A stretch of DNA of 58,560 nt from NCBI GenBank assembly GCA_002721995.1, contig PBMF01000015.1, positions 6,815 through 65,374 on the forward strand. Direction: 5' to 3'. The notes under the pieces were generated by a model. It was not told where the DNA came from. It ran no database searches and saw only the letters and a list, made by a program, of their open reading frames with translations. The stretch's first letter is position 1; every line of letters begins with the position of its first letter. Shown piece by piece: positions 1-58,560 of this stretch. Position numbers and translations under genes: made by a program. The DNA is from Chloroflexota bacterium (lineage in GTDB: Bacteria; Chloroflexota; Dehalococcoidia; Lucifugimonadales; UBA3495).

Positions 1-25
1 GCCTTTTGGTTTGCCTGATCGGGGC

Positions 26-1834
26 CTAGAGGCCCATGGCGTAGCAGGCGCGGCGGGGGTCTCCGCCGGTGCTCAGGTGGCCGTTCTTGGTGTCCCGGGC
101 CGATACGGTGGCGCCCAGGCCACAGTTGGCGGCGCGGGCAACGTCGTGGCCCCTGGCTCGCAGGGCGTCGGCCGTGCTTTCGGGGATGCCTTCCTCCAGG
201 TCCAACCTGCCGGGCAGGTAGGTGTGCGGGTAGAAGGAGTTGACCACGCTCTGGGTGGAGAACCGGGGGGCTTCCACCGCCTGCTGGGGGTCCATGCCGA
301 AGACCAGGGTGTTCAGCATCAACTGGACGTTGGCCTGGGCCTGGTTGTCGCCGCCGGGGCAGCCGATGGTCATGACCGGTTGGCCGTCCTTGTGGGCGAT
401 GTAGTTGATGAGGGTGGTGCGGGGGCGCTTTCCCGGTTCCACCACGTTGGGATGGCCCTCTTCGCAGTTGAACATCTCGATGCGGGTGCTGAGGCAGCAG
501 CCCAGGTCCGGGAAGAACACCGATTTGGCGAAGGCGCCGCCGCTGATGGTACCGCAGACCAGGTTGCCCTGGTCGTCCAGCGCCGAGACGTGGGTGGTAC
601 CATCGTGGGCCGAGTCGTCGGTTGCCCCGTTCATGCCGCCGCCGTTGGTGCCGACCACCGTGGCTTCACGCTGGGCAACGCCGTTGGAGTATCTCCAGGG
701 GTCGCCGGGGGCCCGCTGGGTGGGGTAGGCGCCCTCGGGGTCCACCAGCTGGGCGCGCTCGGCGGCGTACTCCTTGGACAGCAGGCCGTCTATGGGAACT
801 TCGGCGTAATCTGGGTCGCCGTAGTAACCCTCGCGGTCGCCGAAGACCAGTTTGAACACCTCTGAGACGGTGTGGATGTATTCGGGACTGTTGTGGCCCA
901 TGGACTTCAGGTCGAAATTCTCCAGCATGTTCAGGGACTGCTGGACCATGGGGCCCTGAGACCAGGAGTCGTGGCCGAATATCTCATGGCCTTCGAAGGT
1001 TGTGGAGACGGCCTGGCCGAACTGGCTCTCGTAGTTGGCCAGGTCTCCCATGGTCAGGATACCGCCCACCTTCTCCGAGTTCTGGACGATGGTCTTGGCC
1101 ACCGAACCCTTGTAGAACACGTCCTTGGCGGCCTTCAGTCCGGCGGCCCGGTCGCCTTCCACGGCGGCGTCGGACATGGCCTTCAGTGTGTTGGCCAGGC
1201 CGGGCTGGACCAGGATGTCGCCGGGTTTGGGCAGTTCCTTGTTGTTGAAGAACACGTCCCAGCCGCCCGGCGGGTAGTTATCGAATTGGATGGGTGTGTT
1301 GGGCGACTTGAGCCGCTCAATCATGTACTCGTAGTGGGGGATGCCCTTCTCGGCGTACTCGATGGCCGGGGCCAGCACCTGGTCGATGGTCATGGTGCCG
1401 TAGCGCTCCAGCATGGAGATGTAGGCGTGCACGATGCCGGGCAGGGTGAAGGAGAAGTGGGCCTGGTCTCCGGGGCCGGTGGGGATGCGGTCCATGCCCC
1501 GGGACTTGTAGAACTCGGCGGTGGCCTTGCCGGGGGCGGTGCCCTGTCCGCTGAGGGAGAGGGTCTCGCCGGTGGCCGCGTCGTGGAGCATGAAGACGCC
1601 CTCGGCGGCCAGGGAGTAGGAGGCGATGGGTTCGATCACAGCGGCGGCGAACCCGGAGGCGACCAGGGCGTCGAAGGCATTTCCTCCGTCCAGCAGCATC
1701 CGCATGCCGGCCATGGAGGTCAGGTAATGCCCGCTGGAGATGACTCCCTTGGTGGAGCGGACCACCGGTCTTCCGGTATCCGGCAGGTTGATGTCTCCCT
1801 GCTCAAGTTCGTGGTGCGCTGTCTGAATGGCCAT
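26..1834 (-). CDS. ggt: Gamma-glutamyltransferase
   Basis: A 602-residue protein of the gamma-glutamyltranspeptidase (Ntn hydrolase) family, which cleaves or transfers the gamma-glutamyl group of glutathione and related amides. The precursor normally self-cleaves in front of a threonine. Here the DGTTHVSALD segment near residues 411-420 matches the D-T-T-H-x-S site, so Thr413/414 should start the small subunit. A glycine-rich GCPGGD loop follows in the small subunit, as expected. No clear signal peptide is seen, so a cytoplasmic enzyme, or one of the Ggt-like amidases of marine bacteria, is likely. The ATG at 1834 is preceded by GAGGAAG on the minus strand, which supports this start. The natural substrate cannot be told from sequence. 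Confidence 0.92.
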   Translation of the reverse strand: MAIQTAHHELEQGDINLPDTGRPVVRSTKGVISSGHYLTSMAGMRMLLDGGNAFDALVASGFAAAVIEPIASYSLAAEGVFMLHDAATGETLSLSGQGTAPGKATAEFYKSRGMDRIPTGPGDQAHFSFTLPGIVHAYISMLERYGTMTIDQVLAPAIEYAEKGIPHYEYMIERLKSPNTPIQFDNYPPGGWDVFFNNKELPKPGDILVQPGLANTLKAMSDAAVEGDRAAGLKAAKDVFYKGSVAKTIVQNSEKVGGILTMGDLANYESQFGQAVSTTFEGHEIFGHDSWSQGPMVQQSLNMLENFDLKSMGHNSPEYIHTVSEVFKLVFGDREGYYGDPDYAEVPIDGLLSKEYAAERAQLVDPEGAYPTQRAPGDPWRYSNGVAQREATVVGTNGGGMNGATDDSAHDGTTHVSALDDQGNLVCGTISGGAFAKSVFFPDLGCCLSTRIEMFNCEEGHPNVVEPGKRPRTTLINYIAHKDGQPVMTIGCPGGDNQAQANVQLMLNTLVFGMDPQQAVEAPRFSTQSVVNSFYPHTYLPGRLDLEEGIPESTADALRARGHDVARAANCGLGATVSARDTKNGHLSTGGDPRRACYAMGL

Positions 1835-2039
1835 GCTTTCTTCCTCAAGTGGTCTTAGGATGTTTTTATTGTTGTCGAGTGGCAGCTATTGGCGTGAGAG
1901 GTTGTGCGGTCCAGGCCGTCCCAATGGCGATGACGGAATCAGGAAGGGACCACCCTTATTGCCGTATGTTGACAGTAGTATAGACCTTTGTACACCGCTC
2001 CGGTCTATTCCGGTAGTTCAAATCTGTGTTCCAACCTCT

Positions 2040-3116
2040 CTAGATGCCAGTGATCTCCTCTGATTTCATTCGTGTCACGCCCCACCCAGCCATCCAAGAG
2101 GAGTGGCGTCCTTCCCCGCCGGCAACAAGTACGGCTATGTCTTCTTGGGACCGCACTATGGGCAGAAGGTAGTCCGGGTCATCCTCGTCCACCCAATCGG
2201 GCCAGTTATGGTTCCCGTAATGGGTGTTGCCGACAAGCTCTGAGATGGGCATCCGTGCCTCTTTGAAGATGTACTCTTGGATATCTTGCTTGGTAAACCC
2301 GGCGTTGGACACTTCGACGGCGTGTTCGGGACAGAGGACGATGATGAGCTGGGCCCCGCTGCCGGTCTGATAGTAATTGGAGATGCCGCCGGCCTTCATG
2401 TTCGATACGAACCCGTGCAACACCTCGAGTCCGGGTTCCCATTTGATGCCGGACCCGGACGTGAATATCGTATTGTGGACGCCTCTAACGCCCGCCAGCG
2501 TCACCACGCTGGCCTGCTCCGGGAACCCGAGGGTGACGTGATGGGGTTCCCAGGGGGACTGTTCTTCGTTCTCCGCGAAGCAGAAGCTGTAACGGCCCGG
2601 AGTTGATTGGGTTGCCTTGTCCATCACGCCGGGAATCAGGTCGCCGATATTACGGACCGCCAGCCGCAATGCCCTGCCTATGGTGGCATTTGCCCGGTAT
2701 CCCGGTCCAAAACAGCCTGCGTCTCCGCTGATGCCCAATCTCCCCGCGATGGTGCCGTTGACGATGATCACCTGAGCGGCGCCGCCCGTGGTGGCTGCGT
2801 GCCCGCCCAGGTTGAAATCTTGGTCCAGGGCCGCCTTCATGCTGGCCACGACGACCGGAAAATATTCCGGGAGACATCCCGCCATCACCGCGTTCACGGC
2901 CAGCTTCTCCAGGGTAACCAGGGAATTGCTTGGTTCTATCCGGCCCAGGGGTACCGAGTGGTCACCGGGCATGGCAGACAACATATCGAGGACCGACGAT
3001 TCCGTGGGAGGGACCACTGGCAGACCGTCCGTCCAGCCCTTTTCCCAACACAGGTCTTGGATGGAGAGATATTGGTCGGATACCGTCCATCGCTTGGAGT
3101 TAAGTTGCATATTCAT
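2040..3116 (-). CDS. Conserved protein of unknown function, 358 aa
   Basis: I do not recognise an experimentally characterised family. The protein begins with a charged segment and a GWTDGLPVVPPTE motif (residues about 27-39). A glycine- and alanine-rich core follows (HAATTGGAAQ, GDAGCFGPGY), then a tryptophan- and acid-rich C-terminus (NWPDWVDEDDPDY). There is no signal peptide or membrane segment, so it is probably soluble. It follows a terminator that closes the tRNA-Pro transcript, so it probably has its own promoter. The start may be the ATG at 3110, because GAGGG sits six bases before that codon and almost touches the one at 3116. The coding is clean and GC use matches the neighbours, so the gene looks real. 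Confidence 0.75.
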   Translation of the reverse strand: MNMQLNSKRWTVSDQYLSIQDLCWEKGWTDGLPVVPPTESSVLDMLSAMPGDHSVPLGRIEPSNSLVTLEKLAVNAVMAGCLPEYFPVVVASMKAALDQDFNLGGHAATTGGAAQVIIVNGTIAGRLGISGDAGCFGPGYRANATIGRALRLAVRNIGDLIPGVMDKATQSTPGRYSFCFAENEEQSPWEPHHVTLGFPEQASVVTLAGVRGVHNTIFTSGSGIKWEPGLEVLHGFVSNMKAGGISNYYQTGSGAQLIIVLCPEHAVEVSNAGFTKQDIQEYIFKEARMPISELVGNTHYGNHNWPDWVDEDDPDYLLPIVRSQEDIAVLVAGGEGRHSSWMAGWGVTRMKSEEITGI

Positions 3117-3150
3117 CCCTCACGGCCAGCGCAAGGCATTTGGAAAGCTG

Positions 3151-3183
3151 GTAAGAAAAAGCCCCTTCCAGCTTGGAAAGGGC
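3151..3183 (-). terminator. Intrinsic terminator after tRNA-Pro
   Basis: On the minus strand GCCCTTTCC (3183-3175) pairs with GGAAGGGGC (3169-3161) with one G-T pair, and TTTTTCTT follows. It lies between tRNA-Pro and the gene starting at 3116. Confidence 0.8.
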
Positions 3184-3278
3184 CATGTTGGTGCTGATTG
3201 GGATGCCTGAGTCGCACCTAGTGTTTGGGCCGGAAGGCCTTCCGTCCAAGCCGCGTGCTCTACGGACCGGGTGATTTT

Positions 3279-3353
3279 TGGTCGGGGTGAAAGGATTTGA
3301 ACCTTCGACCTCGTCGTCCCGAACGACGCGCGCTACCCCTGCGCTACACCCCG
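3279..3353 (-). tRNA. tRNA-Pro (anticodon CGG)
   Basis: The minus strand reads as a full cloverleaf. The acceptor strands are CGGGGTG (3353-3347) and CACCCCG, the D-arm is GCGCAGGGGTAGCGC, and the five-base anticodon stem CGTCG/CGACG encloses the loop TTCGGGA with anticodon CGG at 3321-3319. The T-arm contains GGTTCAAATCC, and the discriminator A is followed by an encoded CCA (3281-3279). It is transcribed toward the terminator at 3183-3151. Confidence 0.96.
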
Positions 3354-3420
3354 ACTTTCGCCTGCCGCCGGCTGTCCCCTGCGCGCCAGGCGCCGGGACC
3401 GCTCTCGGGCGGGCACAGGT

Positions 3421-3426
3421 ATTATA
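3421..3426 (-). promoter_or_regulatory. Probable -10 box for tRNA-Pro
   Basis: A perfect TATAAT lies on the minus strand about 68 bases before the mature tRNA 5' end. No good -35 box is seen at 16-18 bases. Confidence 0.5.
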
Positions 3427-3462
3427 CCCCAACCCAGTCTCCATTGGGTCACGGCCCAGACA

Positions 3463-3512
3463 CAAAAAGAAAAGCCCGCCGCTCCCTGAGGTTGGTGGTA
3501 CTGCGGGCTTTC
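3463..3512 (-). terminator. Terminator after the TlpA-like gene
   Basis: On the minus strand AAAGCCCGC (3511-3503) pairs with GCGGGCTTT (3479-3471) around a long loop, and TTTTCTTTTTG follows. It lies just after the stop codon of the redoxin lipoprotein. Confidence 0.75.
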
Positions 3513-3535
3513 GCTTCAATCCGGGTAAGGGGCTG

Positions 3536-4099
3536 TTACCGGGCCAGCATCTCGTCCGTCTTTTCCTCCAGGGTGGAGCGGGTCAGTGCCCCGGTCCACT
3601 TGTCGTGGATGGTGCCGTCGGCGTTGATGAAGACTGTGGTGGGCATGCCCAGCACTTTGTAGTTCCGGATAACCTGGTCATCTTCGGTATACCCAGCCGG
3701 GTAACTCACGCCCAGATCGTTGAGCAGCTCTTGGGCGTCTTCAAGGTTCCCCAGGCCGGTGAACTGTCCCAGGTCGATGCCAAGGAGCAACGCCCGGTCT
3801 TCGTATTCGTTAGAGAACTCCTGAAGGTCGGGCATCTCGGCCCGGCAGGGCGGGCAAAGCCCGGCCCAGAAGTTCAAGACGATTGGTTTTTCGCCTGTCA
3901 GGTCGTGGAAATTGATGTCCTGACCGCCCACAACGTCCTGACCCTGGAACATGGATATGAGGAAATCGGGCGCCAGGTCCCCGTTCTGCTCGTTCTGGTC
4001 AATGACCTGGGTGTCTCCGTTGGTACTGCCGCCGCACGCGGCAAACAGCAGGGCCACAGCCATGGCTAATACCAAAGCGTATCGCCTTTGGGCGCCCAT
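3536..4099 (-). CDS. TlpA-like thiol-disulfide oxidoreductase lipoprotein
   Basis: Counting from the ATG at 4099, the protein starts MGAQRRYALVLAMAVALLFA, followed by ACGGS. That is a lipoprotein signal with the lipobox cysteine near residue 22, so the enzyme should be tethered outside the cytoplasmic membrane. The mature part is a TlpA/AhpC-type thioredoxin fold with the active site FWAGLCPPC and a later GMPTTVFIN segment carrying the cis-proline. Such proteins reduce or exchange disulfides, often in cytochrome c maturation or oxidative stress. The reading frame extends upstream to 4159, but that part would sit before the signal peptide, so 4099 is preferred. It stands alone between mfd and a terminator. 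Unlike two other redox genes in this window, its active-site cysteines are ordinary TGC/TGT codons. Confidence 0.88.
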   Translation of the reverse strand: MGAQRRYALVLAMAVALLFAACGGSTNGDTQVIDQNEQNGDLAPDFLISMFQGQDVVGGQDINFHDLTGEKPIVLNFWAGLCPPCRAEMPDLQEFSNEYEDRALLLGIDLGQFTGLGNLEDAQELLNDLGVSYPAGYTEDDQVIRNYKVLGMPTTVFINADGTIHDKWTGALTRSTLEEKTDEMLAR

Positions 4100-4331
4100 G
4101 ATCCTTGCCTTGGATAGTGTTTGGTTCAAAGTCCCTCCGGAAAATACCGGGGTGTCCATACCGCAGGCGGCATATTTGCATTTTGATGTGTGTCAGCCGC
4201 TATGGGTGCACCAATTAATTAGAGCACGCTCCAGGGTATCACTGGTAAGCCGCACGGGAGAGAACAGGTTGGCTGACGTGCTCTGGTATAAATACGCCCG
4301 ATGGCTCAAACCGGTTTGTTTTGGACGCGAA

Positions 4332-7300
4332 TTATTCGGCGGGAATTCCGCCGGCCAGGGCCTTAAGGTTCTCTTGGAATACCCAGAAGCGTTCCAGCAT
4401 CCGGGTCAGCCGGCTCAGCCATTCGTCGCCCAGCCGGCGCAGGGGCATCTGCATCTGGGAATTGCCCACCTGGACGTTGGGGCCCAGTGCCCGCTGCAGG
4501 AGCACCCGTGCCCCGCCCACCGGAGTCCGCAGGGCCAGGTTTATGGCCTCGCTGCCCCGCGTGATGGACTCGATGCCCACGGCGGCGGCCATGGCCCGCA
4601 GATCCGCCAGGGTGAGCAGGTTTTCGACCTCTTCCGGCAGGGGGCCGAACCGGTCCTGGAGTTCTTCCCGAATCTCTGGCACGTCATCCCGGTCCGTCAT
4701 CTTGGCCAGGCGCTGGTAGACCGCCAAACGGGTAGGCAGGTGGTCCAGGTAGTCCTCGGGGATGCGGGCGTTCAGCGGCAGTTCCACCCGGGGCAGGTCG
4801 GCTATCAGGGGTTCGCCGGTGGCCTGCTTGCCCGATGCCTCTTCCAGCTCTTTGACGGCCTGGTTCAGGAGCTGGGTGTAGAGGTCCAGGCCCACTTCCT
4901 GGATGTGGCCGCTCTGGTTGGCGCCCAGGATGTTGCCCGCGCCGCGTATCTCCAAATCTCGCATGGCGATGCGGAACCCGGCGCCCAGTTCCGAGGCTTC
5001 CAGGATGGCCTGCAGCCGGTGCTCGGCGGCCTCGGTGGTGCGCCGTCCCCGGGGCGCCAGCAGGTAGGTGTAGGCGCGGTGCTCGCCCCGGCCCACCCTG
5101 CCCCTCAGTTGGTAGAGTTGGGCCAGGCCGAAGCGGTCCGCCCGTTCCACGATCAGGGTGTTGACGTTGGGCATGTCCAGGCCGGACTCGATGATGGTGG
5201 TGCAGACCATCACATCGGCCTCATGGTTGGCGAAGTTCACCATCACGTCTTCCAGGTCCGACTCGGGCATCTGGCCGTGGCCCACCATGACGCGGGCGTT
5301 GGGCACCAGCTTGAGGATATCCCCAGCGGCCTGGTGGATGGTGCGGACCCGGTTGTGCAGGTAGAAGACCTGGCCGCCCCGCTCCATCTCGCGGAGGATG
5401 GCCTCCTTGATAACGTCTTCCGAGTATTCGGAAACGAAGGTCTTCACCGGTAGCCGGGCCTCGGGGGCCGACTCCATGGTGCTCAGGTCGCGGATGCCCG
5501 CCAGGGCCATGTTCAGCGTGCGGGGGATTGGCGTGGCGCTGAGGGTGAGCACGTCCACCTGTTGGCGCAGCCGCTTGAGCCGCTCCTTGTGACTGACGCC
5601 GAACCGCTGTTCTTCGTCTACCACCGCCAGGCCCAGGTTCTTGAAATGCACATCCTTCTGGAGCAGCCGGTGGGTGCCGATCACGATGTCCACGCTGCCG
5701 TCTTTCAGCCCTTCGATAACGCCCTGCTGTTCTTTGGCGGTGCGGAAGCGGCTCAGCACCTCCACCTTGACCGGGAAGGGGCTCAGCCTTTCGCTGAAGG
5801 TGGCGTAGTGCTGTTGAGCCAGCACGGTGGTGGGAACGAGCACCCCCACCTGCATACCGTCGCTCACCGACTTGAAGGCGGCACGGAGGGCGACCTCGGT
5901 CTTGCCGTATCCCACGTCGCCGCAGATGAGCCGGTCCATGGGACGGGGTGTCTCCATGTCCTGCTTCACGTCGGCGATGGCGGTGGCCTGGTCAGGGGTC
6001 TCAACGAAGGGGAAGGAGTCCTCCAGTTCCTGTTGCCAGACGGTGTCGCCGCTGTGTTCGTGGCCCTTGGCCAAGGCCCGTGCCGCGTTAACCCGCAGCA
6101 GTTCCTCGGCCATCTCCCGGGTGGCCGCCTTCACCTTCTGCTTGACCCTGGTCCATTCCGAGGTGCTGAGGCGGGTGAGGCTGGGCTGCTGGTCCTGGGC
6201 GCCCACGTAAGCCGACACCCGGTCCAGGTGGTCGGTGGGGACATACAGCTTGTCGTTTTCGGCGTATTCCAGGATCAGGTACTCTTTCTCGTCGTCGCCC
6301 TCGCCGATGTGGGTGGTCCCGGCGAACTGGGCCACGCCGTGGTCGATGTGCACCACGTGGGTGCCGGGCACCAGGTCGGCCAGTACAACTTCTGGGCCGT
6401 GCTCCACCCTCCGGCGGCGGCGGTAGCGCTGCTCCTTGACGGTGCCGAACAACTCCGAGTCGGTAAGCAGAACCAGAGTGGTGGCGTCGCCGTTGTCCTC
6501 GCCGTCCTTGGGCAGTTCAACGGTCCAGCCCTCCCGCAGCGAGCCGGGCAGCAGGGTGACCTGTCCTGGGCTGGGGGCGGTGTCCACCGAGTCCGACTGG
6601 GTGACGCCGATGCCCTCCTGCTCCAGGATCTCGGCGACCCGGCGTTGGTGCTGGGTCACGGCCACAACGGCGTGGTTGGACTCCTGGTGACGGCGGATGT
6701 CGGCTGCGGCGTCATCCAGCTTCCCGTAGTACTGGTTTGATGGCTGGAATATACGGTCCTCGTCGTCGCTGACCCAGGTCTGGAGCTGCATCTGGGGGAC
6801 GCCGCTCAGCCGGTTGGAGAACTCCTCCCAGCCCATGTGGGGCGCGGGGAAATTCATGGGCAGTTCGCCCCGATCCTCGCGGGCCTCACGCATGCGGTCG
6901 AAGCGTTCCTCCAGTTCCTGGGCCTCGGCTTCCACCCGGCCCGAGCGCTCAAGGACAACCAACCCATTGGCGCCGATGTACTCCATGAGGTGGGCCTGGT
7001 TGCAGAGGCCGTTGTAGAACCAGTAGGTCTCCGGGTTTGGCGCCGAATCCAGAAGGGCCATCTCCTCGGCCATCCGGTCACGGACTTCGTCGTTGCATTT
7101 GGCGTAGTCCAGGGCCCCGGTCAGGGACTCGATGGTCTGGGGGTTGGTCAGGCCGGGAAGCTGTTCCCGGGCCGGTACCAGGTGGACCCGGTCGGTCTGC
7201 CGGATGGAACGCTGGGACACCGGGTCGAAGTAGCGGATGGTGTCGATCTCGTCGTCGAAGAGCTCGATGCGCAGCGGCCAATCAGCGCCGGTGGGATAGA

Positions 7301-7898
7301 CGTCCAGGATACCGCCCCGGTGGCTGAAACTGCCCGGCGCTTCCACCACTGGCTCGTGGCGGTAGCCCAGGTCCACCCACTGGGTGAGCAGGTCGGCCAG
7401 GCGCACCCGGTCACCGGTCTTCCACAGGCTGAGTTCTCCGGTGATGGGGTAGACGCCGGCCATAAGTTCCGGCGGCAGGGTGTAGATCAGGGCCGAACCG
7501 ATGGAGCAGACGACCAAGGGCTGCATGTCTGGGGTGACACCGGAGGACTTGCCGTCGGCGGCCAACGCGGCCAGGGCGCTGAGGCGCTGGTTGCCGGTGT
7601 TGGCGTCGGCGGCCAGCCGCTCGAATGGCAGCACCTCGGGCTCGGGGAGGAGGTGGATGGGCTGGTCTTCACCCACGTAGGTGAGGAGTTGGTCGTGGAG
7701 CCGGCGGGCGTCTTCGGGGCGGGGCGTGACCACCAATATGGGCCCCTGTTGGCGGCACCACAAAGAAGCCAGAAACGCCGCGCGGGCGCCCTGGCGTATG
7801 GTGACGCCTGATTCATTTCCCGGACTACCGCAGCCGTCCAGGTTCCCCCGGTGCTCGGGGTGGCGGTCCAGTAACTCCAGGACTCCCTTGAGGGTCAT
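4332..7898 (-). CDS. mfd: Transcription-repair coupling factor Mfd
   Basis: Mfd frees RNA polymerase stalled at DNA lesions and recruits UvrA. The N-terminal UvrB-like region contains [18 protein letters not shown] and [12 protein letters not shown] CarD-like polymerase-interaction domain follows ([16 protein letters not shown]). The translocase motor has Walker [10 protein letters not shown], a DEEQ box (VVDEEQRFG), [11 protein letters not shown] and QLRGRVGRG, and a C-terminal TRCF domain ends the protein. The frame opens at 7994, but ATG 7898 ([10 protein letters not shown]) is preceded by TAGGAGAG. The extra 32 residues run through a perfect hairpin in the leader, so 7898 is the better start and gives about 1188 residues, normal for the family. 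Confidence 0.97.
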
Positions 7899-7961
7899 GC
7901 TGGGGACGAACTCTCCTACACCTTTCGCTTTTTGTGCCTTTTCAATTCGTGGCGCGGCGGA

Positions 7962-7991
7962 AAAGGGGCTGGCAACTGGGCCAGCCCCTTT
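7962..7991 (-). promoter_or_regulatory. Perfect 12-bp hairpin in the mfd leader
   Basis: AAAGGGGCTGGC (7962-7973) and GCCAGCCCCTTT (7980-7991) are perfect inverted repeats around a six-base loop, about 65 bases before the mfd ATG. Only a short T run follows on the minus strand, so it may be a weak terminator, an attenuator or a transcript-stabilising stem. Confidence 0.55.
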
Positions 7992-8052
7992 CAATCATTC
8001 TATGACCTGGCGGCTGGTGATACAAGCGGAATTTGAGCGTAGCCCGATTCCA

Positions 8053-8079
8053 TTGGCCCAGAGTGGTGCGTGCTATAAT
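8053..8079 (+). promoter_or_regulatory. Extended -10 promoter of proBA
   Basis: TGC precedes a perfect TATAAT at 8074-8079, an extended -10. TTGGCC at 8053 is a short-spaced (15 bases) -35 candidate. Transcription would start near 8086. Confidence 0.65.
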
Positions 8080-8092
8080 ATTTGCCGAAACA

Positions 8093-8118
8093 GGGCGGTC
8101 TAGAACCGCCCGTTTTTT
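8093..8118 (+). terminator. Terminator-like hairpin in the proBA leader
   Basis: GGGCGGT (8093-8099) pairs with ACCGCCC (8105-8111) around CTAGA, and GTTTTTT follows. It lies between the proBA promoter and the proB start at 8151. Nothing else on the plus strand upstream needs terminating, so it may act as an attenuator. Confidence 0.7.
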
Positions 8119-8150
8119 AGTCGTAAAAGGCCTGTAAATCAGCTATTCCT

Positions 8151-9323
8151 ATGGCCAATACCAGACAACAATCGAGGACCGCCAACGAAGCCGGTTCCGA
8201 CTCAAGCGGTCCCAAGTACCGGCGCGTGGTGGTCAAGGCCGGCACCGGAGTCCTGACCGGCAACGGCGGCCTGGACGAAAAGGTCATGGACGACCTGGTC
8301 CGCCAGGTCTGCGAGTTGCGGGATGCTTCGGCCGAGGTGCTGCTGGTGACCTCCGGCGCCATCTCCGCCGGACGCTCTGCCCTGGGCCGGTCCCGGGCCG
8401 ACACGGACCAGGACATATCGACACGCCAGGTCTTCGCCGCCGTGGGCCAGAGCCGGCTGATGCACACCTACCAGCAGATGTTCGAGTCCCGCGGCGGCCA
8501 GGTGGCCCAGACCCTGCTCACCATCTCCGACCTCTCCGACCGGCAGTCCTACCTCAACGTGGGCAACACCCTGCAGCGGCTCTTGGAACTGGGTGTGGTG
8601 CCGGTGGTCAATGAGAATGACGTTGTGGCGGTGGATGAGATCGGCGAGGTCTTCGGCGATAATGACCGCCTTTCCGCCCTGGTGGCCAACCTGATCGACG
8701 CCGACCTGCTGCTGGTGCTCACCGACACCGATGGCCTCTACTCCGCCGACCCCAAGACCGACCCCAACGCCACACTGATCGAAGAAGTGGCGCAGGTGGA
8801 CGCAGACATCGAAGCCCTGGCCGGAGAGGAACTGCACCCCTGGGCCAGGGGCGGCATGGCCACCAAACTGGAGGCCGCCAAACTGGTCACAACCTCGGGA
8901 ATCCCCATGGTGATGTGCCACGGCCGGGCCGAAGACGCCGTGCTCAGGGCCGTCAAAGGCGAGCAGGTGGGCACCTATTTCCGTCCCGCCGACGGCAAGA
9001 TGGAGGCCCGCAAGCGCTGGATGCTGAGCGGTATCTCCCAGAGGGGGCAGGTCACCGTTGACACCGGCGCCGCCGGGGCACTCAAGGACGACCACCGCAG
9101 CCTATTACCGGCGGGCATCCAGACCGTTCAGGGCGAGTTCAACCGGGGCGAGTCCATCTATGTCGTGGACGCCAAGGGCAAGAAGATCGCCTGCGGCATC
9201 GCCAACTACGGGGCCCGGGACATCGCCAAGATTATCGGCCTGCGCTCCGACCGGATAGAAGAGACTCTGGGCTACCACTACGGACAGGAAGTGGTGCACC
9301 GGAACAACCTGGTGCTTCTGTAA
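8151..9323 (+). CDS. proB: Glutamate 5-kinase
   Basis: ProB phosphorylates glutamate to gamma-glutamyl phosphate, the first step of proline synthesis. The amino-acid kinase domain carries VVVKAGTGVLTG near residue 25, TSGAISAGR, the VPVVNENDVVAVDEI glutamate site and LVLTDTDGLYSADPK. The C-terminal ~100 residues form a PUA domain, as in Escherichia coli ProB. The 390-residue length fits a 370-residue core plus a polar N-terminal tail. It ends two bases before proA, so the two are one operon. The leader holds an extended -10 promoter and a terminator-like hairpin, suggesting attenuation in addition to the proline feedback usual for this enzyme. Confidence 0.96.
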   Translation: MANTRQQSRTANEAGSDSSGPKYRRVVVKAGTGVLTGNGGLDEKVMDDLVRQVCELRDASAEVLLVTSGAISAGRSALGRSRADTDQDISTRQVFAAVGQSRLMHTYQQMFESRGGQVAQTLLTISDLSDRQSYLNVGNTLQRLLELGVVPVVNENDVVAVDEIGEVFGDNDRLSALVANLIDADLLLVLTDTDGLYSADPKTDPNATLIEEVAQVDADIEALAGEELHPWARGGMATKLEAAKLVTTSGIPMVMCHGRAEDAVLRAVKGEQVGTYFRPADGKMEARKRWMLSGISQRGQVTVDTGAAGALKDDHRSLLPAGIQTVQGEFNRGESIYVVDAKGKKIACGIANYGARDIAKIIGLRSDRIEETLGYHYGQEVVHRNNLVLL

Positions 9324-9325
9324 CC

Positions 9326-10603
9326 ATGACCACCAAGACTGTACAGGACCTGCACGCCCTGGGCATGGCCGCCCAGAAAGCCTCCCGGGAACTGGCCCGG
9401 CTTTCCACTGACGACAAGAACCGGGTGCTCCTGAACCTTTCCAACCTGCTCCGAACGGAACAGGCGGAGGTGCTGGCGGCCAACGAGCAGGACTACGCGG
9501 AGGCCAAGGCCGACGGCATGGAAGAGTCCTATCTGGACCGCCTGCTCCTGACCTCGGAACGGCTTAACGGCACCGCCGATGAGGTACAACGGGTGGCCGA
9601 ACTGCCCGATCCCGTGGGCGAGGTCATCGAGACTTCCACCCTGCCCAATGGGCTGATCACCAGCCGCCGCCGGGTGCCACTGGGAGTGGTGGGCAGCATC
9701 TACGAGTCCCGTCCCAATGTTACTGTGGACATCTTTGGCCTGTGCCTGAAATCGGGCAACGCCTGCCTGCTTCGAGGCGGAAAGGAAACCATACGCTCCA
9801 ACACGGCGCTGGTGGCATTGCTGCGCCGGGCCCTGGCCGCAGCCGGGGTGACCGAGGACGCCGTCCAGTATCTGGACAACCCGGACCGGGCGCTGGTGGA
9901 CGCCATGCTGCGCATGGACCAGTTCATCGACCTGCTGGTGCCCCGGGGCGGTGCGGGACTGGTCAGGTTCGTGGCCGAGAACGCCACCATGCCGGCGGTG
10001 ACCGGCGGTGTGGGCGTCTGTCATACCTACGTGGACCGGAACGCCAACCTGGAGATGGCGGCGGAGATAGTCCACAACGCCAAGGTCAGGCGTCCCTCCA
10101 TCTGCAACGCCCTGGACACCCTGCTGGTCCATTCCGAGGTCGCCGCCGAGGGACTGCCCCTCATCGCCAAGGAACTGACGGGCTCGGGAGTGGAACTGCA
10201 CTGCGACAACCGGGCGCTCAGCATCCTGGGACCGGACGCGCCCGGCACTTCTCTGCCGGCCCAAGAGGATGACTGGGGCAAGGAGTTTCTGGCCCTCATC
10301 GCCGCCGTGAAGGTGGTGGACTCCCTGGACGACGCGCTGGAGCACATCGAGACCTACGGCTCCGGCCATTCCGAGGCCATCATCACCGAGGACGAGTCGG
10401 CGGCCACCAGGTTCCTTGACGAGGTGGACGCGGCGGCGGTGTACGTCAACGCCAGCACCCAGTTCACCGACGGCGGCCAGTTCGGCCTGGGGGCCGAGGT
10501 GGGCATCAGCACCCAGAAGTTCCACGCCCGCGGACCCATGGGCCTGAAAGAGCTGACCACATACAAATGGGTCATCGTGGGCAAGGGACAGACCAGGCCC
10601 TAG
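9326..10603 (+). CDS. proA: Gamma-glutamyl phosphate reductase
   Basis: ProA reduces gamma-glutamyl phosphate with NADPH to glutamate semialdehyde, the second step of proline synthesis. The 425-residue protein is a full-length aldehyde-dehydrogenase-fold member. Visible marks are GSIYESRPNVTVDIF, CLLRGGKE, the catalytic cysteine in TGGVGVCHTY near residue 233, RRPSICNALDTLL, and the C-terminal FGLGAEVGISTQKFHARGP. Its ATG lies two bases after the proB stop, indicating translational coupling. The third enzyme, ProC, is not in the window. Confidence 0.97.
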   Translation: MTTKTVQDLHALGMAAQKASRELARLSTDDKNRVLLNLSNLLRTEQAEVLAANEQDYAEAKADGMEESYLDRLLLTSERLNGTADEVQRVAELPDPVGEVIETSTLPNGLITSRRRVPLGVVGSIYESRPNVTVDIFGLCLKSGNACLLRGGKETIRSNTALVALLRRALAAAGVTEDAVQYLDNPDRALVDAMLRMDQFIDLLVPRGGAGLVRFVAENATMPAVTGGVGVCHTYVDRNANLEMAAEIVHNAKVRRPSICNALDTLLVHSEVAAEGLPLIAKELTGSGVELHCDNRALSILGPDAPGTSLPAQEDDWGKEFLALIAAVKVVDSLDDALEHIETYGSGHSEAIITEDESAATRFLDEVDAAAVYVNASTQFTDGGQFGLGAEVGISTQKFHARGPMGLKELTTYKWVIVGKGQTRP

Positions 10604-10651
10604 CTATTAATCCGGACTCTACTCCACCCCAAACACAGGGAGGAAACGTCG

Positions 10652-10960
10652 TTGGCTGAATTCAGCTTCCAGCGCGAGGTGCGCACCCCGTCTTCCGAGG
10701 CGTACATGATCATGGAACTGGACCGGCAGGTAGGCCGGGTGGACATCCATTTCACCAATGAGATGGTCCATGTCGCCATCGCCGCCGACGAGAGCCTGAC
10801 GCAGGAGACAATCCAGGAGATCATCGACTCGGTGGACGAGGACCTGGTGGACTCCGTGGGCATCAACCGGGAGAACTTCGTGGTCCACGTCTTTCAGGGC
10901 CGGGAGACCGGCGTTTTCAGCGACGAGAACGAGTTCAGCGAGGATGGCGATAATCACTAG
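10652..10960 (+). CDS. Small acidic protein of unknown function
   Basis: A 102-residue protein with a strongly acidic C-terminus (DENEFSEDGD) and an acidic middle (TIQEIIDSVDEDLVDSVG). I do not recognise a family. It starts at a TTG codon with GGGAGGAAAC seven bases upstream; no in-frame ATG lies near, so TTG is the supported start. It is 48 bases downstream of proA on the same strand and may share that transcript. No signal peptide, membrane segment or cysteine is present. The alternating hydrophobic pattern (RVDIHFTNEMVHVAIA) suggests a small alpha/beta fold. Confidence 0.65.
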   Translation: MAEFSFQREVRTPSSEAYMIMELDRQVGRVDIHFTNEMVHVAIAADESLTQETIQEIIDSVDEDLVDSVGINRENFVVHVFQGRETGVFSDENEFSEDGDNH

Positions 10961-10974
10961 GCACTAGCCCCTAG

Positions 10975-11526
10975 CTAGAGTTGTTCGATCAGCCTGGCCA
11001 CGCTGGGCCGGTCGTGGGGCGCCTCCCCCCGGTGCTCAAAGACCACCGTACCGAACTCCCCCAGGATGAAATCCCCGCCCAACTGCTTCCAGTCGCTGGC
11101 CGCATGGTGGTAGCGCCGTCCCCTGAAGAGGAGTTTCAGGTAGGTCCAGACCGTCCGAGGGGAAAATATCTTAAGCCAGCTGCCCTCCACCAGCCCGTAG
11201 GCCGCGTAAGCCGTCCGTTCGGGGTCTGACAACACCGGAAAGGGCAGCCGTAGCTGCCGGGTCAACTGGAACAGACGTTCCTGGGGCTCAAAGGAGACGG
11301 CCACCACCGTGGCCCCCTTGGTCTGGATATCTCCGTACTGCTGCCGCAACTGCGACAGATGCTCCCTTCAAGGCACTCAAGCGAAATGCCTGAGAAAGAC
11401 CAACAATGTCTTGTTGCCCTTTAAGGACTGGAGGGAACAGGGCTCGCCTTCGGGATTGGGCAGGGTGAAGTCGGGGGCGATGCGTCCGATGAGAGAGAAC
11501 TGGGCGTCCGCTTGGCAGCCACTCAT
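10975..11526 (-). CDS. Peroxiredoxin-like selenoprotein with UxxU motif
   Basis: Read from ATG 11526 the frame is open to 10975 except for two TGA codons, at 11379-11377 (codon 50) and 11370-11368 (codon 53). The residues around them are TLLVFLRHFA-U-VP-U-REHLSQL. In AhpC/TSA-like peroxiredoxins (PRXL2 type) this place is the redox CxxC motif, usually FLRHFGCxxCRE. Sequence on both sides is good family sequence: APDFTLPNPEGEP before, VVAVSFEPQERLFQL and LPFPVLSDPERTAYAAYG after. The simplest reading is a 183-residue protein with selenocysteine at both redox positions. A stem with loop AGTT lies 10-27 bases after the second TGA. The start is uncertain: no ribosome-binding site precedes ATG 11526, and the frame stays open further upstream. 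The alternative is a pseudogene with two nonsense changes, but both would have had to hit exactly the two cysteine codons. Confidence 0.82.
11341..11358 (-). promoter_or_regulatory. Candidate bacterial SECIS stem-loop
   Basis: On the minus strand CTGTCGC (11358-11352) pairs with GCGGCAG (11347-11341) around loop AGTT, with one T-G pair. The loop lies 17-20 bases after the second TGA, within the usual bacterial SECIS distance, and contains G and U. Function is inferred. Confidence 0.45.
11368..11379 (-). other. Two in-frame TGA codons, probable selenocysteines
   Basis: TGA at 11379-11377 and 11370-11368 encode positions 50 and 53 of the peroxiredoxin-like protein, replacing both cysteines of its CxxC motif. 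Confidence 0.8.
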
Positions 11527-11590
11527 ATTTGGTTCATAAAAAGCTTGGTTTTTCCATGTGGCCGGGTTGTTTAGCCTGATTGTTTGTCGG

Positions 11591-12601
11591 CTATCCCATG
11601 TACGGGACGATGCGGTCTCCGATGAGGTCGATGGTCTTCATGATCTGGGCGTGGGAAGGGCCTCCGGAGTGGGCGTGGCGCAGCCGTAGTAGACAGCTCT
11701 CGGCCCCGGTGCCCTCGGCCCAACGCTGGAATTCCGTCAGACATTCTTCGGGGTCGCCCATTATCAGCCGGTCCTTGGCCACCCGTTCCAGGGTCAGTTC
11801 CGACTCGTCCTTGATGGACTGGAACTCCCGGAGCCCGTTCTTCCAGTAGTAGCGGTAGGCCTCCATGACCTCGGGGCCGTAGACGTCCTCGGCTTCCTTG
11901 CGGGAGCTGGCGACCCAGGCGTCGCGCATGATGATGGGAGTTGGCTGCTTGCCGGCGGCCTCCGCGGCATCTTTGTAATGGCCGATGAGCCGGCTGGTAT
12001 GTTCCAGCGTGGTGCTGGGCGTGGTGACGATGGCGTCGCCGATGGTCCCGGCGCGGCGGCCGCTCACAGGGGCGCTGGCCCCGATCCAGATTGGCGGATG
12101 GGGGTTTTGGATGGGGTCGGGCATGACCCGCATATCGTCGATCTGGTGGTGCTTGCCGTCGAAGGAAAATGACTCTCGGGACCAACTGCGGCGGATGATC
12201 TCCACCTTCTCCTCGAACAGCTCCACCCGGTCGTCCATCTCCACGCCAAAGGTGCGGAAGTCGGCCGGCTGGTAGCCCAGGCCCACCCCCAGCGTCACCC
12301 GGCCCTTGGAGACCACATCCAGGGTCACCACGTCCTCGGCCAGCCGCACCGGGTGGTGCAGGGGCAGGAGAATGACTGAAGTGCCCACTCTGAGGGTGGT
12401 GGTTGCCGCCGCCACGGCGGTACAGACGATGAGCGGCGAGGGCAGGAACCCGTCCTTGTCCTGGTGGTGCTCGCCGAAGAAGCAGGAATCGAAGCCCGCC
12501 TGCTCGGCCAGTTTGGCCTCTTCAATGACCTCGTCCACGCAACGGGGAAGGTCTTCCCCCCTGGGCGGGTTGGCGATGGAGCTGTAGAGTCCGAACTTCA
12601 T
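11591..12601 (-). CDS. Luciferase-like flavin-dependent oxidoreductase
   Basis: A 336-residue member of the LLM (bacterial luciferase-like) class, TIM-barrel enzymes using FMN or F420 with NAD(P)H. Typical marks are the N-terminal FGLYSSIANPPRGED, the active-site region AGFDSCFFGEHHQDKDG, GTSVILLPLHHPVRLAEDV, GRVTLGVGLGYQPADF, and HPPIWIGASAP. The substrate cannot be told. It is the first of four LLM proteins in the window; the others are at 23548, 47987 and 56479. They differ too much at the ends to be recent tandem copies. It lies 64 bases upstream of the peroxiredoxin-like selenoprotein gene on the same strand and may be cotranscribed with it. Confidence 0.92.
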   Translation of the reverse strand: MKFGLYSSIANPPRGEDLPRCVDEVIEEAKLAEQAGFDSCFFGEHHQDKDGFLPSPLIVCTAVAAATTTLRVGTSVILLPLHHPVRLAEDVVTLDVVSKGRVTLGVGLGYQPADFRTFGVEMDDRVELFEEKVEIIRRSWSRESFSFDGKHHQIDDMRVMPDPIQNPHPPIWIGASAPVSGRRAGTIGDAIVTTPSTTLEHTSRLIGHYKDAAEAAGKQPTPIIMRDAWVASSRKEAEDVYGPEVMEAYRYYWKNGLREFQSIKDESELTLERVAKDRLIMGDPEECLTEFQRWAEGTGAESCLLRLRHAHSGGPSHAQIMKTIDLIGDRIVPYMG

Positions 12602-12734
12602 GGGGTCACCACCTAACTGTGCTAGGGAGTGCCGCCCTTCTCAGCGGAGAGCGGCACAGGGCATTTAACCATACTATCGCCCGTGCTGCCTGTTCGGGAG
12701 TCCCGAAGATATACAGGCGAATATCATTAATTCT

Positions 12735-12763
12735 TTGAACCACTGTATTTATTTATGTATACT
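12735..12763 (+). promoter_or_regulatory. Sigma-70-type promoter of the PKD protein gene
   Basis: TTGAAC (12735-12740), 17 bases, then TATACT (12758-12763). The predicted leader to the TTG start at 12901 is about 130 bases. I looked for a cyclic-di-GMP riboswitch there and did not see its conserved bases. Confidence 0.75.
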
Positions 12764-12900
12764 GTCCACCGCCGCGCTGACGAGCGTGGCCTTTATAGGA
12801 ACTTCACTTCGGCCTCCAGGCAGGCAGTCCACCGGCAAGGATTCTCCCCGGTATCGGTTTGCTTTGGGCCGTAACTTCAGAGAGAAAAATGCTGTAACGG

Positions 12901-15435
12901 TTGCCCTTAAAGGCACTGGTTTTGTTGGGCCTCATCGCCGCCGTGGTCTTCCCCATTGGTGCGGCAGCAGAAACGCCGGTCTTCACCAGCGATCCGCAAC
13001 TAGATGCTCTGTCCGATGAGTTCTACGAGTACACAGTCACCACAGAGCCCGTGGGTCACGTAAGGCTCGACCAACGGTTTGCCAATTGGGAATCCTGGTC
13101 CCTCCCTGAGCCCCAGGAATTTGGCCAATCGTTCACAGCCGGAGTGTCGGGGAACCTCCAAAAGATCTTGGTCCACTTTTACCGAGTCTTGGACCCGGAA
13201 ACCGGGACCCTTGCTCTCGGCACCACGGCGAAGCTACGGGTCTACGAAGGGGGCATCGTCCAGGGCGAGACAGTGGGCCAACCCGAGGGGCAGCAGATAC
13301 ATTACCAGGAGTTTGTCCACGATGATCAGTGGCAACAGATCGTGCTGGACGGGGTGGTGCCGGTAACCGCCGGCCAGGAGTACACCTTCACCGTCGAAAC
13401 GGTGGGCAGATCGTGGGCCGGGGCAAATTCTCTGGACCCCTATTCCGGTGGCCGCAGCATACTCGACCCGGAGATGGACCATCTGGTCAGGACGTATGTC
13501 CAGGTCCCGGAGTACCCGGTCCTCAGTGTTGACCCGATGCTCGTGCCCGAAGCGGTGGACCAGTCGCAGCAGGAAAGCACCACACAGAGCTCAACCAGCA
13601 ACAGGCATTTCGGTCAATCGTTCACCACAGGCAACACCGGGGACCTAACCGCAGTCAGTTTCCACATCGACAGAGTATATGACCCGTCCACAGGTACATG
13701 GGTCACCGACAGCGACGCTGTGCTGCAGATATTCGAGAACGGTATCGACGGGATCACTCCCATCGGTCCCCGCGCTGTTTCCCAGGAAATCACCCTGGTG
13801 GGAGGGGCACAGACTGTCGCGCTGGACGCACCCCTTCCAGTCACGGCGGGAAAGGTCTACACATTCCGGGTCCTGACCATTGGAACGACCGTGAACCCCA
13901 TAACAACGTACGATGCCTACAGCGGCGGCCGTGCGTTGATTTATGACGGGTACGATCTGGTGTTTGAGACCTACGTCGCACCACTGAGCGGGCAGATTCC
14001 AGACTGGGCCACTTTCGTAGACAACGGTGACGGGACCGGTACTCTAAGCGGACTGCCGGGCCGGGATGGAATAGGGAGTTCCGAAGTGAGTATCCGGGCC
14101 ACTCACCGGGGAGACACGGCTGTCCAGAGGTTCTGGATGACTGCCCTCGATGGGAACGAACCCCCAGTCGCCAATTACGTAGCCGGTATCTGGTGGGAAG
14201 GCCGCGAGAGGAATTTCGACGGTTCCGATTCGTATGATCCCGATGGTGAAATCGTCTCCTACGAATGGGACTTTGGCGACGGCACCGTTGTCAGCGGCGC
14301 CTCGGTCGATCACACCTATCAGGATGACGGGGTATTCTTCCTAGAGCTGACGGTTACTGACGATATGGGGGCCACCGATACCCTTTCCCACGTCTATCAC
14401 GTTTTCAATTTGCCGCCCGAGACCACCGTGGTAGTCGATGAACCTGTCTATGAAGCCACTCGGTTCTACATCTATGCCACCGATTCCTGGGATGAAGGAC
14501 CGGTGGACAATGCCAGCCGGTTTATTTATCAATACGACTGCGCCGATGGCAGAGGGTTCGGCGGCCGCACCTACTACACTGACTGGCGTTGCACGCTGGG
14601 CGACAGCGGCCCGGTGTTGGCAACCGTCAGAATCTTTGACAAAGACGACGGCTACCGCGACTATCACAAATACTTCCACGTGTTGAATCTTCCCCCGTGG
14701 GGTTATTTCGCCGTCGAACGCACGGTGGCCGAGGGACAGTCCTTCCCGCTATCTATTTTGAATGCCCGCGACGCGTCCCAGGCTGACATCGAGGCCGGGT
14801 TAGGATACGCCTTCGATTGCGGCGACGGGCTCTCTGAATTCAGTACGTCTTCCAGTGTGGTCTGCCCTGGCAGGGATGCTGGAGTTGTATGGGTCACCGG
14901 TGTGGTCCGGGACAAGGATGGCGGCGAGAGAGCATACAACGCATCGGTGACCGTCCTGGCGCCGGCCGAGGTGGTGGCGGAGACCTCGGATGACTTGGCC
15001 GCCTTGGCTGAAAGCCCGTCCCTGGAGCCCGAGGCTGCCGAGGCCATCGAGTCCGCCGTGGTTGAACTGACCGGCAACACCGGCGGGAAGGGCGGCGCCA
15101 GCAACGGGGCCACGACGCTTCTGGAAAAGGACAACAACACCTCTGCCGTGACCAAGATCGGCAAGGCGGTGGCGAACCTTCTGGACGCCCAGGCCGCCGA
15201 CCCAAGCTCGGACCTGACGGCGGAGATCAACGCCTTGGTGTCCATGGTCAAAGCCGTTGCCCAGACTGAGATTGAAGAGGCCCAAGAGGCCGCTTCGTCC
15301 CCCGGTGACCAAAAGCGCATCGATGCCGCCCTCCAGTCGGTGGCTGAAGGCGACACACTGTTGGCCGCCGCCGACTATCTGGGCGCCTTTGATGCCTATC
15401 TGGCAGCCGTTCAGGCCGCTTCCAGCGTTCACTGA
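12901..15435 (+). CDS. Secreted PKD-domain protein
   Basis: An 844-residue exported protein with signal peptide LVLLGLIAAVVFPIGAAA at the N-terminus. Two related blocks of about 150 residues follow (starting FGQSFTAGVSGNL and FGQSFTTGNTGDL; both later contain PVTAG.YTF and YSGGR). Next is a cadherin/Ig-like segment (IPDWATFVDNGDGTGTLSG) and a classic PKD domain (ANYVAG to HVYHVF, with YEWDFGDGT). One or two weaker PKD-like repeats follow, and finally a helical alanine- and acid-rich C-terminus from about residue 690. PKD domains usually mediate adhesion or protein contacts at the cell surface. No catalytic domain or sorting signal is evident. The start is TTG at 12901; an ATG twelve bases upstream meets TAA at once. 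A strong promoter and a terminator bracket it as a single-gene unit. Confidence 0.8.
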   Translation: MPLKALVLLGLIAAVVFPIGAAAETPVFTSDPQLDALSDEFYEYTVTTEPVGHVRLDQRFANWESWSLPEPQEFGQSFTAGVSGNLQKILVHFYRVLDPETGTLALGTTAKLRVYEGGIVQGETVGQPEGQQIHYQEFVHDDQWQQIVLDGVVPVTAGQEYTFTVETVGRSWAGANSLDPYSGGRSILDPEMDHLVRTYVQVPEYPVLSVDPMLVPEAVDQSQQESTTQSSTSNRHFGQSFTTGNTGDLTAVSFHIDRVYDPSTGTWVTDSDAVLQIFENGIDGITPIGPRAVSQEITLVGGAQTVALDAPLPVTAGKVYTFRVLTIGTTVNPITTYDAYSGGRALIYDGYDLVFETYVAPLSGQIPDWATFVDNGDGTGTLSGLPGRDGIGSSEVSIRATHRGDTAVQRFWMTALDGNEPPVANYVAGIWWEGRERNFDGSDSYDPDGEIVSYEWDFGDGTVVSGASVDHTYQDDGVFFLELTVTDDMGATDTLSHVYHVFNLPPETTVVVDEPVYEATRFYIYATDSWDEGPVDNASRFIYQYDCADGRGFGGRTYYTDWRCTLGDSGPVLATVRIFDKDDGYRDYHKYFHVLNLPPWGYFAVERTVAEGQSFPLSILNARDASQADIEAGLGYAFDCGDGLSEFSTSSSVVCPGRDAGVVWVTGVVRDKDGGERAYNASVTVLAPAEVVAETSDDLAALAESPSLEPEAAEAIESAVVELTGNTGGKGGASNGATTLLEKDNNTSAVTKIGKAVANLLDAQAADPSSDLTAEINALVSMVKAVAQTEIEEAQEAASSPGDQKRIDAALQSVAEGDTLLAAADYLGAFDAYLAAVQAASSVH

Positions 15436-15463
15436 CCAGGTCTCCTTCCACCCAAAAACAATC

Positions 15464-15492
15464 AAGGCCCCTGCCACCTAGGCAGGGGCCTT
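15464..15492. terminator. Terminator after the PKD protein gene
   Basis: AAGGCCCCTGCC (15464-15475) and GGCAGGGGCCTT (15481-15492) form a perfect 12-bp stem. The T run is poor on the plus strand and better on the minus strand, so it may work both ways. Confidence 0.7.
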
Positions 15493-15552
15493 GTGCTTCC
15501 GCTAACATGCAGTTGAACCCAGGCCAGTGCCCATCAGGAGAACCGCCGCAAC

Positions 15553-16365
15553 ATGCCAGAACTTCCCGAGGTTGAGAACACCCGCCGCAACCTGGTGCGG
15601 TTTGGGTTGCCCGGCTGCACCATCACCGGGGCCGACATAACCTGGGCCAACACGGTGAAGAAGCCGTCGGCTGCGGAACTGACTGAGGGCGTTAAGGGCC
15701 GGACCATCCAGGAGGCCCGTCGCAAGGGCAAGTTCCTGATGTTCCCCCTATCAGGCGCGGGGCCCGAGACCTTCATCGTGCATCTGGGCATGACGGGACG
15801 CCTGCTGGTGCAGCCCGCCTCCCAAGAGCCCGACCCCATGACCCGGCACACCTTCCCCCTGGACGACGGCCGGGAACTGCGCTTCGTGGACGGCCGGAAG
15901 TTCGGCAAGCTATGGTTGGTGGACTCCCCCGACGAGGCCCTGCCCAAGATGAGCCCGGAACCCCTGGACGACGAGTTCACCGTTGAGACCCTGGCCGAGT
16001 CCTTCGCTGGCAAGAAGGCGCCGGTGAAGGCGCTTTTGTTGGAGCAGTCGGTGGCCTGTGGGCTGGGGAACCTGTACGCCGACGAGTCGCTGTACCTGGC
16101 CGGCATCCACCCGGAGCGGCCGGCGGCGGGGCTTTCCACCGACGAAGTGGCCCGGCTGCTGCAGGGGATCACCGACGCGCTGAACGCGGCCTACGGGGTC
16201 TACGACCGGGCCCGGGACCAGCATTGGCCCGACCCTCCCACGGCCCTTACCACCTGGAGCCACCCCCGGGACGTCAACTCCCCCTGCCCCAACTGCGGCA
16301 CCAACATGTCGGCCATCCGCGTCCGCGCCCGCGGCACCTACTTCTGCGGGAAGTGCCAGGTGTAG
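15553..16365 (+). CDS. mutM: Formamidopyrimidine-DNA glycosylase
   Basis: Fpg/MutM removes 8-oxoguanine and ring-opened purines and nicks the abasic site. The protein begins MPELPEVEN, giving catalytic Pro1 (after Met removal), Glu2 and Glu5. It has the helix-two-turn-helix segment with SVACGLGNLYADESLYLAGIHP, and ends in a zinc finger with CPNCGTNM and YFCGKCQV. The length of 270 residues is normal. AGGAG precedes the ATG. It stands alone, but the window also encodes other repair proteins (Mfd, SbcC, AlkA-like, Mug-like, Nudix). Confidence 0.96.
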   Translation: MPELPEVENTRRNLVRFGLPGCTITGADITWANTVKKPSAAELTEGVKGRTIQEARRKGKFLMFPLSGAGPETFIVHLGMTGRLLVQPASQEPDPMTRHTFPLDDGRELRFVDGRKFGKLWLVDSPDEALPKMSPEPLDDEFTVETLAESFAGKKAPVKALLLEQSVACGLGNLYADESLYLAGIHPERPAAGLSTDEVARLLQGITDALNAAYGVYDRARDQHWPDPPTALTTWSHPRDVNSPCPNCGTNMSAIRVRARGTYFCGKCQV

Positions 16366-16393
16366 GGGAACCTAGAAATAGATAGCGCGAGGA

Positions 16394-16972
16394 TTAATCC
16401 GGCTCCAATTGTAGTGGTCTACTGGTCTCGTTTTTGGCGGGTTGGGTCTTCCACCAGACGGCCGCAAACATCGCAATTGGAGCATCGGTCAATGCGAGGA
16501 TCATTGGCCATCCAAGCCCCAATGGTAGAAATTGGTCGAGTATCCGCAGAATCTCTCCCTCGTCTCCAAGACGAGAAACATTAGGACGGTTGCTTGTAAC
16601 TAAATAGGCGAACATCGTGATCAAGATGAAGGTCGCCCTAGGTAGCAAGGAGGAAATGAGGACGGCCTTGGCAAGCAATCTCTGTGTTCGGTTTTTCAGG
16701 CTGGATCTAATCAGCAAAATCCCGGCTACGCAGCCGGGCAACACTTGAAAAAACAAACCAAACAGGAGTCCGACAACTTGCTTAAAGTTGGTTAGTGCTT
16801 CCTCGTCTGGCGTTACTTTGAGCCAGCCAATCTCGGAATCGACACCGACCAGCGTATACCCTAACCAGTGCCCGGATTCATGTATAAACTGCCATATTCC
16901 GAAAGTAAGCAGGGCAACTAATAGAATTTTGCCGAGAAGGGTCCAAAAGCTAGTTCCCTGCCAGACACCCAC
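16394..16972 (-). CDS. Membrane protein with HESGH metalloprotease-like motif
   Basis: A 192-residue protein with about four hydrophobic segments (near residues 12-30, 68-90, 105-125 and 148-170). FIHESGHWLGY at about residues 29-39 has the HExxH zinc-binding pattern. The placement, inside or at the edge of the first membrane helix, recalls site-2-type (M50) proteases, but I do not see the second M50 motif, so the class is uncertain. Base composition is clearly more AT-rich than the neighbours, hinting at recent acquisition. It starts with GTG directly after the stop codon of the PPOX gene and may be read through from it. Confidence 0.6.
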   Translation of the reverse strand: MGVWQGTSFWTLLGKILLVALLTFGIWQFIHESGHWLGYTLVGVDSEIGWLKVTPDEEALTNFKQVVGLLFGLFFQVLPGCVAGILLIRSSLKNRTQRLLAKAVLISSLLPRATFILITMFAYLVTSNRPNVSRLGDEGEILRILDQFLPLGLGWPMILALTDAPIAMFAAVWWKTQPAKNETSRPLQLEPD

Positions 16973-17392
16973 CTACACCGCAGTCCCGTACACGCGGTCT
17001 GGGACCACTATGACGGCGGAGCGGCGGTCGGCGACCATGGCCTGGTCGTACTCCTCCCAGTTGGGGTGTTCGCCCTTGGTGGCGGCCCGGTAAACGTCCC
17101 GCAGGGCCAGGCGCAGTTCGTCGGCATCGGTCTCGCCGGGCGAGAGGATGGTGGCCTCGCCCTCCAGCACCACGTAGCCCCACCAGTCGCGCTGGGAGAC
17201 CATCAGTGAGCAGCGGGAGTCTCGCTTCAGGTTCAGCAGCTTGGCCCGGTCGGCGGTGGTGGTGAAGGCCACGCCGTCGCCGTAGGCCCCGCAGGTCACG
17301 ACGCTCATCTGGGGCATGCCGTTCCGCCGGAAGCAGCTCAACACACCCTGGTGGTTCTCGGTGGTGAATGCCCGCACATTATCAGACAGCAT
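16973..17392 (-). CDS. PPOX-class flavin-dependent enzyme
   Basis: A 139-residue protein of the pyridoxamine 5'-phosphate oxidase-like split-barrel family, of the kind often annotated F420- or FMN-dependent. Marks are FTTENHQGVLSCFRRNGMPQ, VAFTTTADRAKLLNLKRD, and WWGYVVLEGEATIL. The true start is ATG 17392, which overlaps the last eleven bases of the acetyltransferase gene. The frame further upstream is only an alternate reading of that gene. The overlap indicates translational coupling. Substrate unknown. Confidence 0.82.
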   Translation of the reverse strand: MLSDNVRAFTTENHQGVLSCFRRNGMPQMSVVTCGAYGDGVAFTTTADRAKLLNLKRDSRCSLMVSQRDWWGYVVLEGEATILSPGETDADELRLALRDVYRAATKGEHPNWEEYDQAMVADRRSAVIVVPDRVYGTAV

Positions 17393-17882
17393 CGTCTCTC
17401 TCCGGGTCCAGCTCGAATTCGATCTCGTACATGTCGTAGTGGGTCTCCTGCATGCGCAGGCCTTTATAGACCCCCTGGGCGATCTCGTTATCCTTGTCCA
17501 CGTAGAGCCGCAGGCCGCAGACGTTGCCCTGGCGGCGGGCCTCCACCGCCGTGTATATATGGAGGGACTTGTAGACCCCCATGCGGCGGTAGTCCGGGGC
17601 CACGTAGACGCTCTGAATCCACCAGAAGAAGGCGTTCCGCCAGTCGCTCCACTCATAGGTTATGAGCAGCTGGCCAACCTGTCGGCCCATATGCTCGGCC
17701 ACCAGATAGAAACCCAGGTCATTGCGGGTGAGCACGGCCTCGACGCCGGGCCGCAGGTCCCGTTCCCGCAGTTCCTTGTCCTCGGTTTCCTTGGCCATGG
17801 CCGCGTTGAAGGCGACGATGGTATCCAGATGGGCCAAAGACGCCCGCCGGACCTGTATCTCATTTCCCGGGAAAGAAGTCAC
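17382..17882 (-). CDS. GNAT-family N-acetyltransferase
   Basis: A 166-residue GCN5-related acetyltransferase, transferring acetyl from acetyl-CoA to an amine. The core shows VRRASLAHLDTIVAFN at the start, the acetyl-CoA loop in YVAPDYRRMGVYKSL (a Q/RxxGxG variant) and LRLYVDKDNEIAQGVYKGLRM near the C-terminus. The GTG at 17882 has GGAG five bases upstream. It sits 17 bases after nothing but leader sequence from sbcC's stop, on the same strand, so sbcC is its neighbour on the 3' side only by position: transcription runs from this gene into the PPOX gene. Substrate unknown. Confidence 0.85.
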   Translation of the reverse strand: MTSFPGNEIQVRRASLAHLDTIVAFNAAMAKETEDKELRERDLRPGVEAVLTRNDLGFYLVAEHMGRQVGQLLITYEWSDWRNAFFWWIQSVYVAPDYRRMGVYKSLHIYTAVEARRQGNVCGLRLYVDKDNEIAQGVYKGLRMQETHYDMYEIEFELDPERDDAV

Positions 17883-17899
17883 ATCAACTCCAGGGGTCT

Positions 17900-20485
17900 C
17901 TACCGCAATACGAAGCTCGAGCCGTTTTCGTCCTTCTGTACTTCGATGCTAACAGGAAAGGCCTCTTTCAGGTCGTCCAGGTGAGTGATGACCACCACCT
18001 TTTCGAAGTCGTTGCCGATGGCGCTGATCACGTCCAGGATACGTTCCCGTCCCACGGCGTCCTGGGTGCCGAACCCCTCGTCGATGAACAGTGTTGGCAG
18101 GGGCGCGCCCAGCCGCTGGGCTAGGACCCGCGATAGGGCGATGCGTAGGGCCAGGTTGACGCGGAAGGCCTCGCCGCCGCTGAACATCTCGTAGCTCCGG
18201 GAGCCCAGTTCGTCGGAGACCAGTATCTCCAGGGTCTCCCTGGGTTCTCCCTGGCCTGAAGCCCGCTCCCTCTGGGTTTCCAGTTTCACGTTCATGCGGT
18301 TGTCGGTCATGCGGCCCAGGAGGGCGTTGGTCTCGTCCTCCAGCCGGGGCACCACTGTCTCGATGAGCATGGCCTGCACCCCCTGGCGGCCGAAGGCGGT
18401 GGACAGTTCCTGGTAGATGGACTGTTCTTCCTGGAGGGCGCTGAGGCGGGCGGACTCGGACTTCATCTCCAAGCCCAGGGATTCCTTGCGCTCCAACTGG
18501 TTTCGCAGGGCGCCCTGCCGCTCGATGGACTGTTGTATCCTGACGCCCAGTTCCCGTTCCCGCTGCTCCGCTTGGGTGAACTCGCTCTCCAGCGCGGCCA
18601 GTCCCGCCAGCGCCTCCTTGGCCTGGGCGGCCTGGGTCTCCAGTTGTTCCAGCTCTTCCTTGCGGCTTTGGGCCATGGCCAGGTTCTGTTCCGCCGTTTC
18701 CCTGGTTGTGGGCAGGCCCTCTTCCGCCTGATTCAGCGATTGCTCCTGCTGGGCAAATACCTCCAGTCCCTGGGTCTCTCGGAATATCCGCTGGCGAGCT
18801 TCGGGGTCGTAGTCCAACTCCTGTATCTGTGCCTCCAGTTTCTGGAGTTGGACCGATTCTTCGGCAGCGAAGGAGCCGTCGGCCAGGGACGCCTGCATGG
18901 CATCAAGCCTGGGTGTGACCTCGGCCAATTCGGCTCTGGCCTGCTGGGACTCCTGGACCTGTTGCTCAAGCTGCTGGAGGCGTACCTGGCGTTGGTTCTT
19001 GGCCTGGGTCAGGGTTTTCTCCTGTTGGGGTAGGCGCCCGTCCAGTTCGGCGGCCTCGGCTTTCAGGGTATTCACCTGGGCCGAGGTGGTCCGGTATTCC
19101 TGGCGCTTGGCCTCGATGTCGGCGTCGTAGGTCTCGGCCAGCCGTTGGCAGCCGTCCTCGCTCAGGGGAGTCTGGCACAGGGGACACACCGCCTCGTCGC
19201 CGTTGGCTCCGTTCAGGAGTTCCCTCCTGGCCGTCAGGTCCTTGCCCTCTTGGGCGAACCGCTGCAGTGAGGCCTCAAGTTGCCCGACCTGGACCGCCAG
19301 GCCATTGGAGCGTTCCCTCTCCGAGGCCAGTTCCAGTTCCTGCTTCTCCAGGTCCGGGGCCTGGGACTGCAATTGCGCCTGCTCCGCCAAGAGCTGCTCC
19401 AATCCGGCTGCTTTGGGGGCCAGGCGGGTGTCCAAGTCGCTGGTCAACTGCTGGACCTGGGACTCCAGCAGGGTCCGCTTTTGGGATACGGCGTTGGCCA
19501 GGTCCCGCCGCTGGTTTTCCAGTGAGTCGTAGCTGCGTCCGGCCTCCTCCAGCCGGGCGAAGGCGGTCCGGGCCTGGGCCAGTTGGGCGGCGCCCTGGCG
19601 GATGGCCGGGGCCTGCTCCACCAGTTTTTCGAAGGCAGTGACCTGTTGCTGGGCGGTCCGGTAAGCCGCCTGGAACTGCTCGTGCTCCCTGGCCAGGGCG
19701 GCCAGGCGCTGGGCCGTTTCTTCCTGACCGGCCTGCTGCCGCCGCAATTCGCCCACCTGATCCCGTAGTCCCGTGGTCTTGGCCTGCTGCTGGGCTAGGT
19801 CCTGGTTCAGGGCAGCCAGGCTTGTCTCCAGTTCTTCCAGCTCAGAGGCAGGTGTTTCCAGTTGCTCCAGCTCCCGGCGCAGGCGGTCCACGTTGCCCTC
19901 GGCTATCTTGGATGTGTTCTCGGCCCAGGAGTTGCCCTCCCTGGCGCGCACCTGCAGCCTGTCGTAGGCCTCCAGGCCCAGTATCTTGCTGAGGACGGCC
20001 TTGCGCTCGGCCGGGGTCTTGTTGGTGAACTCGTCGGCCCGGCCCTGGACCAGGAAGGCCGAATTTATAAAGGTGTCGTAGTCCATACCTACGGTCTGGT
20101 CGATGCGGGCTTGGGTCTCGCGGATCATGTCGCCGGTGATAGGCCGGGTGGTGTCGCCCTCGATGACCATGAGCTGCAGGTCTGAGGCGCCGCCCCGCCG
20201 TCTCCTGCCGCCCCGGGCGTGGCTGCGGATGATGCGGTACTCCTGGTCCCGGGAGGAGAAATCCAGCTCAACACGGCACTCGTCGGCGCCGTAGGAGATC
20301 ATCTCGTCTTGGACCCGGCCCCGGGCCTTGCCCCAGAGCGCCCAGGTGATGCTGTCCAGGAGGGCCGATTTGCCGTGGCCGTTGTTGCCGCAGAGGCAGG
20401 CGACGTGGATACCGGCGAAGTCCAACGTGGGGACGTTCTCCCGGTAGCACAAAAAGTTACTGATGGTAAGCCTGAGGGGTATCAT
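17900..20485 (-). CDS. sbcC: SbcC/Rad50-like DNA repair ATPase
   Basis: The large subunit of an SbcCD-type nuclease, which opens hairpins and processes double-strand ends. The N-terminal half-ATPase has ISNFLCYRE and Walker A GNNGHGKSALLDS. Two long coiled-coil arms rich in Q, E, L and A follow. Between them is a zinc hook, VCPLCQTPLSEDG (CxxC). The C-terminal half has the ABC signature MFSGGEAFRVNLALRIALSR and Walker B TLFIDEGFGTQD. The length of 861 residues is a little short for SbcC but normal for Rad50-like proteins. No sbcD is adjacent; a SbcD-like phosphoesterase lies at 43768. It is followed on the same strand by the acetyltransferase and PPOX genes, suggesting one transcript. Confidence 0.93.
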   Translation of the reverse strand: MIPLRLTISNFLCYRENVPTLDFAGIHVACLCGNNGHGKSALLDSITWALWGKARGRVQDEMISYGADECRVELDFSSRDQEYRIIRSHARGGRRRRGGASDLQLMVIEGDTTRPITGDMIRETQARIDQTVGMDYDTFINSAFLVQGRADEFTNKTPAERKAVLSKILGLEAYDRLQVRAREGNSWAENTSKIAEGNVDRLRRELEQLETPASELEELETSLAALNQDLAQQQAKTTGLRDQVGELRRQQAGQEETAQRLAALAREHEQFQAAYRTAQQQVTAFEKLVEQAPAIRQGAAQLAQARTAFARLEEAGRSYDSLENQRRDLANAVSQKRTLLESQVQQLTSDLDTRLAPKAAGLEQLLAEQAQLQSQAPDLEKQELELASERERSNGLAVQVGQLEASLQRFAQEGKDLTARRELLNGANGDEAVCPLCQTPLSEDGCQRLAETYDADIEAKRQEYRTTSAQVNTLKAEAAELDGRLPQQEKTLTQAKNQRQVRLQQLEQQVQESQQARAELAEVTPRLDAMQASLADGSFAAEESVQLQKLEAQIQELDYDPEARQRIFRETQGLEVFAQQEQSLNQAEEGLPTTRETAEQNLAMAQSRKEELEQLETQAAQAKEALAGLAALESEFTQAEQRERELGVRIQQSIERQGALRNQLERKESLGLEMKSESARLSALQEEQSIYQELSTAFGRQGVQAMLIETVVPRLEDETNALLGRMTDNRMNVKLETQRERASGQGEPRETLEILVSDELGSRSYEMFSGGEAFRVNLALRIALSRVLAQRLGAPLPTLFIDEGFGTQDAVGRERILDVISAIGNDFEKVVVITHLDDLKEAFPVSIEVQKDENGSSFVLR

Positions 20486-20641
20486 GGGGAAGGCCCTTTA
20501 ACGGCCTGGGAAAGGAGACGCAATACCTGTCACCTCCACCGCACCTGGGGTTGGGTCCCGGCCCGGAATTCGGGCTATCCGGAGCGGACATAATTCTAGC
20601 ACAGGGGCCGCTGCGCCGGGGGTAAGCCGTGCCTGGCCGCC

Positions 20642-20671
20642 TTGACCCTGTGACTGGGCCCAGCCTACAAT
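20642..20671 (+). promoter_or_regulatory. Promoter of ffh
   Basis: TTGACC (20642-20647), 18 bases, TACAAT (20666-20671), about 48 bases upstream of the ffh ATG at 20719. Confidence 0.7.
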
Positions 20672-20718
20672 CAACAGTAACCAACAGCCAGGCAACAACC
20701 AGGATATTTCCCAAGAAT

Positions 20719-22053
20719 ATGTTCGAAAATCTAACCGATAAATTGACCGGAATCCTGAACAAGCTGTCCAGCAAGGGCCGCTTGACCGAAGGAGATGTCG
20801 ACGAGGCCCTGAGCCTGGTCCGGCGCTCGCTGCTGGAAGCCGACGTCAATTTCCGGGTGGCCAGGGACTTCGTCTCCGCGGTCAAAGAACGCTCCATCGG
20901 CGCCGACGTACTGGAGAGCCTCTCCCCAGGCCAGCAGGTCATCAAGATCGTCCACGAGGAGTTGACCTCGCTGCTCACGGGCGGCGACCACTCCCTGACC
21001 CTATCCAGTCAGGCGGTGACGCCCATCATGCTGGTGGGCCTCCAGGGCTCGGGTAAGACCACCACCGCCGCCAAGCTGGCCCTGGACCTGCGCCGTCAGG
21101 GGCACAAGACGCTGCTCATCGCCGCCGACCTGCGCCGCCCCGCCGCCATCCAGCAGTTGGAGACCCTGGGCAAGCAGTTGGACGTGCCGGTTTACTCCGA
21201 GGACCCCAAGTCCTCGACCGTGGTCAAGGTGGCCAAGAACGGCTTGGAGAAGGCCCAACAGTTGGGCGTCAACTGGGCCATCATAGACACCGGCGGCCGC
21301 CTCCAGATCGACGAAGAGCTGATGCAGGAACTGGCCGAGGTCAAGAAGGCGGCCAACCCCCAGGAAGTGCTCCTGGTGGTTGACGCCATGACCGGTCAGG
21401 AGGCGGTCAGCGCCGCCGAGGGGTTCCACGAGCATGTGGACCTCACCGGCCTGATCATGTCCAAGATGGACGGCGATGCCCGCGGCGGCGCCGCTCTGTC
21501 CATCACCCGGGTAACCGGTGTGCCCATCAAGTACATCGGCGTGGGAGAGCGGCCCGATGGGCTGGAAGTCTTCCACCCCGACCGGCTGGCCTCCCGCATC
21601 CTGGCCATGGGCGATATCCTGACGCTCATAGAGAAGGCCCAGGACGCGGTGGACGAGAAAGAGGCCGCGGAGATGGAGAAGAAGTTCCGCCAGGCCAACT
21701 TCGACCTGGAGGACTTCCTGGGCCAGATCCAGAACGTCAAGAAGATGGGGTCTCTGTCATCGGTGATGGAGATGATCCCCGGCATGAGCCAGATGGCCAA
21801 GAAGATGCCCATGGGCGACCTGGACGACGGCCGAGTGGAGCGCATCGAGGCCATCATCCGCTCCATGACTCCCCAGGAACGGCAGCGGCCCGAGATCATC
21901 AACGGGAGCCGCCGCCGCCGCATATCCCGGGGCAGCGGCACCACGCCCCAGGATATCAACCAACTGCTGAACCAGTTCCGGCAGACCCAGAAGCTGATGA
22001 AGCAGATGGCCAAGACCCGAAACCCCATGTCCCTGATGAAGATGTTCCGTTAG
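20719..22053 (+). CDS. ffh: Signal recognition particle protein Ffh
   Basis: Ffh binds signal sequences and 4.5S RNA and delivers ribosomes to FtsY. The N domain starts MFENLTDKLTGILNKLSSKG. The GTPase has G1 GLQGSGKTTTAAKLA, the RRPAAIQQL segment, G3 DTGGRLQ (most homologues have DTAGR), G4 SKMDGDARGGAAL (usually TKLDGDARGG), and GVGERPDGLEVF. The M domain is methionine-rich with SRRRRISRGSG for RNA binding. The frame extends upstream to 20629, but that would cover the promoter, so ATG 20719 is chosen; it gives 444 residues, normal for the family. Confidence 0.96.
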   Translation: MFENLTDKLTGILNKLSSKGRLTEGDVDEALSLVRRSLLEADVNFRVARDFVSAVKERSIGADVLESLSPGQQVIKIVHEELTSLLTGGDHSLTLSSQAVTPIMLVGLQGSGKTTTAAKLALDLRRQGHKTLLIAADLRRPAAIQQLETLGKQLDVPVYSEDPKSSTVVKVAKNGLEKAQQLGVNWAIIDTGGRLQIDEELMQELAEVKKAANPQEVLLVVDAMTGQEAVSAAEGFHEHVDLTGLIMSKMDGDARGGAALSITRVTGVPIKYIGVGERPDGLEVFHPDRLASRILAMGDILTLIEKAQDAVDEKEAAEMEKKFRQANFDLEDFLGQIQNVKKMGSLSSVMEMIPGMSQMAKKMPMGDLDDGRVERIEAIIRSMTPQERQRPEIINGSRRRRISRGSGTTPQDINQLLNQFRQTQKLMKQMAKTRNPMSLMKMFR

Positions 22054-22114
22054 GGCAGCGCAGGCGCGTTTCCCTTCTCTAGAACAGCGTTTTTGTTCGA
22101 CTTTGGGTCGGAGA

Positions 22115-23560
22115 TCAGACCACCCGGTTCCCTTCGTCAACGTATGTTGTCTTGCCGACGTGGGTCACCTTTATCTGCTGGCGGTAGGTGTTGTCCCCCT
22201 GGTTGTGCTGGGCGTCGTGGAGCTCGGTGACCGGTCGTACTTCGCCGGGTTCGGGGCCGTCAGCGATGGCCTCGGAAAGGGCCCGGCCGTCCATGGCGTT
22301 ACCGCCCTCGATTCCCAGGATTCGTAGATATGTGGGGGCCAGGTCTAGGTTGCCCGAGGGTGTTTCCAGTCTGAGACCCGACTTGAAGCTGGGTCCTCCG
22401 GCGAACATGATGCCGTGAATCTCGTGGAGGCTCATGGAACCGTGCTGTCCGGTGCCTGGCTCACCGCCGGTGGAATACACCTGGCCGTCGTAACCCGCGC
22501 CGTTGGGCGACGACTCCCACCGGAACGAAACGGTCAGTTCCGGAGCGCGGGGGCCTTGGTTCCCCACCAGCGATGCCGGCAACGTCCCGGGGATGCCGGA
22601 TACCGCGTCCGAGGCGGTAACAGTGCCGCACCAGGGTTGCTCCATCAGCCAGTGGGCCAACCGGGTCGCGGTGCTCATGTCGCCGGGCTGGGTGTAGAGC
22701 AGCGCGGCGCCGCCGTTCTGGGCTACGACCACTCCCCCCTCCTCTCCCCCGGCAGCGAAACCGGCCTCTAGCAGCAAAGACTCGATGGCCACGTTCCCCG
22801 AGATGGTCGAGTACCCGTGGTCCGACGCCACAATCACGTCGGTGTCGTAGGCCCGTCTGTTCTCTTGGAGCCATCGGAGCAGGTCGCCGAACTGCCCGTC
22901 CGCTTCTTTGATAGCGGTGTCGGAAAGGGTGGAGCCGACCCCCGAAGCGTGCTGGGACTTGTCCGGTTCAGAAGACCAGATAAGGGTCACCGCCGGGTCG
23001 CGTTCGGGGATGATGTGCTCTGTCAGCACCCGCATGGCGTGGGCCAACCGGGATGTGTTGGGGAGGGACTCATCGGGCCAGGGCCCAAAGCGGTCGATGA
23101 GGGATTCGTGGAGGTCGCCGGGCCGGGCGAACGTTGGGTGGATGGTGGCCCCACCTGAAATCTCGGCGGTGGGGTTGTGCAGATAGGCGTTTCCGCTGGT
23201 GCCGACGACGATGGCCACGTACTCCTTCCCGTGCCGGGAAAGGATGTCGGACAGCGTCGGGCCTAATAGCACCGGCAGCCCGGCGGCCGCCACCTGGTCA
23301 AGCTCGGGCTGCAACGCGGATATGGCCCGGTCCGCCGCGAACTCCCGCAGCATGAACCGGTTGCCCGCCAGTCCGTGTCCTCCCGCATTCAGGCCCGTGG
23401 CCATGCTGGAGGCATTGACCCGGGTTACCGTGGGGAACACGGAATGGTGATTGGCGAAGGTAACGCCGGCGGCGGCGAATGCCGCCAGGTTGGGCATAAG
23501 CCGGGGGTTCACCTGGGCCGGCTGCAGCCCGTCAAAGACGAAGACGATTATTGATGACAT
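22115..23560 (-). CDS. Type I phosphodiesterase / nucleotide pyrophosphatase family protein
   Basis: A member of the alkaline phosphatase superfamily, nucleotide pyrophosphatase/phosphodiesterase branch. The N-terminus IIVFVFDGLQP gives the first metal-binding aspartate, FPTVTRVNASSMATG holds the nucleophile threonine, and VIVASDHGYSTI gives the Asp-His pair. A further metal-binding histidine is expected in the C-terminal part. It probably hydrolyses a phosphodiester; the substrate is unknown. The start is ATG 23560 (MSSIIVF), with GGAGAG upstream; this overlaps the end of the luciferase-like gene by thirteen bases and indicates coupling. No signal peptide, so it is likely cytoplasmic. Confidence 0.87.
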   Translation of the reverse strand: MSSIIVFVFDGLQPAQVNPRLMPNLAAFAAAGVTFANHHSVFPTVTRVNASSMATGLNAGGHGLAGNRFMLREFAADRAISALQPELDQVAAAGLPVLLGPTLSDILSRHGKEYVAIVVGTSGNAYLHNPTAEISGGATIHPTFARPGDLHESLIDRFGPWPDESLPNTSRLAHAMRVLTEHIIPERDPAVTLIWSSEPDKSQHASGVGSTLSDTAIKEADGQFGDLLRWLQENRRAYDTDVIVASDHGYSTISGNVAIESLLLEAGFAAGGEEGGVVVAQNGGAALLYTQPGDMSTATRLAHWLMEQPWCGTVTASDAVSGIPGTLPASLVGNQGPRAPELTVSFRWESSPNGAGYDGQVYSTGGEPGTGQHGSMSLHEIHGIMFAGGPSFKSGLRLETPSGNLDLAPTYLRILGIEGGNAMDGRALSEAIADGPEPGEVRPVTELHDAQHNQGDNTYRQQIKVTHVGKTTYVDEGNRVV

Positions 23561-24573
23561 GCTTCTCTCCATGTGTCAGGGGCCAGGGCCCGAATGGTCC
23601 TTTCGTAGGAGTCTTTCAGTCCGCCCACGGCGATGGGCGCTATGATGGGCCGGTCCAGTCCTATGGCGCGAAGTTGGTTGAGACGTTCCAAGCATACCTC
23701 GGCCGGGCCCACCACGCCCAGTTCCTGCTGCATGTTCTCGCCGATGGCGGCGGCGCTGGCCGGATCGTCGCGGTGCTCCCTGCTCAGAGACACACCCTCC
23801 ATCTCGGTACCGAACCCGGTGCTCTGGAAGAAGTTGCGGTAGTGGGAGCTAGTGGCGTAGCGCGCGATCTGCCGCTGCAGACCGTCCCTTCCCGCCGCCA
23901 GGTCGTCGGTGACGGCAACCCGCAGGTAACCGGAGATGGCCACTTCGGATGGGTCGCGTCCGGCCTTGGCGGCGCCTTCCCGAACCAACTGGATGGCCCG
24001 CTCCAGGTAAGTGGCCGCCGTCCAACTGAGCAGCACTCCGTCGGCGATCTCACCGGCCAGTTGCAGCATCTTGGGTCCCAGCGCGGCGATATAGATGGGC
24101 ACCCGGCCCTTGGGAGCGGCGTCGCCCAGAGAGATTCCGTTGACGCTCAGCGCCTTTCCGTGATGGGTGACCGTCTCGCCATGGAGTAATCCGTGGGCGA
24201 TGTGCACCAAGTCGCGCAGGTGTTCCATGGGCTGCTGGAAGACCAGTCCGTGCCCGTCCTCCACCGCCGGCCGGTTGCCTACGCCCAGACCCAGGATGAA
24301 CCGCCCGCCCGAGACCTCGGAGAGTCCGGCGGCGGACATGGCCGTGATTAGCGGCGTGCGCGAGAACATGGGCAGGATACCCGTTCCCAGGCCGATGCGG
24401 CTAGTGACCGTGGCCATGGCGGTTAGCTGGGTCAAGGAGTCCCGGCCCACACCCTCGGTCATCCAGATCTCGCCGTAACCGGAGTCCTCGGCTTCCGCAG
24501 CCAGCGACTGGATGTCGGTAACGGAAAGTTGGGTCTCGTTTCCCAACCTAAGTCCAAGAAAGGCCATCAACAA
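23548..24573 (-). CDS. Luciferase-like flavin-dependent oxidoreductase
   Basis: The second LLM-class protein, 341 residues or 339 from the internal ATG at 24567 (MAFLGLRLG). It shows SGYGEIWMTEGVGRDSLTQL, the GLGTGILPMFSRTPLITAM strand-loop, GGRFILGLGVGNRPAVE and PIYIAALGPKMLQLAGEIADG. This pattern resembles the F420-dependent methylenetetrahydromethanopterin reductase-like branch, but cofactor and substrate cannot be fixed from sequence. It is coupled to the downstream phosphodiesterase gene by overlap. The 740 bases upstream contain only repeats. Confidence 0.92.
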   Translation of the reverse strand: MLMAFLGLRLGNETQLSVTDIQSLAAEAEDSGYGEIWMTEGVGRDSLTQLTAMATVTSRIGLGTGILPMFSRTPLITAMSAAGLSEVSGGRFILGLGVGNRPAVEDGHGLVFQQPMEHLRDLVHIAHGLLHGETVTHHGKALSVNGISLGDAAPKGRVPIYIAALGPKMLQLAGEIADGVLLSWTAATYLERAIQLVREGAAKAGRDPSEVAISGYLRVAVTDDLAAGRDGLQRQIARYATSSHYRNFFQSTGFGTEMEGVSLSREHRDDPASAAAIGENMQQELGVVGPAEVCLERLNQLRAIGLDRPIIAPIAVGGLKDSYERTIRALAPDTWREACHQ

Positions 24574-25313
24574 CTCCTAGGCATTGGCCATAGTCATTCC
24601 AGCCGAAGCTGGAATCCACGCCACATGATAGCGCAGAATCGTTGCCAATCTGAATTTCGGGAGTGCGCCGGAACGACTGGAACAGGAGACCAGGTTATGG
24701 GGGCATGAACCAAATGATGTAGGGGTAGGTTTCTAACCTGCCCCGTTTCGCGTTTGGTCATCCTGGCGGAGCAAGGTCAGGCCCGATACCAGGATGTCTT
24801 TGTGCCTGAGAAACGATATAAGAGCAGCAGGGCGGATTGGAAACCCGCCTCTACAATTTGACGTGCTTTGGTATTCCGCTCACCCTAATCCGGTCGAAGG
24901 GCCGTGGTTCGACGGGCTCACCATGAGCGGGTGCGGGATGGTCCGATAAGGTGGAGGTTGGTTGGCTGGGTATCCGGGTGGGTTGGAAACTCGCCCCTAC
25001 GGAGGCGTACAGTCTGTCATTCCGGCCTGCGCCGGAATCCAGTATGTTTCTGAAGCGCCAACGTACCCTGTGCGAAGTCTCCTGGATTCCGGTTTTCACC
25101 GGAATGACGCGGGGGACTTTTTCTCCGACACGGTTCGTCCTGAGCTTGTCGAAGGGGCCGCACCAAACATCCTACGGGTGGGGCGAGAAGTCCGGAGCGG
25201 CCGTGGTTCGACAGGCTCACCATGAGCGGATGCGGGATTTGAGCTGGTTTCCTGACCGAGTTGTTGGGGGAGTTTTCTGGATTCCGGCGTGCGCTGGAAT
25301 GATGGGGTGGGTT
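24574..25313. repeat. Gene-free stretch filled with palindromic repeats
   Basis: I see no convincing gene here. Four palindromes of the form ATTCC(A/G)GC...GC(C/T)GGAAT lie at 24596-24615, 25019-25038, 25086-25105 and 25281-25300. A second family pairs GTTCGTCCTGAGCTTGTCGA (25134-25156) with GTGGTTCGACAGGCTCACCA (25203-25230) and a close copy at 24903-24931. A third is a GGGGTAGGTTTCTAACCTGCCCC-like inverted repeat at about 24722-24746, with relatives at 24830-24858 and 24976-25004. These look like REP/MITE-type elements common in environmental genomes. Short frames crossing them are by-products. Confidence 0.75.
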
Positions 25314-26240
25314 CTAGCCGGCCCCGGTGCGGAGGGCGCTGAACAGATAAACGGTGGCAAAGGTGCGGTAGGGCGACCAGCGCTGGGCGATGTCTTCCAC
25401 CTGCGCGTCGGTGACCTCGGCGCCGTTGGTGAACAGCTGTGAGACCACGCGCCGCAAGGCCAGGTCGCCCAGGGGTAGCGCGTCGGGGCGGCCCACGGCG
25501 CGGATGAGCACCCACTGGGCCGTCCACATACCAACCCCCCGCAGGCCCACCAGTTTGTCCACAATCTCTCCGTCGGGGAGCGTACTCAGATTCTCCAATC
25601 CAACCCCGTCGTCCAGTGCCGAACCGGCCAGCCCGTGGACATACTCGGACTTCCGTTGAGTGAGCTTCATGGTGTGGAGTTCGGCGGGAGACGAAGCCCA
25701 GATGGCCTGGGGTCTGGGGAAGGCGTAGTAGGTCTCGCCGTCGAACTGGCCGCTGGGCCCGAAGGTCTCAATGAGCAGGGTGCGTATCACCCGGGCCACG
25801 GTGGTGGATATCTGCTGTCCCAGCACCGCCAGCACCAGGGCTTCAAAGACCGAGGCCGCGTGGGGCAGGTGCAGCCCGTAGAACCGGTCCACCAACTGGG
25901 ACATGGCCCCGTCTTTCCTCCCCAGTTCGTAGAAGGGAGCCAGGTCCTGGTCCACGCCCAAGAGCCAGGACACCCGGTCTTTGGCCTGTGCAACGTCGGC
26001 GTCGGAAAGGTCGGGTCCCTGCAGCTCCACAGCCAGTTCCGGCGCGTCGGTGGTGCCCGTGGAATGCACGGACGCCAGGACCAGTTTGTCTCCCAGGTCC
26101 AGCAGGCGGCGGTAGATGCCGTCCTCCATGGTGTCGGTGCCGTACCGACTCTGGAAGTAGGTGTGGTAGCTGGCCGTTAGCTGGAAGTTGAAGGGCGCCA
26201 CGGGCTTGATGGCGGTGCTAAAGCGGTCCATGGCGTTCAC
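25314..26240 (-). CDS. AlkA-type DNA-3-methyladenine glycosylase
   Basis: A 308-residue HhH-GPD base-excision glycosylase. The central helix has ALVLAVLGQQISTTVARVIR, and the helix-hairpin-helix is LVGLRGVGMWTAQWVLIRAVG followed by PLGDLALRR, whose aspartate is the catalytic one in AlkA. The N-terminal domain (FNFQLTASYHTYFQ) resembles the AlkA/Ogg N-domain. It most likely removes alkylated purines. It starts at GTG 26240 in a four-base GTGA overlap with the ThpR-like gene and is last in a run of four coupled genes. Confidence 0.88.
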   Translation of the reverse strand: MNAMDRFSTAIKPVAPFNFQLTASYHTYFQSRYGTDTMEDGIYRRLLDLGDKLVLASVHSTGTTDAPELAVELQGPDLSDADVAQAKDRVSWLLGVDQDLAPFYELGRKDGAMSQLVDRFYGLHLPHAASVFEALVLAVLGQQISTTVARVIRTLLIETFGPSGQFDGETYYAFPRPQAIWASSPAELHTMKLTQRKSEYVHGLAGSALDDGVGLENLSTLPDGEIVDKLVGLRGVGMWTAQWVLIRAVGRPDALPLGDLALRRVVSQLFTNGAEVTDAQVEDIAQRWSPYRTFATVYLFSALRTGAG

Positions 26241-26836
26241 CCGCCACCCAGGGAGGCCGCGCCCACCAGATAGTGACGGGACCCGGCGGGGTCAAGCTCG
26301 GTGCGCATCAGGTGTACCGCGTCCGCCTGCCAGGAAAAGTCTCCCGAGAGGTCTCCCTCGGCCATGGCCCGGCCAATCTTCCGCAGTTGCCCCTCCGGCG
26401 TTTCCCGGCGCACCCGGCCCAGGGTCAGGTGGGGCGAGAACTCGCGCTGTTCTCTGGGCAGGCCCAAGTCCGCTACGGCGTCGTCAACGGCCAGTTGCAG
26501 GGCTGAGAGTGCATCCATGTCGCCGGTTATCCCGGCCCACAGGACGCGCGGACGCCTGGCGTTGGGGAACACGCCCAACCCCGACAGGGAAAGGCTGAAG
26601 GGAGCGAAATCCGCCGCCACCTCCGGCAGAGCGGAATCGACTTTGGTCACCATATCACCGGGGATGTCGCCCATGAACTTCAGAGTCAGGTGGATGCCCT
26701 CGGGCCGCACCCAGCGCACGTTTCTCCCGAAGTCTGAGTCCAGTTGTTCCACGGTCCGCTTCAGGATGTTGATGCCATCCGGCGGCACCGGAATGGCGAT
26801 GAAGGAGCGGACCTTGTCGTTATTGGAGAAGGTCAC
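26237..26836 (-). CDS. thpR: RNA 2',3'-cyclic phosphodiesterase (2H family)
   Basis: A 199-residue 2H phosphoesterase of the LigT/ThpR type, which hydrolyses 2',3'-cyclic ends of RNA. The two signature tetrapeptides are present: HLTL in PEGIHLTLKFMGD and HLTL in FSPHLTLGRVRR. The start is GTG 26836 (VTFSNNDKVRSFIAIPVP), overlapping the stop of the Mug-type gene by four bases as GTGA. The longer upstream frame is just an alternate reading of that gene. It is translationally coupled on both sides to DNA repair genes, which is an unusual setting for an RNA-end enzyme. Confidence 0.9.
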   Translation of the reverse strand: MTFSNNDKVRSFIAIPVPPDGINILKRTVEQLDSDFGRNVRWVRPEGIHLTLKFMGDIPGDMVTKVDSALPEVAADFAPFSLSLSGLGVFPNARRPRVLWAGITGDMDALSALQLAVDDAVADLGLPREQREFSPHLTLGRVRRETPEGQLRKIGRAMAEGDLSGDFSWQADAVHLMRTELDPAGSRHYLVGAASLGGG

Positions 26837-27384
26837 CCGCCCGAGACCTCTTTCAGCCGGCCGTACCACTCGGCCAGGTCGTCCAGGGAGTACTTGGCGT
26901 TGGCCGGGCTGGGGTTGGGGACGACGAAGACCCGGGACGGGCCGATGACTCGTTCTTGCAGTCCAAGTTGGGGGCTCTCCTTCACACCCTCGCCGTGCTG
27001 AAGGTAGGCCTTGTAGGCCATCAGCCCGTGGAAACAGACCAACTTGGGCGAAAAGCGCAGTATCTTTTCCTTCAGGACCGGTGCCCACCGGCGGAAGTCG
27101 GCGGCGCGCAGGCCCGAGCCCATGGGAGTGGGGCGCTTGGCCACGTCGGTGAACCCGATGCCGTCGTCCAGCAGGGTGGCGTCATCCTCGGCGGTGACCT
27201 GCCGCCCGACCAGGCCCGAACGGTTGAAGGCCGGCCAGAACCGGTTGCGAGGATTGGCGAAGTAGTGGCCCACCTCGGCCGAGTACTGGGAAGGGTTCAG
27301 ACCGACGAACAGCAGGTCCAGCCCCTCCCGCAGGTGGTCGGGCAGGGTGAGTATATCTTCGGGTCCGGCTTGGTCGGTGATCAT
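26833..27384 (-). CDS. mug: Mug-type mismatch-specific uracil-DNA glycosylase
   Basis: A 183-residue uracil-DNA glycosylase superfamily protein, family 2 (MUG/TDG), which removes uracil or thymine opposite guanine. It has motif 1 LLFVGLNPS, where Asn activates water, followed by NRFWPAFNRSGL, GFTDVAKRPTPMGSGL, and motif 2 VVPNPSPANAKY. It overlaps the upstream amidohydrolase stop and the downstream ThpR-like start by four bases each, so translation of the four genes is coupled. Confidence 0.92.
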   Translation of the reverse strand: MITDQAGPEDILTLPDHLREGLDLLFVGLNPSQYSAEVGHYFANPRNRFWPAFNRSGLVGRQVTAEDDATLLDDGIGFTDVAKRPTPMGSGLRAADFRRWAPVLKEKILRFSPKLVCFHGLMAYKAYLQHGEGVKESPQLGLQERVIGPSRVFVVPNPSPANAKYSLDDLAEWYGRLKEVSGG

Positions 27385-28220
27385 AGGCCCAGCAGCCGGG
27401 CGGCGTTTTCGGAGAGCAGGGCTGCCTCCACTTCAGGGGACAGGCCGGCGTTCTTGACCTGTTTCAGGGGCCGGGAGATCTCCATCAGTGGGTAGTCGCT
27501 GGCGAAGAGTACCTTGTCCGGGCCAGCCAATTGGGACACGGCGGCGAAGACCTCGGGGCTGTAGAGGAATGGCGAGGCTGCGGAGTCGAAGTACACGTTT
27601 TTCAGCACGTCGGGGACCTCGGGCATCAACGAGTAGAAGGGCAGTCCGCCGCCCCAATGGGCGCAGATGATCGCGTTGTCGGGAAAGTCCTGAATGAACC
27701 GGTAGAGCCGGTCGGGGGTGGTCTCCCCCTTGCCGGGGTACTGGTGTCCGGCGGGTTCCGAAGCGTGGACCAGGACCGGTATGTCGTTGGCGCGGGCCAG
27801 GTTCATGAGCGGCGTCATGGCCTTGGCGTCGGTGATTTCGAAGCCCTGGGTGTCGGCGTGCAGTTCACCGATGCCCGTCAGGCCGGCCTTCAGACAGCGT
27901 AGGGCCTCGGTCACCGCTTTCTCCCCCCAGGCCGGGTTCACCGAGCAGAAGCCGGTCAGGCGTTGGGGATTCTCGCGGACGGCCTGGATGATGTAGTCGT
28001 TGGCCTCTACCGCAGTCTCGTAATTGGTCCACCCAATGCCCATAGCCACGGCCCGCTCCACGCCGTCCCGCTCCATGGCGGCCAGCAGGTCTCCGGCAGA
28101 GGCGATGCGGGCGTCGGGGCTAGAGAGCAGCTCGGCGAAGGTGGCGTCACGCGCCGCGATCTCGGCCCGGCGGTCGCGGAACGAGGGAGGCATGATGTGG
28201 CAGTGAGCGTCTATTACCAA
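27381..28220 (-). CDS. Amidohydrolase-family metal-dependent hydrolase
   Basis: A 279-residue TIM-barrel amidohydrolase (amidohydrolase-2 or TatD-like). It starts MVIDAHCHIMPP, giving the first metal-binding HxH; PVLVHASEPAGHQY and NAIICAHWGGGLPFY supply later histidines, and KVLFASDYPLMEI the final aspartate. It may be a carboxylate-cleaving decarboxylase of the ACMSD-like group or a deaminase; nothing decides the substrate. It is first in the coupled set with Mug, ThpR and AlkA types and 30 bases downstream of ileS. Confidence 0.87.
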   Translation of the reverse strand: MVIDAHCHIMPPSFRDRRAEIAARDATFAELLSSPDARIASAGDLLAAMERDGVERAVAMGIGWTNYETAVEANDYIIQAVRENPQRLTGFCSVNPAWGEKAVTEALRCLKAGLTGIGELHADTQGFEITDAKAMTPLMNLARANDIPVLVHASEPAGHQYPGKGETTPDRLYRFIQDFPDNAIICAHWGGGLPFYSLMPEVPDVLKNVYFDSAASPFLYSPEVFAAVSQLAGPDKVLFASDYPLMEISRPLKQVKNAGLSPEVEAALLSENAARLLGL

Positions 28221-28250
28221 GGCGTAATCCCCGCCTGGGCGGGGCAGGGG

Positions 28251-31200
28251 CTATGCCTTCCGCACGCCCAGGGTGATTTCCATTCCCTCGACCTTGGAGG
28301 ACTCGGTGGATGCGCCGTTGTCGGCCTCGGGTGCTCCGTCCACCAGTTGGGTGCTCAGCGTCTCGTCGCGGATGTAGTCGGCGAAGGCGCCCTGCATCAC
28401 GGTCATGAACTCCGATGGCCCTTGGTAATAGGTGACGATACGGTCGGTGACATCGAATTTGGCCGAGCGGCGCATGCCCTGGATGCGGTGCACCATCTCC
28501 CGGGCCAGGCCCTCTTCGGCCAGTTCGGGGGTGATGGCGCCGTCCACGGCCACCATATAGTCGCCGTCAAGAGACGCGGTGAAGTTGTCCACGGAGACGA
28601 TGGTCTCGGTCTGGTCGCCGGCCTCTTCCTGAGCCTGTTTCACCAGGGGCGCGTCGTCCTCGATGACCTGGATGTCCTTGATATTCAGTTCTTCCAGCAC
28701 CTGGGGGCGCACCTGGTCGATGTAATCCCTCTCGGCGGGGGCTCGTACCTTCACAAACACGTTGGCCAGGGGTTGACGCACTTTCAGGCCGGCCTTGGAG
28801 CGGGCGCCCCGGCCCATGCTGGCCACCCGCATGGCGAGCCTGGTGGCTTCCATCAGCGGCTCGTCGATGAGGGACGGGTCGGCCACCGGGTAGTCGGCCA
28901 GGTGGACGCTGTCGGGGGCCGAAGGGTCCACCGAGCAGACCAGGTTCTGGTATATCTCCTCGGCCACGAAGGGGGCCAGGGGGGCCATCAACTTGGCGAT
29001 GGTTACCAGGCAGGTATGCAGGGTGACATAGCCCGACAGCTTGTCGGTGTCGCCCTCGTTTCTCCAGAAGCGGCGGCGGCTGCGGCGGACGTACCAGTTG
29101 GACAGTTGGTCGATGAACTCCTGGATGCGGCGGCCCGCGTTGGTGGGGTCGTAGCCGTCCATGTGTCCGTCGACCTGGGTGATCAGTGTGTTCAGTTCGG
29201 AGAGGACCCAGAGGTCCAGCTCATTGTCCGGTTTCCAGTCCGCCGGTTTCTGCGACGGGTCGAACTTGTCGATCTCGGCGTAGCTGGTGAAGAAGGAGTG
29301 GACGTTCCAAAGAGTCAGCATCACCCGGCGCAGGGTCTCGCTGACCAGCTTCGCCGAAAAGCGGCGCGGTTCTCCGGGATGGGAGGCGGTGAACAGGTAC
29401 CAGCGCAGGGCGTCGGCCCCGTGCTCGTCCAGCACGCCCAGGGGTTCAACCACGTTGCCCACCCGCTTGCTCATCTTGCGGCCCTTCTCGTCCAGGATCA
29501 GGCCTAGGCAGATGACGTTCTTGTAGGACGGCTGTCCCTTGAGCAGGGTGGACAGGGCGTGCAGGCTGTAGAACCAGCCCCGGGTCTGGTCCACCGCCTC
29601 GCAGATGTAGTCAGCGGGGAAACGGCCGTCGGTATCGATGCTGTCGTTATCGAAGGGATAGTGGTATTGGGCAAAGGGCATTGCCCCTGAGTCGAACCAG
29701 GCGTCCATCACCTCGGGCACGCGGCGCATCTCGCCGGAGCAGCCCTCCTGGGTGCAGGTGAGCACCACGTTGTCCACGTAGGGACGGTGCAGGTCCAGGG
29801 TGTCGGCGCTGAGGGCGCCGTTGGCCCCGGCCATGCTCCTCAGTTCGTCCACGCCGCCCACGCAGACGGTGTGGTTGCAGGTCTGGCACTGCCAGATGGG
29901 GATGGGCGTGCCCCAGTAGCGCTCCCGGGAGATGGCCCAGTCCACGTTGTTCCGCAGCCACTCGCCGAAGCGGCCCTCTTTGATGTACTCGGGGTACCAG
30001 TTGATGGTGTCGTTGCCGCCCACCAAGTCGTCCTTCAGGGCCGAGGTCCTGATGTACCAGGAGCTCTTGGCGTAGTAGAGCAGCGGCGTGTCGCAGCGCC
30101 AGCAGAAGGGGTAGGTGTGCCGGTAGATGTCGTGATGGAACAACAGTCCCCGTTCTGTCAGGTCTGCCATGATCTCTTTGTCGGCGGTCTTCACGAACTT
30201 GCTCGCGAAGGGGTAGTTGCCGGTGATGATGCCCTGCAGGTCAACAGGCTGGACGAAGGCCAGCTCTTTTTCCCGTCCCACGCCAAGGTCCTCGTCACCG
30301 AAGGCCGGGGCGATGTGGACGATACCCGTGCCGTCGTCCAGGGAGACGAACTCTGCGGAGATCACCTTGGGGGCGAATTCGCCGCCGTCTTCCAGTTCGG
30401 AGACCATGCCGCCGCCGGGGCCCGGCCTGCGGACGAACCGGCGCACCTGGGTGCCGACATCCGCTGGGTTGTAGAGGGGCGTGTAGCCCAGGCCCACCAG
30501 TTCCGAGCCTTTGATGGTGCCGACGACCGTGTGTTCGCCGCGCATGTTGGCTGCCAGCAGGGCCTCTGCCAGCACCAGGCGGTGTCGGCCCGTGTCATCG
30601 TCCATCTCGACTATGCTGTAGTCGGCGTTTTCGTCCACTGCAAGACCGGTGTTGCCGGGCAGCGTCCAGGGGGTGGTGGTCCAGGCCAGCAGGAACACGG
30701 GCAGGTTTTCGGTGCCCAGTTTGGCCAGCACGTCGGCCTTGTCAGCCGATGCGGCGGTGTTGACCTGGAACTTGATGAACACCGAAGGGTCGGGGGTGTT
30801 CTCCCGGTAGCCCAGGGCCACCTCGTGGGAACTGAGGCTGGTCACGCAGCGGGGGCAGTGGGGAGTGCCGCGCATGGTCTGGTAGAGCAGGTCCCGGTCC
30901 CACAGGGTCTTCAGCATCCACCAGCCCGACTCGATGTAGTTGTTGTGCAGGGTGACGTAGGGGTCTTCCATGTCGACCCAGTAGCCGATGCGGTCCGTCA
31001 TGGTCTCCCACTCCTTCACGTAGCGGAAGACGCTGTCCCGGCATTTCTGGTTGAAGGCCTCGATGCCGTATTCTTCGATGTCCCGTTTGGTCTTGAGGCC
31101 CAGTTCTTTTTCGACTTCAAGCTCCACCGGCAGTCCGTGGGTGTCCCAGCCGCCCTTGCGCTGCACACGGTAACCCTTCATGGTGCGGTAACGGCAGATG

Positions 31201-31400
31201 ACGTCCTTGAACACGCGGGCCAGGACGTGGTGAATGCCGGGGCTGCCGTTGGCGGTGGGCGGCCCCTCGTACATCATGAACAGGGGCGCGTCCTTGCGTT
31301 CAGACTCGGTGCGCTTGAAGACATCCTTCTCGTTCCATTGCTTGAGGATGTCGGCGTCAAGCTGGGGGAAGCTGACTCGGCTGGATACGGACTTGAACAT
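28251..31400 (-). CDS. ileS: Isoleucyl-tRNA synthetase, type 2
   Basis: IleRS charges tRNA-Ile; 1049 residues. The HIGH motif appears as PGIHHVLAR in PPTANGSPGIHHVLARVFKD, and the KMSKS motif as KMSKRVGN. The editing domain has TTPWTLPGNTGLAV and DDGTGIVHIAPAFGDED. The GIHH form of the motif, the length and the long C-terminal domain with EEGLAREMVHRIQGMRR fit the eukaryote-like type 2 enzyme, which is usually less sensitive to mupirocin than type 1; that is a family property and not shown here. A TATAAT box sits 74 bases upstream. Confidence 0.97.
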   Translation of the reverse strand: MFKSVSSRVSFPQLDADILKQWNEKDVFKRTESERKDAPLFMMYEGPPTANGSPGIHHVLARVFKDVICRYRTMKGYRVQRKGGWDTHGLPVELEVEKELGLKTKRDIEEYGIEAFNQKCRDSVFRYVKEWETMTDRIGYWVDMEDPYVTLHNNYIESGWWMLKTLWDRDLLYQTMRGTPHCPRCVTSLSSHEVALGYRENTPDPSVFIKFQVNTAASADKADVLAKLGTENLPVFLLAWTTTPWTLPGNTGLAVDENADYSIVEMDDDTGRHRLVLAEALLAANMRGEHTVVGTIKGSELVGLGYTPLYNPADVGTQVRRFVRRPGPGGGMVSELEDGGEFAPKVISAEFVSLDDGTGIVHIAPAFGDEDLGVGREKELAFVQPVDLQGIITGNYPFASKFVKTADKEIMADLTERGLLFHHDIYRHTYPFCWRCDTPLLYYAKSSWYIRTSALKDDLVGGNDTINWYPEYIKEGRFGEWLRNNVDWAISRERYWGTPIPIWQCQTCNHTVCVGGVDELRSMAGANGALSADTLDLHRPYVDNVVLTCTQEGCSGEMRRVPEVMDAWFDSGAMPFAQYHYPFDNDSIDTDGRFPADYICEAVDQTRGWFYSLHALSTLLKGQPSYKNVICLGLILDEKGRKMSKRVGNVVEPLGVLDEHGADALRWYLFTASHPGEPRRFSAKLVSETLRRVMLTLWNVHSFFTSYAEIDKFDPSQKPADWKPDNELDLWVLSELNTLITQVDGHMDGYDPTNAGRRIQEFIDQLSNWYVRRSRRRFWRNEGDTDKLSGYVTLHTCLVTIAKLMAPLAPFVAEEIYQNLVCSVDPSAPDSVHLADYPVADPSLIDEPLMEATRLAMRVASMGRGARSKAGLKVRQPLANVFVKVRAPAERDYIDQVRPQVLEELNIKDIQVIEDDAPLVKQAQEEAGDQTETIVSVDNFTASLDGDYMVAVDGAITPELAEEGLAREMVHRIQGMRRSAKFDVTDRIVTYYQGPSEFMTVMQGAFADYIRDETLSTQLVDGAPEADNGASTESSKVEGMEITLGVRKA

Positions 31401-31473
31401 TTAACTAGGCGTTCCTTGAAACCAACGTTAAGGGAAACCGGCGTGAAAGAGCCGATTGTATTACTAATCGGAC

Positions 31474-31479
31474 ATTATA
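31474..31479 (-). promoter_or_regulatory. -10 box of ileS
   Basis: TATAAT on the minus strand, 74 bases before the ileS ATG. No convincing -35 box. I see no T-box element in the leader. Confidence 0.55.
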
Positions 31480-31577
31480 CCGCAGGGCGCGTGGGACAGT
31501 GCTCGGGTATATATCCGGGGCCTGCCCCGTCGATGAGGAGGTATCAGGCCTCTTCGTGATAGCCGCCACAACAATCC

Positions 31578-31713
31578 GTTCGTCCTGAGCTCCGTCGAAG
31601 GGCGCGCAAAAGTAACGTTCCGCGTCAGAGAACCTTGGCCGGTCTGTGGCGGTGGTTCGATGGGTCCGACTTCGTCGAGACTCGCGACTCCGGTCGGAGC
31701 TCACCACGAGCGG
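31578..31713. repeat. REP-like imperfect repeats
   Basis: CGTTCGTCCTGAGC...GTCGAAGGG at 31578-31603 and its diverged partner GGTTCGA...GCTCACCACGAGCGG at 31653-31713 match the repeat family of 24.9-25.2 kb. The rest of 31480-31766 holds nothing else I recognise. Confidence 0.7.
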
Positions 31714-31766
31714 TTTTTCACGGAGTAATTGGGTGCTGGCGCCCGGACCGGCAGCGATGGGATTGG

Positions 31767-32135
31767 CTAGGTCAAGAACATGTCGGCCTGGACCAGTTCC
31801 TCTTCTTCGTGGTCGGCGGACAGTCCGAAGGCGGCCAGGGTGTGGCGGCCCAGCAAGGGTTACCCGTCGGCCTTGCCGTAAACGCAGATGGTGGTGCGTT
31901 CCTGGCCGTTGATGCGCATGCGCACCTCGGCCATGGGCAGCATCTCCCAGCCGCCGCCGGGCAGGGTGAAACGGGACTCCCATTCGGGGTTCACCCCCAG
32001 CATCTCCAGGAGGCGGGAGGGGAGCACCGAGTAGATGTTATCCGAGCCCGAAACGACGATGACACGCTGGTATCGGGAGCCTTCCCTGGGGCCGATCTCA
32101 ATGGTGGAACGAAAGGTCTTCGGGGGTGTCGTCAT
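31767..32135 (-). pseudogene. Decayed retropepsin-like aspartic protease gene
   Basis: The frame from 32135 encodes 91 residues resembling the small clan AA aspartic proteases of bacteria: YSVLPSRLLEMLGVNPEWE and AEVRMRINGQERTTICVYG. A TAA at 31862-31860 then stops it. Beyond that stop the same frame continues for 30 codons as PLLGRHTLAAFGLSADHEEE and EELVQADMFLT, which is the expected family C-terminus, before TAG at 31767. In addition the catalytic D-T/S-G triad reads V-S-G (VIVVSGSDN). Both the truncation and the lost aspartate point to a non-functional protease. A truncated protein with a non-catalytic role cannot be excluded. Confidence 0.72.
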
Positions 32136-32216
32136 GTGTTCTGACCTCCGGCTGCTGCCAGACTCGGGGGCTACTCTTATTCTAGTACAAATACTCTTGT
32201 ATGGACGGTGGCTGAT

Positions 32217-32879
32217 TCACTCCGGCCAGCTTTCACCCCGGTAGGCCATGTCGAAGAACTGGTACTCGTAGCGCAGCACGTCCCGGAATATACCCTGCAG
32301 TTTTTCCCGTTGCTCCGGCGTGGGGTCTGATCCGTCTACCACGCTTTGCAGCCAGGCCACGAACCCAGACATGCCGGGGCTGGTGTGCAGGTCGATCCAG
32401 GTCTGGTAGTAGTGGTTGCCCGGCTTCTTGCCGGCCGCTTCGGCACGCACCGCCCAGTCCAGGTAGGGCCACTCCACGGCCAGCAGGGTGGCGACGACTT
32501 CCACGAAGGTCCCTTCGTAGGCCTGGGTGCGCAGATAGCCGCTGTAGTTCAGGGTGGTGGGCAAGTACTCTAGGGCCTTCACCTGTTCACGGGAGAGGCC
32601 CCGTTCCCGGAAGGCTTCCTGGAAGAGGCCCTCTTCACCGCCCAGCCCCAGGTGCAGGAATCCCACCAGCTCCCGGGCGGCGTCGAAGTCCGGGGCTTTG
32701 GCGGTGGCTAGGGCCAGCAGGATGGCCCAGTCTTTGAGGAACAGATAGTCCTGGTCGAAGTAGATATCGAAGGTGCTCCGCTCCAGGGAGCCGTCGGCCA
32801 TCTCGTTGACAAAGGGGTGGGTTACGACATTCTCCCAGGTGGCGGCCACCCCGGCCTTTAATTCATCGCTCAGTCCCAT
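32217..32879 (-). CDS. tenA: TenA-family thiamine salvage protein
   Basis: TenA proteins hydrolyse aminopyrimidine breakdown products of thiamine to HMP, or cleave thiamine. The all-helical fold is recognisable from THPFVNEMADGSLERSTFDIYFDQDYLFL, DFDAARELVGFLHLGLGGEE, and the C-terminal YEYQFFDMAYRGESWP. There is no cysteine anywhere in the protein, so the catalytic Cys of Bacillus TenA (TenA_C) is missing and it belongs with the Cys-less type. ATG 32879 is preferred; the frame reaches TTG 32894, inside the T run of the upstream terminator. It is the last gene of the riboswitch-led operon, in line with salvage of the imported pyrimidine. Confidence 0.9.
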   Translation of the reverse strand: MGLSDELKAGVAATWENVVTHPFVNEMADGSLERSTFDIYFDQDYLFLKDWAILLALATAKAPDFDAARELVGFLHLGLGGEEGLFQEAFRERGLSREQVKALEYLPTTLNYSGYLRTQAYEGTFVEVVATLLAVEWPYLDWAVRAEAAGKKPGNHYYQTWIDLHTSPGMSGFVAWLQSVVDGSDPTPEQREKLQGIFRDVLRYEYQFFDMAYRGESWPE

Positions 32880-32890
32880 TGAACTCACAT

Positions 32891-32925
32891 CCAAAAAAAA
32901 CTGCGGCCCAACCGGGCCGCCGCAA
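32891..32925 (-). terminator. Terminator between GYD gene and tenA
   Basis: On the minus strand TGCGG...CCC GGTT GGGCCGCA forms a GC stem with a small bulge, followed by TTTTTTTT. It begins just after the GYD gene stop and should reduce transcription into tenA. Confidence 0.72.
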
Positions 32926-32927
32926 AA

Positions 32928-33287
32928 TCATTCGTCGCCCGGACCATCTTCCGGGGTGAAGTCCGGTCTTAGCCTCACCGACTCGGCCTGGTCCGATGGG
33001 TCCCTGGCCGGTCCGTCGCCCATGAAACCGATGGGGATGGCGGGCAGTGTCTCCAGGTGAAGCCCAGTGCGCATACCCAGCGCCAAGGACAGCCGGGCCA
33101 CGGCGTCGTTATCGTCGGCCTCGACCATGATGACAAAGTCGTACCGGCCCAGGACGGCGTACTGCCCGAGGATCTCCGCCCCCGGGACGTTTAAGTCCCG
33201 GGTACGGTCGGTAATCAGGTTGGTATTGCTGTGGAGCATCCGCTGCCCGTCATGGGTCAGCGAGCCTAGCAAGAAATACAGTGACAT
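32928..33287 (-). CDS. GYD-domain protein
   Basis: A 119-residue protein of the GYD superfamily, small alpha-beta proteins of unknown function related in fold to dimeric ferredoxin-like barrels. The name motif appears as LGRYDFVIMVEADDNDAVARL, after AEILGQYAVLG, and the LETLPAIPI end is also typical. The last 25 residues are polar and acidic (RPDFTPEDGPGDE). It lies between the thiamine-precursor binding protein gene and tenA, on the same strand, and so is probably under the TPP riboswitch. Its role in thiamine salvage is not known to me. Confidence 0.82.
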   Translation of the reverse strand: MSLYFLLGSLTHDGQRMLHSNTNLITDRTRDLNVPGAEILGQYAVLGRYDFVIMVEADDNDAVARLSLALGMRTGLHLETLPAIPIGFMGDGPARDPSDQAESVRLRPDFTPEDGPGDE

Positions 33288-33372
33288 ATGTTCTCATCCC
33301 CCAGTGAGCGAGTCTGCCGACATGGCTGACCAGACTGGAGAAAGTATATCACCAGGCGCCGTTTTCTCAGCC

Positions 33373-34374
33373 TTAATTGGCCTTCTCAACGAAGCTGTTG
33401 TCGTAGGCATCGCCGGCGCCCTCGGCCGTCTCCAGCAGGCCCACCTCGACCATCCAGGCGGCGAAGTCCTCCCAGCGGTCCAGTTCCTGCCATCCGAAGA
33501 TGCCGTTGTCCGTCGCCCACAGCGGTGCCAGGAGGTCAACGCCCGGGTTCTCGATGGCCAGGTCGGTCTCGGGCTTCTCAGCCTTGAGGACCGCCACGGC
33601 GTCCCGGGGGTCTTTGATGGCGTCCTGGTAGCCCCGGGTCACGGCCCTGACGAACTTTTGGACCACATCCGGGTCCTCGGCGATCTTTTCTTCGCTGGCC
33701 ACGATGACCAACTCGTAGAAGTCGGGTACGCCGTTCTCTTCCATGCGCATGATGTTGATCGGGTAACCCTGGTTCTCGGCCGAGATGGACTCATGCACCC
33801 AGTAGGCGCCCACGATGGCGTCCACATTCTTGCTGATGAGTGAAGTGACCAGATCGAAACCCACGTTGACCATCTCCACATCATCGATGCTGAGACCCTG
33901 GTGCTTGAGCATGGAGTCGATGAGCGCCTCATCGGACGGCAGTCCGGGAGCCCCCACCTTTTTGCCGGCCAGGTCCCTGGGCTCGGCTATGCCGGACTCC
34001 GTCAGCGCCATCACTGAGTTCAGCGGGTGCTGGACCAGGGCCATGATGGACACGGCCTCGACGCCCTTGTTGCGGGCGATGAGCAGCTCGGGCTGGTAGC
34101 TGATGCCGAAGTCGTCCCGTCCGGCGGCAACGGTCTGCAGCACCGTGGACGGGTCGCCAGGGACATAGATGTTCACGTCCAGGCCTTCGTCCTCGAAATA
34201 GCCGCGAGTGTCGGCCACGAAGAGGCCGGAGTGGTTGGACCAGGGGAACCAATCCAAGGCCAGTGAGATCTCGGTCAGTTCCTCGGGCTCGTCGTCGCCG
34301 CAGGCGGCGGCCAGCAGGGAAGTGACGAGGAGCAGCGAGAGCAGGATTACCACCGGTTTATTCAGGAAGTGCAT
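33373..34374 (-). CDS. thiY: NMT1/THI5-like ABC transporter binding lipoprotein
   Basis: A 333-residue periplasmic-binding-type lipoprotein. The signal LLSLLLVTSLLAAAC ends in a lipobox cysteine, so it is membrane-anchored. The mature start LALDWFPWSNHSGLFVAD and GYFEDEGLDVNIYVPG match the NMT1/THI5 family, which binds pyrimidine precursors of thiamine such as formylaminopyrimidine. It forms one operon with the permease (37 bases apart) and ATPase genes behind a TPP riboswitch, which supports pyrimidine uptake rather than uptake of taurine or nitrate, the other substrates of this family. Confidence 0.93.
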   Translation of the reverse strand: MHFLNKPVVILLSLLLVTSLLAAACGDDEPEELTEISLALDWFPWSNHSGLFVADTRGYFEDEGLDVNIYVPGDPSTVLQTVAAGRDDFGISYQPELLIARNKGVEAVSIMALVQHPLNSVMALTESGIAEPRDLAGKKVGAPGLPSDEALIDSMLKHQGLSIDDVEMVNVGFDLVTSLISKNVDAIVGAYWVHESISAENQGYPINIMRMEENGVPDFYELVIVASEEKIAEDPDVVQKFVRAVTRGYQDAIKDPRDAVAVLKAEKPETDLAIENPGVDLLAPLWATDNGIFGWQELDRWEDFAAWMVEVGLLETAEGAGDAYDNSFVEKAN

Positions 34375-34411
34375 TTTCGGGTCATCTCCTTAATTGGGGT
34401 CTTGTATTCTT

Positions 34412-35209
34412 TCAGAGCCTATCCATGGTGTTGGCCCTTTTTTCATTGAAGTACCAGGGCATCATCATCCGCTCGGCGACCACCGCCAGTACGAAGAGGG
34501 TGATGCCCATGATGGAAAGCAGGAATATGGCGGCGAATACCCTGGAGGTGAGGAACAGGGGCTGGGAGTAGGTAATCAGATAACCGAGCCCCTCGCTGGC
34601 CCCCACCCATTCGCCGATGACCGCCGCTATGACGCTTACCGACATGCCGATCTTGATGCCCGAGAACATGAAGGGCAGGGCGGTGGGTATCTGCAGCTTG
34701 GTGAACACCTGCCACCGGGAAGCGCCCAGGGTGCGCAGCATGTTGACCATGTCCGGGTCGATGGCCTTCAGGCCGTCCACGGTGTTGACGGCGATGGGGT
34801 AGAAGCAGATCAACGCCACGATGATTATCTTGGGGGTGAGTCCATAGCCAACCCAGATGAGCAGCAGGGGTGCGATGGCGATGATGGGCACGGTCTGGGA
34901 GGCGATGACGATGGGGTAGACCGACCGCTCCAAGACCCGTGAATAGGCGATGCCCCCGGCCAATATGAGTCCCGCGGCCAGGGCGGCCGCAAACCCCACC
35001 ACGATCTCTTTCAGGGTTACCAGGGTGTGGTCCCAGAGGAGGCCCCAACTGGCCTCCAACTCCCGGGCGATCTCCGAGGGCGCCGGAAGCTGCCAGTCGG
35101 GAACGTCGCCGATGCGCACCCACAACTCCCACAGCAACACCAGCCCCAGGAGTATCCCAACGGGCAGCAGCCATGAGGTGAACCCCGTGCTCTTTCGGAA
35201 GAGGTCCAT
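34412..35209 (-). CDS. thiX: ABC transporter permease for thiamine precursor
   Basis: A 265-residue inner-membrane permease of the SsuC/TauC/ThiX type with about six transmembrane helices, beginning SWLLPVGILLGLVLLWELWV. The coupling EAA-like loop is LRTLGASRWQVFTKLQIPTA. Its ATG follows the ATPase stop without a gap, so the two are coupled. With the NMT1-type binding protein it should import the aminopyrimidine moiety of degraded thiamine. Confidence 0.93.
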   Translation of the reverse strand: MDLFRKSTGFTSWLLPVGILLGLVLLWELWVRIGDVPDWQLPAPSEIARELEASWGLLWDHTLVTLKEIVVGFAAALAAGLILAGGIAYSRVLERSVYPIVIASQTVPIIAIAPLLLIWVGYGLTPKIIIVALICFYPIAVNTVDGLKAIDPDMVNMLRTLGASRWQVFTKLQIPTALPFMFSGIKIGMSVSVIAAVIGEWVGASEGLGYLITYSQPLFLTSRVFAAIFLLSIMGITLFVLAVVAERMMMPWYFNEKRANTMDRL

Positions 35210-36064
35210 CTAGGCTTCACCTGTCTCTGACTTAGCTTCGGCGGACTCCGTTCTGGCGACCTGGGTCCAGAGCGGCTCCATGAGCTGGGCCTTCAGTTGG
35301 CTGAATTCAGAGCTGGTCACCATCTCGTAGTGACGGGGCCGGGGCAGAGCAACATCCAGGGTCATGGTCACCTTGCCGGGCCTGGCGCTGAGCAGGTAGA
35401 CCCGGTCGGACAGAAGCAGCGCCTCGTCCACGTCGTGGGTGATCAGGACGATGGTCTTGTTCACCGATTCCCAAAGCTGGAGCAGCCATTCCTGCATCTG
35501 GATGCGGGTCAGGGCGTCCAGGGCCCCGAAGGGTTCATCTAACAGCACCACGTCCTGGTCCAGGAGCATGGTGCGGAGGAACGCGGCCCTTTGACGCATG
35601 CCGCCGGAGAGGGCGAATGGGTACTGGTCCTCGAACCCCTTCAGGCCAAAGGCATCGGTAAGTTCCAAGGCCCGGCTCCGGGCTTCCTTCTTGGCCATGC
35701 CGCGCAGTTCCAGTCCCAAGATGGTGTTGTCCAGAACCGACCGCCAGGGCAGCAACAGGTCCTTCTGCTGCATGTAACCGGTCCTGCCCAGGCGGTCCCC
35801 ACTTCCCGTGGGGCCACCGGCTATTCTTTCCGATGGGTATTCTCCGGAGAGTTCGACAACGCCTTGGTCCGGTTGGTCCAGTCCGGCGATGATGTTCAGG
35901 AGCGTGCTCTTGCCGCAGCCGCTGGGCCCAACTATGGAGACGAATTCGCCTTCGTTCACGGTGATGTCCACGTCGTCGAGCACAGCCTGGTACTGCCCAC
36001 CGATCTGGTAGAATTTACTGACTGATTCGATGCGAATCTTGGGGGCGAAAGTGTTTAGTGACAT
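35210..36064 (-). CDS. thiZ: ABC transporter ATPase for thiamine precursor
   Basis: An ABC ATPase with Walker A GPSGCGKSTLLNIIAG, Q-loop MQQKDLLLPW, signature LSGGMRQRAAFLRTM, Walker B VVLLDEPFGALD and the H-switch LITHDVDEA, as in the SsuB/ThiZ subfamily. The start is ATG 36064 (MSLNTFAPKIRIESV); a longer frame to 36136 would translate the riboswitch terminator and is unlikely. It is the first gene after the TPP riboswitch, and is coupled to the permease gene. Confidence 0.94.
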   Translation of the reverse strand: MSLNTFAPKIRIESVSKFYQIGGQYQAVLDDVDITVNEGEFVSIVGPSGCGKSTLLNIIAGLDQPDQGVVELSGEYPSERIAGGPTGSGDRLGRTGYMQQKDLLLPWRSVLDNTILGLELRGMAKKEARSRALELTDAFGLKGFEDQYPFALSGGMRQRAAFLRTMLLDQDVVLLDEPFGALDALTRIQMQEWLLQLWESVNKTIVLITHDVDEALLLSDRVYLLSARPGKVTMTLDVALPRPRHYEMVTSSEFSQLKAQLMEPLWTQVARTESAEAKSETGEA

Positions 36065-36093
36065 GGTTCGACTGCTGGAGTGTTGCTCAGGGA

Positions 36094-36129
36094 CAAAAAA
36101 TAAGCCGCCCGTGTAAATCTCGCGGCGGC
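36094..36129 (-). terminator. Riboswitch expression-platform terminator
   Basis: On the minus strand GCCGCC (36129-36124) pairs with GGCGGC (36109-36104), followed by TTATTTTTT. It lies directly after the TPP aptamer and before the ATPase start, so TPP binding probably causes premature termination. Confidence 0.82.
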
Positions 36130-36141
36130 CTATCAAGATAG

Positions 36142-36251
36142 GTAGGGTTCTAGTCCGATTCCCTCCGCTGGCATTACCCAGTTCAGGTTCGCAAGGGTCG
36201 GTGGCAGTGGACGGCCTCCCTCTCAGCCCGGCTAATCCGAGCTCCCCTACG
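36142..36251 (-). promoter_or_regulatory. TPP riboswitch (THI element)
   Basis: The minus strand carries the conserved TPP aptamer pieces in order: GGGCTGAGAGGGA, ACCCTTGCGAACCTGA, CTGGGTAATGCCAGCG and GGAGGGAA. Closing stem P1 is GTAGGG (36251 side) with CCCTAC (36147-36142). It controls the thiZ-thiX-thiY-GYD-tenA operon through the terminator at 36129-36094. Confidence 0.96.
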
Positions 36252-36413
36252 TGCCTAGATGTCCCGAATTTTTAAGCGGGGGCCGTGCCCCCTTTTGTGC
36301 AGGGGCATTATAGGGTTGGGCCGAAAATGGTGTCAACATCTTTCAGCTTCGGACAGGCATGGGCCGGCCTGCGCCGCCACGCCTGCGGATGGACACAAAT
36401 TTCTTGACAATGA

Positions 36414-36443
36414 ATCTGCGCCCGCCATACAATTCCGCCCAAC
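36414..36443 (+). promoter_or_regulatory. Promoter of the HMGL-like gene
   Basis: A perfect TTGACA (36414-36419), 18 bases, TACAAT (36438-36443). Transcription would begin near 36450, divergent from the thiamine operon. Confidence 0.8.
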
Positions 36444-36551
36444 AAGGGGCTGCTTCGGAAAGGCCCCCGGCTCCCACGCCCCATATCGATATGAGGCCCG
36501 GTTAACCCCCGGATTTACCGATTTAGACACGCCCTAATTAAGGAGGCCCCA

Positions 36552-37736
36552 ATGGCAGATTGGCCAACGGTTAAATACAAGGAAGAGGGCATGCGTGAAG
36601 GCATGCAGATCGAAGACGCCAATATCTCGGTGGCGGACAAGGTCAAGCTGCTGGACGCCCTTTCCGAGACCGGTCTAAACCAGATCGTGGTCGGCTCCTT
36701 CGTCAGTCCCAAGTGGACCCCCCAGATGGAGCGCATCGACGAGATCGTAACCCAGTTCACCCCCAAGCCTGGCGTCACCTACACCGCCCTGGCCCTGAAC
36801 TCCCGGGGTGTGGAGCGCGCCCGGGCCTATTCTCCCCCGCTGACCATCGAGCGGGACGGCTATCCCCGCCTGACCTGCCACATGTGCGACGTGTTCGTTC
36901 GCCGCAACACCAACCGGTCCCAGATGGCCGAGATGGAGCGGTGGCCCCAGATCGTGGCCCAGGCCCAGGAACTGAATATCAAAGAGGCCGGCATCGGCAC
37001 CAACGCCAGCTGGGGCTCCAACTTCATGGGTGAGTTCCCCGTGGACGCCCTCATGACCATGTTGGAAAAGCAGCACAGCATGTGGGACGAGGTCGGAATC
37101 GACGTCCGCAGCGTCTCCATGGGCGACCCCATGAGCCACTGCACGCCGGCAAAGGTGGAAGAGAGCGTTTACCGGGTCAAGGAAAAGTGGCCCGAGGTCA
37201 ACCACATCCGCCTGCACCTGCACAACGGCCGCAACATGGCCATCGCCTCGGCCTACGCCGCCATGCGCACCCTGGGCCCCGACGACACGTTGGAGCTGGA
37301 CGGCACCATTGGCGGGTTCGGCGGCTGCCCCTACTGCGGCAACGGCCGCGCCACCGGCATGGCCCCCACCGAAGACCTGCTGCACATGATGGAAGACATG
37401 GGCATCCCCACCGGCGTGGACATCGACAAGCTGATCGACTGCGTCTGGATGGCCGAGGACATCATGGGCAGGGAACTCTACGGGCACGTCTCCAAGGCCG
37501 GCCCCCGGCCCAAGACCGTAGACAAGCTCTACGACATGAACGCTCCTTTCGTGGAGACCATGGAACAGGCCAAGCACTTCAAGAAGGGCCCCGAGGTCTA
37601 CGAAGGCGGCATCTACCCCTACAACGAGCCCATCACCAGCCCCTACCGGGACCGGGTCGAAGAGGGTACTCCCGCCTACGACGGTCCCAGCGGCGACTTC
37701 CCCTGGAAGCAGGACTGGTTCCCCGCCAAGGACTAA
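36552..37736 (+). CDS. HMGL-like / pyruvate carboxyltransferase-family protein
   Basis: A 394-residue DRE-TIM metallolyase-type protein. It has EEGMREGMQIEDANIS in place of the LRDGxQ start, NQIVVGSFVSPKW like the IEVGSFVSPKW of HMG-CoA lyase, HLHLHNGRNMAIASAYAA as the metal-binding HxH strand, and GTIGGFGGCPYCGNGRATG matching the GIGGxxGCP signature. A lyase or aldol-type enzyme for an acyl-CoA or keto acid is likely; the exact substrate is not clear. AGGAGG lies just before the ATG. It has its own strong promoter and a terminator, so it is a single-gene unit. Confidence 0.87.
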   Translation: MADWPTVKYKEEGMREGMQIEDANISVADKVKLLDALSETGLNQIVVGSFVSPKWTPQMERIDEIVTQFTPKPGVTYTALALNSRGVERARAYSPPLTIERDGYPRLTCHMCDVFVRRNTNRSQMAEMERWPQIVAQAQELNIKEAGIGTNASWGSNFMGEFPVDALMTMLEKQHSMWDEVGIDVRSVSMGDPMSHCTPAKVEESVYRVKEKWPEVNHIRLHLHNGRNMAIASAYAAMRTLGPDDTLELDGTIGGFGGCPYCGNGRATGMAPTEDLLHMMEDMGIPTGVDIDKLIDCVWMAEDIMGRELYGHVSKAGPRPKTVDKLYDMNAPFVETMEQAKHFKKGPEVYEGGIYPYNEPITSPYRDRVEEGTPAYDGPSGDFPWKQDWFPAKD

Positions 37737-37763
37737 CCAGCCAGGGTTTTCTTCGGAACCGAC

Positions 37764-37797
37764 AAGCGGCCACCCATCTGTGGGCGGCCGCTTTTTT
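37764..37797 (+). terminator. Terminator after the HMGL-like gene
   Basis: AAGCGGCC (37764-37771) with GGCCGCTT (37786-37793), extended by CCCA/TGGG inside, then TTTTTT. Confidence 0.9.
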
Positions 37798-37837
37798 GTT
37801 CTTGGGAGTTGGTGAGTTTGGAGCGCCTCCTCCATCC

Positions 37838-37915
37838 TAACCTTCCCCCGCAGGCGGGGGAAGGGACTGCCCTCTCCCCCGGCCACGGGGGAGAGTTAGA
37901 GAGGGGGCCGCTTTT
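37838..37915. repeat. CCCCCGC-GCGGGGG palindromic repeat pair
   Basis: CTTCCCCCGCAGGCGGGGGAAG (two arms of CTTCCCCCGC and GCGGGGGAAG) is followed by CTCTCCCCC...GGGGGAGAG and TTAGAGAGGGGG. Related copies lie at 46070-46105, 46146-46190 and 53658-53695, always in intergenic DNA. Confidence 0.75.
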
Positions 37916-38028
37916 CGCACAAACCATCTCTCCCGGAAGAAACCGCACACCCGGTAGCTCACCAACCATCCTGGGTGCTACCATGTCGCCACTTTCATGC
38001 CCCGCCGAGAAAATAAGGAGGCCCAGTA

Positions 38029-38613
38029 ATGGCCGCAACCAACCCCACAGACCCCAATAAGATTCGTCTGACTGGAGAAAATTCCTTCATCCGGCTGGCC
38101 GACCCCAGAACCAAGGAGGAGACCAGCAGGGCCAGTCACTGGCGGGTGTGGTTGTCGCCCGGGGGAGCGGGACACGTCTTGTTTTTGCGCAGCGATGCCA
38201 CCGACGGCCAGGTGCGCATCTACTCCGACAACATCGCCCTGGCCCGCTGGCTCCAGGACGAGATTGAACGCCTGCTTCACGAGGAGTTCGCGGACCAGAC
38301 CATGCAGATCATCGACGCCGAATTCACCCGCAAGGGTGACACTCAGAACTTCTGGACCGAGACCATAGAGAGCGACGACGAGACCATCGCCATGACCTGG
38401 TACGAGTTCATGGAGCCCTACATGCTGGTGGTGCCCGCCGGCAGCGCTTCAGGCCGGCCCCACGGGGTTTACAGCTGCTTCATACCGGCCCGGAAGGCCC
38501 AACTGACCATAAATGGGGAGGTGGCGTCGGGGGACGTAACCCACGACCGTCGGGGCGACAAGGACAGCAGTTCCGCCTGCCTGGCCCTCAGCGAGACCTG
38601 GGTCAGGCCGTAG
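38029..38613 (+). CDS. Conserved-looking protein of unknown function, 194 aa
   Basis: I do not recognise a family. The protein is soluble, without signal peptide or membrane segment, and alternates short strands (HWRVWLSPGGAGHVLFLRS, QVRIYSDNIALARWLQDEIERLLHEEF) in a way that suggests a beta-rich fold. Acidic patches (TIESDDETIAMTWYEF) and a late cysteine pair are present. AAGGAGG sits eight bases before the ATG, a good start. It lies 290 bases after the HMGL-like gene, with a terminator and palindromic repeats between, and convergent with the acyl-CoA dehydrogenase-like gene, whose stop codon directly abuts. Confidence 0.72.
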   Translation: MAATNPTDPNKIRLTGENSFIRLADPRTKEETSRASHWRVWLSPGGAGHVLFLRSDATDGQVRIYSDNIALARWLQDEIERLLHEEFADQTMQIIDAEFTRKGDTQNFWTETIESDDETIAMTWYEFMEPYMLVVPAGSASGRPHGVYSCFIPARKAQLTINGEVASGDVTHDRRGDKDSSSACLALSETWVRP

Positions 38614-39783
38614 TTACCAGCCCGACGCGTTGGGCGTCAGCCCCATCAGCGCCTGGCCGCCGTACTCGAAGTTGGAGTGCAGGCCCGAGATGTGCTGTCC
38701 GGTGGTGTGGATGTCGCGAAAGATGAGCTCCAGGCGGTTGCCCTCGTGTATGGCGTTGGTGCCGGCCGCGTAGAACAGCATGTCCACAGCCCGGATGGCC
38801 TCGCGGATGGCGTGGGTGATGGCCAGCCTGCCCTGTAACACCAGCGGGCTGATGTCCTCCCGCCCGGCGCAGGAGGCGTCCCAGACGCGGCCCACGGCGT
38901 CCAATAGGTAAGCCCGCGCCCCGCTGATGATGGCTTCCGCCTCGCCCACCGTGGTCTGGATGGGAGCGCGGTCGCGCAGCAATATCGGAGTGGCGGTGGA
39001 GCCGGAACCGGTGGCCATCTCCACAAACAGGTCCATGGCGCCCCGGGCCATCCCCAATGCAGTGCCGGCCACCAATGTCCAGCTTGTCATGGTCACCGAA
39101 CGGGGGTTGTAGTGGGGGCCTTCGGTGGCCGAGGGTTCGTAGAGCAGGCAGGTATGCTCCTGGGGTACGAACTCTTCCTCGATCACCACATCGTTGCTGC
39201 CGGTGCCCCGCATCCCAAGGGTGTGCCAGGTCTTCTCAACGGTGCCGGCGGATGCCGGAACAATCATCATCCTGGTTACGGGCAGGCCCTGTTCGTCTTT
39301 CAGCGGCCCGTTTTTGGCATGGATGTTGCAGTTCAGGACTAGCCAGTTGGCGTGGTCCACGCCGCTCACGTAGTTCCAGCGCCCGCCGATGTTATAACCG
39401 CCGTCCACCTGCACCGCGTTGGCCGTCGGGCGGAAGGAACCGGCGACGCGCAGGTCCAAAGGCTGGCCGAACATCTTGAGCCCCACATCGACAGGGACCC
39501 AGGCCGAATATATGGAGATGGCGCTGGCCACGAAGGAACACCAGCTGACCGACCCGTCGGCCTTGGAGAGCTCCTCCACAGCTTCAAACCCCGTGATGGG
39601 GTCCGTCTCCGGGCCGCCCAGCGTCTTGGGTGTGTAAAGCTGGAACAGGCCTGCTTCGGCCATGGCCTCCACCAAGGAGTCCGGCAGTGTGCACCGGGAC
39701 TGTATCTCATCGCTGGCGGCGCGAATCTGGGGGGCCAATGCCTTGGCGGCGGCCACTGGGTCGTGGGTCTTGGTGCTGGCCAT
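38614..39783 (-). CDS. Acyl-CoA dehydrogenase-like flavoprotein
   Basis: An acyl-CoA dehydrogenase-fold protein of about 389 residues, closer to the HsaA/HpaB-type flavin monooxygenase branch than to true dehydrogenases. It has LYTPKTLGGPETDPITGFEAVEELSKADGSVSWC, GGYNIGGRWNYVSGVDHANW, KTWHTLGMRGTGSNDVVIEE and a C-terminal FRDIHTTGQH segment. Such enzymes oxygenate phenols or other substrates using reduced flavin from a partner, or desulfurise thiophenes. ATG 39783 has GGAGAGAG upstream and is preferred over 39816. No reductase partner is next to it. Confidence 0.88.
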   Translation of the reverse strand: MASTKTHDPVAAAKALAPQIRAASDEIQSRCTLPDSLVEAMAEAGLFQLYTPKTLGGPETDPITGFEAVEELSKADGSVSWCSFVASAISIYSAWVPVDVGLKMFGQPLDLRVAGSFRPTANAVQVDGGYNIGGRWNYVSGVDHANWLVLNCNIHAKNGPLKDEQGLPVTRMMIVPASAGTVEKTWHTLGMRGTGSNDVVIEEEFVPQEHTCLLYEPSATEGPHYNPRSVTMTSWTLVAGTALGMARGAMDLFVEMATGSGSTATPILLRDRAPIQTTVGEAEAIISGARAYLLDAVGRVWDASCAGREDISPLVLQGRLAITHAIREAIRAVDMLFYAAGTNAIHEGNRLELIFRDIHTTGQHISGLHSNFEYGGQALMGLTPNASGW

Positions 39784-39845
39784 TAGCTCTCTCCATTGGG
39801 CGGCTGCTCCGGCCACCCGAGAAGTCGGCTAATTGTAACCAGCAT

Positions 39846-40474
39846 TCAGCCCGATTGCGAGGTACCCTTCCGTTTTAGCTCCGAGCGCACCAGCGCGACA
39901 GCGGCGGAAATGAATCGCAGAGCAAATTCCAGGGCGATGGTGAAGCAGAGGTAGTAGAGTATGGCTTCCCGGTTGTCGTCCGCCTGCTTCAAGACGTCGA
40001 AGGACTCGGATGTCTTGAAGAAGGACACGTTGATGATGAAGATACCGAGCACTGCGAAGGGCAATATCTTGGCCAGGTCCCGGGAGAGGTCTTCGGTTAT
40101 GTAGGCGCTGATGCGGATGGTCCCCACCACCGCCATTGCCACCAGGAGTATGTCGGAGAATGGCCGGTTGGGTGCCAGGAAGGACAGCAGCACGGTGATG
40201 GCGGCGAACCAGAAGAAGGCCACTATGGGAAATACGAACAGGTACTTGGCCTCGTAGAGCACGCTGTGGAGGAAGACCCGGACCGCCCGAAACCGGGCTT
40301 TTCGTATTTGGACAAGTCGAATACGAATACGTCCTTGGAACTGACGAACTGGTAGAACTTGAAGATAAAGACGGCATATACCGACATTCCCAGGATGTAG
40401 ATGATCACCGGTTGTAAGAGGTCGTAGGCTTTGGTGATGTCCAAACCCTCGGGAAAAACATCGTTTATGTCCAT
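39846..40474 (-). pseudogene. Membrane protein gene split by a one-base frameshift
   Basis: Two overlapping frames together give one membrane protein of about 208 residues. The first part (ATG 40474) reads to DLSKYEK; the second resumes as ARFRAVRVFLHSVLYEAKYL and runs to 39846. The switch is at a run of four A on the minus strand (40302-40299); one more A would restore one continuous frame. The protein has about four or five hydrophobic helices (LLQPVIIYILGMSVYAVFIF, FVFPIVAFFWFAAITVLLSF, FAVLGIFIINVSFF). It could be a sequencing or assembly error in a homopolymer, or a real mutation. Function unknown. Confidence 0.78.
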
Positions 40475-40620
40475 AACTCCCCCTCTGCCCTCTGTCCGGA
40501 TAGTCCGGCTATTGGGGCATATCCTGATATGGCCGGTGGGGAATATTCCAGGCTGAACACGGGGGCTTTTGGGGCAGACTGAGTGTCGGGAGGGCGGTGA
40601 GGAAGCCGTGATCGGGGCGT

Positions 40621-41340
40621 TCAGCTGTCCATGGCCAAAACCAGGCCCCAGACGCTTTCGGCCCCGGCATCTTTCAGAGTTTCGGCACAGGCGAAGAGGG
40701 TGCTGCCGGTGGTGGTTACGTCGTCCACCAGGATCACCGACGTGCCCCGGGCTTCCGGCGACGCCTGAAATATGCCGGCCACGTTCGCCCGGCGTTCTTC
40801 ACTGGAGGTGGATTCCACCTGGGGCGGTGAATCCTTCGTCCGTACCAACAGGTCCTGACGCACGGGTATATCAAGCATCTTGCCCGTTTCCTTGGCCAAC
40901 AGGTGGGACTGGTTGTAGCCCCGGCCGCGAAGGCGACGTGGATGAAGGGGGACCGGGACCAGCGCCTGGCCGGGAATCTTGCGGTCCTCCAGATAGTCAG
41001 CCATCAGGCCGCCCAAAACCGGGGCGGCGGCCTTCCATCCTCTATATTTCAGCCGGTGTACGGCCTCTCTAAGGGGACCGTCGAACAGATAGGGGGCGCG
41101 TATTCCGTCAATCTCGTTGGGGTGTTCCAGGCATGGCTCGCATTGGCCGTCGATGCCGGGTTGGGCGCAGATATCGCAGTAAGGCCGCTCCAACCGAGGT
41201 AGGTTACCGGCGCATTGGACGCAGATGACGGAACCTTCTTTTCCGCATCCTAGACAGTTGATCGGAAACAACAAGTCCAGGGCCGCGCGGGCCGTGTCTT
41301 TGACGGCGGCCCGTATCCTCGAAGAGGCTAGCTCAGGCAC
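40621..41340 (-). CDS. ComF-family phosphoribosyltransferase-like protein
   Basis: A 239-residue ComF/GntX-type protein. The N-terminus has a four-cysteine zinc ribbon, CLGCGKEGSVICVQC, and a second CDICAQPGIDGQCEPC. The C-terminus has the PRPP-binding motif VILVDDVTTTGSTLFACA. ComFC proteins support DNA uptake in competent bacteria, though many genomes carry them without known competence. LVPVPLHPRRLRGRGYNQSHLLA is highly typical of the family. It stands alone in the window. Confidence 0.94.
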   Translation of the reverse strand: MPELASSRIRAAVKDTARAALDLLFPINCLGCGKEGSVICVQCAGNLPRLERPYCDICAQPGIDGQCEPCLEHPNEIDGIRAPYLFDGPLREAVHRLKYRGWKAAAPVLGGLMADYLEDRKIPGQALVPVPLHPRRLRGRGYNQSHLLAKETGKMLDIPVRQDLLVRTKDSPPQVESTSSEERRANVAGIFQASPEARGTSVILVDDVTTTGSTLFACAETLKDAGAESVWGLVLAMDS

Positions 41341-41419
41341 GAATCGCGCCTGTTTTGGATGAATGAACGGTCACTACTGCAAGCAGTCTGCTTGAAGAAT
41401 CGAGTTTTCATAACGAGGC

Positions 41420-41448
41420 TTGACCGGAGCACGGAGGCTGATTAACAT
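41420..41448 (+). promoter_or_regulatory. Possible promoter of an orphan short transcript
   Basis: TTGACC (41420-41425), 17 bases, TAACAT (41443-41448). The only thing downstream on this strand is the strong terminator at 41489. Confidence 0.45.
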
Positions 41449-41454
41449 AATCAT

Positions 41455-41528
41455 ATAGGCTGAATTGAAAACTCTCCTATCTCCCAACGCTCCACTTGGA
41501 CGATCCTTCCGAGTGGAGCAATTTTTTT
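41455..41528 (+). ncRNA. Candidate small RNA of about 75 nt
   Basis: A short unit with a -35/-10 pair upstream and a strong intrinsic terminator at its end, in a gap between two minus-strand genes with no plus-strand gene to terminate. It does not match a family I know. Confidence 0.3.
41489..41528 (+). terminator. Strong orphan terminator
   Basis: GCTCCACT (41489-41496) pairs perfectly with AGTGGAGC (41512-41519), followed by AATTTTTTT. The T run faces the plus strand, where no gene precedes it. Confidence 0.78.
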
Positions 41529-41547
41529 GCCAGGTTTCGTCGCTGTT

Positions 41548-42039
41548 CTAGCCCAAGCCGTTCTGCCAGCGCCCCAAAATGTCCCGGTCCCGGGGAAATG
41601 CCAGTTCGGGCAGTTGGTCCACGCTGAAGTAACCAACCTCCAAGGCTTCCGGCCCGGCCTTTAGAGTGCCTCCCGTCTCACGGGCGGTGTAGGCGGCCAC
41701 CATCACTGGGTTGCCCGACTCGGAATACAGGCCCAAAAGCTCCCCCACTTCCACTTCCAAACCCGTTTCCTCCCATACCTCGCGGGCGGCGGCGCCTTCG
41801 ACGACTTCGCCCCGGTCCACGTAGCCGCCGGGCAGACCCCACAGACCATAGCCGACATCGGTGCCCCGGCGGATCATGAGGACTTTCCCCTCCCTGGGGA
41901 CGATGCATATGACCGCCACCTTGGGGTCGTAAAACACGATGCGGTTGCAGCTTGAACATACTGGACGCTCCCGGCCGAAGACCTCCTTGACCTCCAGAGC
42001 GGCGGCGCACGCTGGGCAGAATCTGTCCTGTTGGGTCAA
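41548..42039 (-). CDS. Nudix hydrolase with zinc ribbon
   Basis: A 163-residue Nudix protein. The N-terminal zinc ribbon has CPAC and CSSC (residues about 8-34), as in NADH pyrophosphatase-like proteins. The Nudix box is GGYVDRGEVVEGAAAREVWEETGLEV, intact with its REVWEE core. It may hydrolyse a nucleotide diphosphate such as NADH or an oxidised nucleotide; the characteristic SQPWPFPxS motif of NudC is absent, so NADH is not assured. It has its own upstream region shared with the divergent membrane protein gene. Confidence 0.92.
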   Translation of the reverse strand: MTQQDRFCPACAAALEVKEVFGRERPVCSSCNRIVFYDPKVAVICIVPREGKVLMIRRGTDVGYGLWGLPGGYVDRGEVVEGAAAREVWEETGLEVEVGELLGLYSESGNPVMVAAYTARETGGTLKAGPEALEVGYFSVDQLPELAFPRDRDILGRWQNGLG

Positions 42040-42093
42040 AACTCTCCTGTGGCTGGCAGGGGGTTGGGTTTTCTGGGGCCGAGCCCTGCTGAT

Positions 42094-42099
42094 TATAAT
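42094..42099 (+). promoter_or_regulatory. -10 box for the divergent membrane protein gene
   Basis: TATAAT on the plus strand 55 bases after the Nudix start codon. No clear -35. It places the transcript start near 42106, which argues against translation beginning at 42031. Confidence 0.5.
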
Positions 42100-42174
42100 A
42101 TCCCGTGGTCCAGCCGCCTCGGCCTTGGTGTCAGCGCCGGAATCCGCAGTAATTCGGCTGGAGGAGACCGGAAG

Positions 42175-42753
42175 ATTCAGAGAATCCTAAACCATAGGTC
42201 CTATACAGCCGGACTATTGTTGTCCCTAACCGCGGCGGTGGCCGTGGTGATCATGATGGCCGTCCTGGGAGAGTACACCAAGACCAGGGGCAGAATGCTC
42301 CTAACAGCCCTGGTGTTGGCGGCCTACTTCTTCGTCACCCTGGGGCCCATCACCCTGGCCAAGAACCGGATGGTGCCCGCCATGGCCTGGCTGGCCTACC
42401 TGTTCGGTGGCGCGGCTCTCGTACTGATACTCACGGGCACCTGGGGGACACCCAACTCCGACGCCTTCTGGAAGAGCACCGCCATCGTCACGGCCCTAGG
42501 TCTGGGGCTTGCCTACTTCGCCGTCGTGGACTACGTGCAGGGAGGCGTCACCCGCAACCACGGGAATGTCACATTGGCGGTGGCACTGGCTTTGGTGGCG
42601 GTCGGAATCGCCGCCGGAATCAATTGGCCGCCCTATTGGTGGGTCTTCACCGTCTTCGTGATCTGGTGGCTTGCGGCCGTCTTCATCCCACCGGTCCTGC
42701 TGCTGGCAAGAAGGGTTCAGGGACGCTGGTCCCGCACCAACGCCTCGACCTGA
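42175..42753 (+). CDS. Membrane protein of unknown function
   Basis: A protein of roughly 190 residues with about six transmembrane helices (AGLLLSLTAAVAVVIMMAVL, LLTALVLAAYFFVTLGPITL, AWLAYLFGGAALVLILTG, and others to the end). I do not recognise a family. The start is unclear: the frame reaches 42031, inside the Nudix gene and before the -10 box. GGAGGAGA at 42161-42168 points to a start near 42175-42180, where only ATT or another rare codon is available; a TTG lies at about 42208. The last 37 bases overlap the convergent ribokinase gene. Confidence 0.65.
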   Translation: MQRILNHRSYTAGLLLSLTAAVAVVIMMAVLGEYTKTRGRMLLTALVLAAYFFVTLGPITLAKNRMVPAMAWLAYLFGGAALVLILTGTWGTPNSDAFWKSTAIVTALGLGLAYFAVVDYVQGGVTRNHGNVTLAVALALVAVGIAAGINWPPYWWVFTVFVIWWLAAVFIPPVLLLARRVQGRWSRTNAST

Positions 42754-43652
42754 GCGCGCCGGGGCATGGAGTCCTGGGCCCCCGACTGGGTCACGGCCAA
42801 GGCCCCGGCGGCGGAGGCAAACGTCACCGCCCGTTCGAGGGCCGCTCCCTCGGCCAAAGAGACGGCCAACGCGCCGTTGAAGGCATCTCCCGCCGCCACC
42901 GAGTCCACGGCTTCAATGTCGAAGGGCCGCACCATGCCTCGTTCCTCGCTGTTGGCGTAGTAGGCGCCCTGGGCGCCCAGCTTCACCACCACCAGGCCCA
43001 CTCCCCGCTCCAACAACTGGGAAGCCGCCTGGGCTGCGGACTCTTCATCAGTGACCGGGAACCCCACCAGGGCCTGGGCCTCGGTCTCATTGGGCGTGAT
43101 CACATCGCAGAGGGCGAAGGATTCATCGGGTACCGGCCGCACCGGCCCCGGGTCCAGCATGACCTCGACTCCCTGGGCTTTCGCCGCCCGGGCAACCTCC
43201 AGGGAAAGCTGGATGGAGACCTCCAGTTGCAGCAGCAAGAAGGATGCGCCGGACAGGGCGTTCTTGACGGCCTGGGCTTCCGCTGGGCCGCAGGTATCAT
43301 TGGCCCCCAGCACCTGGGTGATGCAGTTCTGGGCGGTGTCATCGACTCCGATGACAGCTATGCCTGAGCTCACTTCTTGGTTCGTGCCCACGCCGGAAAC
43401 ATCCACCCCCGCCGCCGTCATGCCCTCCAGCAGTTGGGGGCCGAACATGTCGCCGCCGACGCGCCCCACCATCTTGGAGTCGGCGCCCATCCGTGCCACG
43501 GCGACTGCCTGGTTGGCGCCCTTGCCGCCGGCGTAGGTGATGAAGCTGCTGCCCACCACGGTCTCGCCGGGTTGGGGAAACCGGGGCGAATAGGTCACCA
43601 GGTCCATGTTGATGCCGCCCAGGACGACTATTTTCGTCTGCTGTTGGGCCAT
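42717..43652 (-). CDS. rbsK: Ribokinase-like sugar kinase
   Basis: A 311-residue PfkB-family kinase closest to ribokinase. The first signature is AGGKGANQAVAVARMGA, the start is VLGGINMDLVTYSPRFPQPGET, and the second signature is DSVAAGDAFNGALAV. In most ribokinases the latter reads DTTGAGDTF, so the catalytic aspartate is kept but the anion hole has AAGD. Substrate is probably ribose or another pentose or nucleoside. No transporter or rbsD is nearby. Its 3' end overlaps the convergent membrane protein gene by 37 bases. Confidence 0.9.
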   Translation of the reverse strand: MAQQQTKIVVLGGINMDLVTYSPRFPQPGETVVGSSFITYAGGKGANQAVAVARMGADSKMVGRVGGDMFGPQLLEGMTAAGVDVSGVGTNQEVSSGIAVIGVDDTAQNCITQVLGANDTCGPAEAQAVKNALSGASFLLLQLEVSIQLSLEVARAAKAQGVEVMLDPGPVRPVPDESFALCDVITPNETEAQALVGFPVTDEESAAQAASQLLERGVGLVVVKLGAQGAYYANSEERGMVRPFDIEAVDSVAAGDAFNGALAVSLAEGAALERAVTFASAAGALAVTQSGAQDSMPRRAQVEALVRDQRP

Positions 43653-43767
43653 ATCACGCTCGAATCCGGCTCTCGGCGGCTAACACGCTAGCACCGGGGC
43701 CGGCGGTTGGCAATCACTGGCGGTACTTGTCCCGTATCACTCTTGGCGGTTATCCTAGATTGGAACC

Positions 43768-44487
43768 ATGCCTTCGAAAAAGCTCCGGCTGATACATACT
43801 TCCGATACCCATCTGGGAGACTCAACCGGCCATCCCCAGTCCACCGACGCGCTGACTTCGGTGGTGGATGCGGTGACCGCCAACAAGGGCGACATGCTCC
43901 TTTTGGTGGGCGACGTATTCGACAACGAACGCGTTTCCGACGAAGTGTTGGAGTGGTTCTGCCAACAGATCGGCCGCACCCAGGCCCCGGCGGTGGTGCT
44001 GCCCGGGAACCACGACCTCATCCACGAGACCTCGGTCTATCACCGCGAGCCCTTCAAGAACGCCCCGGACAACCTCTTCGTCTTCAAAGGGACCGAGGGT
44101 GAATTGCTTTCCTTCCCCGGCCTGGGGATTGACCTTTGGGGGCGGGCCATGCCCATGCACACCCCGCAATTCCGGCCGTTGGAGGGCATGCCCTCACCCG
44201 CTGAGAACAACTGGCTGGTGGCCCTGGCCCACGGCCATTTCCACTTCGCCGAGGACAAAGACGTTAGGTCGTCGCCCATCTTCCCCAACGAGGTTGCCGA
44301 AGCTGGCTGCCACTACCTGGCCCTGGGCCACTGGGACCGCCACGTTGACGTATCCCAGGGCGACACCACCGCCGTCTATTCCGGCTGTCCCTTGGGCCCC
44401 ATCGGCAGTCCCGGAGCTGGCGAGGTGACCGTGGTGGACCTGGACCCCGCCGCCGGTGTGTCCTACCGCCAGGTGGCGATCAACTAG
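43768..44487 (+). CDS. SbcD-like metallophosphoesterase
   Basis: A 239-residue calcineurin-like phosphoesterase. The metal-binding motifs are in order: HTSDTHLGDS (DxH), VGDVFDN (GD), LPGNHDLIHE (GNHD), ALAHGHFH, and ALGHWDRH. It resembles the nuclease domain of SbcD/Mre11 but lacks the capping C-terminal domain of about 150 residues, so it may be a stand-alone phosphodiesterase. It lies far from the sbcC gene at 17900. Whether they work together is open. Confidence 0.88.
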   Translation: MPSKKLRLIHTSDTHLGDSTGHPQSTDALTSVVDAVTANKGDMLLLVGDVFDNERVSDEVLEWFCQQIGRTQAPAVVLPGNHDLIHETSVYHREPFKNAPDNLFVFKGTEGELLSFPGLGIDLWGRAMPMHTPQFRPLEGMPSPAENNWLVALAHGHFHFAEDKDVRSSPIFPNEVAEAGCHYLALGHWDRHVDVSQGDTTAVYSGCPLGPIGSPGAGEVTVVDLDPAAGVSYRQVAIN

Positions 44488-44490
44488 CAC

Positions 44491-46011
44491 TTAGGCGAAG
44501 AAGTCGGCGGCGCGCTCCCCAATCATGATGGCTGTGGCGTTGGTGTTGGCCCTGGGGATCTCCGGCATCACCGACGCGTCGATCACCCGCAGATTCTCCA
44601 CACCGTAGACCTCGCATCTCTGGTTGACCACCGCCATCGGGTCGGACTCGGGCCCCATCTTGCACGTCTTGCAGGTGTGGCCGGCGATGGACAGGGTGCC
44701 CGCGATCCACTGGTCCAACAACTCGTCCGAGGCTATCTGTTCGTCGGTGGGCGCGATGCGGCTTTGGATCACCGAGGCAAAACCGGGGTCTTCGAATATC
44801 CTGACCGTCTCCCTGACCGCCTCCCGCAGCCGGTCCCTGTCCGACGGGTCGGTCAAGAACCGGTAGTCCAGTTTGGGTTGCACGCCAGGGTCGTTGGCGG
44901 TGAGGGTCAGTTCCCCGGCGCCCTCGGGATACTCCAGGCGACAGCCCACCCGTATCTCGTCGGTCATGTGGCCCAGGGGGCCGGAGGTGATGGGCTGCAC
45001 CTGGATGTCGTTCTTGAAGGACGACCCCTTGGCGCGGAAGCGCAGGCCCACCTGGTTCCTGGGAGAGTCCTCTGCCAGGGAATAGCCCTCCACCGGCTGG
45101 AACCGCAGGGACACCGCCGGGTGGTTCTTCATGTTCTGGCCCACGCCCGGCGAGTCGTGTAGCACCGGGATGCCCATCTGTTCCAGGTGTTCTTTGGGGC
45201 CGATTCCAGAGAGCATGAGCAGTTGGGGTGAGGCGATGGCGCCGGCGCTGAGGACGACCGTCTCGCCCTCGAGTTGGAACAGCTCGCCACCGCTTTCCAC
45301 CTGTACGCCCACCGCGTTATTCCCCTGGAATACCACCTTGTGGACCGTCACGTTGGGCCTGATGGTCAGGTTGAGGCGGTTCCTGACGGGGTTGATGTAG
45401 CCGATGGCGGTGCTGACCCGAATGCCTTCCACGTAGTTCAAAGGGATGGCGCCCACACCCTCGCCGTCGGGGTTGTTCATGTCCGGGTCGTCGCGGTAGC
45501 CGGCGGCCAGGCAGGCGGCGTGGAAGGCCCGGTGTAGGGGCAGCCAGTCCTCTTGCTTGTGCCGGTTGATGGTGATGGGGCCCTCGGCCCCGTGGAAATC
45601 ACCGGCCATGTCCAGGTCGGTCTCCAGCTTGCGGAAGTAGGGCAGCACCTTGGTATAGGTCCACTCGTCGTTGCCCAGCTCGGCCCAGAAGTCGAAATCG
45701 CCGGGCATGGCCCGGAGGAATATCTGGTGGTTGATGGCGCTGGTGCCGCCGAACACCTTTCCCCGGGCCACGGCGGCGCTGCGGCTGCCCTGGGCGTCGG
45801 TGGTGCCGGTGAACGACCAGTTGTGGGGGGCGTCGTCCTCGGAGGCCCGCTGGTTCAGGTCGTGCTTCACATCGTGGGGCATCAGGTCCATGTCGGGGTA
45901 GTCGGGCCCGGCTTCCAGCAGCAGCACCGAGCGGTTTGGGTCCTCGGACAGCCTGGCGGCCAGGACGCAGCCCGCCGAACCGGCGCCGACAATGATCACG
46001 TCGTATCTCAT
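44491..46011 (-). CDS. GMC-family FAD-dependent oxidoreductase
   Basis: A 506-residue glucose-methanol-choline oxidoreductase. The FAD-binding start is MRYDVIIVGAGSAGCVLAARL; GMC marks are ARGKVFGGTSAINHQIFLR, AGAIASPQLLMLSGIGP and the C-terminal TCKMGPESDPMAVVNQRCEV with ANTNATAIMIGERAAD. The catalytic histidine lies in SIAGHTCKT. These enzymes oxidise alcohols, for example choline. ATG 46011 has GGAGGG upstream; the longer frame to 46197 lies outside the promoter and repeats and is rejected. It differs clearly from the second GMC protein at 52089. Confidence 0.94.
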   Translation of the reverse strand: MRYDVIIVGAGSAGCVLAARLSEDPNRSVLLLEAGPDYPDMDLMPHDVKHDLNQRASEDDAPHNWSFTGTTDAQGSRSAAVARGKVFGGTSAINHQIFLRAMPGDFDFWAELGNDEWTYTKVLPYFRKLETDLDMAGDFHGAEGPITINRHKQEDWLPLHRAFHAACLAAGYRDDPDMNNPDGEGVGAIPLNYVEGIRVSTAIGYINPVRNRLNLTIRPNVTVHKVVFQGNNAVGVQVESGGELFQLEGETVVLSAGAIASPQLLMLSGIGPKEHLEQMGIPVLHDSPGVGQNMKNHPAVSLRFQPVEGYSLAEDSPRNQVGLRFRAKGSSFKNDIQVQPITSGPLGHMTDEIRVGCRLEYPEGAGELTLTANDPGVQPKLDYRFLTDPSDRDRLREAVRETVRIFEDPGFASVIQSRIAPTDEQIASDELLDQWIAGTLSIAGHTCKTCKMGPESDPMAVVNQRCEVYGVENLRVIDASVMPEIPRANTNATAIMIGERAADFFA

Positions 46012-46033
46012 AGCACCCTCCAGTAGCGGGAGC

Positions 46034-46039
46034 ATTATA
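46034..46039 (-). promoter_or_regulatory. -10 box of the GMC oxidoreductase gene
   Basis: TATAAT on the minus strand, 23 bases before the ATG at 46011. The leader would be very short. Confidence 0.5.
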
Positions 46040-46069
46040 GCGTGGCTACCGTCATATGGAGCGGTGGTT

Positions 46070-46190
46070 TCCTTCCCCCGCTTGCGGGGGAGAGCTAGAG
46101 TGGGGGCTAATCCCACTCTGTGACCATCCTCCAGAGTAAAGTCGGCCCTCATCCTAATCTTCCCCCACAGGTGAGGGAAGGGACCTCTGG
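46070..46190. repeat. Palindromic C/G-run repeats between divergent genes
   Basis: CTTCCCCCGCTTGCGGGGGAGAG and, further on, CTTCCCCCAC...GTGAGGGAAG (arms separated by a short loop) belong to the family at 37838-37915 and 53658-53695. Confidence 0.65.
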
Positions 46191-46263
46191 TTGGCATCCG
46201 AGGATGCCTCCCATGTCGGGAGGTATTAGAATAGGCGGACTGAAAACTGGAGTGGGGAACAAC

Positions 46264-47217
46264 ATGTCAGCTATCAACACAGTCTTGGGGCCGGTGGATA
46301 CCTCGGAGCTGGGATTCACCCTGAGCCACGAACACCTGGCCACCAACGCCGCCGGGATACTGCGCACCTTTCCGGAGCTCATCGACCGCGACGGGCAGAT
46401 AGTCCAGGCCAAGGAAACGCTGAAGGAGGCCTACGACGAGGGACTGCGGACGATAATCGACGTCAGCACCATCGATCTGGGCCGTGACGTGGAAATGATG
46501 AAGGAGGTTTCCCAGGCCACCGGGGTGAAGATAGTCGCCGCCACCGGGAACCACCTGGCGGTGCCCCGGCCCTTCGAGGAATTGCCGCCCAGTGTCATAG
46601 CCGACTTATATGTCCGCGAGATCGAGGTGGGCATCGAGGGCACCGGAGTGAAGGCAGGAATCATCAAGGTGGCCAGCGACGCCGGCGGAGTGACTCCGGC
46701 CCAGGAGATAGTGCTGCGGGCGGCTGGCCAAGCTTCCAACCGCACCGGCACCCCCATTTCTACCCACACCTGGTCGCCGGACCGGGTGGGCGACCAGCAG
46801 GTGAGAATCCTCAAGGAAGAGGGCGTGGACCTGAACAGGGTCTACATCGGTCACAGCAACGACGACGCCAATATGGAGTACCTGTTGGGACTGATGGACG
46901 AGGGTGTGTGGATCGGGTTGGACCGGTTCCCCGGCGGACGTCGCGCCGGCACTCTGCTGTGGGAGGCCCGGACCCAGTTGGCCAAGGACCTGATGGACGC
47001 CGGCCGCACCGACCGGATCATGCTCTCCCACGACCACTCGGTGCCCAAGGCCCGCTACGGGGAGCAGGTGCAAAAGGAACGGTACGAGTACAATCCCGAC
47101 GGCTACAACTTCATCACCCGCAATGTTCTGCCGCGATTGAAGGAGCTGGGAGCTTCCGATGCCGACATCAACCAGGTGATGGTGGAGAACCCACGCCGGT
47201 TCTTCGAGCAGAGCTAG
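46264..47217 (+). CDS. Phosphotriesterase-family hydrolase
   Basis: A 317-residue amidohydrolase-superfamily protein of the phosphotriesterase/lactonase branch. Metal ligands visible are HxH in FTLSHEHLATN, the bridging lysine in VKAGIIKVASDAGG, histidines in GTPISTHTW and VYIGHSNDD, and the aspartate in IMLSHDHS. Homologues hydrolyse lactones, organophosphates or related esters. ATG 46264 follows GGAGTGGGGA and is preferred over the longer frame from 46120, which is repeat DNA. It ends in a four-base overlap with the convergent SDR gene. Confidence 0.9.
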   Translation: MSAINTVLGPVDTSELGFTLSHEHLATNAAGILRTFPELIDRDGQIVQAKETLKEAYDEGLRTIIDVSTIDLGRDVEMMKEVSQATGVKIVAATGNHLAVPRPFEELPPSVIADLYVREIEVGIEGTGVKAGIIKVASDAGGVTPAQEIVLRAAGQASNRTGTPISTHTWSPDRVGDQQVRILKEEGVDLNRVYIGHSNDDANMEYLLGLMDEGVWIGLDRFPGGRRAGTLLWEARTQLAKDLMDAGRTDRIMLSHDHSVPKARYGEQVQKERYEYNPDGYNFITRNVLPRLKELGASDADINQVMVENPRRFFEQS

Positions 47218-47984
47218 GTTACGGAGTAACCGCCGTCCACCGTAAGGACGGCCCCCGTGACGTAGTCCGACGCGGCGCTAGCCAGGAACACGGCGGCGCC
47301 GCCCAGTTCCTCAGCCTCGCCCCAGCGGCCCGTGGGTATGCGGCGGCTGATGTTGTCGTGGCGCGCCGGGTCGGCTTCTTCGATGCCTCTGGTCAGGTCG
47401 GTTACGAACCAGCCGGGCAGCACGGCGTTCACCTGGATGTTGTCCTTGGCCCAGGCCACCGCCAGGCTCTTGGTCAGCTGCACGACCCCGCCCTTGCTGG
47501 CGGCGTAGGGGGCACCCCAGTCGCTGCCGAACAGGGAGTACATGGAGCCCACGTTGATGACCTTGCCCCCGCCGGCCTTGAGCATGTGGGGGTAGGCCTC
47601 CTTTGACGCCAGGAAGGCGGCCCGCAGGTTGACGTCCACCACCGAGTCCCACTGGGCGGCGGTCAGGTCCTGGGGCTGGGCTCGGACGGCGATGCCCGAG
47701 TTGTTCACCAGGATGTCCAACCGGCCCATGTGGTCCAGGGTGCTGGTCACCATGCGCTGGATGGCCGGTTCCTGGGTGACGTCTACCGTGATGCCATGGG
47801 CCTCCACGTCCAGGGCCCGTATCTCTTCCAGGGCCTGGGCCGTCTTCTCCACGCTGCGGGCGGCGACCACGATGTTGGCCCCGGCCCCGGCCAGTCCCAG
47901 GGCGATGCCCAGGCCCAGACCGCCGTTGCCGCCGGTGACCACGGCCACCTTGCCCGATAGGTCAAATTGTCGGGGAGCAGCCAT
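47214..47984 (-). CDS. SDR-family oxidoreductase
   Basis: A 256-residue classical short-chain dehydrogenase/reductase. It has the nucleotide motif VVTGGNGGLGLGIALGLAG (TGxxxGxG), NNSG in DILVNNSGIAV, the serine in INVGSMYSLFG, and catalytic YAASKGGV (YxxxK). The C-terminus DYVTGAVLTVDGGYSVT is typical. It resembles gluconate 5-dehydrogenase or 3-ketoacyl reductases; substrate unclear. It is two bases downstream of the LLM gene at 47987, so the two are in one transcript and may act on related substrates. Confidence 0.93.
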   Translation of the reverse strand: MAAPRQFDLSGKVAVVTGGNGGLGLGIALGLAGAGANIVVAARSVEKTAQALEEIRALDVEAHGITVDVTQEPAIQRMVTSTLDHMGRLDILVNNSGIAVRAQPQDLTAAQWDSVVDVNLRAAFLASKEAYPHMLKAGGGKVINVGSMYSLFGSDWGAPYAASKGGVVQLTKSLAVAWAKDNIQVNAVLPGWFVTDLTRGIEEADPARHDNISRRIPTGRWGEAEELGGAAVFLASAASDYVTGAVLTVDGGYSVT

Positions 47985-47986
47985 GC

Positions 47987-49027
47987 CTAGTTGTCCTTGA
48001 ACTTGAGCAGGATCTTTTCGCCGAACACGCGCAAGGACTGCTCCACCATCTTCTCGTCAATCTGCCCCACGTTGGGGTTGAGCAGCACGTTTCGGACTCC
48101 GGTGTCCCGCAGCTCTTCCAGCTTCCCAGCCACGGTTTCGGGGGTCCCGGCCAAGAAGGCATGCTCCACCTGTTCGCTATCCGGTATGGGTGCGCCGGGA
48201 GGGGCGGGCGGCACACCTCCGGGATTGAACCGCACCCTGGCATCCAGCAAGTGGGCCTTGAACCGGGCCAGGCCCTGCTCGGCGACTTCAATCCCCTGCT
48301 CGTCACTGTCGCAGACGAAGAGTGCCCGCTGGGCCCAGGTCTTGTCCAGGGTGTCCTCGATCTGGGCCTCGGTCAGCCCTGAATTGTTCAGAGCTTCCCG
48401 GTAGAGACCGAAGCGCCGGCGCAGGGTGTCGATGGTCTGGACACCGATCAGCACGGGACGTCCTGCCTTGCCCATGGCCACCATGGACTCCTCGGATATG
48501 CAGGCCCGCACGATGGGCGGATGGGGCTTCTGGTAGGGCTGGGGGCGCAGGCCGGGGAAGGACAGGTCCCAAAACTTGCCCTTGTGCACCACGTCGGCGC
48601 CGGTCCAGGCCTTAACCAACAGGTCTTCGGCCTCATCCAGCATCTCCCGGCCCCGTTCCAGGGTGATGCCGTAGCCGATGTACTCATACTCGTTGTAGGC
48701 CGAGCCCCGGCCGGTGCCGACGATGAGTCTGCCGTTGCTCAGGTTGTCCAACAGGGATGTTTGGACGGCCAGCCGCACCGGATGGTGCAGGGCCATCTCC
48801 ACCACCGCGAAGCCGATGAGCACCCGCTTGGTGCGGGCCGCCACCGCGGCCCCAAAGACGACCGGGTCGGCGTAGGCCACCGCGCCATCGAAGTGGTGCT
48901 CGGTCAACCAGACGGCGTCGAAACCGACTTCTTCGGCCAGTTCTATCTCGCGGAGGGTTTGTCCGATTACCTGGTGGTCCTTTTCCTGGTCGGCGCTGAT
49001 CGAGAAAACGAAGCTGCCGAAACGCAT
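47987..49027 (-). CDS. Luciferase-like flavin-dependent oxidoreductase
   Basis: The third LLM-class protein, 346 residues. Marks are EVGFDAVWLTEHHFDGAVAY, IGFAVVEMALHHPVRLAVQ, NGRLIVGTGRGSAYNEYEY and HPPIVRACISEESMVAMG. It looks like the alkanal-monooxygenase-type branch. The SDR gene follows after only two bases, so an oxygenation and a dehydrogenation could act in sequence; this is inference. No flavin reductase is near. Confidence 0.92.
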   Translation of the reverse strand: MRFGSFVFSISADQEKDHQVIGQTLREIELAEEVGFDAVWLTEHHFDGAVAYADPVVFGAAVAARTKRVLIGFAVVEMALHHPVRLAVQTSLLDNLSNGRLIVGTGRGSAYNEYEYIGYGITLERGREMLDEAEDLLVKAWTGADVVHKGKFWDLSFPGLRPQPYQKPHPPIVRACISEESMVAMGKAGRPVLIGVQTIDTLRRRFGLYREALNNSGLTEAQIEDTLDKTWAQRALFVCDSDEQGIEVAEQGLARFKAHLLDARVRFNPGGVPPAPPGAPIPDSEQVEHAFLAGTPETVAGKLEELRDTGVRNVLLNPNVGQIDEKMVEQSLRVFGEKILLKFKDN

Positions 49028-49115
49028 AGCTACTCCTCATGTGGCCTGAATGGATGCAACCGAGGCCGACGGCATTATCGCACACCGGCAGGTCCAGAGC
49101 ATACGAAAAGTGGCG

Positions 49116-51005
49116 CTAGTCTCCCAGGTTGAGGACGAACTTCCGGTTGGAGACGCCGCGCTGGAGCAGGGCTTCCCTGGCGTCGACTTCCGGAATCATC
49201 TGGTTGGCCCTGACCCGGTAGGTATCGTCCCGGGTCTCGGCGTGCTGAAACTCCAGGTTCAACCATTCGACGATGAGGTTGAAGTATTCTGCCGCTTCTT
49301 GGTGGAGGTCCAGCGCGTCTTCCGGTGGGGAGATCTGTTGGAATCCGGTCACCAGGTCCTCGGCGGAGCGGACCAGGGCCAGTCGGCTGATCGACGACTC
49401 CCCGGCTGTCATGGGTACGGAGATGTCCTGGGAGCGCTGCTGTAACAGGGCGTCTTTATCCGCCAACAGAAGGTCAAGTCCTGATAGATAATCGGAGACC
49501 GTGAGTCTGGAAGAGTCTTCCCAGCCTTCGAGCCAGCGGACGAACTGGGTCTCAAAAACGGCGAGTGTTAGACCGGTGACAGATTCAATGGCTTGGGACA
49601 GGGTTAAACCCCGACCAATATCCTCCACAACGCTTACCCCGGACAGCGAGCCGTAAGTCTCGTTCAGAAAGCGTATGGCCATGTAGCTCTGGTTGTACTG
49701 CAGGGAAATCTCGTTCTGGTCGGTGCGTGCGTTCCAATCTGACTGGTCATCGAGGGTGTTCAGGCTGAACAGACCGCCCGCCTGGGCCGCATCCCGCGCG
49801 GCATCGGCGGCCCGATAGACCCGGAGTTTGGTGGCGTCGGCCCGGCTCCCAGAGAGGGAAACATCGTATTCGTAGTAGCGGGAGAGACCTTCGGTAAGCC
49901 AGGCGGCCAGGTCCCGGCCGTTGGCCAGTTCGTCGGAGACCATGTGGACATATTCGTGGGTCAACAACCGCTCCGCCTCGGTAGTCAGGAAATCGGTGCG
50001 CATGTAGATTCCGGGTCTGGCCCCGAATCCCTTGTAGTAGCCGTCCTCAAAACCCAGGTCCACTCCGGTCGCCGAGGCCACCTGTTCCATGATCTCCCGG
50101 TTGGCCATCAGATACAGATCGGGGAGCTGGGCCACCGTGGCGCCGGTCCGGTCTTCCATCAGGAGCGCGGTGGTGTTGAGCTGCTGCTGGAGGTCAACCA
50201 TCAGGGCAAGCGGCACGGAGCTGGAGTAGTATGTCGTCGGACCGGACCCAGTGTGCCTGGTCATCTGCGCCTCAATGGTAATGGGTTCCTGACCGCTCAA
50301 TTGGAGCTCGTTCATGGTGTATTCGATTCCGGCGGCGGAGCCGTCCAGGTCCAGGTCCACGGTCCATGTTCCAGCCTCGTCATTGATGCCGTACCGTTTC
50401 CATTCCAGCTGACCCGACTCCGTGGGGTAGAGGGTGGCTGATGTCGATTTGACGCCAGATGAGTCCACCAAGTTCACATCGTCGTCGGTAATCCAGGGCG
50501 ATGGCACTCCGTCGGGCCCGGAGATGGTGATGGTGACCTTTCTCCAGGGGGTAAGCCCGCTGAGCCCAAATGATACATCCCGGCCCGAGAATGCTATCTC
50601 GGGGGTCACCGTCATTAAGATTCCACCGCCCAGGTCCAGTTGGGCTGTGCCGGCCGGAACGGGAGTTGGCGTTGGGGTGGGCTGGGGAGTGGCCGTCGGC
50701 GCCGGTGTTGGAGTCGGAGTCGGGGTCGGTGTGCTCGTCGGCTCCGGAGTGGGTGTGGGCGTTGGCGGCAGCGGGGTGGCCGTCGGGGTTGGAATGGCGG
50801 TGGCGGTAGGCTCCGGCGTTTCGGTCGCCACGGCCTGGGTGGGTGCCGGTGTAGCTGGGGGTGTCTGGGTAGCGGTCGCCGTCAGCGAAGCCAGGGCCTC
50901 GGGCGGCGGGGTGGCCGCGGGCGTGTCCGGGTCCGCCGTCTGGGTGCAGGCCGCCAGGGCAAGCAACAGAGAGGCGAACAGAAGCAGGGCTGTGGCCAGC
51001 TTCAA
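49116..51005 (-). CDS. Peptidase MA-like lipoprotein with Thr/Pro linker
   Basis: A 629-residue lipoprotein: signal ALLLFASLLLALAAC ends in a lipobox cysteine. A long threonine/proline-rich stretch of TPTPTP type follows (residues about 28-118), a spacer typical of cell-surface proteins. A beta-rich domain comes next, then a gluzincin-type metalloprotease region with LLTHEYVHMVSDEL (HExxH) and downstream WLTEGLSRYYEYD giving the third zinc ligand, as in the peptidase MA family. It is probably a surface-anchored metallopeptidase; substrate unknown. GAGGAT-like signals are not clear, but the ATG at 51005 starts the signal peptide well. Confidence 0.83.
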   Translation of the reverse strand: MKLATALLLFASLLLALAACTQTADPDTPAATPPPEALASLTATATQTPPATPAPTQAVATETPEPTATAIPTPTATPLPPTPTPTPEPTSTPTPTPTPTPAPTATPQPTPTPTPVPAGTAQLDLGGGILMTVTPEIAFSGRDVSFGLSGLTPWRKVTITISGPDGVPSPWITDDDVNLVDSSGVKSTSATLYPTESGQLEWKRYGINDEAGTWTVDLDLDGSAAGIEYTMNELQLSGQEPITIEAQMTRHTGSGPTTYYSSSVPLALMVDLQQQLNTTALLMEDRTGATVAQLPDLYLMANREIMEQVASATGVDLGFEDGYYKGFGARPGIYMRTDFLTTEAERLLTHEYVHMVSDELANGRDLAAWLTEGLSRYYEYDVSLSGSRADATKLRVYRAADAARDAAQAGGLFSLNTLDDQSDWNARTDQNEISLQYNQSYMAIRFLNETYGSLSGVSVVEDIGRGLTLSQAIESVTGLTLAVFETQFVRWLEGWEDSSRLTVSDYLSGLDLLLADKDALLQQRSQDISVPMTAGESSISRLALVRSAEDLVTGFQQISPPEDALDLHQEAAEYFNLIVEWLNLEFQHAETRDDTYRVRANQMIPEVDAREALLQRGVSNRKFVLNLGD

Positions 51006-51127
51006 AGTATGTTCACCGCAGCTTGCAGGTTGGGGCCTGGAGTACGGGTGTTTGGCATGGGAAATACAAAGCTAGTCTGTCATAGGGGATTTTTTTAGGG
51101 CAAGCACGCCCACGGGCCGGATTCTCG

Positions 51128-51136
51128 TGTTAGAAT
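51128..51136 (+). promoter_or_regulatory. Extended -10 promoter of the Grx-DinB gene
   Basis: TG-T-TAGAAT (51128-51136) is an extended -10 about 75 bases before the ATG at 51210. Confidence 0.5.
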
Positions 51137-51209
51137 TTGCTTGAAATTTTCCGGGCCTGATTCCTGTTTCATGAATGACTGGCCCCGGCTAATTCAAGTG
51201 GAGGATGCC

Positions 51210-51971
51210 ATGAACGTCCACGTTTACACGCAACCTGGTTGATTCAGCTGCCGGACGGTGGAAGAATTTCTGAAGTCCAACGGTGTTCAGTATGAACACC
51301 ACAACGTACTGGAAGACAAACAGGCCCTTGAGGACCTGCGCGGCCGGGGCATCAAGGCCCTGCCCGTAACAATCATTGATGACAGCGAAGTCATCATCGG
51401 CTACTTCCCGAAAAAGCTGATCCCCGCTTTGAAGCTGGACGTACAGGTCGATCTGTCGGGCAAGACTGCCTGGCTGGCCGATAAGTACGGCAAGATCCTA
51501 GACGCTGCGGTCCGGACCACGTCCCAGTTCACCCAGGAGCAGCTGGACGCCCTGGTGCCCTGGCGCCCCTGGAGTCTTCGGGACACCGTGCTCCACATCA
51601 TGTCATTCCCCGAGGTGGCCTATCTCAGCCACAAGGTGGGCAGCATGAGCCAGGAGGACATGCGGGCCTCGGACGATCGGCTGAAGCCGGTGCACACCGC
51701 CGGGCAGATGGCCGAGTACGGCTCCAAGGTACGCGGCGACATCGTCGCGTTCCTGAACAGTGGCAACAACGAGACCTTCGACCGGGAGGTCCCCGCACAC
51801 TACGGCGGGGAGGTCACGGTGCTGGAGCTGTTGAACATCATCCTCAGTCACAGCACCCACCATCTGAAACAGGTCTACCATTATATGCAGACCGACCTGG
51901 GCTTGATCCTGGATAACCCGGCCACAGAGGAAGACCTGGAAGGGATCCAGACTCCGGAAGCCCTGTTCTAA
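51210..51971 (+). CDS. Glutaredoxin-DinB fusion selenoprotein (UxxC)
   Basis: From ATG 51210, with GGAGG six bases upstream, the frame reads MNVHVYTQPG, then TGA at 51240-51242, then FSCRTVEEFLKSNGVQYE. In glutaredoxins VYT.PGCxxC is the redox motif, so TGA stands at the first cysteine (position 11) and Cys14 remains. The rest of the fold is intact, including ALPVTIIDDSEVIIGYFPKK with the cis-proline. From about residue 85 a DinB-type helical domain follows, with LRDTVLHIMSF and SHSTHHLKQVYHYMQ supplying metal-binding histidines. The whole protein is 253 residues. DinB superfamily members include thiol-dependent S-transferases, so a redox domain fused to one suggests a thiol-transfer enzyme. 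If TGA were a true stop, only ten residues would be made. Confidence 0.87.
51240..51242 (+). other. In-frame TGA, probable selenocysteine codon
   Basis: This TGA sits at the first cysteine of the glutaredoxin CxxC motif. Downstream TTCAG (51243-51247) can pair with CTGAA (51270-51274), with CTGCC/GGTGG (51248-51252 and 51257-51261) inside, a possible SECIS stem of modest quality. Confidence 0.82.
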
Positions 51972-52011
51972 GTCTCCGGTTGCCGGATATTCCGGCCAAA
52001 AAAGGGAACCA

Positions 52012-52058
52012 AGTCCGTTCGCGGCGTGACCTCCACACCGCGAACGGACTGTATTTTT
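52012..52058 (+). terminator. Strong terminator before the second GMC gene
   Basis: AGTCCGTTCGCGG (52012-52024) pairs perfectly over 13 bases with CCGCGAACGGACT (52038-52050), followed by GTATTTTT. It ends the Grx-DinB transcript. Confidence 0.88.
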
Positions 52059-52088
52059 AGCAGCAATTTCATGAGTATGGGAGGGAAC

Positions 52089-53636
52089 ATGAAATACGAC
52101 TATATAATCCTGGGCGCCGGCTCCGCCGGTTCCATCGTCGCCACCAGGCTTTCCGAAGACCCCACCAAGAACATCCTGCTCTTGGAAGCGGGTCCCGACT
52201 ATCCAGACTTCGACCACCTGCCCGAGGAGGTGAAGTTCGGCTACGCCACCGAGATCGACATAATGGTCAGCGACCATAACTGGCAGTTCATCGGCAAGGC
52301 CACCGAGACCTCTCCGGAGATGCTGGTGCCCCGGGGCAAAGTTACCGGCGGTTCCAGCGCCATCAACGGCCAGGTCTTCCTGCGGGGAGTTCCCGAGGAC
52401 TATGACTCATGGGCCGCCATGGGCAACGACGAATGGCGGTTCCAGGACTGTCTGCCCTATTTCCGGAAGATAGAGACCGACACCGACTACCAGGACGACT
52501 TCCACGGTCCGGACGGTCCCATCGTCATGCACCGGTTCGCCAGGGACACCTGGCACCCGGCCACCGAGGCCTTCTACCAAGCCTGCCGCTCCGCCGGCTA
52601 TCCCGATTCACCGGACCACAACCACCCCGACTCCACAGGTGTGGGGCCGACGCCCCTGAACAACCCGGGCGGCATCCGCATGAGCACGGCCCTGGGTTAC
52701 CTGGACCAGATCAGGCACCGGCTCAATGTGACCATTCGGGCCAACTGCCACGTCCAACGCATCCTTTTCGAAGGCAAGCGGGCCGTGGGAGTGAAGGTGG
52801 AGAGCGGCGGCGAGACCTTTGACGTGGAAGGCTCCGAGATCATTCTCAGCTCCGGCGCCATCGGCTCACCCCAGACACTGATGCTGTCGGGCGTGGGTCC
52901 GGCCGACCACCTGAAAGAGTTCGGCATACCCGTGGTGCACGATGCGCCAGGCGTTGGCCAGAACCTGCGCGATCATCCGCTGATCTTCGTCACCTGGCGC
53001 ACCAAGCCGGAGGTCGCACTGGACGGCAACGCACCAAGGATGCAGGCGACGCTGCGCTACACCGCCGGCGGCTCGGACCTGCGGAACGATATGAAGGTCT
53101 CCATGCAGTCCTTTGCCACTGAGCGAATTAACCGGGGCGGTGACCGTATGGTGCCCCTGGGAGTGCGCATGAGCAGCGGTATCCAACTTGCTGCCAGCGC
53201 GGGTCAACTGCGGCTCCAGTCCGCGGACCCCAAGGAGCAGCCTTTCTTGGACTACCACCTTCTGGACGACCCCTTTGACCGGGAGCGCATGCGGGAGACT
53301 GTCCGCATCTGCGTGGCCCTGGGCGAAGACCCGGCCTTCAAGGACATCATTGCCGAGCGTATCGAGCCCACGGAAGCCGAACTTGCTTCCGATGAGGCGT
53401 TGGACGAATTCCTGCTGCGTGAGGTGACCACCTCCCAGCACATCTCCTGCACCTGCAAGATGGGCCCCGCGGACGACCCCATGGCCGTGGTGGACCAGTA
53501 CGGCAAGGTCCACGGCATGGAGGGCCTGCGGGTGGTGGACGCCTCCATCATGCCCGACTGCATCCGCGCCAACACCAACGTCACCACTATGATGATTGGT
53601 GAGCGCGTTGCCGACTGGATCAAGCAGGGGAAGTAG
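52089..53636 (+). CDS. GMC-family FAD-dependent oxidoreductase
   Basis: The second GMC oxidoreductase, 515 residues. It begins MKYDYIILGAGSAGSIVATRL (FAD site) and has VPRGKVTGGSSAINGQVFLRG, LSSGAIGSPQTLMLSGVGPADHL and the C-terminal TSQHISCTCKMGPADDPMAVV with ANTNVTTMMIGERVADW. The catalytic histidine is in SQHISCT. It resembles choline or alcohol dehydrogenases; substrate unknown. ATG 52089 has GGGAGGGAAC upstream and is used in preference to 52026, which lies inside the terminator. A very strong bidirectional terminator closes the gene. Confidence 0.95.
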   Translation: MKYDYIILGAGSAGSIVATRLSEDPTKNILLLEAGPDYPDFDHLPEEVKFGYATEIDIMVSDHNWQFIGKATETSPEMLVPRGKVTGGSSAINGQVFLRGVPEDYDSWAAMGNDEWRFQDCLPYFRKIETDTDYQDDFHGPDGPIVMHRFARDTWHPATEAFYQACRSAGYPDSPDHNHPDSTGVGPTPLNNPGGIRMSTALGYLDQIRHRLNVTIRANCHVQRILFEGKRAVGVKVESGGETFDVEGSEIILSSGAIGSPQTLMLSGVGPADHLKEFGIPVVHDAPGVGQNLRDHPLIFVTWRTKPEVALDGNAPRMQATLRYTAGGSDLRNDMKVSMQSFATERINRGGDRMVPLGVRMSSGIQLAASAGQLRLQSADPKEQPFLDYHLLDDPFDRERMRETVRICVALGEDPAFKDIIAERIEPTEAELASDEALDEFLLREVTTSQHISCTCKMGPADDPMAVVDQYGKVHGMEGLRVVDASIMPDCIRANTNVTTMMIGERVADWIKQGK

Positions 53637-53657
53637 GACCAACCTGGTTGAACACGA

Positions 53658-53695
53658 ATCCTCTCCCCCGCAAGGCGGGGGAGAGGACGATATTC
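53658..53695. repeat. CTCTCCCCCGC palindromic repeat
   Basis: CCTCTCCCCCGC and GCGGGGGAGAGG arms around AAG. Same family as at 37838 and 46070. Confidence 0.65.
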
Positions 53696-53704
53696 TGAGG
53701 CAAC

Positions 53705-53749
53705 AAGAAAAGGGGCGCTGTGAGTACCACTCACAGCGCCCCTTTTCTT
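53705..53749. terminator. Bidirectional terminator with a 21-bp stem
   Basis: A perfect 21-base inverted repeat (53705-53725 and 53729-53749) with an A run on one flank and a T run on the other. It serves the convergent GMC (+) and cyclase (-) genes. Confidence 0.93.
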
Positions 53750-53767
53750 TGCCCTTTCCCAGTCTGC

Positions 53768-54697
53768 TTAGAAGACAGCCAGGGGGTTGGTGGGGGAGCC
53801 GGTGGCGTTCTTGAACCGCAGTGGGGCGACTACGAACATGAATTCGTAGCGGTTCAGGCGCTCGCAGACGGCGGCCAGCTCTTCGCAGTTGCCGGCGTCA
53901 ATGAGCCACAGGCCCATGCCGACGATACCCACCCGGTGGACGGGTAGGCCGATGCCGGGGTAGCCGCTGGGTTCCACGTCCTGGGAGGCGTCCCCGCCCA
54001 CCACAGAGATTCCCCGTTCCTTCAGCCAGGGCAGGGTCTCGGCGTGGAGTCCGGGCCGGCCCGATTCGGGCGCTCCCTTGGCCAGGCGGCGCTTGTACCA
54101 GCCCAGCCGGAGCATCAGGGCGTCTCCTTCCTCCAGGCGCACACCCTGGGCCTTCTCGGCCGCTTCTAGGTCCTCGGTGAAGACGCCTTCGCCGGCCTCC
54201 AACCACTCGACCCCGCGCACCTTGGTGATGTCCAGCATGACGCCCCGGGTGATGATGCCGTTCTGGGCGGTGTCAATGTTCAGCACAGTGGCCTTGGACT
54301 CGCTGCCCACCAATGAAGCGTCCTTGCCGTTGTACAGCTTGCCGTTCCAGGTCTGGTGGCAGAGGGCGTCCAGATGGGTGATGGTCAGACCGTGGTAAGA
54401 GAACCCCAAGAAGTCGGAGGTTCCCCCGCCGCCCTCGGCCGGCACGGTGTCGCCGGCGCGGATCATGTAGTGCAGGGGCGGGATGGTTGTGACATCCGCG
54501 GCGATCTCGGGCTCAACCAGCCGCGAACAGGTGACGCTTATGCCCTCTTTCACCAGGGCGGCGGCCTGGGCGCGTTTGGCGTCGGTTATCAGGTTCAGGG
54601 TGCCAAGTTGGTCGTCGTCACCCCAGCGTCCCCAGTTGCTGAGTGAGTCCATCCAACCGATTACCTGTTCTTCCGTGGGTACCTGTCTGCTGGCCAT
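53768..54697 (-). CDS. Cyclase-family metal-dependent hydrolase
   Basis: A 309-residue protein of the cyclase/kynurenine formamidase-like family. The metal-binding signature is GLTITHLDALCHQTWNGKLYNG, matching the HxGTHxDxPxH pattern with small changes. WGRWGDDDQLGTLNLITDAKR at the start and EGDALMLRLGWYKRRL later are typical of the larger bacterial members. These hydrolyse amides, lactones or cyclic esters, for instance isatin. No signal peptide. It is 24 bases downstream of the halogenase-like gene on the same strand, so they are probably cotranscribed. Confidence 0.91.
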   Translation of the reverse strand: MASRQVPTEEQVIGWMDSLSNWGRWGDDDQLGTLNLITDAKRAQAAALVKEGISVTCSRLVEPEIAADVTTIPPLHYMIRAGDTVPAEGGGGTSDFLGFSYHGLTITHLDALCHQTWNGKLYNGKDASLVGSESKATVLNIDTAQNGIITRGVMLDITKVRGVEWLEAGEGVFTEDLEAAEKAQGVRLEEGDALMLRLGWYKRRLAKGAPESGRPGLHAETLPWLKERGISVVGGDASQDVEPSGYPGIGLPVHRVGIVGMGLWLIDAGNCEELAAVCERLNRYEFMFVVAPLRFKNATGSPTNPLAVF

Positions 54698-54721
54698 GGT
54701 CCTCTCCTTCCTTTTATTCGT

Positions 54722-56359
54722 TTACTCGGTGGTGAGCCCGGTGATGGCGCCGTCCACGAACAGGATCTCGATGGTCCGCGAGACGGCTTCTTCCAGTTGG
54801 GCGTGGGCTGACTGGTCCAGGTGTTGGCCCAGGCTATCGACTATGTCGGCGACGGATTTCTGGCCGTCAACGGCGGTGATGACCGCGGCAACGATGGGGC
54901 TGCAGGGCGTGCCCTCGGGCTGGGAGATGGTGTTCAGCACATGGCCCCGCACGAACTCGCCTTCAGCCAAAACCGGCTTTTCCTCGACTTTGACGCCCTC
55001 TGCTATCTGGGGGATGGCGTTCAGTAGTTGGTTCCGTTGGGGGTCTCCGGCCAGGGCCGCCAGCCATTCGGTACGGGCCCGGCGCTCGGTCTCCACAGCG
55101 CGGATGCTCTCGGTAAACTCCTCCGGAGCGTGTCCCCGCTCCAGGACCACCCGCTCGTAGCCCCGGGGCGGCTGACCGGCGACGGCCTGGATGAAGCTCT
55201 CCCGGGGGGAATAGTGGCTGGCATTGGTGATGCGCCGGGCCTCCCAGAAGTAGGACTCGGCGCTGAGGTTGCTGGAGTAGAACAGCCGGGCCATCTCCCG
55301 GAACTGGTTGTACTCCTTCAAGTACAGCTCCTGATAGACCTGGCCGGCATCTTCTGCCAGGGAAGGGTCGTTCAATGCTGTGGTCACGTAGGCCGCAGCC
55401 AGCACTCCGGACATGAGGGCCAGGTGTACCCCCGAGGAGAAGAGGGGATCAACGAAACAGGCGGCGTCCCCGGCCAGTATGAAGCCGGGGCCGAACAGCT
55501 TTTCCGATGTGTAAGACCAGTCCAGCAGCACCGTCGGCTCAGAGTCCATCGCGGCCTTGGCCAGCATATTCTTAGTATGCGTGCTCTGGGACAGCTGGGA
55601 CTCCAGGAATGCTTTGGCCCCTTCCTTCTGGATACCTTCTTGACCGATTTTGGAATCCACGACCGCACCCACGCTGGTCCGGCCCGTGTGCAGGGGGATG
55701 CTCCAGAGCCAGCCGTGCTGATAGGACTCGATGAAGATGTTGTTCTGGTCGGGCTCGGGCAACGGGTCTCCGCCGGTGAAGTAGGCGTAGACCGCCAGGT
55801 TTTGGAAGAAGGGGTCCCATTGTTTGTATTCGAGATGCCTGGCCAGGAGCGTCGATTGGCCGGAGGCGTCCACAATGAACCGGCATTCGGCTTCGCCCTC
55901 AACACCGTCGGCGTTGGTGAACTCAACGCCCACCGCTTCGCCGTCGTCGAAGATCACATCTGAAACGTGGGCGCCCTCCACCACCGTCACACCGGCGGCG
56001 CGGGCGTTGTCTAGGAGTATCTGGTCGAACTGGGGGCGCCACACCTGGTAGGAGTGGGGATAACGCTGGCTGGTCTCCTTGAAATACCAACTCCAGGGGC
56101 TAGAGCCGCTGCCCCAGACCATGGTCGCGCCGGGCTTGGGGAGAAAACCTGCCTCTTCCACGGCCGGAAGGACTCCAAGTTCTTCCAGTATGGGGATGGA
56201 GGCGGGGAGGAGGGATTCTCCAACATGGTCGCGGGGGAAGTTTTCCCTTTCGAGGACGGTCACCTGCCAGCCCTTGCGGGCCAGCATGGTCGCGGCGGCG
56301 CTGCCGGCGGGCCCTCCGCCAATGACGACCACGTCCGCGCTAAGGTCGGTAACATTCAT
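54722..56359 (-). CDS. Flavin-dependent halogenase-like protein
   Basis: A 545-residue FAD protein of the tryptophan-halogenase/geranylgeranyl-reductase group. The FAD motif is VVVIGGGPAGSAAATMLA. FPRDHVGESLLPAS follows, then GFLPKPGATMVWG with a lysine near residue 75 where halogenases have their catalytic lysine. WLWSIP at about residues 217-222 fits the WxWxIP halogenase signature, and GFILAGDAACFVDPLFSSGVHLAL closes the FAD site. The last ~90 residues (DGQKSVADIVDSLG) look like a PqqD-like winged-helix domain. Halogenation of a carrier-bound or free aromatic is plausible, but no carrier protein or flavin reductase lies nearby; a related oxidase role cannot be ruled out. Confidence 0.82.
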   Translation of the reverse strand: MNVTDLSADVVVIGGGPAGSAAATMLARKGWQVTVLERENFPRDHVGESLLPASIPILEELGVLPAVEEAGFLPKPGATMVWGSGSSPWSWYFKETSQRYPHSYQVWRPQFDQILLDNARAAGVTVVEGAHVSDVIFDDGEAVGVEFTNADGVEGEAECRFIVDASGQSTLLARHLEYKQWDPFFQNLAVYAYFTGGDPLPEPDQNNIFIESYQHGWLWSIPLHTGRTSVGAVVDSKIGQEGIQKEGAKAFLESQLSQSTHTKNMLAKAAMDSEPTVLLDWSYTSEKLFGPGFILAGDAACFVDPLFSSGVHLALMSGVLAAAYVTTALNDPSLAEDAGQVYQELYLKEYNQFREMARLFYSSNLSAESYFWEARRITNASHYSPRESFIQAVAGQPPRGYERVVLERGHAPEEFTESIRAVETERRARTEWLAALAGDPQRNQLLNAIPQIAEGVKVEEKPVLAEGEFVRGHVLNTISQPEGTPCSPIVAAVITAVDGQKSVADIVDSLGQHLDQSAHAQLEEAVSRTIEILFVDGAITGLTTE

Positions 56360-56392
56360 AGCGACATATTATGCGCCCATGGGGAAATTGAA

Positions 56393-56427
56393 AATCCCCC
56401 GGTTAGTCAGAAGCCAACCGGGGGATT
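56393..56427 (-). terminator. Hairpin between LLM gene and halogenase-like gene
   Basis: AATCCCCCGGTT (56393-56404) pairs perfectly with AACCGGGGGATT (56416-56427); on the minus strand TTCAATTT follows. It lies just downstream of the LLM gene at 56479. Confidence 0.7.
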
Positions 56428-56478
56428 CATTCTTGGTCTCAGGGATAGCTGGGTAGGATACGGCTGGGACTAGTCTGC

Positions 56479-57738
56479 TTACTCGGCGCCGGCGGACTCT
56501 GCCGGTGTTTCATCAAAGGGTTTACCGGTGGCCGGATTCACGTCGAAGGAGCTGGGCAGTTCCAGGTCCTTAGCGATTTCCCGGACGGCGGGTATGACCT
56601 CTTCACCCATGAGCCGCAGGCTGCGCATGGCGTCGTCGTGGGTCATGGCGCCGTCGCCGTCCCAGAAGAAGACGCTGCCGGGGCGCAGGTACTCAAGCAC
56701 GTGGCGAATCTTGGGAATCACGGTCTTGGGGGTGCCCGTGATGATTGTGTAGTCCTCGATCTGTTTTTCGTAGGGCTGGGCCAGAGCGCCTCCGCCCCTC
56801 TGCCGTGTGGCGAATACCTGGGTGGAGAGCACCCGGCTCCGCGAAGTCAGACCTGGCAGGGCGGTCAGGGCCGGGTTGTTGGTACCCTCGTTGCCGGCCA
56901 GGAAGGGGTTGCTGGGGCCCTGGATGAACTTGCGCGCGGTCTGCTCGGCCAACTCCTCGGTCTCGTCCACATGGACCTTCCAAAGGTAGCCCAGATTTTG
57001 CGGGCCGGACTCGTAGCCCTCTTCCTTGGCGGTCTTGTGGTAAAGGTCAAAGGCGTTCCGGGTTGGCTCCAGCTGGGTTGAAAGCATGATGTAGGGAATC
57101 CGCTTCCTGGCGGCCCACATCAGAGAGTCCCGGCTGATGACGCCCGGCAGCCAGATCTGGGGATGGGGCTGCTGGTACGGCCGTACCCAGGGGTTCACAT
57201 GCCGGAACTGGTAGTGCTTGCCCTCCCACCGGAACGGGCCAGGCGTGGTCCAGGCCTTGACGATGAACTCATGAGCCTCCTGGAACCGCTCCCAGTTGTA
57301 GGGGGGCGGCGAGTTGTGAGCCACGCTCTCACGGCCGGTGCCCCGGACCCAACCGGAAACCAGACGGCCGTGGGAGATCATGTCAATCATGGAGAGTTGC
57401 TCCACCAGCCAAAGGGGGTCGTCCCAGATGGGCAGTATGTTGCCCAAGAGGACGATCTTTGCCCGTTTGGTGATGCGGGCCAGGATGGACGCTTCCACGT
57501 TCATGGCCCCGCCCATGCAGAAGGGCGTGCTGTGGTGCTCGTTCAGCATCAGGCCGTCGAACCCCATCTCCTCCGCGTAGATCTTCTCGTCCAGGTATCG
57601 GTTGTAGAGGTGGGCGCCCAGCTCGGCGTCGTAGTCGCCGTTGCTAACGGTCAGGTCCTTGATGGGCAGGCCAGTGGCGCCAAAGAAACCGGATTTGGGG
57701 TCTTGATAGGGCCTTTCAGTAAAGTAGCCGATGAACAT
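56479..57738 (-). CDS. Luciferase-like flavin-dependent oxidoreductase, long form
   Basis: The fourth and largest LLM protein, 419 residues. It has EEMGFDGLMLNEHHSTPFCMGG, KIVLLGNILPIWDDPLWLVEQLSMIDMISHGRLVSGWVRGTGRES, and HPQIWLPGVISRDSLMWAARK. The length and YSAP-like insertions place it with the group-6 type of large LLM proteins found in soil and marine bacteria. The C-terminal tail PATGKPFDETPAESAGAE is unstructured. A TATAAT box lies 85 bases upstream. Function unknown, probably oxygenation of an organic substrate. Confidence 0.92.
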   Translation of the reverse strand: MFIGYFTERPYQDPKSGFFGATGLPIKDLTVSNGDYDAELGAHLYNRYLDEKIYAEEMGFDGLMLNEHHSTPFCMGGAMNVEASILARITKRAKIVLLGNILPIWDDPLWLVEQLSMIDMISHGRLVSGWVRGTGRESVAHNSPPPYNWERFQEAHEFIVKAWTTPGPFRWEGKHYQFRHVNPWVRPYQQPHPQIWLPGVISRDSLMWAARKRIPYIMLSTQLEPTRNAFDLYHKTAKEEGYESGPQNLGYLWKVHVDETEELAEQTARKFIQGPSNPFLAGNEGTNNPALTALPGLTSRSRVLSTQVFATRQRGGGALAQPYEKQIEDYTIITGTPKTVIPKIRHVLEYLRPGSVFFWDGDGAMTHDDAMRSLRLMGEEVIPAVREIAKDLELPSSFDVNPATGKPFDETPAESAGAE

Positions 57739-57822
57739 GCAACAATCCTAGATTAACGACTGGATGTCCCGTGTATGTCCGGCGCAGCACTGCGTTTTCA
57801 CGCCTGTCTTCGCCTTGGGCGC

Positions 57823-57832
57823 ATTATAGCAC
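57823..57832 (-). promoter_or_regulatory. Extended -10 box of the long LLM gene
   Basis: Minus strand TGC-TATAAT (TATAAT at 57828-57823), an extended -10 box with the start codon 85 bases downstream. Confidence 0.6.
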
Positions 57833-57943
57833 CGGACATGGTTGATTTCGCAATTGCCAGTCGGTCCGAGATACAGCCGGAACCTTGCGTTCAATTACGC
57901 ATCCAACCATTCAGAGAATTGAACGGGGGACTAGGGGAATCCA

Positions 57944-58560
57944 TTGAACAACCCGCGTGGAATCAGCAGGCCGGCCTTAGTGATCGGCATCATGATCCTG
58001 GTAATAGCTTGCGGCGGCCAGCAAACGGCGGTGGCGACACCGCCGTCTGTCTCAAAGGAGACTGGCGGGGTCAAACACAGCGTGCCGCTGGAAGATATCG
58101 TCTTTGACACGTTCGGCAAGGTCAGCTCCCGGTTCGTCCCTCTGCCTGAAATCTCCGAGGAGCTGCGGCTGGAACTCAAAGATGCCATCACCCCGGTGCT
58201 GGAGCCGGTTTACGGTGGGCCCGGTGCGCTGCCTTGGTTGCGGGACGATAGCCTGGTGATCGGGTACGAGGGCGGCGGCGAAACCTTTGCCTATCCCATC
58301 AATATCCTGAACTACCATGAGATAGTGAACGACAATATTGGTGGTGAGCCTGTGCTCATCACCTACTGCCCTCTCTGTTTCAGCGGAGTTGTATTCAACC
58401 GCATCGTGGACGGTGACTCCCTGACCTTCGGCAACATCAGCGCCCTCTACCAGTCGGACCTGGTGATGTACGACCACCAGACGGGGTCATTTTGGTTCCA
58501 GGTCGCCGGCGAAGCGGTGGTCGGCCCACTGACCGGGTCACGCCTCACACCTTTGCCATC
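57944..58560 (+). CDS. DUF3179-domain lipoprotein, 3' end cut by window edge
   Basis: A frame open from TTG 57944 to the window end (205 codons so far). The start encodes a lipoprotein signal, LVIGIMILVIAC, with a lipobox cysteine. The rest matches DUF3179: LPWLRDDSLVIGYEGGGE, AYPINILNYHEIVND and the motif LITYCPLCFSGVVF with its CPLC. The cysteines are ordinary TGC/TGT codons, unlike the two selenoprotein candidates. DUF3179 function is not known to me. The AGGGGA before the TTG supports this start; no ATG lies nearby. It is partial only because the window ends. Confidence 0.85.
   Translation, partial: MNNPRGISRPALVIGIMILVIACGGQQTAVATPPSVSKETGGVKHSVPLEDIVFDTFGKVSSRFVPLPEISEELRLELKDAITPVLEPVYGGPGALPWLRDDSLVIGYEGGGETFAYPINILNYHEIVNDNIGGEPVLITYCPLCFSGVVFNRIVDGDSLTFGNISALYQSDLVMYDHQTGSFWFQVAGEAVVGPLTGSRLTPLP

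Follow-up and report, generated by a model that had tools for sequence, protein, structure and literature searches.

Which protein, if any, is encoded by a reading frame that is crossed by two TGA codons, and could a single RNA hairpin recode both of them? We address these questions for a minus-strand locus in a 58,560-nucleotide stretch of a Chloroflexota genome, here called the window. A sequence-only reading of the window had seen at this locus a PRXL2-type peroxiredoxin-like selenoprotein, in which selenocysteine (Sec, U) replaces both cysteines of a CxxC motif.

A peroxiredoxin-like frame with two in-frame TGA codons

Translation from 11526 to 10975 on the minus strand, with TGA read as U, gives 183 residues (MSGCQ...LRHFAUVPUREHLSQLR...IEQL) followed by TAG. 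Both TGAs lie in the CxxC-equivalent motif, at codons 50 and 53 as the earlier reading had it, and the genus relatives (L025-L032) have their ATG at the same place as the start of the window gene or close by. The frame comprises the following features:

10975..11526, minus strand: predicted gene of a SelL-related peroxiredoxin-like UxxU selenoprotein, 183 aa, with ATG at 11526 and a TAG stop at 10977-10975
11377..11379, minus strand: UGA1, codon 50, predicted Sec and first UxxU residue, from translation and family alignment
11368..11370, minus strand: UGA2, codon 53, predicted Sec and second UxxU residue, from translation and family alignment
10975..11349, minus strand: 124-aa fragment ORF with a TTG start, i.e., what remains under translation table 11

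The fragment is thus what standard annotation yields, as had been foreseen from the sequence. Moreover, 103 of the 108 database homologues listed begin 3' of codon 53, 89 of them at the equivalent of residue 60; one further homologue begins at residue 51 and four span the motif. As 103 of these 108 entries begin after the motif, a conserved redox enzyme is hidden in the databases. Two named homologue records were found: one, with 73% identity, is from a SAR202 cluster MAG, the other, with 71%, from a Chloroflexi MAG. The host is likely a SAR202-type Chloroflexota.

The window protein scored 156.2 bits with the NCBIfam profile NF040769, "SelL-related redox protein" (cut-off 120), and exceeded the cut-offs of the Pfam profiles PF00578, PF13911 and PF08534. 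The Pfam labels are AhpC-TSA and AhpC-TSA_2, i.e., by profile the protein belongs to the peroxiredoxin (AhpC/TSA) fold and family. Among 60 PDB chains listed, 9us9 and 9usa, both prostamide/prostaglandin F synthase, matched in a single stretch over nearly the full profile; we take this enzyme to be PRXL2B. With these matches the label PRXL2-type is a fair one, but the most specific label is SelL-related. Three more peroxiredoxin-like matches with one in-frame TGA each are found in the same genome (C13:114301-114639, C18:51774-52070 and C27:9544-9855) and are likely additional hidden selenoproteins.

We compared neighbouring genes within flanks of 1.5 kb, some of which end at contig ends. On the 3' side of the selenoprotein gene lie:

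9326..10603, plus strand: proA-type gene, convergent neighbour, syntenic in relatives
10652..10960, plus strand: 102-aa ORF between proA and the selenoprotein gene, convergent, adjoining the latter in 12 of 18 same-family loci including our own

The name proA is our assumption from the sequence family, and the gene upstream of the selenoprotein gene is presumably LLM-type. An operon with this upstream gene was rejected because the gene was not found in the flanks of the relatives, except for a 28% match in L022.

To follow the two TGAs in relatives we searched 147 genomes including our own, of which 50 belong to the same taxonomic family. The same-family genomes hold 18 genes with the motif region (L024-L041, the window gene included) and one 3' piece without the motif (L042). 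Fifteen of the 18 genes have UxxU, two have UxxC (L033, L039) and one has SxxU (L036). At genus level, UxxU occurs in nine of 12 genomes; G009 has the downstream piece alone, and G005 and G008 yielded no such gene. In a phylum sample of 400 Chloroflexota genomes, NF040769 exceeded its cut-off in 32 genomes at 33 places. The 29 aligned places outside our own genome comprise 16 UxxC, 11 CxxC and two UxxU forms, and three further places outside it, not included in the alignment, are without TGA. Homologues with Cys at both sites, which the sequence-only reading had suggested looking for, thus exist in the 11 aligned CxxC places. Over the 47 aligned rows, position 50 is U or C in 46 and Ser in one, and position 53 is U or C in all 47. 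Such interchange of Sec and Cys, seen here at both motif positions, is the usual mark of a selenoprotein.

The serine belongs to L036 (G028:C42:16309-16821), an SLPU form whose first site is TCA and whose second is UGA. It resembles the TxxU motif given for Sec peroxiredoxins in the available part of the table of PMC13188914. As the sole gene with UGA2 alone, known from one MAG sequence, it could also be an assembly error. In L024-L041, the two codons preceding UGA1 (window 11385-11380) are nearly frozen, with TTC for Phe in 16 of 16 genes and GCT for Ala in 15 of 17, perhaps as UGA context.

The hairpin downstream of the motif

The earlier reading had placed a stem with an AGTT loop at the right distance after the second TGA, and this was borne out:

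11341..11358, minus strand: predicted bacterial SECIS hairpin, 7-bp stem, AGUU tetraloop at 11351-11348, from folding, codon conservation and covariation

The hairpin (CUGUCGC-AGUU-GCGGCAG, window 11358-11341) starts 9 nt 3' of UGA2, and its loop is 25 nt from UGA1 and 16 nt from UGA2. For bacterial SECIS elements, the accessible part of PMC13188914 gives a loop of 3-9 nt with G in its first two positions, a stem of 4-16 bp, 16-37 nt from UGA to loop and a minimum free energy of at most -7.5 kcal/mol. The element described here has a 4-nt loop on 7 bp, with a G in AGUU, a loop present in 17 of 17 UxxU rows, and folds with -9.9 kcal/mol alone and -11.8 kcal/mol as the stretch after UGA2. Both UGAs lie within the spacing range, UGA2 exactly at its lower limit. 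Compared with shuffled sequences, the folding energies were weakly better (z of -0.56 over 58 nt, -1.81 over 37 nt), and the 58-nt fold contains a small competing stem around UGA2. Folding downstream of the TGAs recovers the 7-bp AGUU hairpin, but energy alone is not decisive against the shuffles.

Codon usage in the hairpin was counted over 17 same-family genes, excluding the decayed copy in G003. TCG, CAG and TTG were found in 17 of 17 genes each and CGG in 16 of 17. Among 26 conserved columns with six-fold degeneracy, the hairpin Ser and Leu columns alone are codon-invariant. The hairpin codons are nearly frozen at synonymous sites.

Covariation within the 18 same-family rows is slight: one pair shows double changes (UA instead of CG in three genes). 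The actual register scored 0.154 compared with 0.193, i.e., higher, for a stem slid by +3. Over all 36 Sec-type rows, 90.5% of the stem cells are paired and 41 cells are changed on both sides, compared with 12.8 in shuffles. The covariation score of these rows is 0.526 versus 0.180 when shuffled, a value reached by none of 500 shuffles, and the best slid stem scores 0.212. The 11 CxxC rows are 54.5% paired, comparable to their own shuffles. One of them, L104, keeps six of seven pairs, which may be chance or a remnant. In L107, a UxxU row, one pair of the upper stem is mismatched. The hairpin register does not fit four UxxC rows (L090, L094, L099, L100); in three of these, L090, L094 and L099, a different hairpin can be seen by eye, shifted by one base, with the stem UUGGCC/GGCCAA and the loop AGGUU, i.e., a second SECIS shape inside one family. 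The Rfam model RF00031 (SECIS_1) gave no match in our own genome and none in 14 control genomes either, and its silence is therefore uninformative.

One might suppose that one UGA alone is read as Sec, the other being decoded inefficiently or as another residue, as one hairpin would be unable to serve both. This would agree with the spacing of UGA2, which at 16 nt is the shortest within the published range (16-37 nt), and with the predominance of UxxC outside the same family (16 of 29 places, compared with two UxxU). However, the same hairpin core occurs with UGA1 alone in L033 and L039, and with UGA2 alone in L036, where site 1 is TCA; each codon is hence naturally found by itself on one hairpin. 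Also, 15 of the 18 same-family genes retain UxxU, and with UGA2 unread the C-terminal two thirds of the protein would not be made. We therefore regard a single Sec as highly improbable.

Selection on the frame and selenocysteine machinery

The motif had been described as lying in intact family sequence on both sides, and substitution rates agree with this. In comparisons of the window gene with 11 relatives, dN/dS downstream of the motif was 0.11-0.32; upstream of the TGAs it was 0.10-0.37 in the eight comparisons with unsaturated dS. Low dN/dS on either side of the motif indicates that both halves are selected as one frame. This bears on the possibility that the TGAs are real stops of a pseudogene or a truncated gene, from which the 124-aa downstream fragment or nothing is made. 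A TTG start is indeed available downstream, and the genus relative G003 carries a copy (L032, G003:C34:158626-159144) with the same two TGAs plus two TAG and one TAA, its hairpin core still paired. This is likely a decaying copy. Decayed flanks around the same TGAs, named beforehand as evidence against a selenoprotein, are thus found in one of the 15 same-family UxxU genes but not in the other 14. Both TGAs persist in the window gene and in 13 same-family genes that are otherwise open, with protein identities of 53-75%; the sequence upstream of them evolves at the low dN/dS given above where it can be estimated, and the fragment would start too late to include the active-site motif or the fold's first strands. 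On these grounds a pseudogene is highly unlikely.

We searched the genome for the Sec machinery, as the sequence-only reading had advised. Profiles for selA (563 bits), selB (343) and selD (372) exceeded their cut-offs, but of selC only a 69-nt 3' piece was recovered: an intact selC was not found in our own assembly, which is 88% complete in 50 contigs. The piece (C12:127-195) lies near a contig start and is identical to part of a relative's selC. The RF01852 match C12:106-190, selC-like by eye, was rejected as an intact selC, since by comparison with relatives the 3' 69 nt alone are selC. ARAGORN called no tRNA-Sec among 12 loci scanned in our own genome. The relatives do have selC; a scan of 20 selC-like loci gave a tRNA-SeC call at 17, the exceptions being our own locus and two others. 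Of 60 genomes searched, 52 had a selB match over the cut-off. For the 18 same-family genomes with the motif the figure was 14; the other four (G010, G011, G025, G034) are 56-85% complete, and G025 has a short selB piece.

The selD gene (G000:C48:12067-12984) has one in-frame TGA of its own. In four relatives (G001:C27, G002:C31, G006:C94, G029:C308), one or two extra same-strand 3' copies of selC lie about 1-8 kb from a selC called intact, and in our own genome 3' pieces alone were found, at C12:127-195 and C8:56705-56753. In this lineage, mobile elements may use selC as an integration site, and this might also cause assemblies to break at that point.

A genome-wide reassignment of UGA, e.g., to Trp or Gly, would account for the in-frame TGAs and nothing beyond, and is extremely improbable, because TGA ends six of 32 large window ORFs (mechanical ORFs of at least 250 codons), so that UGA is not globally reassigned, because Cys stands opposite the TGAs in aligned homologues, and because a SECIS-type hairpin and selA, selB and selD are present.

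The reading as a UxxU selenoprotein is hence supported by TGA conservation, aligned Cys homologues, a covarying hairpin, low dN/dS and the presence of selA, selB and selD. Judged from sequence comparison, both TGAs at the Cys positions are very probably decoded as Sec via one hairpin, with its loop 16 and 25 nt 3' of them, and the predicted product is a UxxU redox enzyme. SelB carrying Sec-tRNA would bind the single hairpin and serve UGA1 first and UGA2 three codons later. Both Sec would then be placed at the start of the helix that follows β-strand 39-44. One selenolate might attack a peroxide or a disulfide, the other Sec could resolve the intermediate as a diselenide, and a thioredoxin-type reductant would regenerate the enzyme.

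The second Sec and comparison with known systems

We built a protein tree of the 47 rows, with no root inferred. The 18 same-family genes group together (support 99/97), and the UxxC gene L033 stands apart from the remaining ones (95/86). A single clade of all 17 UxxU rows was rejected (p 8.5e-38). A clade of the 18 same-family genes with the two distant UxxU genes L093 and L107 was not rejected (p 0.10), and in the best tree L093 and L107 group with three UxxC genes (65/83). The second Sec may have been gained twice, independently, but these values do not establish this. The tree requires three or more changes of Sec at site 2, and five or more at site 1.

We lean slightly towards the following scenario. 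In Chloroflexota, the SECIS hairpin would have pre-existed for the first Sec of UxxC and been re-used for a second UGA nine bases 3' of the first. A point change in the Cys codon would have created this UGA, probably on more than one occasion. The family would then hold natural genes with UGA1 alone, with both UGAs and with UGA2 alone, all on a hairpin that hardly varies; if re-use is true, this series is a ready-made test of one SECIS serving two codons.

Double-Sec active sites are few. The one to compare is SelL, for which the abstract of Shchedrina et al. (2007, PNAS) reportedly already describes a bacterial in-gene SECIS element spaced to serve both Sec. We take SelL to carry its UxxU on a thioredoxin-type fold. 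In the parts of the sources at hand, SelL has two Sec with one SECIS element (PMC3541580), forms a diselenide bond and occurs in fish, invertebrates and marine bacteria (PMC2397514). Like SelL, the window gene has UxxU from two in-frame UGAs, and its one covarying hairpin, with UGA distances of 16 and 25 nt, may correspond to the one SECIS for two Sec. Unlike the SelL described, its lineage is Chloroflexota; we liken it to SelL by description and by the NF040769 profile.

Among Cys enzymes, both CxxC cysteines of 9us9 align with the UxxU positions. 9us9 and 9usa differ from the window protein in being Cys enzymes, and prostamide activity is not implied. In peroxiredoxins of the AhpE and Bcp/PrxQ type (4x0x, 4xih, 3hjp, 2cx3), position 50 is neither Cys nor Sec; the UGA2 residue (53) aligns with a cysteine of 4xih and 2cx3.

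Three Chloroflexi selenoproteins, in three families, have been counted (PMC1794560), and in the open-licence literature, judged by title, we found no report of a SelL-type protein in SAR202, Dehalococcoidia or Chloroflexi. The table of PMC13188914, a 2026 review available in part, includes a Prx-like thiol:disulfide oxidoreductase with UxxC or UxxU and one to two Sec. The window gene resembles this entry as a predicted bacterial selenoprotein of the PF00578 family with UxxC and UxxU forms; the table rows at hand are without lineage or SECIS detail, and the word 'Chloroflexi' is absent from the text of that review. Likewise, the available part of the GOS survey (PMC2398784) lists a marine bacterial Prx-like 2 family as UxxC, with several UxxU sequences; that family is defined by weak similarity to pfam04592, and we liken the window gene to it by description only. 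As UxxU Prx-like selenoproteins are already in print (PMC2398784, PMC13188914), the window gene is not a new type of protein, although the earlier description of such proteins as rare is fair. New here is the record around the hairpin: natural genes with one UGA occur for either site, and the second Sec underwent three or more changes of state on the tree. As a natural mutation series around one hairpin, the family is useful for studying how SelB serves two UGA codons, and for asking why a second Sec is worth its cost.
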